Virus record (IMG/VR): IMGVR_UViG_3300021197_000451
Coordinates: 1 to 27,024 of that record
Length of the DNA: 27,024 nucleotides
Direction: 5' to 3' (one strand)
Origin: a virus
The translations under genes were made by a program, and so were the position numbers. This document shows positions 1-27,024 of this stretch, one piece after another. Every line of letters begins with the position of its first letter. Position 1 is the first letter of the stretch. The notes under the pieces were generated by a model. That model did not search any database and was not told where the DNA came from. It saw only the letters and a list, made by a program, of their open reading frames with translations.

Positions 1-12
1 TTTCAGTTTCAT
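1..12 (-). CDS. Start of a gene running off the left edge (partial)
   Basis: An ATG on the minus strand at position 12 overlaps the terminase TGA in an ATGA arrangement, the same 4-nt coupling used by many gene pairs here. Only four codons (M-K-L-K) are visible, so the product cannot be named. Its existence is inferred from the overlap pattern alone. Confidence 0.3.
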
Positions 13-1169
13 GATAGGTAGTAGTTGCCTTGTTTCTTGCTCAGTTTGTTCAGACAAACATAGCGCACAGCGTCCACCGCGTGGTCGTACATGCTCACTG
101 GTTGTCCTAACATGCGACCGTCTTTATCGGTCTTCCATTTGTAGTTCCTAAACTCTTTGTGGGTGTTGACGCTTTCTGCCTGCACAAACAACTTGCGCCT
201 ACGCATAATGTCGATTCCCTGCCTAATGCTGTCTGGCCCTTTCTTAGCAGGCTTGACATTGAACCCCTCTCTCCTTAACTCCTCGATGCTCTTTGGCTCT
301 GCTGAGTCCGCGATAATTTCCATGTGCCTTGGAATCTCAAGGTCACGCATGTACACCGCAATGTCTTGGTTTGTTAGCCCTGTCTCGTAAAGCATCTCTT
401 CTATGTAGATGTCCCCTGCGTTGTCGCCTAAGAGGTACACGGCCATAAGCGTTGTTGGGTCTGTAGCGTATCCCCAGTCCAGTCCGTAGGCAAGCAACTT
501 TGCCTGCTCTGGTCTTTGCTTGTAGTTGTGTGTCACAAAAATGGTCTCTCTGCTAATCCCTTTGAGACCCAAACCAAACACCCTCCAGTAGTTTTCGTCT
601 GTCTCCTTTAGCCTTTCAATCTCGGCTATTGTCTCCGCGTTTAGGAAAGGGTTGTCCTTGTATGTGCTGCGAAAGAAACTTGCATCGCTCCGTGGTATCA
701 ATTCGTCGTAGATAAAACTGTACTCCATCGACGGGTTAAAGTCACACACGAATTTGTGCGTTGTACGCATAAGCAACTGGTAAACCTCGTCACGGGTCAA
801 TTCATTAATTTCGTTGACGTAGCAAAGATTTCTCTTACGGCCTCTAATTCGGTCAGGGCTGTCTACCGAAATAAACTCAATCATGTTCCCGAACAGGTTG
901 TAAGTCTGTTCCGTTTTGTTGTGGTGTTTTTCTGTGTACCATCCTTGCGTTGTAAGTATCTGGATGAAGTCACGGAGGACCGAACCACGAAGCGAAGGAA
1001 ACGTCTTGCGCACAATGCTAATGACCCAACCGCTGTTAGGATTGCTCGCACACCACTCTGCGATGACCTGTAAGCAACTGAAAGTCTTTCCCGACCTACT
1101 ACCCCCTTGGTGAATAGATAGTCGATTCTTGCACCCTTTAAGGTCGTAGTAAGTTTTTGGCTGCCTCAA
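9..1169 (-). CDS. terL: Terminase large subunit (TerL)
   Basis: This is the ATP-driven DNA packaging motor and headful/cos nuclease, which docks on the portal and cuts concatemeric DNA. Seen in the 386-residue protein: a Walker A motif GGSRSGKT at residues 22-29; a Walker B-like stretch NLCYVNEINE at 114-123, with E120 as the likely catalytic glutamate and Asn where Asp is more usual; and a C-terminal RNase H-like nuclease with candidate metal ligands D231 (GLDWGY), D288 (IIADSA) and D362/D366 (YDHAVDAVRY). The order and spacing fit the Terminase_3/PBSX-like group. The length is slightly short for the family, with little sequence before the ATPase. The start is TTG, overlapping the stop of the upstream small-subunit candidate as TTGA. 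It is the last complete gene of the replication operon, far from the portal. Confidence 0.96.
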   Translation of the reverse strand: MRQPKTYYDLKGCKNRLSIHQGGSRSGKTFSCLQVIAEWCASNPNSGWVISIVRKTFPSLRGSVLRDFIQILTTQGWYTEKHHNKTEQTYNLFGNMIEFISVDSPDRIRGRKRNLCYVNEINELTRDEVYQLLMRTTHKFVCDFNPSMEYSFIYDELIPRSDASFFRSTYKDNPFLNAETIAEIERLKETDENYWRVFGLGLKGISRETIFVTHNYKQRPEQAKLLAYGLDWGYATDPTTLMAVYLLGDNAGDIYIEEMLYETGLTNQDIAVYMRDLEIPRHMEIIADSAEPKSIEELRREGFNVKPAKKGPDSIRQGIDIMRRRKLFVQAESVNTHKEFRNYKWKTDKDGRMLGQPVSMYDHAVDAVRYVCLNKLSKKQGNYYLS

Positions 1170-1486
1170 TCCTCCTTACCCAATTCTGTTTCTTTCTGGT
1201 CTGTGCGTTCCAGCACTTCGTCAAACCAACTTGGCTCTGTAGGCTGGATGTCCATGCTCACTGCCAACTCCTGTTGCTTAGGCATGAAGTAAGGAAACAG
1301 TCCAGACAAAGCCTTTAGGTACTTGTCCGCGCTCTCATGCCGCAAGCCATCCAAAGAGTCTTGTATGTGTCCTACCTCTCCCTCCATGATTTGGATAAAC
1401 AGGGCGCGTGCCTCAGCCGTCACCTTGTCCCCTGCTCCCTTGGGTCTACCCTTAGGGTTTCCGCTTTGTCCTTTCTTAAATGGCAT
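1166..1486 (-). CDS. terS: Probable terminase small subunit, DUF5681-like N-terminus
   Basis: The 106-residue protein opens with the glycine/lysine motif GQSGNPKGRPKG (residues 6-17). I recall this as the DUF5681 signature found in phage proteins next to terminase genes. Helical sequence follows and the C-terminus is acidic. The gene lies directly before terL with a 4-nt overlap, the classic place for the DNA-recognition subunit of the packaging motor. The assignment rests on this position plus the basic N-terminal motif; I cannot see a clear helix-turn-helix. It overlaps the stop of the gene before it by 11 nt, which suggests translational coupling. An alternative is a small DNA-binding accessory protein unrelated to packaging. 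Confidence 0.7.
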   Translation of the reverse strand: MPFKKGQSGNPKGRPKGAGDKVTAEARALFIQIMEGEVGHIQDSLDGLRHESADKYLKALSGLFPYFMPKQQELAVSMDIQPTEPSWFDEVLERTDQKETELGKED

Positions 1487-1700
1487 AATCCTCTAACCAA
1501 AATGAACAAAGTTCTTGCGCATCCCTTGACCTGCGTATGTAACATTCCTCCTCTACAATGTTTCCATATCGGTCGCCCTCGTACATCGTAGCACACCAAG
1601 GGTCGCGCTTATCTAATTGCTCTTCCTTGCTTACAACAAACAAGTAGTTACCAACTTGTGCTTCAAGTTGACTCTTAAATTCTCCGCGTTTCCATTTCAT
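1476..1700 (-). CDS. Small hypothetical protein (74 aa)
   Basis: I do not recognise this protein. It is rich in charged and aromatic residues (N-terminal MKWKRGEFKS, C-terminal FWLEDYAI) and has two cysteines in its second half plus one in the C-terminal part. No signal peptide or membrane segment is visible. The ATG lies 16 nt after the stop of the winged-helix gene, and its own stop overlaps the terminase small subunit candidate by 11 nt. It therefore sits firmly in the operon. The length, start and packing support a real gene; the function is unknown. Confidence 0.7.
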   Translation of the reverse strand: MKWKRGEFKSQLEAQVGNYLFVVSKEEQLDKRDPWCATMYEGDRYGNIVEEECYIRRSRDAQELCSFWLEDYAI

Positions 1701-1716
1701 TGTTTATCGTTGTTGT

Positions 1717-2109
1717 TTACAATACGTCCAAGATACTCATTTGCTGACTTAGCACCACCTTCTTAGGCTTGGGATGGTTGGCATGTCCGTCTACCCTAAT
1801 CCATTTGTTGTCCCTTCCCACCTTGAGCCAACGTAGGTATCTCTGTTGCTCTCTCTGCATAGACAAGAAACCTCTCTCGTTTGTCTCTGCGTGTAGGAAC
1901 TCTCCGTTAGGCTTCTGTTTTACCAATCCCATGTCCATCAATCTTGACAGTGAACTGGTCAGTGTCTGGTGTGCTATGCCTGTCTGCTTGCGCAAGTCTT
2001 GAAGGCTTACCGACTTACCGCTTAGGGCAACGTAGGCTCTTTGTGTTTTGTTCTTTAGTTCTCCTGTGCGTACCTGCTCCAGAAATGCGTCGATGCTGTG
2101 CTTACTCAT
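1717..2109 (-). CDS. Winged-helix DNA-binding protein (MarR-like fold)
   Basis: The 130-residue protein has a helix-turn-helix core at about residues 34-66 (SLQDLRKQTGIAHQTLTSSL followed by SRLMDMGLV). A short beta wing (KQKPNGEFLHA) comes next. This pattern belongs to MarR/winged-helix regulators and to many replication-associated phage proteins. The C-terminal 50 residues are basic (KPKKVV). It overlaps the stop of the upstream gene by 8 nt. Lying between replication and terminase genes, it could be a transcriptional switch or a DNA-metabolism accessory factor. The fold is inferred from pattern; target and role are unknown. Confidence 0.7.
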   Translation of the reverse strand: MSKHSIDAFLEQVRTGELKNKTQRAYVALSGKSVSLQDLRKQTGIAHQTLTSSLSRLMDMGLVKQKPNGEFLHAETNERGFLSMQREQQRYLRWLKVGRDNKWIRVDGHANHPKPKKVVLSQQMSILDVL

Positions 2110-2452
2110 CTGGCAATTTTGTTTTGTAGTGGTTAATGATTTTCTCTGTCTCTACCTTGTAAAAGTCTTTGAACTCTCCGTCGCCTTGTGTCTGCCATAC
2201 TCGGTACAACACATTGCGCAACCGTTGGCTTTGTGTCTTTCTGTCGTCGTACAGGTCCAACTCAATGTTGTCCAACTCTTCGACTTCATCCTTATTCATG
2301 GTCTCCTCTCCTCGGAAGTACATGATTCCAAACCTGTCCAACTGACTGTCTATCTGTGCCACGTCGTTGGTCGTCAACTCCTGTGTAACAAATCGCAGGC
2401 CCACGGTTCTATCCTTGCGCCTTTGGTAACCGTCCAACTGTGCTGCAAACAT
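2102..2452 (-). CDS. Conserved phage protein of unknown function (116 aa)
   Basis: I recognise the style of this protein from Bacteroidota phages and prophages: an N-terminal LDGYQRRKDRTVGLRF-type segment, a central acidic stretch (KDEVEELDNIELDLYDD) and a C-terminal VLYRVWQ...IINHYKTKLP. I know no function for it. I place the start at the ATG that forms a TAATG overlap with the upstream stop, because the same arrangement occurs at five other junctions here. A longer version beginning three codons earlier (MRL) is possible. It contains no cysteine and no membrane segment. It may be a DNA-metabolism accessory because it always sits among such genes in this operon. Confidence 0.75.
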   Translation of the reverse strand: MFAAQLDGYQRRKDRTVGLRFVTQELTTNDVAQIDSQLDRFGIMYFRGEETMNKDEVEELDNIELDLYDDRKTQSQRLRNVLYRVWQTQGDGEFKDFYKVETEKIINHYKTKLPDE

Positions 2453-2913
2453 TAGTCGCATGCTGCCTCGTATGCTTTGCGCAGTTTGTTAATCTTCTGG
2501 ACCAAGCACCCTCCGCACGACGTGAACTTTAGTTGCGTTTGATAAACTTGTGCGTACACCTTAATGAAGGCATGTTGGTCTGGGGCTGTCATCCTGCCGC
2601 GTTCGTCGGCTGGTTGAATAACTGTCTCCCACAAAGTCTTACTCTCCTCAGACATAGGTTGCGCATAAGGAAACAAGTTGTTCAAAGCCTCCTGTCGTTC
2701 GTTACACCCACAGTCGTCACCAGCAATAGCCTTAACCACCTTGTCTACACCCGTGGCCTTTGTCACCTTGGCTACAGTGTCACCCAAACCACGGCTCTTT
2801 TTCGTGGCCTTCTTTTTCGTAGGCTTCGCCTTTTTCTTTGAGGTGTCGCCTGACTTTCCTTTTGGCGCGGCTGATTCCTTTGTTGATTGTGTTTTTGTTG
2901 ATTCCTGTTGCAT
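2452..2913 (-). CDS. Lysine-rich protein with a conserved Cys-containing C-terminal region
   Basis: The N-terminal 43 residues are low-complexity and lysine-rich (KKKAKPTKKKATKKSRG), similar in composition to histone H1 tails. Next comes GLGDTVAKVTKATGVDKVV, then DDCGCNERQEALNNLFPY, a combination I recall from other Bacteroidota phage proteins of unknown function. The C-terminal part adds a CGGC pair. Four cysteines as CGC and CGGC could bind a metal, but that is inference. The first 44 codons overlap the end of the sigma-like gene by 134 nt in another frame, an unusually long overlap. The true start could therefore be internal, near the conserved GLGDT segment. The stop forms TAATG with the next gene. 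Confidence 0.75.
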   Translation of the reverse strand: MQQESTKTQSTKESAAPKGKSGDTSKKKAKPTKKKATKKSRGLGDTVAKVTKATGVDKVVKAIAGDDCGCNERQEALNNLFPYAQPMSEESKTLWETVIQPADERGRMTAPDQHAFIKVYAQVYQTQLKFTSCGGCLVQKINKLRKAYEAACD

Positions 2914-3358
2914 CGCTTAAACTTTGTAATGTGTGTTCGTGAAGGTAGTAGATTTTGAAAAGTTCAGCCTCAAACCACGGGATGTCTTTGAGTACCAGTT
3001 GTATTGTGCCTAACTTTTCTTGCGTCCATTGGTCTGTGTTGTCGTCGTATGTCTCGTGTGTGTCTGGCAACTTGTGTTCTATCCCGTACCAATTCTTATC
3101 TATGTAGTCGTGGTGCTTTTTGTACTTGGTATAGAACGGTGTGGTTTTGCTGAATGCGTTTATCTTAATTGTCCTGACCAAGTAGTACCACAGTTCTCCC
3201 CTCTGGCAGATGTCATCAAATTTGTCGGGCTTGTCTCCTAAGACCATGATGCACAAGTCCTGCATTAAGTCGTCTCCTAATTCCGTGCCGACGTACATAC
3301 GGCAGATGTCTTGCAGCCTGTCGTACTCCTTTTGAAAAAAGCGTTGGGTGCAGGTCAC
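2780..3358 (-). CDS. Sigma-70 family-like protein (ECF size)
   Basis: The 192-residue protein has two blocks that fit a small sigma factor. A region-2-like part holds GDDLMQDLCIMVL (28-40) and LWYYLVRTIKINAFSK (56-71). A region-4-like helix-turn-helix spans about residues 136-170 (KIYYLHEHTLQSLSDATGIN, then a basic helix RAKRKVRRHLKEK). Such proteins redirect host RNA polymerase; a phage copy could switch on late genes. The start is GTG, overlapping the upstream ninG stop as GTGA. Its last 44 codons overlap the next gene. The blocks are divergent and the linker is long, so a phage-specific DNA-binding protein that only resembles sigma factors remains possible. Confidence 0.65.
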   Translation of the reverse strand: MTCTQRFFQKEYDRLQDICRMYVGTELGDDLMQDLCIMVLGDKPDKFDDICQRGELWYYLVRTIKINAFSKTTPFYTKYKKHHDYIDKNWYGIEHKLPDTHETYDDNTDQWTQEKLGTIQLVLKDIPWFEAELFKIYYLHEHTLQSLSDATGINKNTINKGISRAKRKVRRHLKEKGEAYEKEGHEKEPWFG

Positions 3359-3753
3359 AACTCAGACAACAGTTTTTCGTAGTTCTTTCTCATGGCTACA
3401 ATGTCCACTATGCTGTACTTGCTTGTCTGTTTGCTGAGGTTGTAGATTTTCTCTGCTGTCCCTTTGCCGTACTTGGCATCCAAAGCCAAGCCGTATTTGT
3501 AGTTCTGGTTGCTGTCGTACAAGTTACATCTTGGACATTGGGGCAATACATTGACCATGCCTTCGTCGGGCTGGTGTAGCCATCTTGTGCTGTAGCAGCC
3601 TCGACTCATAAAATGACCCGCGTGCATTTCCTTGGCTGGTTTTTGAACGCCACACGTTATGCAAGTGCAAAGGCCGTACTTGTCCTCATGGAATTTGCGG
3701 ACGTACTTGCTAAACACTTTGTCCAGTTTCTTTATTTCTTTAGACCTGCTCAC
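3355..3753 (-). CDS. ninG: NinG/Rap-like recombination endonuclease
   Basis: The protein (132 aa) matches the lambda NinG (Rap) pattern, a structure-specific nuclease of the HNH type that acts on recombination intermediates. Visible are DKVFSKYVRK near residue 11, a CITC zinc knuckle at 31-34, MHAGHFMSRG at 43-52 with H44 and H47 as candidate active-site residues, a STRW element, and CPRCN with C73/C76. YGLALDAKYGKGTA near 87-100 is also typical. The start is GTG, 14 nt after the preceding stop, and the leader carries TTATATTGTAGAGT, which is shared with the gene starting at 19018. Lambda Rap is about 200 residues, so this is a shorter version. Confidence 0.88.
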   Translation of the reverse strand: MSRSKEIKKLDKVFSKYVRKFHEDKYGLCTCITCGVQKPAKEMHAGHFMSRGCYSTRWLHQPDEGMVNVLPQCPRCNLYDSNQNYKYGLALDAKYGKGTAEKIYNLSKQTSKYSIVDIVAMRKNYEKLLSEL

Positions 3754-3767
3754 ACTCTACAATATAA

Positions 3768-4286
3768 TCAATCTGTCCCAAGTTTCCTCTTAACTCGCTG
3801 ACCTAAACCGCTGTCTTTCGGCTTCTTAGGCTCTTTAACTTCCAAGGTGTCCACGACTTTTTTTACCGTGTCGATGTGTTTTGCATCCCAATGCAGTTTG
3901 TCGTGCTTGGAATTGTGGATGTGCCGTTCCAATATCGGTGCGCGTACTTCCCCCTCGTACTTGCGCAAGCATTCAAGGATGTCTGCCGTCTTCAGTCGTT
4001 CGTACAACTTGCCGAACTTGCCTTGAATAATCATGTCAAAGCACGCCCGTAACTCCTCAATCTTTAAGGCTGGGAAGTCTTCGACTATAGCGCGGCAACA
4101 CATCTTCAACTCTTCGTCTGTGCTTAGTGTCTTGTTTGCGTCTACGATTTTACACAGCCTGCCTACCTCTGTCAATATCCAAAGGCGAATGCCTTTCTGG
4201 TGGGTAGCGTCAATATTCATGGCTGCACGAATGTTTGTACCGAGTACCCATGCGTCCGTAGGTGTCACCCCCATTATATCACCCAT
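3768..4286 (-). CDS. Putative helicase loader or replication accessory protein (172 aa)
   Basis: The protein appears wholly helical, with segments such as GIRLWILTEVGRLCKIVDAN and FDMIIQGKFGKLYERLKTAD, and a basic tail (KEPKKPKDSGLGQRVKRKLG). Immediate coupling to the replication-initiator-like gene suggests the partner role that lambda P or DnaI-type loaders play. No Walker motif is present, so it is not a DnaC-like ATPase. I chose the ATG at 4286, which overlaps the upstream stop by 8 nt, instead of the start 150 nt further upstream. That extension would lie wholly inside the upstream gene and has a low-complexity reading. The function is inferred mainly from location. Confidence 0.7.
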   Translation of the reverse strand: MGDIMGVTPTDAWVLGTNIRAAMNIDATHQKGIRLWILTEVGRLCKIVDANKTLSTDEELKMCCRAIVEDFPALKIEELRACFDMIIQGKFGKLYERLKTADILECLRKYEGEVRAPILERHIHNSKHDKLHWDAKHIDTVKKVVDTLEVKEPKKPKDSGLGQRVKRKLGTD

Positions 4287-4920
4287 TATTAACGAAGTCG
4301 ATTGCTCCGTTATGAGAGAAGTTGCCCGAGTCAAACCCCCGAGACTTTGTTTTCCATTTGTTTGCATTGCGTGTCCAGTTTCTTGCGGCTGCTTTCCAGT
4401 CCTTAATTTGTTTTCCCCTTCCTTGTGACCACCCATTAGCTTCGTAGTAGTCCACGAATTTATCGGCTTCGTCCATCGTGCTGCCTACCTCGTTGAAATA
4501 GATGTGAACATCATTTCTGTTAGTAGGTTTGGCTCTCTTGCTAATCTGTTCTCTCTTCTGTTTACTCTCTTGTTTACTATGTAGACTATTTGTCTTGCCT
4601 GCCTCGCCATTTTGTCTTGGCTGGATAGACAACTTGTCTACCCTGCTTCGACACCAGCGTTTCCTACCGTCCGTCTTTGTGTCAATAAGATTTGCCAACT
4701 CCAATTCTTTCAAGGCTCTGCTCGCAGTCCTTTGGCTAATCCCATAGTCTTCGCTAATCCTTTGGTTGCTCTTAAAGAAAGACGCATCACGACCTGTGAA
4801 GCTATGGATGTCAGCCCACAACAGTTTGGCCGTTGGCGATAGTTCCATTTGTAGAATTTCTACAGGCAACCACAATCCCTGAAACTGCCTTACCTCGGTA
4901 TGTACTTTGTCGTCTTGCAT
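4279..4920 (-). CDS. Replication initiator-like protein (winged helix plus DnaD-like C-terminus)
   Basis: Residues 20-95 look like a winged helix: LSPTAKLLWADI, then the helix-turn-helix NQRISEDYGISQRTASRALK (52-71) and a wing (DTKTDGRKRWCR). A polar, lysine-rich linker follows. The C-terminal FVDYYEANGWSQGRGKQIKD (155-174) continuing into W-K-A-A-A-R-N-W is the pattern of DnaD/phage replisome-organiser C-terminal domains. Such proteins open the phage origin and recruit the helicase loader. The neighbouring gene 3768-4286 would be the partner. The start overlaps the preceding short gene by 31 nt. No origin repeats are apparent in this gene by eye. Confidence 0.75.
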   Translation of the reverse strand: MQDDKVHTEVRQFQGLWLPVEILQMELSPTAKLLWADIHSFTGRDASFFKSNQRISEDYGISQRTASRALKELELANLIDTKTDGRKRWCRSRVDKLSIQPRQNGEAGKTNSLHSKQESKQKREQISKRAKPTNRNDVHIYFNEVGSTMDEADKFVDYYEANGWSQGRGKQIKDWKAAARNWTRNANKWKTKSRGFDSGNFSHNGAIDFVNNG

Positions 4921-5078
4921 CTATAATTTAACTCTTCTCCAAATTTACAAATCCAATGGCTGTACCTGTTGGCTTCATTTCTTTTGCCCCTCTGCGACAG
5001 GTAATTGTGGCGTATCAGAAACTCCTTTCTCATTTCCTTTATCTCCTCCGTGTCCATGTCTAACAAGTCTAATGTCAT
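4890..5078 (-). CDS. Small basic hypothetical protein (62 aa)
   Basis: I do not recognise this protein. It is a short, charged, probably helical protein (MTLDLLDMDTEEIKEMRKEF at the start, then RKEFLIRHNYLSQRGKRNEA). Three aromatic-basic clusters lie toward the C-terminus and there are two cysteines. It overlaps the 3' part of the preceding gene by 104 nt and the 5' end of the initiator gene by 31 nt, each in a different frame. The amino-acid composition looks protein-like, and without it there would be a 54-nt gap between genes. The long overlap lowers confidence; one of the two overlapping frames may be shorter than drawn. Confidence 0.5.
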   Translation of the reverse strand: MTLDLLDMDTEEIKEMRKEFLIRHNYLSQRGKRNEANRYSHWICKFGEELNYRCKTTKYIPR

Positions 5079-5280
5079 ACTCTCGTTGGTTTATCATTTG
5101 TAAAAATGTCGAAGGAGCAACCTTGGTTTGTGTTACAACCTCTGGCATGTGGTATAGGAATTTGCGTGGGTCGTGGTTGTACCAGCGGTTCACCGTCTTA
5201 CTTCCCAAATCCAATGCGCTGTCCATGTTGTCCTGACTGCCATAGTGCAGTTTGATAAAAGCCTCAAATGTCAAGTTCAT
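4975..5280 (-). CDS. Putative helix-turn-helix protein (101 aa)
   Basis: The N-terminal half reads like a small DNA-binding domain: an amphipathic helix (MNLTFEAFIKLHYGSQDNM), then LDLGSKTVNRWYNHDPRKF, where KTVNRWY resembles a recognition helix of Cro/XRE-type proteins. The C-terminal 35 residues are polar, glycine-rich and probably disordered; they overlap the next gene in another frame. The ATG lies inside the end of the upstream gene (17-nt overlap). It could be an early regulator of this operon. No partner or operator is visible, so the function is tentative. Confidence 0.6.
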   Translation of the reverse strand: MNLTFEAFIKLHYGSQDNMDSALDLGSKTVNRWYNHDPRKFLYHMPEVVTQTKVAPSTFLQMINQREYDIRLVRHGHGGDKGNEKGVSDTPQLPVAEGQKK

Positions 5281-5488
5281 CTATAATCATTTTCTCAGTT
5301 CCTAAAATATGAATGGTCCCCTCTGCTACTTTGTTGCAATAGGTTTCCCAGTCTTGCACGTTGGCCGCACCCTGTAACGCCTGTACAGCCAACTGCATTG
5401 CCCACCTTACATCGCTTGGTGAGACCTGAGTATCGCCAACGTAGGTCATTGCTACGTCTTTGATACAGGTCGAGGTAGTGTACCCCAT
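5264..5488 (-). CDS. Hypothetical protein following SSB (74 aa)
   Basis: Its ATG forms TAATG with the SSB stop, so translation is very likely coupled to SSB. The protein has a central SPSDVRWAMQLAVQALQGAA helix and a DWETYCNKVAEGT segment, with no membrane segment and few charges in the core. I do not recognise the family. Placement inside the replication genes suggests a role in DNA metabolism, but nothing in the sequence defines it. Confidence 0.65.
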   Translation of the reverse strand: MGYTTSTCIKDVAMTYVGDTQVSPSDVRWAMQLAVQALQGAANVQDWETYCNKVAEGTIHILGTEKMIIDELDI

Positions 5489-5979
5489 TAGAAAGGGAGG
5501 TCGTCAGAGGTTGCTTCAGGCTGTTGCTTGCTGTCCTCGTAATATTTGTCGAGGTCTTTTGCCATCTGCTTAAACTGCAAGGCTGTTCCTGCAATCATGC
5601 GCAGGCTTACCTTGCTTGGGTCGCTTGACGTGTTTACAAAGAACGTCTGTGCTTCCCTAATCGCCCACTGGGTAATAATAGCATCCTGCCTGTTGTCTGA
5701 CTGTGGTGCGCTCGGCTTGTTTGCATTCCATTTTTGGTTGTCTGAATCTGTGCCGTACTGATTGCTAGGCCTGTCTAATTTTAACTTGTTTCCCCACTTA
5801 GTTGCCTTCTGTTCTAGCACTACAACGCTGTCGCCTTCTTTCCATTTTGTTGTCGACCTAGCTAAAACCTCTCCAACCATTCCGTTTTCAAGGATAACAT
5901 CAAACTTAAACATCTCCGCGCCCTGCATGTCAAAACTACCTTGTGGTGTCAGGTTCTGAATCTTTGTCTCTTCACTCAT
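5488..5979 (-). CDS. ssb: Single-stranded DNA-binding protein (SSB-like)
   Basis: The 163-residue protein ends in an acidic, Pro-Phe tip (TSDDLPF) after a polar linker. That is the hallmark of SSB C-terminal tails, which recruit replication and repair proteins. The N-terminal half is beta-rich (MFKFDVILENGMVGEVLARS, then GDSVVVLEQKATKWGNKLKL), consistent with an OB fold. A Q/N/S-rich stretch at about 84-100 precedes a second helical segment. It would coat single-stranded DNA in replication and recombination, near the NinG-like nuclease and initiator proteins. The OB fold is divergent, so the call leans on the C-terminal tip and the context. ATGA overlap with the preceding gene. Confidence 0.82.
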   Translation of the reverse strand: MSEETKIQNLTPQGSFDMQGAEMFKFDVILENGMVGEVLARSTTKWKEGDSVVVLEQKATKWGNKLKLDRPSNQYGTDSDNQKWNANKPSAPQSDNRQDAIITQWAIREAQTFFVNTSSDPSKVSLRMIAGTALQFKQMAKDLDKYYEDSKQQPEATSDDLPF

Positions 5980-6122
5980 TTTTGCTCTGTTTTAATTGCT
6001 TGTAGCATCGTTTCGTAAAATTCTTTCTTGGCTTGGTACGCTGCCTCTGCTCGTTCCATCTGCACAATAGCCTTGACCTCTGCGTATGTGTAACTCCTAA
6101 CGTCTCTGTCTAAGTAGTCCAT
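5976..6122 (-). CDS. Short coiled-coil protein (48 aa), newly called
   Basis: A 48-codon frame fills the gap between the DUF3846-like gene and SSB. Its ATG shares the A of the upstream stop (TAATG), and its TGA overlaps the SSB start as ATGA. The product (MDYLDRDVRSYTYAEVKAIV and then a helical, Ala/Glu/Lys-rich remainder ending KTEQK) looks like a single amphipathic helix. Perfect coupling at both ends is the main evidence that it is real. Function unknown. Confidence 0.7.
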   Translation of the reverse strand: MDYLDRDVRSYTYAEVKAIVQMERAEAAYQAKKEFYETMLQAIKTEQK

Positions 6123-6415
6123 TACTTTTTGATTTGGTATTTAGGGTAAGTGTTCGTTGGGTTGTCCAAAGGCGTTTCGCTTTTAAGGACAACATCGCCT
6201 ACAATGTCTCTGCCTGTAAACAGAGAGGCAGTGAAGTTGTAAGGCAATCGCTGTAGCAAACCCTCCTCGTTTACGACAAGGCTGCTAATTGCTGGGGCTG
6301 GATGCTTTGTAGGTACATACTCGATGTAACCGCCTACTGCCTTTTGCAGTGTCTCCAACTCTCCGTCTGGCAACTGCTCGTATTCGCCCGTTGCCTTCAA
6401 TAAATAAAAGTACAT
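6122..6415 (-). CDS. DUF3846-like protein, first gene of the replication operon
   Basis: The 97-residue protein carries the pattern I associate with DUF3846: a segment LETLQKAVGGYIEYVP, followed by VVNEEGLLQRLPYN and the closing DIVGDVVL. The family is common in phages and mobile elements and has no established function. It is the first gene after the promoter candidate and terminator near 6440-6540, so it is probably made early. The leader before its ATG is A/C-rich (AAACAC) with no Shine-Dalgarno sequence. The stop forms TAATG with the next small gene. Confidence 0.78.
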   Translation of the reverse strand: MYFYLLKATGEYEQLPDGELETLQKAVGGYIEYVPTKHPAPAISSLVVNEEGLLQRLPYNFTASLFTGRDIVGDVVLKSETPLDNPTNTYPKYQIKK

Positions 6416-6443
6416 GTGTTTGATTTTGTGTTTCTAACTGTTC

Positions 6444-6475
6444 GCAAGATAGCACAAAGTATCAAATAAACAAAC
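6444..6475 (-). promoter_or_regulatory. Candidate Bacteroidota-type promoter for the replication operon
   Basis: On the minus strand, GTTTG is followed after 19 nt by TATCTTGC, about 30 nt before the first start codon at 6415. This fits the published Bacteroidota consensus (a -33 TTG-type element, about 19-21 nt, then TA-N2-TTTG at -7) with one deviation in the -7 element. It stands in the only long non-coding stretch (6416-6592), directly after a strong terminator, exactly where a new transcript would begin. Confidence 0.45.
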
Positions 6476-6503
6476 TAATGTTATTAACACTGCACTGTTA
6501 GAC

Positions 6504-6538
6504 ACAAAAAAGGGCAGCCTCGTTAGGCCACCCTTTTC
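6504..6538 (-). terminator. Rho-independent terminator after the lysis cassette
   Basis: The minus strand forms a 12-bp hairpin: AAAAGGGTGGCC, loop TAACGA, GGCTGCCCTTTT. It has two internal G-T wobbles and runs straight into a T tract (six T in all). It lies 55 nt after the stop of the holin-like gene and ends the structural/lysis transcript. The opposite strand also has a short T run, so it may act in both directions, but there are no plus-strand genes to stop. Confidence 0.85.
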
Positions 6539-6592
6539 CTAAGGTTAAAAAGAAAATCAAAGTCGCAGAGGTACTTGTGCGACCTATCAAAT

Positions 6593-6757
6593 TTACTTCC
6601 TGCGTCTGTTCTTTCCAAATACTACGGCTTGCAAAATGCGCTTGAGGATATTAACGATATTGTCGTCTGCCTGTGTTTCAGTCAAGGCTGTAATTGACCC
6701 TGCTGCCACAAGGATAGCCAAGGCAATCTCACTCCAAAATTTAAGTAGGAACTCCAT
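6593..6757 (-). CDS. Holin-like small membrane protein (54 aa), newly called
   Basis: A 54-codon frame starts 3 nt after the amidase stop. The product has a charged start (MEFLLKFWSE), one hydrophobic segment IALAILVAAGSITALT (11-26), a short polar turn (ETQADDN), an amphipathic helix, and a very basic tail ending KNRRRK. One membrane segment plus a positively charged C-terminus beside an endolysin is the layout of a small holin, which would open the cytoplasmic membrane so that the amidase can reach the cell wall. The family was not recognised, so the call rests on topology and position. It is the last gene before the terminator. Confidence 0.65.
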   Translation of the reverse strand: MEFLLKFWSEIALAILVAAGSITALTETQADDNIVNILKRILQAVVFGKNRRRK

Positions 6758-6760
6758 GAT

Positions 6761-7183
6761 TTATGGTTTTAGTAAAAATTCATATTTGTCTCGCACGTCA
6801 AAACAGGGACATGCTTTTTTCTTTGTGTACTGATTGTGTCCTGAAATCTTCAGAGGACCAAATACCAGACGCAACGCTTTGACCAATCGAATAAACGATA
6901 TGTCTTGCGCTGGTGTCATGGTGTCTTTGGGTTCGTTGGTCTTTGCATCTAAGCCACCGACATAGCACACACCTATAGAGTCATGGTTGTGTCCTCTTGT
7001 GTGCGCTCCCATCTTTTCTATTGGTCTGCCTTGGTGTACAGCACCGTCTAAATAGATGACATAGTGGTAACCAACATCCGAAAAATTACGCTCTTTGTGC
7101 CACATACGAATAGTGTTGACATCGTAGTGCGCACCCTGCACCGTTGCAGAACAGTGCAAAATAATTCTGTTAATGTCTCTCAC
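6761..7183 (-). CDS. Endolysin: N-acetylmuramoyl-L-alanine amidase (T7 lysozyme type)
   Basis: The 140-residue protein is close in size to T7 lysozyme (about 150). It would cleave the bond between N-acetylmuramic acid and L-alanine in peptidoglycan at lysis. Zinc ligands are visible: H10 in INRIILHCSAT, H116 in SGHNQYTKKKACPCFDV, and C125 in the same motif. VGYHYVIYLDG (37-47) and SIGVCYVGGLD (69-79) are also typical of Amidase_2. I chose a GTG start that overlaps the upstream stop as GTGA, giving the familiar N-terminus with the first ligand about ten residues in. A longer frame upstream would overlap the previous gene by 55 nt. No signal peptide is seen, so it needs a holin. Confidence 0.95.
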   Translation of the reverse strand: MRDINRIILHCSATVQGAHYDVNTIRMWHKERNFSDVGYHYVIYLDGAVHQGRPIEKMGAHTRGHNHDSIGVCYVGGLDAKTNEPKDTMTPAQDISFIRLVKALRLVFGPLKISGHNQYTKKKACPCFDVRDKYEFLLKP

Positions 7184-7431
7184 AACAGTTTGTCTACTTG
7201 TCGCAACTCCCAATCGTAATCCCTTGGCTTCCACGTCAAAGGGTCTATGCGTCTGTCTGTCATGCGCCCACCAAAACTGACACGAGGTAGATTTGAGAGC
7301 CTACCCCCGTAAGTTCTTAGCTGCTGCACTACGTCTTCACCGCTGGCCCCAGCCTCCAACATGTCTATGTAGTCTTTGCGGTCAAACTCGTACACCCTGC
7401 GATAGACCACGACGTAGTATCTCTGAATCAT
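7180..7431 (-). CDS. Hypothetical protein of the lysis cassette (83 aa)
   Basis: This is a basic, aromatic-rich protein (MIQRYYVVVYRRVYEFDRKD; later LTWKPRDYDWELRQVDKLL) that I do not recognise. It has no membrane segment. It is coupled by 4-nt overlaps to both neighbours, the small membrane-associated protein before it and the amidase after it. It could be a lysis regulator or a structural accessory. The close coupling gives good confidence that it is expressed, but not what it does. Confidence 0.7.
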   Translation of the reverse strand: MIQRYYVVVYRRVYEFDRKDYIDMLEAGASGEDVVQQLRTYGGRLSNLPRVSFGGRMTDRRIDPLTWKPRDYDWELRQVDKLL

Positions 7432-7634
7432 TCTACACGGTTTTTAGCCAACAGAATTTTAATCTCATTAACCCCATCCATAAGTTCACGCAAGGCCGCG
7501 CTTACGTGGTCTTGGTTTTTTTCAAGGGCATCTATACGTGCGGTCATCTTAGTCATATCTGTGTTTAGTTTCACCCACGTCCCCAAAATTCCTGCTGCTG
7601 CACTTACTGCGACACTGATAATTTCGCCTGTCAT
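7428..7634 (-). CDS. Small membrane-anchored coiled-coil protein (68 aa)
   Basis: The N-terminus is a hydrophobic segment (EIISVAVSAAAGILGTWV, residues 4-21). It is followed by a heptad-like helix (MTARIDALEKNQDHVSAALR and onward). A single anchor with a coiled coil is reminiscent of XhlA/hemolysin-type lysis accessory proteins, and of spanin-like or holin-associated proteins. It lies two genes before the amidase, with ATGA overlaps on both sides. It may be a second holin component or an antiholin, by topology only. Confidence 0.65.
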   Translation of the reverse strand: MTGEIISVAVSAAAGILGTWVKLNTDMTKMTARIDALEKNQDHVSAALRELMDGVNEIKILLAKNRVE

Positions 7635-7759
7635 TTGCGTGCGATAACGGCTTCAAGTTGTTCGATGCGAATAAGTAGCCTGTCAATCACAGCAATAAGA
7701 TGCTCATGGTTTGGCAACTCTCGCACTTCGTCTTCCGTCAAAAAATCTTCAATAGGCAT
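7631..7759 (-). CDS. Short helical protein (42 aa)
   Basis: The ATG lies one base after the fibre-like gene stop (TAACATG), the same arrangement as at the portal/adaptor junction, and the stop overlaps the next gene by 4 nt. The product is acidic at the start (MPIEDFLTEDEVRELPNHEH) and ends in an amphipathic helix. A longer reading of this frame would begin inside the upstream gene and lacks protein-like composition, so I reject that extension. Function unknown. Confidence 0.65.
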   Translation of the reverse strand: MPIEDFLTEDEVRELPNHEHLIAVIDRLLIRIEQLEAVIARK

Positions 7760-7760
7760 G

Positions 7761-8306
7761 TTAGAGTAGTTTGAATCGTGCAGAAAAAGAACATCCGTTA
7801 GGCGTAGCACTCGGTGTCCAGCCGACAGCAAATTCGCCCAAAGCAGGAAAGTCAAAGGTGCTGGTGTCGTAAACAAACCTCGTTGCTGCACCTGACGAAA
7901 CAGAGGCTGTAACACTACCCAACAAAGCCCCTGCCCCCGACGTGGTGAAGTTGTAAATGTTTACTGTTTCATCCCGTGTCCCACCGCTTGTCACCCATAA
8001 AGTCACGTCAACCAATCGCATAGCAACAGGCAAGGGACAAAGGTTAGAATACGCGACGTAAGGTGACTCAGACAGCGTAGCACCAGAGGCAGGCCAGTAA
8101 GAAAAGATTGCATTGTTTTGAAAAAACGCGCCTTGCAACGTAAACCATTGCGTACTGCCCAAAGCGTTACCGAGGTCAGATACCGTAATTTTTTTACTTG
8201 TGCCTGCTGCACTGCCTGTAGTGTCAGAGACATCTACGATGTGCATTAGGTCATCACTCGCTGCTGCTGTGAGCGCGGTTTTGTCTGTTAGTTTTTGGAA
8301 TGCCAT
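7761..8306 (-). CDS. Tail appendage/fibre-like protein (181 aa)
   Basis: The N-terminal region (LTDKTALTAAASDDLMHIVD then VSDTTGSAAGTSKKITVSDL) is a pattern I recall from the start of many phage appendage and fibre-like proteins. There it serves for virion attachment or trimerisation. The rest is beta-rich, with many Ser/Thr/Gly and small hydrophobic residues (ASVSSGAATRFVYDTSTF), and two isolated cysteines. At 181 residues it is short for a complete receptor-binding fibre and may be a small spike or capsid fibre. It stands between the head connector and the lysis genes. A 54-nt non-coding gap before it holds nothing I recognise. Confidence 0.65.
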   Translation of the reverse strand: MAFQKLTDKTALTAAASDDLMHIVDVSDTTGSAAGTSKKITVSDLGNALGSTQWFTLQGAFFQNNAIFSYWPASGATLSESPYVAYSNLCPLPVAMRLVDVTLWVTSGGTRDETVNIYNFTTSGAGALLGSVTASVSSGAATRFVYDTSTFDFPALGEFAVGWTPSATPNGCSFSARFKLL

Positions 8307-8360
8307 CTACGCAAGTATTGTGTTAGTCTAACGGTATTTGCTGCCTTCTGTTGTTGACGC

Positions 8361-8930
8361 TTAACCCCTGTAATTGATGGCTTCGAGGAAGGCAATTTGT
8401 TGGTTGTCTGGGACTTTGCGCTCATAAACATTCATGTTTTGGAAATAGTTGCGTGTGCTGGGGTCAAGGTCGCTACCGCTATTCGTGTTGTACTCTGGGT
8501 AGTCGCTCACATTGTCGCACAAAAAGTCAATCAAACGCTGACGGTAAAACATAGCAATGTCTTGTGACCGTTCCAAAACCAACTTGAGGTCTTGGATAGA
8601 TGCGCTTGCTCCCTGCTCGCTGTCAGGAACCGTTATGCTGTTGTTGCTAAACCTTAGACGAAGCACGTAGCAAACCTCTACAAATGCAAACTGTGTCAAT
8701 GCAGGACAGATGTAATCGTCCAACAGTTTTTTGTACACGGCATTCCCCGCGTCGTCAATACCGATTGCAATTAGGGCTTTGATTTTGTCGTCCAACTTAG
8801 TACCCAATGCAGGCAGAATGTGTCTATCCTGTGCAATGGTAATCTGTGGATGCAAAATGTTTTCATCTACACTGGACCCCAGCGGGGTGTCTCTCTTGAG
8901 CCTTGCGGCACTGACGTATAAAGTTGCCAT
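8361..8930 (-). CDS. Head-tail adaptor-like protein (DUF6712-type)
   Basis: The protein resembles a family of connector/adaptor proteins placed right after the portal in Bacteroidota phages: an early lysine-rich segment (ATLYVSAARLKRDTPL), a TIAQDRHILPALGTKLDDKI block typical of the family, and a helical bundle (DYICPALTQFAFVEVCYVLR). It would sit below the portal and join head to tail. I start at the ATG one base after the portal stop (TAACATG); a TTG start five codons upstream is less likely. The family name is from memory; position and composition support it. Confidence 0.72.
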   Translation of the reverse strand: MATLYVSAARLKRDTPLGSSVDENILHPQITIAQDRHILPALGTKLDDKIKALIAIGIDDAGNAVYKKLLDDYICPALTQFAFVEVCYVLRLRFSNNSITVPDSEQGASASIQDLKLVLERSQDIAMFYRQRLIDFLCDNVSDYPEYNTNSGSDLDPSTRNYFQNMNVYERKVPDNQQIAFLEAINYRG

Positions 8931-8931
8931 G

Positions 8932-10944
8932 TTATTGCTTATCAATCATTGCTACTGCTTCGTCACCCTTTTGGACTACATAGGGGTTGCTTCCTACGCT
9001 CCGCATGGTTGCGTCCCAGTCTTCGTAAAACTCAGGCAAGCGGTCTCTGACGGCTACCTCTCCCTCTGGTGCAAAAATGTAAATGTTTCTCTGCCATCCA
9101 TGATAACAGTTCTTGCCCCCAGCAAATTCAAAGATGTCGTACCTATTCAAACCTGACTCCGCAAATTGTCCGTTCTCTCCTGCATCGCTCATGCTACCCT
9201 GTTGGCCCAAAGCAATGTCTTCGTAACGGTACTCCACACCACTGTCTGACAAATCCATCATTTCAATACAGAAGTCTCGGCTCTCTCCCTTTGGTGTGGA
9301 CGTCGCTGCTTTGAAGTAGCTATACCTAACGGCAAACACATTGCCAGCAGGACTAATGACATCGCCCCATTCGCTTTGCAAATTAATGTTGCTGTAGTCT
9401 TCTAAGTTAAAATTGTACTTGTTGCTGTGCAAACGCCTGTCTTCGTTGGGGTCGTCTACTCGCTCTGTCTTGAGCAACACAAACTTATCCATAGGCACAG
9501 GAGCATTTTTGTCCGCAAGATGTGAAAGCCAAGAGTCACCATCTTCAAGGCTAATCTTGTAAGCACTTAGTTGCTGCTCTATTGCGTCTCCGTCCTCAGC
9601 AATTTCTGCTTGCTCCTCCTCTTCAATAACTTTCTCAATCGCGCTAATGCCTTCGGTAAACAACGCATCTGCGACACTTGGTGTAAACTGCAACATCTGC
9701 ACAAGGAATACCTTGGCCTGCTCCTCTGTCAAAATACCCTCTTGCACCTTGACCAACACCTCTACCGCGCTTGCAATTTGCGCTCCGTTGTAAGAGGCAT
9801 CCTTTGTCGCTTGGTCTACGCTGGCATCTACTTCCTCAGTAAACAGGAAGGACGCAGGTTGCAATTTGCTAAAGTACAAGTCGAGCGTAATATTCATGGC
9901 ACTTAGCATAGGGCGTAGGCCACGAATCATAGTCTCTTGCATAGGGCGAATCACAGTATTGTGGAACAACTCGTAAGACTCCTTCATCTCGTCTGCGTTG
10001 TTGCCAAAGCCTCCACCTTCTGTCCTTAGTCCAAACAGCAATGGAGACGTAACGCGATGCGAAGTCAGCACGCGCGTTGTAATCTCACTGCTCATAAAGG
10101 CGTAAGTCTTTTGTGGGTCTGTAGGCGATAGGCTTTCAAACGTAGGTGCGTTTTCTGCACTGTCGTTAAAAGTCATGAGGAACTTGCCCGCGTTGGTGCT
10201 ACCTCCAAACTTGTCGTAGATAAGTTGCTCCATCCGCCTGCGCTCCTCCTCTGTTGGCACTCCGTTGTTGAACGAAATAAGCATAGACGGAAACAAACCA
10301 GACTGCAAGTTGGCAGCATGGAACTCTGCAATACGCTTGTCACACTCTACCCACGAGACACCACCAATGTAGTCGGGCAGTCCGTAAAAAAATGAGGTAG
10401 GGTTGTACAGTTTGATTTGTACAATTTGACTTGCTGCTGTGCGGTCTTGTGTGCTGAAGGCTGGGATGGCTTGTGGCACATACTTAGTAGGCTGTGACCA
10501 ATCCGCGCTGTGATAGTAGACCTCTACTTCGTCTTGGTCATTAGCCTTTCCCGCACGAATAGAGGCAGCAGGGATGTGGTGTACCTCTGCGATTGTCGTT
10601 CTGTCTTGACTCCAAATAGGATTAAGATAGCATTGCCCGTACAACTTCAAGTCGAGGGCCGCACGCTTCAAACATGTGCCGTCGCCAAACAAGACGTTTA
10701 GACGCAACCACTGGTCAATATGACTATCCTTGGTCGGGCTGTCAAAACCATGCCCGTAAATCATGTCCGCTACGCCTTTAACGATGGCATTGTGCATGCC
10801 GCTTCCAAGCATAAGAGACTCAAGGTAATATGGATAAAGGTTGTCCTCTCCCATAGTGACCCACTCGTTTGATGTACTCTCCTCAAATACTGGGATGCCA
10901 GTAGGGGAGTAATCGTAAACGCCAAACTCAAATTTTTTGCTCAT
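8932..10944 (-). CDS. Portal protein with an extended C-terminal domain (670 aa)
   Basis: Residues 1 to about 400 form a recognisable portal: a polar N-terminus, an internal helical clip/stem (AIVKGVADMIYGHGF) and a wing region. A KTYAFMSSEITTRVLTSHRV then TSPLLFGLRTEGGGFGNNAD stretch is typical of the portal crown of PBSX/SPP1-like families. It would form the ring through which DNA is packaged. A further 220-230 residues follow after an acidic linker (KVIEEEEQAEIAEDGDAIEQ). This part contains YDIFEFAGGKNCYHGWQRNI, a Cys/His/Trp motif of the type seen in minor head proteins. At 670 residues it is clearly longer than most portals (400-500). The gene order is unusual, because the capsid gene comes before it in transcription. 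Confidence 0.9.
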   Translation of the reverse strand: MSKKFEFGVYDYSPTGIPVFEESTSNEWVTMGEDNLYPYYLESLMLGSGMHNAIVKGVADMIYGHGFDSPTKDSHIDQWLRLNVLFGDGTCLKRAALDLKLYGQCYLNPIWSQDRTTIAEVHHIPAASIRAGKANDQDEVEVYYHSADWSQPTKYVPQAIPAFSTQDRTAASQIVQIKLYNPTSFFYGLPDYIGGVSWVECDKRIAEFHAANLQSGLFPSMLISFNNGVPTEEERRRMEQLIYDKFGGSTNAGKFLMTFNDSAENAPTFESLSPTDPQKTYAFMSSEITTRVLTSHRVTSPLLFGLRTEGGGFGNNADEMKESYELFHNTVIRPMQETMIRGLRPMLSAMNITLDLYFSKLQPASFLFTEEVDASVDQATKDASYNGAQIASAVEVLVKVQEGILTEEQAKVFLVQMLQFTPSVADALFTEGISAIEKVIEEEEQAEIAEDGDAIEQQLSAYKISLEDGDSWLSHLADKNAPVPMDKFVLLKTERVDDPNEDRRLHSNKYNFNLEDYSNINLQSEWGDVISPAGNVFAVRYSYFKAATSTPKGESRDFCIEMMDLSDSGVEYRYEDIALGQQGSMSDAGENGQFAESGLNRYDIFEFAGGKNCYHGWQRNIYIFAPEGEVAVRDRLPEFYEDWDATMRSVGSNPYVVQKGDEAVAMIDKQ

Positions 10945-11291
10945 CCTTGGTAAACTATGTCGGTGTCTACCGTCGTGTTTTCGAGGTAGTTCTGTTCAAC
11001 AGGTGGGTTTGTTACTGGCCTAATGTAGCACAACAACGTGGTTTGCAACTTCGTCAAAATACTGATTTCCAAAAGATACATACCAATGTCTCGCCTTGAC
11101 AAGTCTATAGCAAAGGACTTTACTGCACGTCCGTTATTTGGCTTTGACGAACCAATCGTGCCTGCATACTCTGTGCGCACACCAGTCATTTGATTGACAA
11201 AGCTATAGGTAATGCTGTCTGTTCCACTAACACCGTTTTCTCCTAAGTGTGCAGTGACATATTGCGACCCTGCCTTTTGCAACTGTATCAT
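10941..11291 (-). CDS. Hypothetical structural or connector protein (116 aa)
   Basis: The protein is mostly beta in pattern (SITYSFVNQMTGVRTEYAG, and RDIGMYLLEISILTKLQTT), with no membrane segment and one cysteine. It precedes the portal, with an ATGA overlap. I choose the ATG at 11291, not the upstream GTG 12 codons earlier, because those extra codons would lie inside a terminator hairpin. The leader carries TTATATTGATAG, shared with two other genes. By position it may be a head or neck component. No family recognised. Confidence 0.65.
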   Translation of the reverse strand: MIQLQKAGSQYVTAHLGENGVSGTDSITYSFVNQMTGVRTEYAGTIGSSKPNNGRAVKSFAIDLSRRDIGMYLLEISILTKLQTTLLCYIRPVTNPPVEQNYLENTTVDTDIVYQG

Positions 11292-11298
11292 GTATCTA

Positions 11299-11309
11299 TC
11301 AATATAAGG
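11299..11309 (-). promoter_or_regulatory. Shared CCTTATATTGA leader motif
   Basis: The 11-mer CCTTATATTGA just before the gene starting at 11291 also precedes the gene starting at 19018 (19024-19034). A shorter form, TTATATTG, precedes ninG (3760-3767). It could be a promoter -7 element (TA-N2-TTG) or an A/T-rich translation leader. Here it directly follows a terminator, which favours a promoter. Confidence 0.35.
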
Positions 11310-11314
11310 AAATG

Positions 11315-11340
11315 AAAAAGGGGACACACGGCCCCCTTTC
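11315..11340 (-). terminator. Terminator-like hairpin after the tail-tube genes
   Basis: The minus strand reads AAAGGGG, a 9-nt loop (GCCGTGTGT), CCCCTTT and then two more T, a compact stem of 7 bp flanked by a T run. It begins 23 nt after the stop of the second tail-tube-like gene. This would end the transcript of the highly expressed capsid and tube genes and give the portal gene group a separate level. The stem is short, so termination may be partial. Confidence 0.6.
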
Positions 11341-11362
11341 TCTTCTGTCTAATCTTCAATCG

Positions 11363-11923
11363 TTATCCAATAGTAATGTTAGGGAACTCCTTGAAAGGGG
11401 CAGTAGTGCCTCCTGACCCGCTACCCACCATTGTGTAAAAGGCCACTGGTTCTTTACCGACCATTTCCACATTGAACCCATTTGCATCACCAAAGTTTTG
11501 ACCTGTTGTCATCTGGCCTACTGTGACATCCATACCGTTTGAACCACCGAGCAAAAACAAATTGCCTTGGTTGTCTTCTACGATAATGTTTGGAGAACCG
11601 TAAGCCAGCATTTTAATCTGGTTGGCTTGCGTCTGTGTCAACTTATTGAAAGTCAGTGACAGGTTCTGCTCAAAGAAACGTGTGCCAGTAGAAGGGTCAG
11701 CGTTGACGTTGATGCTCAATCCTGCCGCTTCTCTGCGTGTCTCAAAGTAGTACGCTGTCATAGACCCTGTCTCCTCAATCACATGCTTGTAGTCATTTGT
11801 CCCAACAATTGTTGTAGACGCTGCCAAAATATCAGAGTAGTTAATAATGTAAACTCCTTTGATGCCTCCGACAGCATCTTTACAGTTGTCGCTTGCGCGT
11901 CCTGAAGTAATTGTGCAACTCAT
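11363..11923 (-). CDS. Tail-tube-like protein, copy 2 (186 aa)
   Basis: This is a paralogue of the gene just before it. Shared blocks in the same order are CKDAVGGIKGVYIINYSD near residue 14, RREAAGLSINV, TRFFEQNLSLTFNKLTQTQ, IIVEDNQGNLFLLGGSNGMD, and a C-terminal glycine-rich end. This beta-rich pattern with a Cys-rich start matches the major tail tube proteins of Bacteroidota phages. Those proteins stack as hexamers around the tape measure. The first gene of the pair ends exactly where this one begins (a shared base). It may be a minor tube protein, a terminal tube subunit or a decorated variant. The terminator follows 23 nt after its stop. Confidence 0.75.
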   Translation of the reverse strand: MSCTITSGRASDNCKDAVGGIKGVYIINYSDILAASTTIVGTNDYKHVIEETGSMTAYYFETRREAAGLSINVNADPSTGTRFFEQNLSLTFNKLTQTQANQIKMLAYGSPNIIVEDNQGNLFLLGGSNGMDVTVGQMTTGQNFGDANGFNVEMVGKEPVAFYTMVGSGSGGTTAPFKEFPNITIG

Positions 11924-12492
11924 TAGGCATTGATATTGATGTAGTCAAACTCTGTGAACGGAGGCTGACCACTTGAGTCTGTACCATCAAGGGTAAAGAA
12001 TGGTTCTATTTCCCGTCCTGTAAACGTCAAGGTCATGCCGTTCAAATCGCTAAATGCCTTGCCTGTCTCAAAGGTTCCCGCAGTAACGTCCATCCCGTTG
12101 GTGTGACCCAACATGATGAGGTTACCTTGGTTGTCCTCCACAATAATTTGTGGCCTCCCTGCCGCCAACTCAGACAAATTGTCTGCGTCAACTTGCGTCA
12201 GTTTGGTGAAAGTACAAGTAAACACTTGCTCAAAAAACGTAGTTCCCGTCGTTACATCCGACTGCGTGTCTACTGTTAGTGAAGCCATTTCACGCCTTAC
12301 CGCAAACTTATATACTTCGTAGGTGTTAGCCCCACCGCCTATTGCACCAAGGTCAGTAATGACGTTGGCAGCCGTAGCCACGTAACCTGGAAATGCAGAA
12401 GTGTCCGAAAAGTTGTGAATGTAAATCCCTTTGATGCCGCCCGTAGCGTCCTTACAACTGACGCTTCTCCCGCTTGAAATATTACAAGACAT
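11923..12492 (-). CDS. Tail-tube-like protein, copy 1 (189 aa)
   Basis: The protein begins MSCNISSGRSVSCKDATGGI. It continues with KGIYIHNFSD, RREMASLTVDTQSDVTTGTT, FFEQVFTCTFTKLTQVD, RPQIIVEDNQGNLIMLGHTN and GMDVTAGTFETGKAF, all also present in the next gene. I recognise this as the style of tail tube proteins in Bacteroidota siphoviruses, where one beta-sandwich subunit forms the tube. It lies directly after the major capsid gene, at a place normally used for highly made virion proteins. Which of the two copies is the main tube protein cannot be told from sequence. A 21-nt A/C/T-rich leader precedes it. Confidence 0.78.
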   Translation of the reverse strand: MSCNISSGRSVSCKDATGGIKGIYIHNFSDTSAFPGYVATAANVITDLGAIGGGANTYEVYKFAVRREMASLTVDTQSDVTTGTTFFEQVFTCTFTKLTQVDADNLSELAAGRPQIIVEDNQGNLIMLGHTNGMDVTAGTFETGKAFSDLNGMTLTFTGREIEPFFTLDGTDSSGQPPFTEFDYININA

Positions 12493-12513
12493 GGTGTTCA
12501 GTTTTTAGGTTAA

Positions 12514-13584
12514 TTACTGTGGAAGGATAGTGCTGAGCGTTCCGACAATTACGTCTTGCGCTACGCCTACCTGCATGCCAAGTCCAAACCGCATGGTTAC
12601 ACCCACGTTGTCTGAGCCGTCGTACTGGTAGAAAGGAATGTACTGTGTGCTGGTGTAGTCCGTGTTCAAGTTAGAACCGACCACAAGGTTTTCCCGTTGT
12701 GCTGCGATAACGCAGTCAGCAGGCATACCTGGGCAAGTCAAGACTGGAACTCCCAAGTAGTTCAAGTTGTCAATCGCTTGGTTAGTAGACTGACCATTGA
12801 TACCCTGACCCAACGCATCGCCTGAGGACAGTGCAGACCCTCCTACTGTAGCAAGTGCCTGACGGTACAAAGCAGCAGTTTTGGGGTTGACGTACAAAGC
12901 AAAGTCAGGCTTAGAAAGCAAAGCAGAACGGTCAAGTGCAGCCTTGTCGTAGACCTTACCCATTTCTTGAATTACATTCAAAGAGGTAATTTCTGCAATC
13001 GGCGCTCCCACAGTGCCAGAGGAACCAACAGCCAAAGCACCAGCAGCCAAACCAAGACGGTCAAAAACCCCATCGTTAGAAAGGAAACCAGCTACGCCTG
13101 CGACGCTTGCGCTACCCTGCCACACCATGTTCTCGACACCTTCAGCAGTCTTACCTGCAACAGTAGCAATCACAAAGTTGCGGAACTCAGGAGAGGCCCA
13201 ATCTTGTGCGTTACGCGCTCCTACCTGACCCATAAATGTGGGCAAGATTTTAGCACGGCACAAGCGTTCGTTGACTTTCAAATCGCTCAAAGTCAAGACG
13301 CTTTCATCCAAAGTCACGCTGTCGCCATCTTGAAAATCACAGGTAGCAACGCCTGCTCCACCTGCTTGGATAACGTCGTTAGCAACAGAAGTTACAGAAA
13401 GGACTGCCTTATTACGAATGCCGTCAATCTGACGCACATAGCCTTTGGCAAGGGTGTCAGCGGCTTTAACCGCTGGGGTCAAAAATGGTGTTGCCAACTC
13501 ACCTGCGTAGGTGTTGTTGTCAATCACTGGGTTGTTGAATGCACGACGCTTTGCGGTGCGATTCAGTGAACGATACTTACTCAT
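12514..13584 (-). CDS. Major capsid protein (356 aa)
   Basis: This is the shell protein of the head, likely HK97 fold. Evidence is the place after the protease and scaffold-like genes, the length of about 350 residues, and typical composition: a polar basic N-terminus (MSKYRSLNRTAKRRAFNNPV), an alternating beta/helix body with many Ala/Gly/Ser, and a central SPEFRNFVIATVAGKTAEGV helix like the spine helix. It also has a PIAEITSLNVIQEMGKVYDK segment and a beta-rich end (GVTMRFGLGMQVGVAQDVIV) like the P-domain. No separate delta domain is obvious, consistent with use of a scaffold gene. The ATG overlaps the scaffold-like stop (ATGA). Copy number and operon position suggest it is the most abundant virion protein. 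Confidence 0.88.
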   Translation of the reverse strand: MSKYRSLNRTAKRRAFNNPVIDNNTYAGELATPFLTPAVKAADTLAKGYVRQIDGIRNKAVLSVTSVANDVIQAGGAGVATCDFQDGDSVTLDESVLTLSDLKVNERLCRAKILPTFMGQVGARNAQDWASPEFRNFVIATVAGKTAEGVENMVWQGSASVAGVAGFLSNDGVFDRLGLAAGALAVGSSGTVGAPIAEITSLNVIQEMGKVYDKAALDRSALLSKPDFALYVNPKTAALYRQALATVGGSALSSGDALGQGINGQSTNQAIDNLNYLGVPVLTCPGMPADCVIAAQRENLVVGSNLNTDYTSTQYIPFYQYDGSDNVGVTMRFGLGMQVGVAQDVIVGTLSTILPQ

Positions 13585-14183
13585 TTTGTAAACATGTTTT
13601 TCATCATTTCAAATGCACGCTCTTTTGGAGAACCGTTGAACGGTGCTACAGGCAGGGCGTTGTTAGCCTTTTCTTTAAGTGGGTTGTTTGACAACTTCCG
13701 TGCAGCAGGTGCGTTGTTGACGGCTGCCAACTCTTTGCGCATCTCTGCAATCTGACGACGCTGACGGGCGATAGTGTTGCGCTCGGCAGACAATCCCCGA
13801 CGGCTGCGCGTAGGACGCTGACCACGGGTTGGACGTGCTGGGCGTTCGCTGCGTGTGCCGCGCTCTTCGCTCATCTCAGAACGACGTGAACGCACGCGGT
13901 CTTCGCGGCTGTAACGGTGCTTGCGCTTATGGCTCATGCGTGCGCGTCCTGACCTACGGCCACGGCTCATGCGCTTGCGTTGACGTGAAGCCTCGACTTC
14001 AACCACTTCCTCCGAGGGTGCTGCCTCGGCTGGTGCGGCTTCAATCAAATCCATTGCCATAGTATGTACGGCTTCGGCTTGCTCTGCACTAAGACCCATC
14101 GCGGTCAGTGCCTCAACCAACGCTGCGTGCTGGTCGGGTGCGGCTGCTGGTGCAGCCTCTTCAAACTTTTGTTTTTTGAACAT
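13581..14183 (-). CDS. Arginine-rich scaffold-like protein (200 aa)
   Basis: The protein has three parts. Residues 1-65 are acidic and Ala/Glu-rich (AAPAAAPDQHAALVEALTAM). Residues 67-143 contain 28 arginines by my count (SRGRRSGRARMSHKRKHRYS and so on), resembling SR-rich or protamine-like segments. The C-terminal part has a helical stretch (QRRQIAEMRKELAAVNNAPA) and a capsid-interaction-like end (FNGSPKERAFEMMKNMFTK). Position immediately before the capsid gene is that of a scaffold, which guides shell assembly and is then lost. The arginine-rich core is unusual for a scaffold and could bind DNA or RNA instead. An alternative is an internal DNA-compaction protein packaged in the head. Confidence 0.7.
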   Translation of the reverse strand: MFKKQKFEEAAPAAAPDQHAALVEALTAMGLSAEQAEAVHTMAMDLIEAAPAEAAPSEEVVEVEASRQRKRMSRGRRSGRARMSHKRKHRYSREDRVRSRRSEMSEERGTRSERPARPTRGQRPTRSRRGLSAERNTIARQRRQIAEMRKELAAVNNAPAARKLSNNPLKEKANNALPVAPFNGSPKERAFEMMKNMFTK

Positions 14184-14188
14184 GTGTG

Positions 14189-15058
14189 TTAATTAAGAAC
14201 GATAAATGTTTTGTCACTGGAACTGTTTGCACTCTTAAAGGTGCTAATCTCAAAATTGCTTGTCTCTCCTGACAACAGTTTCACAAGCAGTTCAGCAGTG
14301 ATAACTGACGTAAGTGAAAAGTTGTAGGTGTGTGTTTCTGTAGCCGTCAGGCTAACAGAGGCCAAAGTGCTTTGTTGGTATTTAGCGGTGTTTGTGCCGC
14401 CCGTGTTGACGTAAAGAGTAGTCAACTCATTGTGTGATGTCAGGTCCGCTGCGTCGATAACGACGGAAACTGTAACCGCCCCTCCCTGCCCTTCAATGGC
14501 AAAAAGCAATTTGTCTCCTGCGCTGTAATCGCGCAAGAGGTTATTGATTTTAATAGAAGTCAAAGTCATAGTACCGTCGACATCTGCAACGGTGTAAGTC
14601 AAGGTCTTGGCGTCGCCTCCGTTGTCTTGTGGTGTTCGTGCGGCATCGCCGCTGTCAGTCACTGTAAACGTAGCTGTCTTAATAACAGCCGCGTCCAATG
14701 TGCCTGTAACAGTTCCTGCGTTTGCCAGCACTTGGTCTTTAGCCAAGTAGCCTACAGACGCAATCGCAAAATTTAGATTGTACAAAGAGTCTGCACCACC
14801 AACCAACAACGCTGCGTCTGCTGCGCTCGCTGTACTTGTGTATCGTTGACGCAACTCTGTGCGTGACAGGCTATTCATCAAATTACCATTTGACGTGCCT
14901 GTATTCAAAGTAAAGAAGGCCGATGGCGCATCACAGGTAAACGTCAAAGTAGACGTCATGTTGTTCTGAATTACACCCCTTCGCGGCAATGTAATTTTAG
15001 GATGCGTCGAACCCGTGGGCGTACTTGTGATTGAATCAATAAGGGTGTAAATGCTCAT
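14189..15058 (-). CDS. Beta-rich structural protein, unknown role (289 aa)
   Basis: The composition is dominated by Ser, Thr, Ala, Gly and Val, with repeated beta-strand patterns (TATFTVTDSGDAARTPQDNG, and LTYTVADVDGTMTLTSIKIN), typical of virion surface or fibre proteins. Domain family not recognised; an Ig-like or decoration fold is possible. It stands between the ArdA-like gene and the scaffold-like gene, and starts 3 nt after the ArdA-like stop (TAAGACATG), so it is co-translated with both. It could be a head decoration or head fibre protein. Confidence 0.65.
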   Translation of the reverse strand: MSIYTLIDSITSTPTGSTHPKITLPRRGVIQNNMTSTLTFTCDAPSAFFTLNTGTSNGNLMNSLSRTELRQRYTSTASAADAALLVGGADSLYNLNFAIASVGYLAKDQVLANAGTVTGTLDAAVIKTATFTVTDSGDAARTPQDNGGDAKTLTYTVADVDGTMTLTSIKINNLLRDYSAGDKLLFAIEGQGGAVTVSVVIDAADLTSHNELTTLYVNTGGTNTAKYQQSTLASVSLTATETHTYNFSLTSVITAELLVKLLSGETSNFEISTFKSANSSSDKTFIVLN

Positions 15059-15061
15059 GTC

Positions 15062-15805
15062 TTAAATGTTGCGATTGAAGAGCATGCCTGTGGCACGGTC
15101 ATAACTGTAATCGTATTCCAAATCTTTCGCGAATTTTTTATAGTCGAAGTAATCTTTGACCTTATCGCCCAACGCGCTTTCCAAGTCTCCGACCACATCG
15201 TAAACGTACCACTCGCCTAATTCGCTGTCTCGCATATCGTACATCTCGTCGTACACGGCTTCAGCCTCTGCAAGTGTGTCGTAGCGGTCTTCCCAGTCGT
15301 CAAGAATAAGTGCGTTCAGGTCTCCGTTGGCTTTAAGAGCAAAACCAAATTGGTCAAAATCAAAGTAGTTGTCAGCCAAGTCTTTGGGAATGTCGTTGCC
15401 ATAAACGTCATCAATTAAGTCGTAAGCGTAGTCCAGCATGCTATCCCATTGCCCTTGGTATGCCTCTTCAAGCCATGTCACAAATTCAGACATGTCGCCA
15501 CTGTAGTAATTCATTCCAGCAGACCACAAGTCATGTGCGTCAATACCAGAAGATTTGGCGTAATCAAAAAAGTCGTTCCAAGCATCCCACTCTGCTTCGT
15601 CCTGCAAAAGTCCCCAAGCATATTTGTCGCTGACAAACGCACCGCCAAGCACATCGTAGTCAACAAACCCCATGCCTTCCAAGCGGCCTCGGAAGTCGTC
15701 GTTAAAGTCGTCCCATGACTTAAATGTCAATGGCTGTTCTACAATGTCGGTGTCACTGTTTGCAGTGTACACTCTAATGTAGACCTCAATGTCTTTCTTA
15801 TTCAT
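15062..15805 (-). CDS. ardA: ArdA-like antirestriction protein with a second C-terminal module
   Basis: ArdA proteins mimic B-form DNA and block type I restriction enzymes. Seen here: an acidic 247-residue protein with an EEAYQGQWDSMLDYAYDLID segment (113-132) and DIPKDLADNYFDFDQFGFAL (138-157). This is the known ArdA ending pattern (hydrophobic-Pro, then YFDY.FA.DL). The module occurs again at 214-234 (DKVKDYFDYKKFAKDLEYDY), so the protein carries two such modules. Usual ArdA is about 165 residues, and this one is about 80 longer. It ends a run of small acidic genes and lies between the protease and capsid genes, an odd position for an early-needed protein. No codon bias test was done. Confidence 0.82.
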   Translation of the reverse strand: MNKKDIEVYIRVYTANSDTDIVEQPLTFKSWDDFNDDFRGRLEGMGFVDYDVLGGAFVSDKYAWGLLQDEAEWDAWNDFFDYAKSSGIDAHDLWSAGMNYYSGDMSEFVTWLEEAYQGQWDSMLDYAYDLIDDVYGNDIPKDLADNYFDFDQFGFALKANGDLNALILDDWEDRYDTLAEAEAVYDEMYDMRDSELGEWYVYDVVGDLESALGDKVKDYFDYKKFAKDLEYDYSYDRATGMLFNRNI

Positions 15806-15816
15806 CTACTAATGTC

Positions 15817-16110
15817 TTAGTGGTCTGTAATGTCAATGAAAATATCGTCCCCGTCCAACATAACGTGTGGAACTAAATAACTAAATTCTCCAAGGTACTC
15901 TTCCACCACAACTGCCAACTCAGCCATGAAATCGTCAAGGCGTCGTGGTTGATAAGCCACTGGTTCGTTGTTGTGCAAAATTCCGTAATCTTCAATAACC
16001 ACGGACGTGTACCTTCCGCGCGAATCATAATCGACCCTGCCGTCAATGTGGTACAAGTCCATGACGTCTTTCACTAACGACGTAATGTATTTGATTTGCG
16101 TGGTATTCAT
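15817..16110 (-). CDS. Small acidic protein of the cassette array (97 aa)
   Basis: I count 19 acidic and 7 basic residues. The start is the ATG directly after the shared leader; a start 20 codons further upstream is possible but would include the leader and the end of the previous gene. The sequence begins MNTTQIKYITSLVKDVMDLY. A helix follows a strand-like segment at LDDFMAELAVVVEEYLGEF, and the end is beta-like (VMLDGDDIFIDITDH). Alternating strand/helix/strand with acidic faces recurs in its neighbours. It is the last array member before the ArdA-like gene. Function unknown; an anti-defence or decoy role is only an inference from composition and context. Confidence 0.75.
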   Translation of the reverse strand: MNTTQIKYITSLVKDVMDLYHIDGRVDYDSRGRYTSVVIEDYGILHNNEPVAYQPRRLDDFMAELAVVVEEYLGEFSYLVPHVMLDGDDIFIDITDH

Positions 16111-16126
16111 ATCGTTGTGGTTTAGG

Positions 16127-16411
16127 TTATAGAGGATTGTACCCAACAAGGATTTGAAAGTCGTATTCACCCATCCTCATTTCCGTATCATAGATTTCTA
16201 TGATTGAACCGACGTGTTCGTGAATCACATCTTTAATGTCCTCAGGGTCACCAGGTTCAATGCCTTCATTTGTAATGAAGCACTCTGCCATATTTGACCT
16301 TGGGTCAAGGTAAAAGTCAAACACATAAGGTCCTCCACTAAAAGTGAGGCTTAGGTCTTCACACGCTGCGGTCAAATCCTGTTCAATTTCTTTGCCTGTA
16401 TAGTATGCCAT
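16127..16411 (-). CDS. Small acidic protein of the cassette array (94 aa)
   Basis: I count 20 acidic and 4 basic residues, net about -16, the most acidic of the series. Pattern: N-terminal helix (KEIEQDLTAACEDLSL), strands (PYVFDFYL, MAECFIT), then PGDPEDIKDVIHEHVG as a helix, then strands (SIIEIYDTE, EYDFQILVGY). This is an alpha-beta fold. It starts one base after the leader ACCACAACGAT and is preceded by TAATAACA. It may share a distant fold with the genes at 16428, 16670 and 18779. Function unknown. Confidence 0.78.
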   Translation of the reverse strand: MAYYTGKEIEQDLTAACEDLSLTFSGGPYVFDFYLDPRSNMAECFITNEGIEPGDPEDIKDVIHEHVGSIIEIYDTEMRMGEYDFQILVGYNPL

Positions 16412-16427
16412 ATCGTTGTGGTTGTTA

Positions 16428-16658
16428 TTAGTGTGGATTGAAGTGGCCTTCGAGAAGGTCGGCTAATTCATATCCCAAATCGCGGGTGTCATTAGAGTCA
16501 TACATTTCTACCTCGGCCTTTACTTGGCCTGCATAGTATTCCGAAGGACTAACAGACCAATCCTTTATTACATCGGGATAATTGTCCTCAAATTGATAAA
16601 GTAGGTCTTCCACTTCACGAAGGTCGAGGTACGTCCAAATGCCCATATATTCTGCCAT
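16428..16658 (-). CDS. Small acidic protein of the cassette array (76 aa)
   Basis: I count 18 acidic and 4 basic residues. The first half is helical (TYLDLREVEDLLYQFEDNYP). The second half reads GQVKAEVEMYDSNDTRDLGY then ELADLLEGHF, that is a strand followed by a negatively charged turn and helix, the layout also seen in the next gene of the array. It starts directly after the shared leader, which begins in the upstream gene's stop codon. No motif of a known enzyme. Function unknown. Confidence 0.78.
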   Translation of the reverse strand: MAEYMGIWTYLDLREVEDLLYQFEDNYPDVIKDWSVSPSEYYAGQVKAEVEMYDSNDTRDLGYELADLLEGHFNPH

Positions 16659-16669
16659 ATCGTTGTGGT

Positions 16670-16900
16670 TTAGTATAGGTAGGTTGTTACGCTTGTGCCC
16701 ATTACGTCTTCTAGGTCAAACACAAATTGCTCATAGTCCAATGTGCTTGGAAACTCTACGTCCATTTCGACGCCGCCTGCCTTTGAATAGATGTCAAGGA
16801 TGGAATCTTCAGGCAAGTCCATCAATGTCAAAACAAGTGACGCGGCATTGATAACGTCCGCCTTGCTTGCGCGTTCTACAAATACGTTTGCTTCAATCAT
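16670..16900 (-). CDS. Small acidic protein of the cassette array (76 aa)
   Basis: I count 15 acidic and 3 basic residues. Begins MIEANVFVERASKADVINAA with a helix, and continues with GGVEMDVEFPSTLDYEQFVF as strand then helix, ending in TSVTTYLY. The strand-turn-helix (VEMDVEF then STLDYEQFV) matches the second half of the 16428 gene and the 18779 gene in layout, although identity looks low by eye. The preceding micro-ORF overlaps its start as ATGA. Its stop is the first base of the next leader. Confidence 0.78.
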   Translation of the reverse strand: MIEANVFVERASKADVINAASLVLTLMDLPEDSILDIYSKAGGVEMDVEFPSTLDYEQFVFDLEDVMGTSVTTYLY

Positions 16901-16950
16901 ATCGTTGTGGTTACATGTAAAAATCGGTGTACTTCAAAATAAAATTCCAT
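16897..16950 (-). CDS. Micro-ORF with a full array leader (17 aa)
   Basis: The 17-codon frame MEFYFEVHRFLHVTTTI starts directly after a perfect ACCACAACGAT leader and ends in TGA overlapping the start of the next gene. It reads straight through the second leader copy. The leader alone argues that ribosomes start here. It could be a short regulatory leader peptide, or the remnant of a cassette that lost its body by recombination. Too short for any family assignment. Confidence 0.4.
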   Translation of the reverse strand: MEFYFEVHRFLHVTTTI

Positions 16951-16961
16951 ATCGTTGTGGT

Positions 16962-17237
16962 TTAGTAAATAGACGAGTCATAACGCAAGTATTCTTCATC
17001 CAACCACGCCAAGACTTCATCAATTAAATCTTGCTCAGGTGTGCCGTCCAAATAATTTGCCGCCTCAAATAAAATGTCTGTCGCTTTTTCATACCCGTCC
17101 AACCCGCGATTGTCTAAAATTTGGTACGCGGTAATAACGGCAAAGTAAGCGTCTCCGTTGGGCAATTCGTCTGCAATTGTTTGCAACCCATCAAATCCCT
17201 CCCGAGCCATAATGTCGTATGCTTGTCGTCCATTCAT
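16962..17237 (-). CDS. Small acidic helical protein of the cassette array (91 aa)
   Basis: I count 20 acidic and 5 basic residues. The predicted structure is all helical: MNGRQAYDIMAREGFDGLQT, AYFAVITAYQILDNRGLDG, YEKATDILFEAANYLDG, DLIDEVLAWLDEEYLRY. This differs from the alpha-beta members, so the array holds at least two fold types behind one leader. The leader before this gene has one base difference (ACGAC instead of ACGAT). Its stop merges with the next leader. Function unknown. Confidence 0.78.
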   Translation of the reverse strand: MNGRQAYDIMAREGFDGLQTIADELPNGDAYFAVITAYQILDNRGLDGYEKATDILFEAANYLDGTPEQDLIDEVLAWLDEEYLRYDSSIY

Positions 17238-17248
17238 GTCGTTGTGGT

Positions 17249-17506
17249 TTAGCCGAAGGACACTACGTCGAGCAACTCGTAAAGCATATTGTCAAGCAAT
17301 CCCTTTGACTCACCTCGAGCGGCATCAAAGTGGTCGTTGCGAATTTCTCGCAACACCTCTTGAAACTCACGCTCGTTATAGGTGTAGGCGATTGCATCCA
17401 AAATCATTTCGACCGCTGCATCAAATGCTCCGCTGGTAATAATGCCTATTCGGTCTGCAGTGTCCAAGTAGTGAATCACTACGTCTTCAAGTTTGTTGTA
17501 ATTCAT
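17249..17506 (-). CDS. Small acidic helical protein of the cassette array (85 aa), first member
   Basis: I count 17 acidic and 7 basic residues. All-helical in appearance: NKLEDVVIHYLDTADRIG, GAFDAAVEMILDAIAYTYNE, REFQEVLREIRNDHFDAARG, LLDNMLYELLDVVSF. It is the first cassette after the protease gene; the protease stop codon is the first base triplet of its leader, so translation is coupled. It may be a distant relative of the 16962 gene by helix order and length, but I cannot show this by eye. Function unknown. Confidence 0.78.
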   Translation of the reverse strand: MNYNKLEDVVIHYLDTADRIGIITSGAFDAAVEMILDAIAYTYNEREFQEVLREIRNDHFDAARGESKGLLDNMLYELLDVVSFG

Positions 17507-17516
17507 ATCGTTGTGG

Positions 17517-18782
17517 TTAGCTGTATTGTTCTAATGTGCCAACGGCTGTCAGCAGCACGTCAATGTAAGTTTGTACTGCGCGGTCTGCGTAGTCGTAAGC
17601 CTTAGCCAAATGGTCTCGTGTCGCATCCACGTCTCCTTTCTCCGCTGCCCGTGCTGCATCCATCATGCAGTCGTACACTTGAGAATCCAGTTCTGGAAAT
17701 ACCTCAAGGGCTACATCTCCAATGGCGTAAGACAACGCCTCACCTGTTTCTCCCCATGTATCAAATGAGTCGTCTACAAGGTTTTGTGCGTCACGCTTTG
17801 CGCTTAGTGCTGTCTGTTTCATCTCAGACAATGTAACATTTTTCGCACCTTTTCCAAACTTTTTAGAATACCTTGTTTTCAACAAAGCCTTGTAGAAATC
17901 TACTTTCATGGCATCCAACTCAGTTACTGGGTCTTCTGCTGGCACTTCGCTGTCCTCTACCGCTTGGGCTTCGCCGTCGTATTCCAAAAGAACACCGTCG
18001 TACACCTCCAAGTCAATTCCCCCCTCAGTAGTATAGCTACCGTTTGACAGTTCAATAGGCTGACCATCTTCGTCTAACGTGTACACTGGTGCGCCTACCG
18101 TCAACTTCTCATGCTCCGTTACCACAGACTTGCCGTTGGTCAACGTAGCCTCTGCGTAGAAGTTCTTTTTGTTTAGGACTACAGCGTCAAAGATAGCCTC
18201 AAGCATGCCCTTTTTTTTTGGCTTCTTAGCGGCTTGCATCTTCTCTACCTTATCCAGAAAGTAGCCTTCAATGCTTAGTCCTTTTGCCTCTCCTGCTTTA
18301 ATCTTCTCCCAAATTTCTGGGTTGTCTACCTTGGCCCGTACCATCCATGTGCCTTTAGGCAAGTCAGTAAAGCCATACAATTTGGCCTTGTCCACTGAGG
18401 GGTCTTGAATAATCCATGACTCCACTACGCTTACACCCTCGACAGGCTCGGCATGTTCAAAGGTGTGTGCGTTGGCTCTGTTGTTTTTTAGGAACAACTC
18501 GCTTGCCAACTTAACCGTGTCCTGAGAAAAATACACATCGTACTCTTCGTCAGCGGCTTCGTCGTACCTCACAATTTTTAGGTCTGGAATAAGGGCAGGT
18601 GCAATCAAAGTGCGCTGCTCTTCGTCCATCTGTGCAAGGTGAATCATTTTGTTCTGGTTGCCTTGCTTGTTAAAGGCTACCCAGTTGACCTGAATAGCAG
18701 GCTCACGAACCAACGAAATGGCCTCTACACCAAAGGCGTGACTGTCTTCGTCAATCAATAACTCGATAAGTTTGCGACTCAT
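17517..18782 (-). CDS. XkdF-like prohead protease with C-terminal extension (421 aa)
   Basis: The N-terminal 175 residues match the phage serine protease XkdF type (Peptidase_S78_2): conserved start (LIELLIDEDSHAFGVEAISL), NAHTFEHAEPVEGVSVVESW (104-122, H110 as candidate catalytic residue) and IKAGEAKGLSIEGYFLDKVE (161-180, S170 as candidate nucleophile). The protease would mature the capsid or remove scaffold. A beta-rich module follows (DEDGQPIELSNGSYTTEGGI). A helical end (residues about 285-421, VDFYKALLKTRYSKKFGKGA) may act as internal scaffold. Between these parts there is a run of nine A in frame (see the slippery site). The stop codon merges with the first array leader. Start overlaps the 18779 gene by 4 nt. 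Confidence 0.85.
   Translation of the reverse strand: MSRKLIELLIDEDSHAFGVEAISLVREPAIQVNWVAFNKQGNQNKMIHLAQMDEEQRTLIAPALIPDLKIVRYDEAADEEYDVYFSQDTVKLASELFLKNNRANAHTFEHAEPVEGVSVVESWIIQDPSVDKAKLYGFTDLPKGTWMVRAKVDNPEIWEKIKAGEAKGLSIEGYFLDKVEKMQAAKKPKKKGMLEAIFDAVVLNKKNFYAEATLTNGKSVVTEHEKLTVGAPVYTLDEDGQPIELSNGSYTTEGGIDLEVYDGVLLEYDGEAQAVEDSEVPAEDPVTELDAMKVDFYKALLKTRYSKKFGKGAKNVTLSEMKQTALSAKRDAQNLVDDSFDTWGETGEALSYAIGDVALEVFPELDSQVYDCMMDAARAAEKGDVDATRDHLAKAYDYADRAVQTYIDVLLTAVGTLEQYS
18211..18219 (-). other. A-AAA-AAG slippery run between protease and C-terminal domain
   Basis: The minus strand has nine A followed by GGGC in frame as CCA AAA AAA AAG GGC (K189-K191), which contains the classic -1 slippery heptamer A-AAA-AAG. 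After a -1 slip, reading continues GGG CAT GCT TGA and stops, giving a 194-residue protease without its C-terminal part. Transcriptional slippage on nine A is also possible. Confidence 0.45.
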
Positions 18783-19018
18783 TCTACTGACAAATAAATA
18801 TCGGTAAGGTTTACGTCTATAACTCTGTCTACTACTTCTGCATAGACTCCTTGTTCGTCGAGGGTGTCAATAATTATCGCTTCGGCCAAGTCTACATCGC
18901 GTGTAGGAACACCTACGACTAATTCATTGCTGTTGTGTACATAGTTAATGCGGGAAATTTTAATTCCCTCAGACTTCAAATCATCTGCTATATAGACGTT
19001 GTATAGATACTTGTACAT
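18779..19018 (-). CDS. Small acidic protein after the tape measure (79 aa)
   Basis: The protein is alpha-beta in pattern (SRINYVHNSNELVVGVPTRD, then VDLAEAIIIDTLDEQGVYAE, then VVDRVIDVNL), a strand-turn-helix-strand layout reminiscent of the array genes at 16428 and 16670. It has no array leader but carries CCTTATATTGA before its start. I choose the ATG at 19018, nine bases inside a possible TTG start. It overlaps the protease start by 4 nt. It may be a stray member of the acidic family or a tail assembly helper. Confidence 0.68.
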   Translation of the reverse strand: MYKYLYNVYIADDLKSEGIKISRINYVHNSNELVVGVPTRDVDLAEAIIIDTLDEQGVYAEVVDRVIDVNLTDIYLSVE

Positions 19019-19023
19019 ACTCT

Positions 19024-19034
19024 TCAATATAAGG
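19024..19034 (-). promoter_or_regulatory. Second copy of the CCTTATATTGA leader motif
   Basis: CCTTATATTGA lies between the tape measure stop and the start at 19018, followed by AGAGT and the ATG. The ninG leader has TTATATTGTAGAGT at the same distance from its start. A promoter or initiation element is possible; only three occurrences are seen. Confidence 0.35.
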
Positions 19035-19037
19035 TGT

Positions 19038-21371
19038 TTACAACGAGGCTCTTTGTTCGATGCGTCCTAAGCGTTCCGTCTGCCCTTGCAATTCTGACTG
19101 AACCACAAACGCCTTAAAATTACGGTCCTCGTTTTCACTGGTAAATTCATTCTGGTTTTGCTGTGGAATCAAAGGTGTCACCTGTACTGGGCTGCTGGCA
19201 ACACTTGTCGCTCCTGAAGCCTGTGCCTGATTCATCAAACCTTTGACTTGTGAAAAGGCTGCTACGATGCTACCCACAATGCCTGCGATATATCCTGCAA
19301 TAACAAACGGTGCGGCTGGTCCTGCATCCTTACCCGCTTTTACCGCTGCTGCAATACCGTCTGCAATCGCGGTAGCCTGCGAAATAAGGACTTGAGTAAT
19401 AGCCAAACGCTTTGCCCTCTCTGCTCCCTGCTCTTCAATACGCTGTATCTCTTTGTCTGTTGCGTCCCTTTCGCGTGCTGCGTTGACTTCTGCCTGTGTC
19501 GTCTCCTCCACCAAATCTTGGTACTGCCCAATTACGCTATTTAGGTTGTCAACCAAATTGATTTTGCTCTGCAAGACTCGTTCGTCTTCCTTAATCTGAG
19601 CGTCTGCACCCTCCTTGGCTATCGCTGCTTTGTCCGCTTCAAAAGCCCGCAAAGCTAATAGTTCAAGTTCTGCACCGTCTTTAGCTATCGCTGCTTTGTC
19701 CGCTTCAAAAGCCCGCAAAGCTAATAACTCAAGTTCTGCACCGTCTTTAGCTATTGTTGCTTTGTCTGCTTCAAAAGCCTGCAAAGCTAATAGTTCAAGT
19801 TCTTCGTTGCCTTTTGCATCCAACATGCGTTCCTCAAAAGCCTGTTGTGCATCTATCAAAGACACCTCTTCGTTGCCTTTAGCGACCAACATGCGTTCCT
19901 CAAAAGCCTGTTGTGCATTCATCAAAAACACCTCTTCGTTGCCTTTAGCGACCAACATGCGTTCCTCAAAAGCCTGTTGTGCATCTATCAAAGACACCTC
20001 CGCGTCAGTCATAAACATCTTGCGCAACTCCTCCTGCAAACGTGTCTGCTGTTCCAGTTGTTTGTTAGGTATGGCCGCAAGGTCGTCCTGCCTTGCCTTC
20101 TCCAAAGCAACCGTATCTACCCCGTACTCCTCGGCCAACTTAATAAGTTCGTCGTATTGCTTATTGACTTGCTTGCGCTGTCGTTGGTCTTGTGACAGTG
20201 TTGCAGACTCGATGCGCTCTAAAGCGTCTTTCTCTTTTTCTGCTCGTGTCTCGTTATAGCCGTCTTGCAATTCCGTCAACTGCTCGTTGTGCTTTGCCTG
20301 TAGACGCTCTAACCCTTCGTTGCTCAATTCAGCAGACTTTGCCCTGTCCATTTCTGCCTTTTGCTGACGCTTCAGGCGCATGGTCTCCAACTCCTCACCC
20401 TCTTTACCTAACTCCTGTTCAAAGATTTTCAGGTCGTCTAAGAACTGTAGCCTTTGTTTCTCTCTCTTCTCAGCATCGGCAATAGCCCTTTTACTGGCTT
20501 GCTCTGCTGCTCTCTCGGCTTCTGCACGCTCCTTTGTGCGCTCTGCGCTTTCCCCTACAAGAGCATTGTACGCTGCCTGTGCTGCTGCCAACTCAGCGGT
20601 TGCCTCTTTGTTTGCTGCATCCGCTTCTGCCTGTTCTGCATTTACGCGCACCTGCGTTTCCTGCAACGATTCCCAAAAGGTTTTCTGCTCTAAGAGACCT
20701 GATTGGGTTTGGTCCTGTGCGGCCAAATCTTTTTCTTGAAATTCTGCCAGCGTTTGTTGTTGCTTTATACGCGCACGCTCTAAGTCTTCTTTGACCTTTA
20801 GTGCTGCATTTGCCTGTTCAATTTGCGTTGCTGCGTCTGCTTCAAGGTCAATAATATTGTTGAACTCTTTGTTCAAAGCAGCCAAAGCCTCTGCCCTTTG
20901 CGCTTCTGTTGCGGCTTCGTTTTCTAAAACTGCAATGTACCCCGACGTACTTGTCGTCAACTGCTGAACCGCTTTATCTTGTTCTGCTGTCAACTTCGCA
21001 TTTTTCTCTGCTTCCGCATCTACAAACCCCAGTGCTTCGGCTACTGCATCCCAGTTTTCAACTAAGGCTTCAAGAGCAAGAATAATAAGACCAATACCAA
21101 TGCTGGCCCATGCTGCTTTAAGAGCCTTAAAACTGCGTGAAACTCGTTTAACACCACGCTCTGTAGACTTAAAAGAGCGCAGCAGTCCTTGAATGTTACG
21201 AGGTAACAGCCCCGAGAACAAGTCTGCCACCCCTCCCCAATCTTTGTTTGCGTCTTTTGCGCTCCTGCTTGCGGTCTTGCCGACTTCGTTTAAGTCTTCT
21301 GCAAAGTCCTCCAACTGCCTTGCAGCGTCTTCTGTCTTGACCGTTAGGTTAACTGTAATATCACTTGCCAT
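19038..21371 (-). CDS. Tail tape measure protein (777 aa)
   Basis: This ruler protein sets tail length and fills the tube until DNA ejection. Evidence: a long helical, Ala/Glu/Lys-rich protein, with coiled-coil body, a hydrophobic N-terminal segment (WASIGIGLIILALEALVENW, about 88-107) and a C-terminal membrane-active segment (PAAPFVIAGYIAGIVGSIVA, about 689-708). It contains six 22-residue repeats at 458-589. No separate tail assembly chaperone with a frameshift is seen next to it. The start overlaps the stop of the upstream 55-codon gene. By the usual rule of about 1.5 angstrom per residue the tail would be roughly 110-120 nm. Confidence 0.9.
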   Translation of the reverse strand: MASDITVNLTVKTEDAARQLEDFAEDLNEVGKTASRSAKDANKDWGGVADLFSGLLPRNIQGLLRSFKSTERGVKRVSRSFKALKAAWASIGIGLIILALEALVENWDAVAEALGFVDAEAEKNAKLTAEQDKAVQQLTTSTSGYIAVLENEAATEAQRAEALAALNKEFNNIIDLEADAATQIEQANAALKVKEDLERARIKQQQTLAEFQEKDLAAQDQTQSGLLEQKTFWESLQETQVRVNAEQAEADAANKEATAELAAAQAAYNALVGESAERTKERAEAERAAEQASKRAIADAEKREKQRLQFLDDLKIFEQELGKEGEELETMRLKRQQKAEMDRAKSAELSNEGLERLQAKHNEQLTELQDGYNETRAEKEKDALERIESATLSQDQRQRKQVNKQYDELIKLAEEYGVDTVALEKARQDDLAAIPNKQLEQQTRLQEELRKMFMTDAEVSLIDAQQAFEERMLVAKGNEEVFLMNAQQAFEERMLVAKGNEEVSLIDAQQAFEERMLDAKGNEELELLALQAFEADKATIAKDGAELELLALRAFEADKAAIAKDGAELELLALRAFEADKAAIAKEGADAQIKEDERVLQSKINLVDNLNSVIGQYQDLVEETTQAEVNAARERDATDKEIQRIEEQGAERAKRLAITQVLISQATAIADGIAAAVKAGKDAGPAAPFVIAGYIAGIVGSIVAAFSQVKGLMNQAQASGATSVASSPVQVTPLIPQQNQNEFTSENEDRNFKAFVVQSELQGQTERLGRIEQRASL
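19605..20000 (-). repeat. Six tandem 66-bp repeats inside the tape measure gene
   Basis: Two related types of 22 residues each: three copies near EVSLIDAQQAFEERMLVAKG and then three copies near ELELLALRAFEADKAAIAKD. The two types share E-hydrophobic, AFE, and AK at similar positions, so all six may come from one ancestor. The phase is exact (six times 66 bp). Copies within each type differ by only a few bases. Confidence 0.92.
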
Positions 21372-21528
21372 TATTCACGAGCATTTTAACCTTGTCCCAC
21401 AAGGAAGTTTGCATGTCAAAATACCCATACCAGCGGCTGTACAAAGGGCTACCCTTGTGCCTATAGTGCTTGCTAATTTCAATCATGGCAGGAATACCCC
21501 GCCCTACATCGTTCATGTACTCTCTCAT
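21361..21528 (-). CDS. Small protein between the tail-tip and tape measure genes (55 aa), newly called
   Basis: A 55-codon frame (MREYMNDVGRGIPAMIEISK and so on, with HYRHKGSPLYSRWYGYFDMQ and a basic end) starts in an ATGA overlap with the stop of the large tail protein. Its TGA overlaps the tape measure start. Perfect coupling on both sides plus a protein-like composition (Trp, Tyr, Arg) support a real gene. By position it could be a tail assembly chaperone or cap for the tape measure. I do not recognise a family. Confidence 0.75.
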   Translation of the reverse strand: MREYMNDVGRGIPAMIEISKHYRHKGSPLYSRWYGYFDMQTSLWDKVKMLVNNGK

Positions 21529-24500
21529 GTAATTACGTTGTTGAACTGCACTACGTCAGTATTCATAAAAATTTGGGTGTTGCCGTCTTGGAACTGCATA
21601 ATAGGTCGCTCCACATCCCCAGTCACTTCTCTAATGTCCTGAGCGCGTGCGACTACATTAACCGTCCAATCTAAGTCCAGCAAATTGTGTCCTGTACACT
21701 CCACAAAAAACTTTGGAACGTCAGACAACACTACAGTCTTTACCTCAATCGACGCGCTTGGGATGTCCCCGTTATCAAAAATCGTATTGTCATTGCCTGG
21801 TTTAGCAGGTACGCCGTTAGACGTTCGCACCGTAGCATCTGCCTTACCATACAACATTTGTCCATAGCTGGCACCAGCCGTTGTGACTTTAGCGACAAAC
21901 TCTACCGTCATGCCTATAATCATGTCAGGCAGCATCGTTATTCGCTTGTTGCCCAATTTTGTGTGCGCTATGGCAGGCGTGTTGCTTGTCGTTTGTGTCG
22001 TCAACATAAACTTGACTTCCGTGCTACGCGCTCCTGTGCGACTTTGCACCCTTTTGTGTTCGTCAGCGTTACTATCTGGCAAGAATAGACCTTGAGGAAA
22101 GTCGTCCTCTGGACCATGAGTTCCACCACCCGAGCCACCAGAACTACCCTCGTCGCCTCCGCCTTCGTCTACACCGCCTTCGTCACCGTCACCAATGTCT
22201 ACCTCTTGCGTGTAGCACGTTTTGTTGGGATTATTCCAAAACCACTGGCCCCCTCCTAACTCCGCGCAACATTCAGGAGACCCTTCATCTTGTGGAATAC
22301 CTGACAAATCCCCCCACAAAACTTCATACCCAGCAGTAAATCCTAAAACTTGCAATAGGCATCCGTCTACAGGTGTTTGGTCTATTAAATTGTTGCCACC
22401 CAGATACTTGCGCAAAGTAAGGTTGCACAACTTTTCTTCGCCTATTGCATAGTTGTCAATAGACACAAGCAAATAGTAGCTGCCTGCAATAAAAATAATT
22501 TCGTTGTAGCGAAGGTTGGCTACATCTTCAGGCTGTAGCAAAGCACTGCACGTCACTATCCTTGCTTCAGTGCTATGCCTTTCGTTGTACTGCACCCTGT
22601 GAAAACGAGCAAAGAGGCCGTCACTTGTGTTGCTTGTATATGCGTCTGCTGTGCTGCTGCTGTTCCAGTTTAGCGTATAGTTTTGACTGGTTTCTGAAAC
22701 AGACTTGGCAATAGGAAACCCTGCCGCTGTAGAGGCTAATGTCCCGCTGTCGTGTAGCGTAAGGTCAACAACACTTCCTGTATTAAATCCGCCATAAAAA
22801 AAGAGCATAGGCCCATTGTCTACGTCTTGCAAATTGCCATCCATGCCGTTTAGGTCCGCCCACATGCGCATCATGGTTGCGGACAAAAAGTTAGTGTCAT
22901 ATACAGGAACAAGGTTTTGGTATTGATATGGGATGCGCTTTGCTCTATATGGCACAAAGTAATCACCTACTGTTCTTTCACCTTGCGCAAGGTCTACAGT
23001 TGTGGTTCTTTGGTATGTGCCGTAGACCTTCTTTTTTTTATTAATTGAATACAAGTTGGTGCTGTCTTCCCCCTCTGCATTTGTGTAAGTTGTCGTGCGT
23101 GACAAGACATCTGTGTACGGCTTAACAACAAAAGGCGATGCTGTGTCAATCTTTTTGGTCCAGTCTATTGTCACGGGATTGTCAGCATAGAATTGGTCAC
23201 GACCCCAAAGTGTTATGACTTTGTTTGTGTCATCTGTTTCTACTACTAAGTTGAATTGTGTCAGGATAGCTTTAAGCCATTTGTCAACAGTCTCAGTACC
23301 CAAAGACCCAACCATGTCTACTGTAGCATCTGTATCTGTAGCAGCAATAATTTCAATGGTACTGCCTGCAAGCACTGTAAAGTCTGCGGTGGCTACGGTT
23401 AGTACATCATCAAAGTATGGAGCAAAAAGGTCGCCTGCGCTTAATTGCACAGCCATTTCAAATGTCGCATTGACAGGATAGCCTGTATAGTCTGGCCCGT
23501 TAGAATACTGTATGAGAGGTGAATTGACACCGTTTCTGCTATAGCCAACCCCCCATACAGGCACCAATGTGCTGCCTGAAAAACTGTTTGCAATGTTCAA
23601 ACTCAATCGAAAAGTGAACGTGCCGCTATATGGGGCTGTAAAATAACCGTTTGACCACAAGCCTTCGGGGTCGTAAAACGGAGAACTTTCATTATCAAAC
23701 AACAAAAATTGCGCTTCCAATGCACCAATAATAATTTGGTCTGCGCTTTTTTGAATCTTGGTTGGACCTAATGGAAGTTTTTTATAGTCCTTGCCAGCGA
23801 CGACCATGTACAACTTGTCTACGCCGTAGGCACTTGTTCCAGATGTATCCATGAAACCTTCGTTGCTTACGGTGTAGCCTAAGTAATCTGCTAATTGGTT
23901 AATTAGATACTCGACTTTGATAGCAGGCAACTGTGAACTGGCAAGCAGTTTATAAAGTGAGGCTGGGTCTGCTGCATTAGCATTATACAGTTGACTAAGT
24001 GCAGTGTAGGGAGTAGTTCTATCTGTCGATTCTTGAAAAACTCCTTTGTCTATAAGCGGAAACGTAATGGTTCCATTGCCTACGTTGCCACTCGTAATGT
24101 CAGAACCCATCGAGTAGCTGGCTACTACGTTGGCCGCACTTGGTGCAAAGTTTAAGGCTTGCGTTACTGTCCCGTCAGGCTGCGTAAATATGTCTCTCCA
24201 CGTTCGCCCTTTTAGTTCTTGGAAAATGTTAGCTTGGTTTCCGTACACCACGCAACTGTATTTCCTGCCTTGCAGGTCTACGCTTTCCAAGTTCAAAATA
24301 CCTTCAAGGACAGGGACGCTGTTGTCACTAATTACGCACTCTGTGTTGTTCAACCAATTAAACTGGTCAGTAACAGAAGTGTCCATGACATTGCTGTGCT
24401 GGAAAAAGCGGTCGTTGACTGTAGAAAAAGGTAGGTCAAAAGACAAACTATGGTCTCCTGTCTGCGCTGTTACGTCGTCAAGAATTTCACGACCAAAAGA

Positions 24501-24590
24501 CATCTCTAACCCTACATCTGTGGTGTCCAAAAAAGTCCAACGAGGGTTTGCTGAGAGCGAGACCTGTGGTTTAACAGCAATTTCAAGCAT
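21525..24590 (-). CDS. Large tail-tip/hub-like protein (1021 aa)
   Basis: The N-terminus (LEIAVKPQVSLSANPRWTFL, then HSLSFDLPFSTVNDRFFQHS) is a pattern I know from large tail structural proteins of Bacteroidota phages. It is followed by EGILNLESVDLQGRKYSCVV and a long beta-rich body, so a baseplate hub role is plausible. Near residues 770-790 there is CCAELGGGQWFWNNPNKTCY, a small Cys/Trp motif. A Gly/Asp/Glu linker follows (DEGGVDEGGGDEGSSGGSGG). The last about 190 residues form a separate beta-rich domain (VQSRTGARSTEVKFMLTTQT). The layout suggests a core plus a flexible receptor-contact domain. Stop overlaps the next small gene (ATGA); start is in a TAATG overlap. Confidence 0.78.
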   Translation of the reverse strand: MLEIAVKPQVSLSANPRWTFLDTTDVGLEMSFGREILDDVTAQTGDHSLSFDLPFSTVNDRFFQHSNVMDTSVTDQFNWLNNTECVISDNSVPVLEGILNLESVDLQGRKYSCVVYGNQANIFQELKGRTWRDIFTQPDGTVTQALNFAPSAANVVASYSMGSDITSGNVGNGTITFPLIDKGVFQESTDRTTPYTALSQLYNANAADPASLYKLLASSQLPAIKVEYLINQLADYLGYTVSNEGFMDTSGTSAYGVDKLYMVVAGKDYKKLPLGPTKIQKSADQIIIGALEAQFLLFDNESSPFYDPEGLWSNGYFTAPYSGTFTFRLSLNIANSFSGSTLVPVWGVGYSRNGVNSPLIQYSNGPDYTGYPVNATFEMAVQLSAGDLFAPYFDDVLTVATADFTVLAGSTIEIIAATDTDATVDMVGSLGTETVDKWLKAILTQFNLVVETDDTNKVITLWGRDQFYADNPVTIDWTKKIDTASPFVVKPYTDVLSRTTTYTNAEGEDSTNLYSINKKKKVYGTYQRTTTVDLAQGERTVGDYFVPYRAKRIPYQYQNLVPVYDTNFLSATMMRMWADLNGMDGNLQDVDNGPMLFFYGGFNTGSVVDLTLHDSGTLASTAAGFPIAKSVSETSQNYTLNWNSSSTADAYTSNTSDGLFARFHRVQYNERHSTEARIVTCSALLQPEDVANLRYNEIIFIAGSYYLLVSIDNYAIGEEKLCNLTLRKYLGGNNLIDQTPVDGCLLQVLGFTAGYEVLWGDLSGIPQDEGSPECCAELGGGQWFWNNPNKTCYTQEVDIGDGDEGGVDEGGGDEGSSGGSGGGTHGPEDDFPQGLFLPDSNADEHKRVQSRTGARSTEVKFMLTTQTTSNTPAIAHTKLGNKRITMLPDMIIGMTVEFVAKVTTAGASYGQMLYGKADATVRTSNGVPAKPGNDNTIFDNGDIPSASIEVKTVVLSDVPKFFVECTGHNLLDLDWTVNVVARAQDIREVTGDVERPIMQFQDGNTQIFMNTDVVQFNNVIT

Positions 24591-25915
24591 TAGTAGGTCG
24601 GTGTAATTGGGTTGGCGTACTCAAACTCGATAGCGTACTGCACAATCTTTTCTTGTTTTTGATAGACCATGCTGACTTGGCTGTTTGTGATATTCACAGG
24701 GTAGTATTCTACATCTAACTGGTCTGTGTGCGGTTCAAATTTGTAAGCGTAAACCTGTGGGCTGCGCAACAACTCCTGCACCAACTGACCCTCTGCATCT
24801 GTTATGGCCCCTGTGTTAGCTACATACTTGTCACGTATTGCGCTGACAGGCTTTATCGTGCCATGCAAATTCTGAGAGGCTGTAAGTTCAAAGGTGTTAT
24901 TTGCTGTAAAGTAGTTTTCTCGCACCCTGTTTACATTGTCCCGCGTGTAAGCATTAGATTGTTTTGTGTACCCCTCAGTCCGTAGAAAGTCCCATCCCCC
25001 AATGCTATTCAAAAACATGAATCGCGTACCCCTTCCTGTTTGACAATCCTTTCTGTAAATCCTTAATTGTTCTGAATATCTCTGGCCTGGTGTTCCCAAG
25101 GAAACAGTGTAGTATTGCCAGTTTTGAACAAGCGTAGGGTCAGCCGTGTCGATAACAAAAGTCCACCCCCCTACGTCTACAGGCATGCAATACAAATTGA
25201 CAACACCCGTCAATGCACCAATGTTAGTGGGCGCGACAATAGGATTTTGCAATGCCGAATAAACAAGTGTGCTTGTATTACCGTTGGCATAGGTCATAAA
25301 GTATCGAACGTGCGTATAGTTGTTCGTTAAAGGTGTCGACCCTGACATAGCGTTGTAAGACACATGTCCTGAATCTGTACTACTTGCTGTCAACTCTAAA
25401 ACACCCTCTCGCCTTAACCCTGCACTCAAAAACTTACCTCGTACTGTCGTGCTTTTATACACGTAGTCCTGCACCCCGTTGTACGAAGTAGTCGTGTACC
25501 TATCAGAAAACGCTCCTCGTATTCCGTAGAAATTTTGGTTTGAGACGAAATATGGACTTACTACACCGTCAGGTGACGTGCTGTATTCGTAACCCATATC
25601 TAACTTAAACCTGTGTGCGCTGTTGCCTATGTTGCTGGCAACAACTGTACCCGCATTAAGAACAGGCTTGGCAACCTCTATGTACGACTGCAACACCTTG
25701 GAAATATCTACTGCACCGCATCCTGCGTTGTTTGGAAACTTGCGAATAATAGGAGATATCGTTGCCACTCCCGAAACGCTGTAGGCAGTAATTCTAAACA
25801 AGTATCGAAAGTTGAATGCGTTATTGTAGTCTGTCCCCGTTAGCTGAGTCAAGACATAGACGGGATTGTACACGCCTACTACTTGGTCAGGTTTTTGTAT
25901 CGCTGTGAAACTCAT
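24590..25915 (-). CDS. Tail-tip structural protein, distal-tail-like (441 aa)
   Basis: The protein is beta-rich throughout. It contains a motif I recall from tail proteins of Bacteroidota phages, RFMFLNSIGGWDFLRTEGYT near 295-315, preceded by RIYRKDCQTGRGT. The early part (FRYLFRITAYSVSGVATISP) suggests a beta-sandwich. It stands between the tail completion protein and the hub-like protein, so a distal tail or baseplate ring role is plausible. Both ends are TAATG overlaps, which suggests a fixed protein ratio with its neighbours. Confidence 0.75.
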   Translation of the reverse strand: MSFTAIQKPDQVVGVYNPVYVLTQLTGTDYNNAFNFRYLFRITAYSVSGVATISPIIRKFPNNAGCGAVDISKVLQSYIEVAKPVLNAGTVVASNIGNSAHRFKLDMGYEYSTSPDGVVSPYFVSNQNFYGIRGAFSDRYTTTSYNGVQDYVYKSTTVRGKFLSAGLRREGVLELTASSTDSGHVSYNAMSGSTPLTNNYTHVRYFMTYANGNTSTLVYSALQNPIVAPTNIGALTGVVNLYCMPVDVGGWTFVIDTADPTLVQNWQYYTVSLGTPGQRYSEQLRIYRKDCQTGRGTRFMFLNSIGGWDFLRTEGYTKQSNAYTRDNVNRVRENYFTANNTFELTASQNLHGTIKPVSAIRDKYVANTGAITDAEGQLVQELLRSPQVYAYKFEPHTDQLDVEYYPVNITNSQVSMVYQKQEKIVQYAIEFEYANPITPTY

Positions 25916-26538
25916 TACAGAAGTTTGAAATTCATAACCAAGTTAGCCTCTTGGTCATCAAGGGTTTTTTGATAGTAATTACTAATGTCTTCGCTAAAAG
26001 CGTCCTCTAATTTGCCCTTGTATCTTTTGTACAACATCTTTAAGGAAGGCCCAAGGAAGTTGGTGGGCGCAAGTCCATGCAGAAAAACCTTGCGACTAAT
26101 CATGCGTGCCATGCTATCGTAACTCATAAACCGTCCTGACTTTAGGTTACGCCACTGGTTAACGGGCTTATCCAAAATCCACTGCCTTATGCTTGGCCTC
26201 AAACCTCCTGCTGGACCTGTGCCTGAGCCAAACTTAAAAGGGCTGTTTGGTGCTGTGCTGTCGTCTATAGCACCTCGCACTCCTTTCTCTACAAACATGG
26301 CATAGGGAGCAGAACGAAACGGGTAATCTAAAATGATGTCACCCTCTGCATCTACAAGTACCTCGTGCCTCGTGTCCGCACTTAGGTTGCCTGTCGCATT
26401 CTTGTTTTTCTCCGCAAGGACAGCACGCGCCTTTGCTGTTACAGCCTTCCCGTAATTGTCCAGCACCTTCTGCACAGTTGGCAGCGGTACTTTTTCCTTG
26501 CCTCCTACAGCATTCTTTATCGTTAGCGCAATAGCCAT
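25915..26538 (-). CDS. HK97 gp10-like tail completion protein (207 aa)
   Basis: The protein has the layout of gp10-like neck or tail completion proteins: a helical start (TVQKVLDNYGKAVTAKARAV), a strand (RHEVLVDAEGDIILDYPF), AMFVEKGVRG, typical of this family because it lies beside the tail terminator interface, a glycine-rich loop and helices at the end. It would join head and tail at the neck. The next gene in transcription is a tail-tip protein, so it is part of the tail gene group. Confidence 0.72.
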   Translation of the reverse strand: MAIALTIKNAVGGKEKVPLPTVQKVLDNYGKAVTAKARAVLAEKNKNATGNLSADTRHEVLVDAEGDIILDYPFRSAPYAMFVEKGVRGAIDDSTAPNSPFKFGSGTGPAGGLRPSIRQWILDKPVNQWRNLKSGRFMSYDSMARMISRKVFLHGLAPTNFLGPSLKMLYKRYKGKLEDAFSEDISNYYQKTLDDQEANLVMNFKLL

Positions 26539-27005
26539 TAGTTGTACAAGGCATCACAGAGGTCAACCGCATTAGGAACACGAAGCACAAACTGACAAGA
26601 CCAACCCGTCAGTAGGTTGTCAAACCTGCTGCTATAGGGCTGCGTAGAAATAGGCATCTCAAATGCCCATCTGTCATCTGTTACATTGTTGTTAGCCGTA
26701 CTCATAGCAAGTTCAAACATGGCAATAACGTCAGACAGGATAAGCATGGTCTCGGCATATACGTCTGTCAACGTCTCTGTTTGCGCCTCAATTACGAGGT
26801 CTCCGATAATAATGTCGTAGGTAAACTCTGTCACCCCTCCGTCAATGTTTGCGGTCGTACACTCTGCATAAAGAAAAGGGTACTGGTCAACCGTTAGCTT
26901 GTCAATGTCAATCTCTTTGACGTTGTGCGTGTAGAAGGTCTGTAGGGTCTGGTGTTGGCTGACAATGTTGCGGAATGCCGCGTCGATGTCTTTAAGTGTC
27001 TGCAT
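26538..27005 (-). CDS. Tail terminator or completion-like protein (155 aa)
   Basis: The protein begins with helix (MQTLKDIDAAFRNIVSQHQT), and then has beta hairpins typical of tail terminators (YPFLYAECTTANIDGGVTEF, TYDIIIGDLVIEAQTETLTD) and helix (YAETMLILSDVIAMFELAMS). A C-terminal strand pair (GWSCQFVLRVPNAVDLC) follows. This is the usual fold order of proteins that cap the tube. It comes before the gp10-like gene with a TAATG overlap. The family was not confirmed. Confidence 0.68.
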   Translation of the reverse strand: MQTLKDIDAAFRNIVSQHQTLQTFYTHNVKEIDIDKLTVDQYPFLYAECTTANIDGGVTEFTYDIIIGDLVIEAQTETLTDVYAETMLILSDVIAMFELAMSTANNNVTDDRWAFEMPISTQPYSSRFDNLLTGWSCQFVLRVPNAVDLCDALYN

Positions 27006-27024
27006 TTAATGATACGCTCTGAGA
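27006..27024 (-). CDS. End of an upstream gene (partial)
   Basis: On the minus strand CTC AGA GCG TAT CAT TAA ends one base before the ATG at 27005. A stop directly before the start is the habitual spacing here, so this is probably the last five codons of a gene outside the window. Frame and product cannot be confirmed from 19 bases. Confidence 0.25.

Follow-up and report, generated by a model that had tools for sequence, protein, structure and literature searches.

Organization of the locus

The window (the whole 27 kb stretch of viral DNA that was analysed) carries on its minus strand a row of small genes bounded by a head maturation protease gene and a gene for an ArdA-like anti-restriction protein (Table 1). 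A search of both strands for the leader of these genes, allowing at most one mismatch, located seven copies of AACCACAACGA(T/C)-ATG between 16108 and 17518, every one on the minus strand, with the window otherwise free of this motif. Six copies read exactly AACCACAACGAT and the seventh (17238–17249) reads AACCACAACGAC, the single one-base change reported in the initial annotation, and an ATG follows directly after each copy. The sole further match with at most one mismatch in the 27 kb (1706–1717) has no start codon of a listed gene behind it. With both strands of 27 kb counted, any one 12-mer should turn up ∼0.003 times, so chance does not account for the six exact copies.

The initial annotation described seven genes behind a shared 12-nt element. 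The seven copies before ATG and the repeated 12-mer were recovered, but only six of the genes are credible, one copy preceding a 17-codon ORF, and conservation extends beyond the 12 nt to a 17-nt joint, TAA-ACCACAACGAT-ATG. Fusion of the leader with the preceding stop codon was found as described, at four junctions (17517, 17249, 16962 and 16670). The leader is also correctly called non-Shine–Dalgarno; GGAG, GAGG and AGGA are all absent from AACCACAACGAT, which rules out a Shine–Dalgarno site. The 17-codon ORF ends in a TGA that overlaps the following ATG and is probably the remnant of a cassette; an origin as a piece of another cassette was considered and rejected, the match being limited to the leader and a few bases.

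Table 1. Genes and leader copies of the array and its surroundings in the window.
Feature	Position	Strand	Remarks
Head maturation protease, 421 aa, left array boundary	17517..18782	-	phrog_24921 E 9e-46, phrog_3017 E 3e-13
Leader copy 1, AACCACAACGAT	17507..17518	-	Fused with stop codon of head protease gene; exact point of switch between protease and unrelated cassettes
Cassette gene F7, 85 aa, pI<5	17249..17506	-	Four-helix model, pLDDT 92
Leader copy 2, AACCACAACGAC	17238..17249	-	One change
Cassette gene F48, 91 aa	16962..17237	-	Relative in L022, in a different neighbourhood
Leader copy 3, AACCACAACGAT	16951..16962	-	Exact copy
Probable cassette remnant, a 17-codon ORF with a leader on either side	16897..16950	-	No relative found
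Leader copy 4, AACCACAACGAT	16901..16912	-	Exact copy
Cassette gene F4, 76 aa	16670..16900	-	Family seen behind three different leader types
Leader copy 5, AACCACAACGAT	16659..16670	-	Exact copy
Cassette gene F136, 76 aa	16428..16658	-	No relative found
Leader copy 6, AACCACAACGAT	16412..16423	-	Exact copy
Cassette gene F26, 94 aa	16127..16411	-	Array member
Leader copy 7, AACCACAACGAT	16111..16122	-	Exact copy
Cassette gene F9, 97 aa	15817..16110	-	Alpha/beta model, pLDDT 87; leader-bounded block of 98% identical DNA in L054
ArdA-like anti-restriction protein, 247 aa, right array boundary	15062..15805	-	PF07275, phrog_2059
NinG/Rap junction-specific endonuclease, candidate recombination helper, outside array	3355..3753	-	PF05766 51 bits, phrog_5034 E 2e-22

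The ArdA-like gene, which lacks the leader in the window, is assigned to its family by Pfam (PF07275, 47.1 bits against a cut-off of 27) and PHROGs (phrog_2059, E 6e-13), and its product is strongly acidic (pI 4.05, charge −40); the ArdA profile gave no match among PDB sequences. Cassette proteins share this acidity, with pI<5 in 99.7% of 295 and a median charge of −12; they are ∼44–112 aa long and almost all are without a known family. When 117 proteins were compared with Pfam, PHROGs and NCBIfam, the only family assignments were ArdA and one DUF3846, ArdA itself being the only anti-defence match. A PDB fold search with the models of F7 and F9 returned nothing informative, that of F9 merely resembling small two-layer α/β folds, designed proteins among them. 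Judged by acidity, position and ArdA, the cassettes most likely constitute a rapidly turning-over, putative anti-defence set, and perhaps some of their products act as DNA mimics.

Arrays in related phages

For comparison, contigs of related, uncultured phages yielded 45 non-redundant arrays, containing 266 cassettes that fall into 121 families, 61 of them singletons. The leader is near-uniform within an array and varies in type among arrays, being AACCACAACGAT, AACAACAGAGAT, AACAACTTAAAG or AATAAAAAGAAT; matches from a scan with AACAACTTAAAG were mostly single and probably due to chance. Among 2.9 million viral contigs, relatives of two window genes were found at ten loci (F7) and seven loci, every one of them in an array-carrying contig, so that relatives keeping the genes without the leader were not seen. 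Neither was a random scatter of the leader, the other genes of the same phage contigs being free of it. The exclusivity originally claimed holds for the window; in the relatives' contigs the leader is clustered in arrays, but it may precede the head protease gene in relatives in which that gene comes after the array. A tblastn search of 50,697 phage records with five window cassettes gave no relatives, and no F7 relatives were found in genome contigs. The presumed Bacteroidota origin of the phage is borne out by its nearest cultured relatives, Nonlabens phages P12024S/L, and by protease relatives in Flavobacteriales, Bacteroidetes and Sphingobacterium genomes; some MAGs with protease relatives carry labels other than Bacteroidota. 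The papers searched contained no description of such arrays.

The joint has a constant architecture. The upstream gene ends in TAA at 220 of 221 joints (compared with 18 of 30 other genes of the window) and exactly 11 nt separate this stop from the next ATG at 184 of 221. Unrelated cassettes of one array show an identity of ∼0.27 up to position −15, 0.78–0.99 over −14 to −1 and ∼0.3 a few bases past the ATG. A promoter role was rejected, as the leader abuts the ATG and the joints span 11 nt; with that spacing at 184 of 221 joints there is no space for a promoter plus a stem-loop.

Evidence for exchange at the joint

Shared cassettes have the same upstream neighbour in 46 array pairs and a different one in 585. 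For 82 cassette pairs with at least 80% nucleotide identity and different upstream genes, identity begins exactly at −14, and for 106 pairs with different downstream genes it ends exactly after the next ATG, although selection against broken genes also predicts breaks at gene ends. The protease DNA of the window is 99.1% identical to that of L054 and 95.1% to that of L063 (95–99% among the three), while their arrays are almost wholly different, with the switch at the leader. Gain or loss between close relatives, which the initial annotation had proposed to look for, is exemplified by L113, which has one cassette more than L111; the joints are clean and the 3 kb that follow are 99.9% identical.

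Recent sharing of cassettes also follows the leader type. Of the 266 cassettes, 246 carry the resident leader, none a foreign one and 20 no leader, and 17 families are present in arrays of at least two leader types. Among array pairs with a protease identity of 0.40–0.75, those with the same leader have recently shared cassettes (at least 80% nucleotide identity) in 46 of 285 cases and those with different leaders in 0 of 327, a contrast for which the Fisher p-value is nominal because array pairs are not independent and which persists in GC-matched pairs. In the protease tree the AACAACAGAGAT type is scattered over deep branches, whereas the AACCACAACGAT type forms one clade; as leader type thus partly follows the backbone, the leader-limited sharing might also reflect host or habitat. 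Together, neighbour shuffling, break points at the leader and leader-matched sharing strongly support the earlier suggestion of a seam for recombining cassettes, and exchange of cassettes at the joint may be regarded as shown on comparative, sequence-level grounds.

Interpretation and alternatives

We consider it probable that the locus is an array of exchangeable gene cassettes with anti-defence cargo, in which a fixed 17-nt joint doubles as the start region. Each cassette is one small ORF ending in TAA, linked to the next by a joint TAA-N11-ATG whose N11 (ACCACAACGAT in the window) is near-uniform within a phage and different among phage lineages. Homologous recombination between the joints of co-infecting phages, presumably by annealing or helped by RecA/Rap, could then add, remove or swap whole cassettes and keep reading frames intact, any cassette being interchangeable because the joint is fixed. 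In hosts that do not rely on Shine–Dalgarno sites the joint may also serve as a translation start region, so that an incoming ORF would be expressed at once.

A putative helper of such recombination is NinG/Rap, which the window encodes along with 16 of 23 related contigs and which is the sole recombination candidate among the families sought; ERF, RecT, Rad52, AAA_24 (Sak4-type) and tyrosine integrase were absent from the 19–24 contigs searched, which are possibly incomplete. When rap is deleted from lambda, RecA-dependent exchange drops several hundred-fold, and minimal pairing segments of 23–27 bp for Red-beta and 31–34 bp for RecA have been reported (PMC3945230). The joint, at 17 nt, falls short of these lengths, so that without additional matches in the flanking cassettes it would seldom suffice for exchange.

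The leader could instead be just a strong or phage-specific start signal, with illegitimate recombination moving the cassettes and selection keeping the breaks at gene ends and re-creating the leader. It does abut the ATG, and its RNA is open, with no hairpin (unpaired probability ∼0.65 compared with 0.43 in internal controls). It has A at −13, −12 and −6, positions at which A favours initiation in F. johnsoniae (PMC6847099), and in a few cassettes the leader is shifted or incomplete (for instance AACAACAGAG-ATG). The role of dedicated initiation element put forward in the initial annotation is therefore plausible, although the two main types have G, not A, at −3. Pairing of the leader with rRNA is unlikely because the leader types differ. 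As a full account of the array we nevertheless regard a start signal as unlikely: at least four leaders serve related phages, so that there is no single optimum, the upstream TAA belongs to the conserved unit, recent exchange is limited to equal leaders, genes elsewhere in these phages start without the leader and no cassette was caught in transit with a foreign one.

Uniformity within a genome, variation among lineages and restriction to the array would equally suit an operator or recruiting site through which one phage protein or RNA, matched to the leader in each lineage, governs all members, a reading resembling that proposed for the start-associated sequences of mycobacteriophages (PMC3203893). 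No candidate factor came to light (the search was not systematic), the leader region is unstructured and break points at the leader require a separate explanation; with four leader types in related phages, the translational operator of the initial annotation gained no direct support and we hold it to be very unlikely. Least credible, to the point of being highly improbable, is an integron-like site-specific system in which a dedicated recombinase would use the leader for attachment. The idea is suggested by cassettes of one gene each, gained or lost singly, by the open-ended cargo and by the fixed joint, but the tyrosine recombinase family of IntI type (PF00589) is absent from the 19 array-bearing, possibly incomplete contigs, inverted core sites are not visible in the joint and even relatives as close as L082 and L139 differ in its sequence.

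Comparison with known systems

As far as the cited accounts describe them, the promoter early stem-loop (PeSL) elements of T4-type phages (Arbiol et al., 2010; Comeau et al., 2014; PMC4503421, PMC4177764) are likewise short repeated regulatory sequences bordering shuffled small accessory genes. A PeSL is composed of a promoter and a terminator stem-loop, however, whereas the joint consists of a stop, 11 nt and a start; the array moreover sits in the head-gene region, and its joint is lineage-specific with recent traffic kept within versions. The SAS/ESAS of Cluster K mycobacteriophages are, like the leader, conserved asymmetric repeats (12–13 nt) just before the starts of genes that belong to different families; they sometimes include the preceding stop codon and are confined to one phage group (PMC3203893). 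Their consensus GGGATAGGAGCCC is unlike the leader, which lacks AGGAG. In SAS this AGGAG pairs with 16S rRNA, and the elements lie 3–7 bp ahead of the start, most of them behind intergenic gaps of >50 bp, and are spread across the right genome half, with no role as cassette break points reported there (PMC3203893); the leader, by contrast, abuts the ATG, is fused with the upstream TAA, is confined to one array and has no Shine–Dalgarno site. The anti-CRISPR locus of Pseudomonas Mu-like phages also places variable small genes at a fixed site beside a head protease/scaffold gene, but it has its own promoter and a helix–turn–helix regulator gene, and a leader shared by each gene is not described for it (PMC4704812). 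In the array no anti-CRISPR was identified.

A single joint serves all borders of the array, which distinguishes it from the boundary sequences of lambdoid phages. The latter reportedly vary from border to border. They resemble the joint in being short conserved gene-border sequences proposed to guide module recombination (Clark et al., 2001, as related in PMC3945230). With integrons the array shares cassettes of one ORF each, all pointing the same way, an open cargo and gain or loss at a common joint; unlike in integrons, an integrase was not found, an attC-like fold is not apparent and the joint carries the gene's start region.

Tentatively, the array may represent an undescribed capture system, an integron-like pool without an integrase, in which the joint would both start translation and provide a homology tag, and lytic phages sharing a tag would draw on a shared, open pool of small acidic anti-defence genes in more than 120 families while those with other tags are shut out of recent exchange. 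The gene-by-gene mosaicism of phages is seen here with its joint visible and lineage-specific, making the old question of whether mosaicism arises via short boundary homologies directly testable. The small acidic proteins near ArdA, uncharacterised and divided among more than 120 families, are candidate inhibitors of Bacteroidota defences, and the joint provides a sequence tag for mining further such families.

Leader, joint and neighbouring genes

The window is a viral record of 27,024 bases. In it, six exact copies of AACCACAACGAT and a single variant, AACCACAACGAC, lie on the minus strand (16111-17518) directly 5' of an ATG, and the leader is found before no other gene start; the chance expectation for any given 12-mer is ∼0.003 occurrences in the window. 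The initial annotation described seven genes behind a leader that is exclusive to them and is not a Shine–Dalgarno sequence, and it is upheld on the repeat, its exclusivity and its type; six of the genes also stand, but the seventh copy fronts an ORF of 17 codons. This ORF lies between leaders 50 nt apart and has a TGA overlapping the ATG that follows; a search for relatives matched only the leader and a few bases. It is probably left over from the deletion of a cassette. Further virion genes come after the ArdA gene.

Minus-strand features of the window that belong to, border or bear on the array.
Feature	Position	Strand	Remark
NinG/Rap junction endonuclease	3355-3753	-	adjoins 2780-3358
ArdA anti-restriction gene	15062-15805	-	downstream of array; PF07275 47 bits, cut-off 27
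Cassette gene	15817-16110	-	behind leader
Cassette gene	16127-16411	-	behind leader
Cassette gene	16428-16658	-	behind leader
Cassette gene	16670-16900	-	behind leader
17-codon ORF	16897-16950	-	behind remaining leader copy
Cassette gene	16962-17237	-	behind leader
Cassette gene	17249-17506	-	behind leader
Head maturation protease	17517-18782	-	upstream of array

The nearest cultured phages by portal and protease are the Nonlabens phages P12024S/L (Flavobacteriia), and protease relatives are present in Flavobacteriales, Bacteroidetes and Sphingobacterium genomes. The first 12 kb of P12024S contain no array after the protease, which the next gene directly adjoins. Scanning IMG/VR for the leader followed by ATG, a check proposed in the initial annotation, yielded many contigs with such arrays; together with a protease search, and with redundancy removed, this gave 45 arrays, which are located immediately before or immediately after the protease gene and hold 266 cassettes; these fall into 121 families, of which 61 are singletons.

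When unrelated cassettes within an array are compared, identity stays at the background level (∼0.27) up to position -15, reaches 0.78-0.99 over -14 to -1 and drops again after the ATG, so that the conserved unit includes the stop codon of the upstream gene. This stop is TAA in 220 of 221 joints (only 18 of the 30 other window genes end in TAA) and lies exactly 11 nt from the ATG in 184 of the 221. The joint is TAA-N11-ATG, 17 nt in all. In one cassette family (F18; L091:4466, L118:4711, L119:3920 and L200) the leader is two bases shorter, AACAACAGAG-ATG, which shows that the spacing from joint to start can shift in a family-specific manner.

The leader is predicted to be open RNA (unpaired probability ∼0.65 versus 0.43 inside genes). 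An A at positions -3, -6, -12 and -13 favours initiation in Flavobacterium johnsoniae (PMC6847099); when the A just upstream is counted in, the leader matches this at -13, -12 and -6, but the two main types carry G at -3. That the leader acts in translation initiation is plausible.

Exchange of cassettes

Cassette order is scrambled among arrays, the upstream neighbour of shared cassettes being the same in 46 array pairs and different in 585. Identity begins at -14 in 82 cassette pairs with at least 80% DNA identity and different upstream genes, and stops just past the next ATG in 106 pairs with different downstream genes. Close relatives, whose comparison had also been proposed, give the same picture: the window, L054 and L063 share protease DNA (95-99% identical) to the stop codon and have different cassettes from the leader on, the last window cassette recurs in L054 as a leader-bounded, 98% identical block, and a single clean cassette separates L111 from L113, the next 3 kb being 99.9% identical. 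These comparisons show exchange of cassettes at the joint and strongly favour the proposal of the initial annotation that the leader is a seam for recombining cassettes.

The leader differs with lineage (AACCACAACGAT, AACAACAGAGAT, AACAACTTAAAG and AATAAAAAGAAT, with AACAACAGAGAT commonest and AACCACAGAGAT and ACCAACAGAGAT as minor variants). Across whole contigs, AACAACAGAGAT occurs on one strand only and is concentrated in the array. The resident type precedes 246 of the 266 cassettes, another type none and no close leader 20; most cassettes were gathered by likeness to the leader of the array, and those filling gaps, gathered without a leader criterion, likewise include no foreign type. Seventeen cassette families are found in arrays of differing leader types; the leader belongs to the array. 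L082 (leader AACAACTTAAAG) and L139 (AATAAAAAGAAT) have 97% identical proteases, leaders that differ throughout and arrays on opposite sides of the protease, a contrast indicative of a recent wholesale change of array.

Cassette traffic follows the leader. At protease identities of 0.40-0.75, 46 of 285 array pairs with the same leader have cassettes at least 80% identical in common, versus 0 of 327 different-leader pairs (46 of 257 versus 0 of 137 for a GC difference below 0.04), and none of 5,000 permutations of the labels gave a between-leader count as low as the observed one. Host or habitat may instead cause this pattern, because the AACCACAACGAT type forms one clade in the protease tree; the AACAACAGAGAT type, however, is scattered over deep branches, near some of which AACAACTTAAAG is nested.

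The least secure part of this account is the enzyme. No ERF, RecT, Rad52, Sak4-type or tyrosine integrase genes were found in the 19-24 contigs searched; the window encodes the NinG/Rap endonuclease, as do 16 of 23 contigs. Deletion of lambda rap lowers RecA-dependent exchange several hundred-fold, and the minimal pairing segments are reported to be 23-27 bp for Red-beta and 31-34 bp for RecA (PMC3945230). The joint is shorter than both, and exchange may therefore be rare or aided by matching neighbour cassettes. The protein encoded beside NinG/Rap (2780-3358) has a weak likeness to sigma-70 region 4 and might be a phage sigma factor.

Cassette products and other window features

Cassette products have a median length of 78 aa, a pI below 5 in 99.7% and a median charge of -12; the remaining window proteins have pI values of 4 to 11. 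Confident predictions for two window cassettes gave a four-helix and an α/β protein with unrelated folds, and a PDB search with both models returned no informative match. Besides ArdA, Pfam gave a single match (DUF3846) among 117 representatives scanned. The anti-CRISPR locus of Pseudomonas Mu-like phages adjoins the head protease (PMC4704812); by analogy, location next to this gene, the ArdA neighbour and the acidity suggest that the cassettes encode anti-defence proteins. Alternatively they may be virion-internal proteins, with which the late-gene position agrees.

Several arrays (L091:3157, L099:6638, L120:3036) also contain a 268-273-aa protein (family F12), usually with the array leader; this protein may belong to the virion and not to the accessory genes. 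Elsewhere in the window, two neighbouring genes at 11363-12492 both match phrog_19091, a tandem duplication among virion genes, and gene 19038-21371 (777 aa), whose product is perhaps a tape measure protein, contains tandem 66-nt repeats (22 codons; two families of three copies each) at 19603-20005.

In function the array leader resembles the PeSL elements of T4-type phages, and in appearance the start-associated sequences found in Cluster K mycobacteriophages, but it lacks a defining feature of each. The array is best classed as repeat-mediated modular shuffling, a kind already known from phages; its joint is unusually clear, and its gene pool is large and unexplored.
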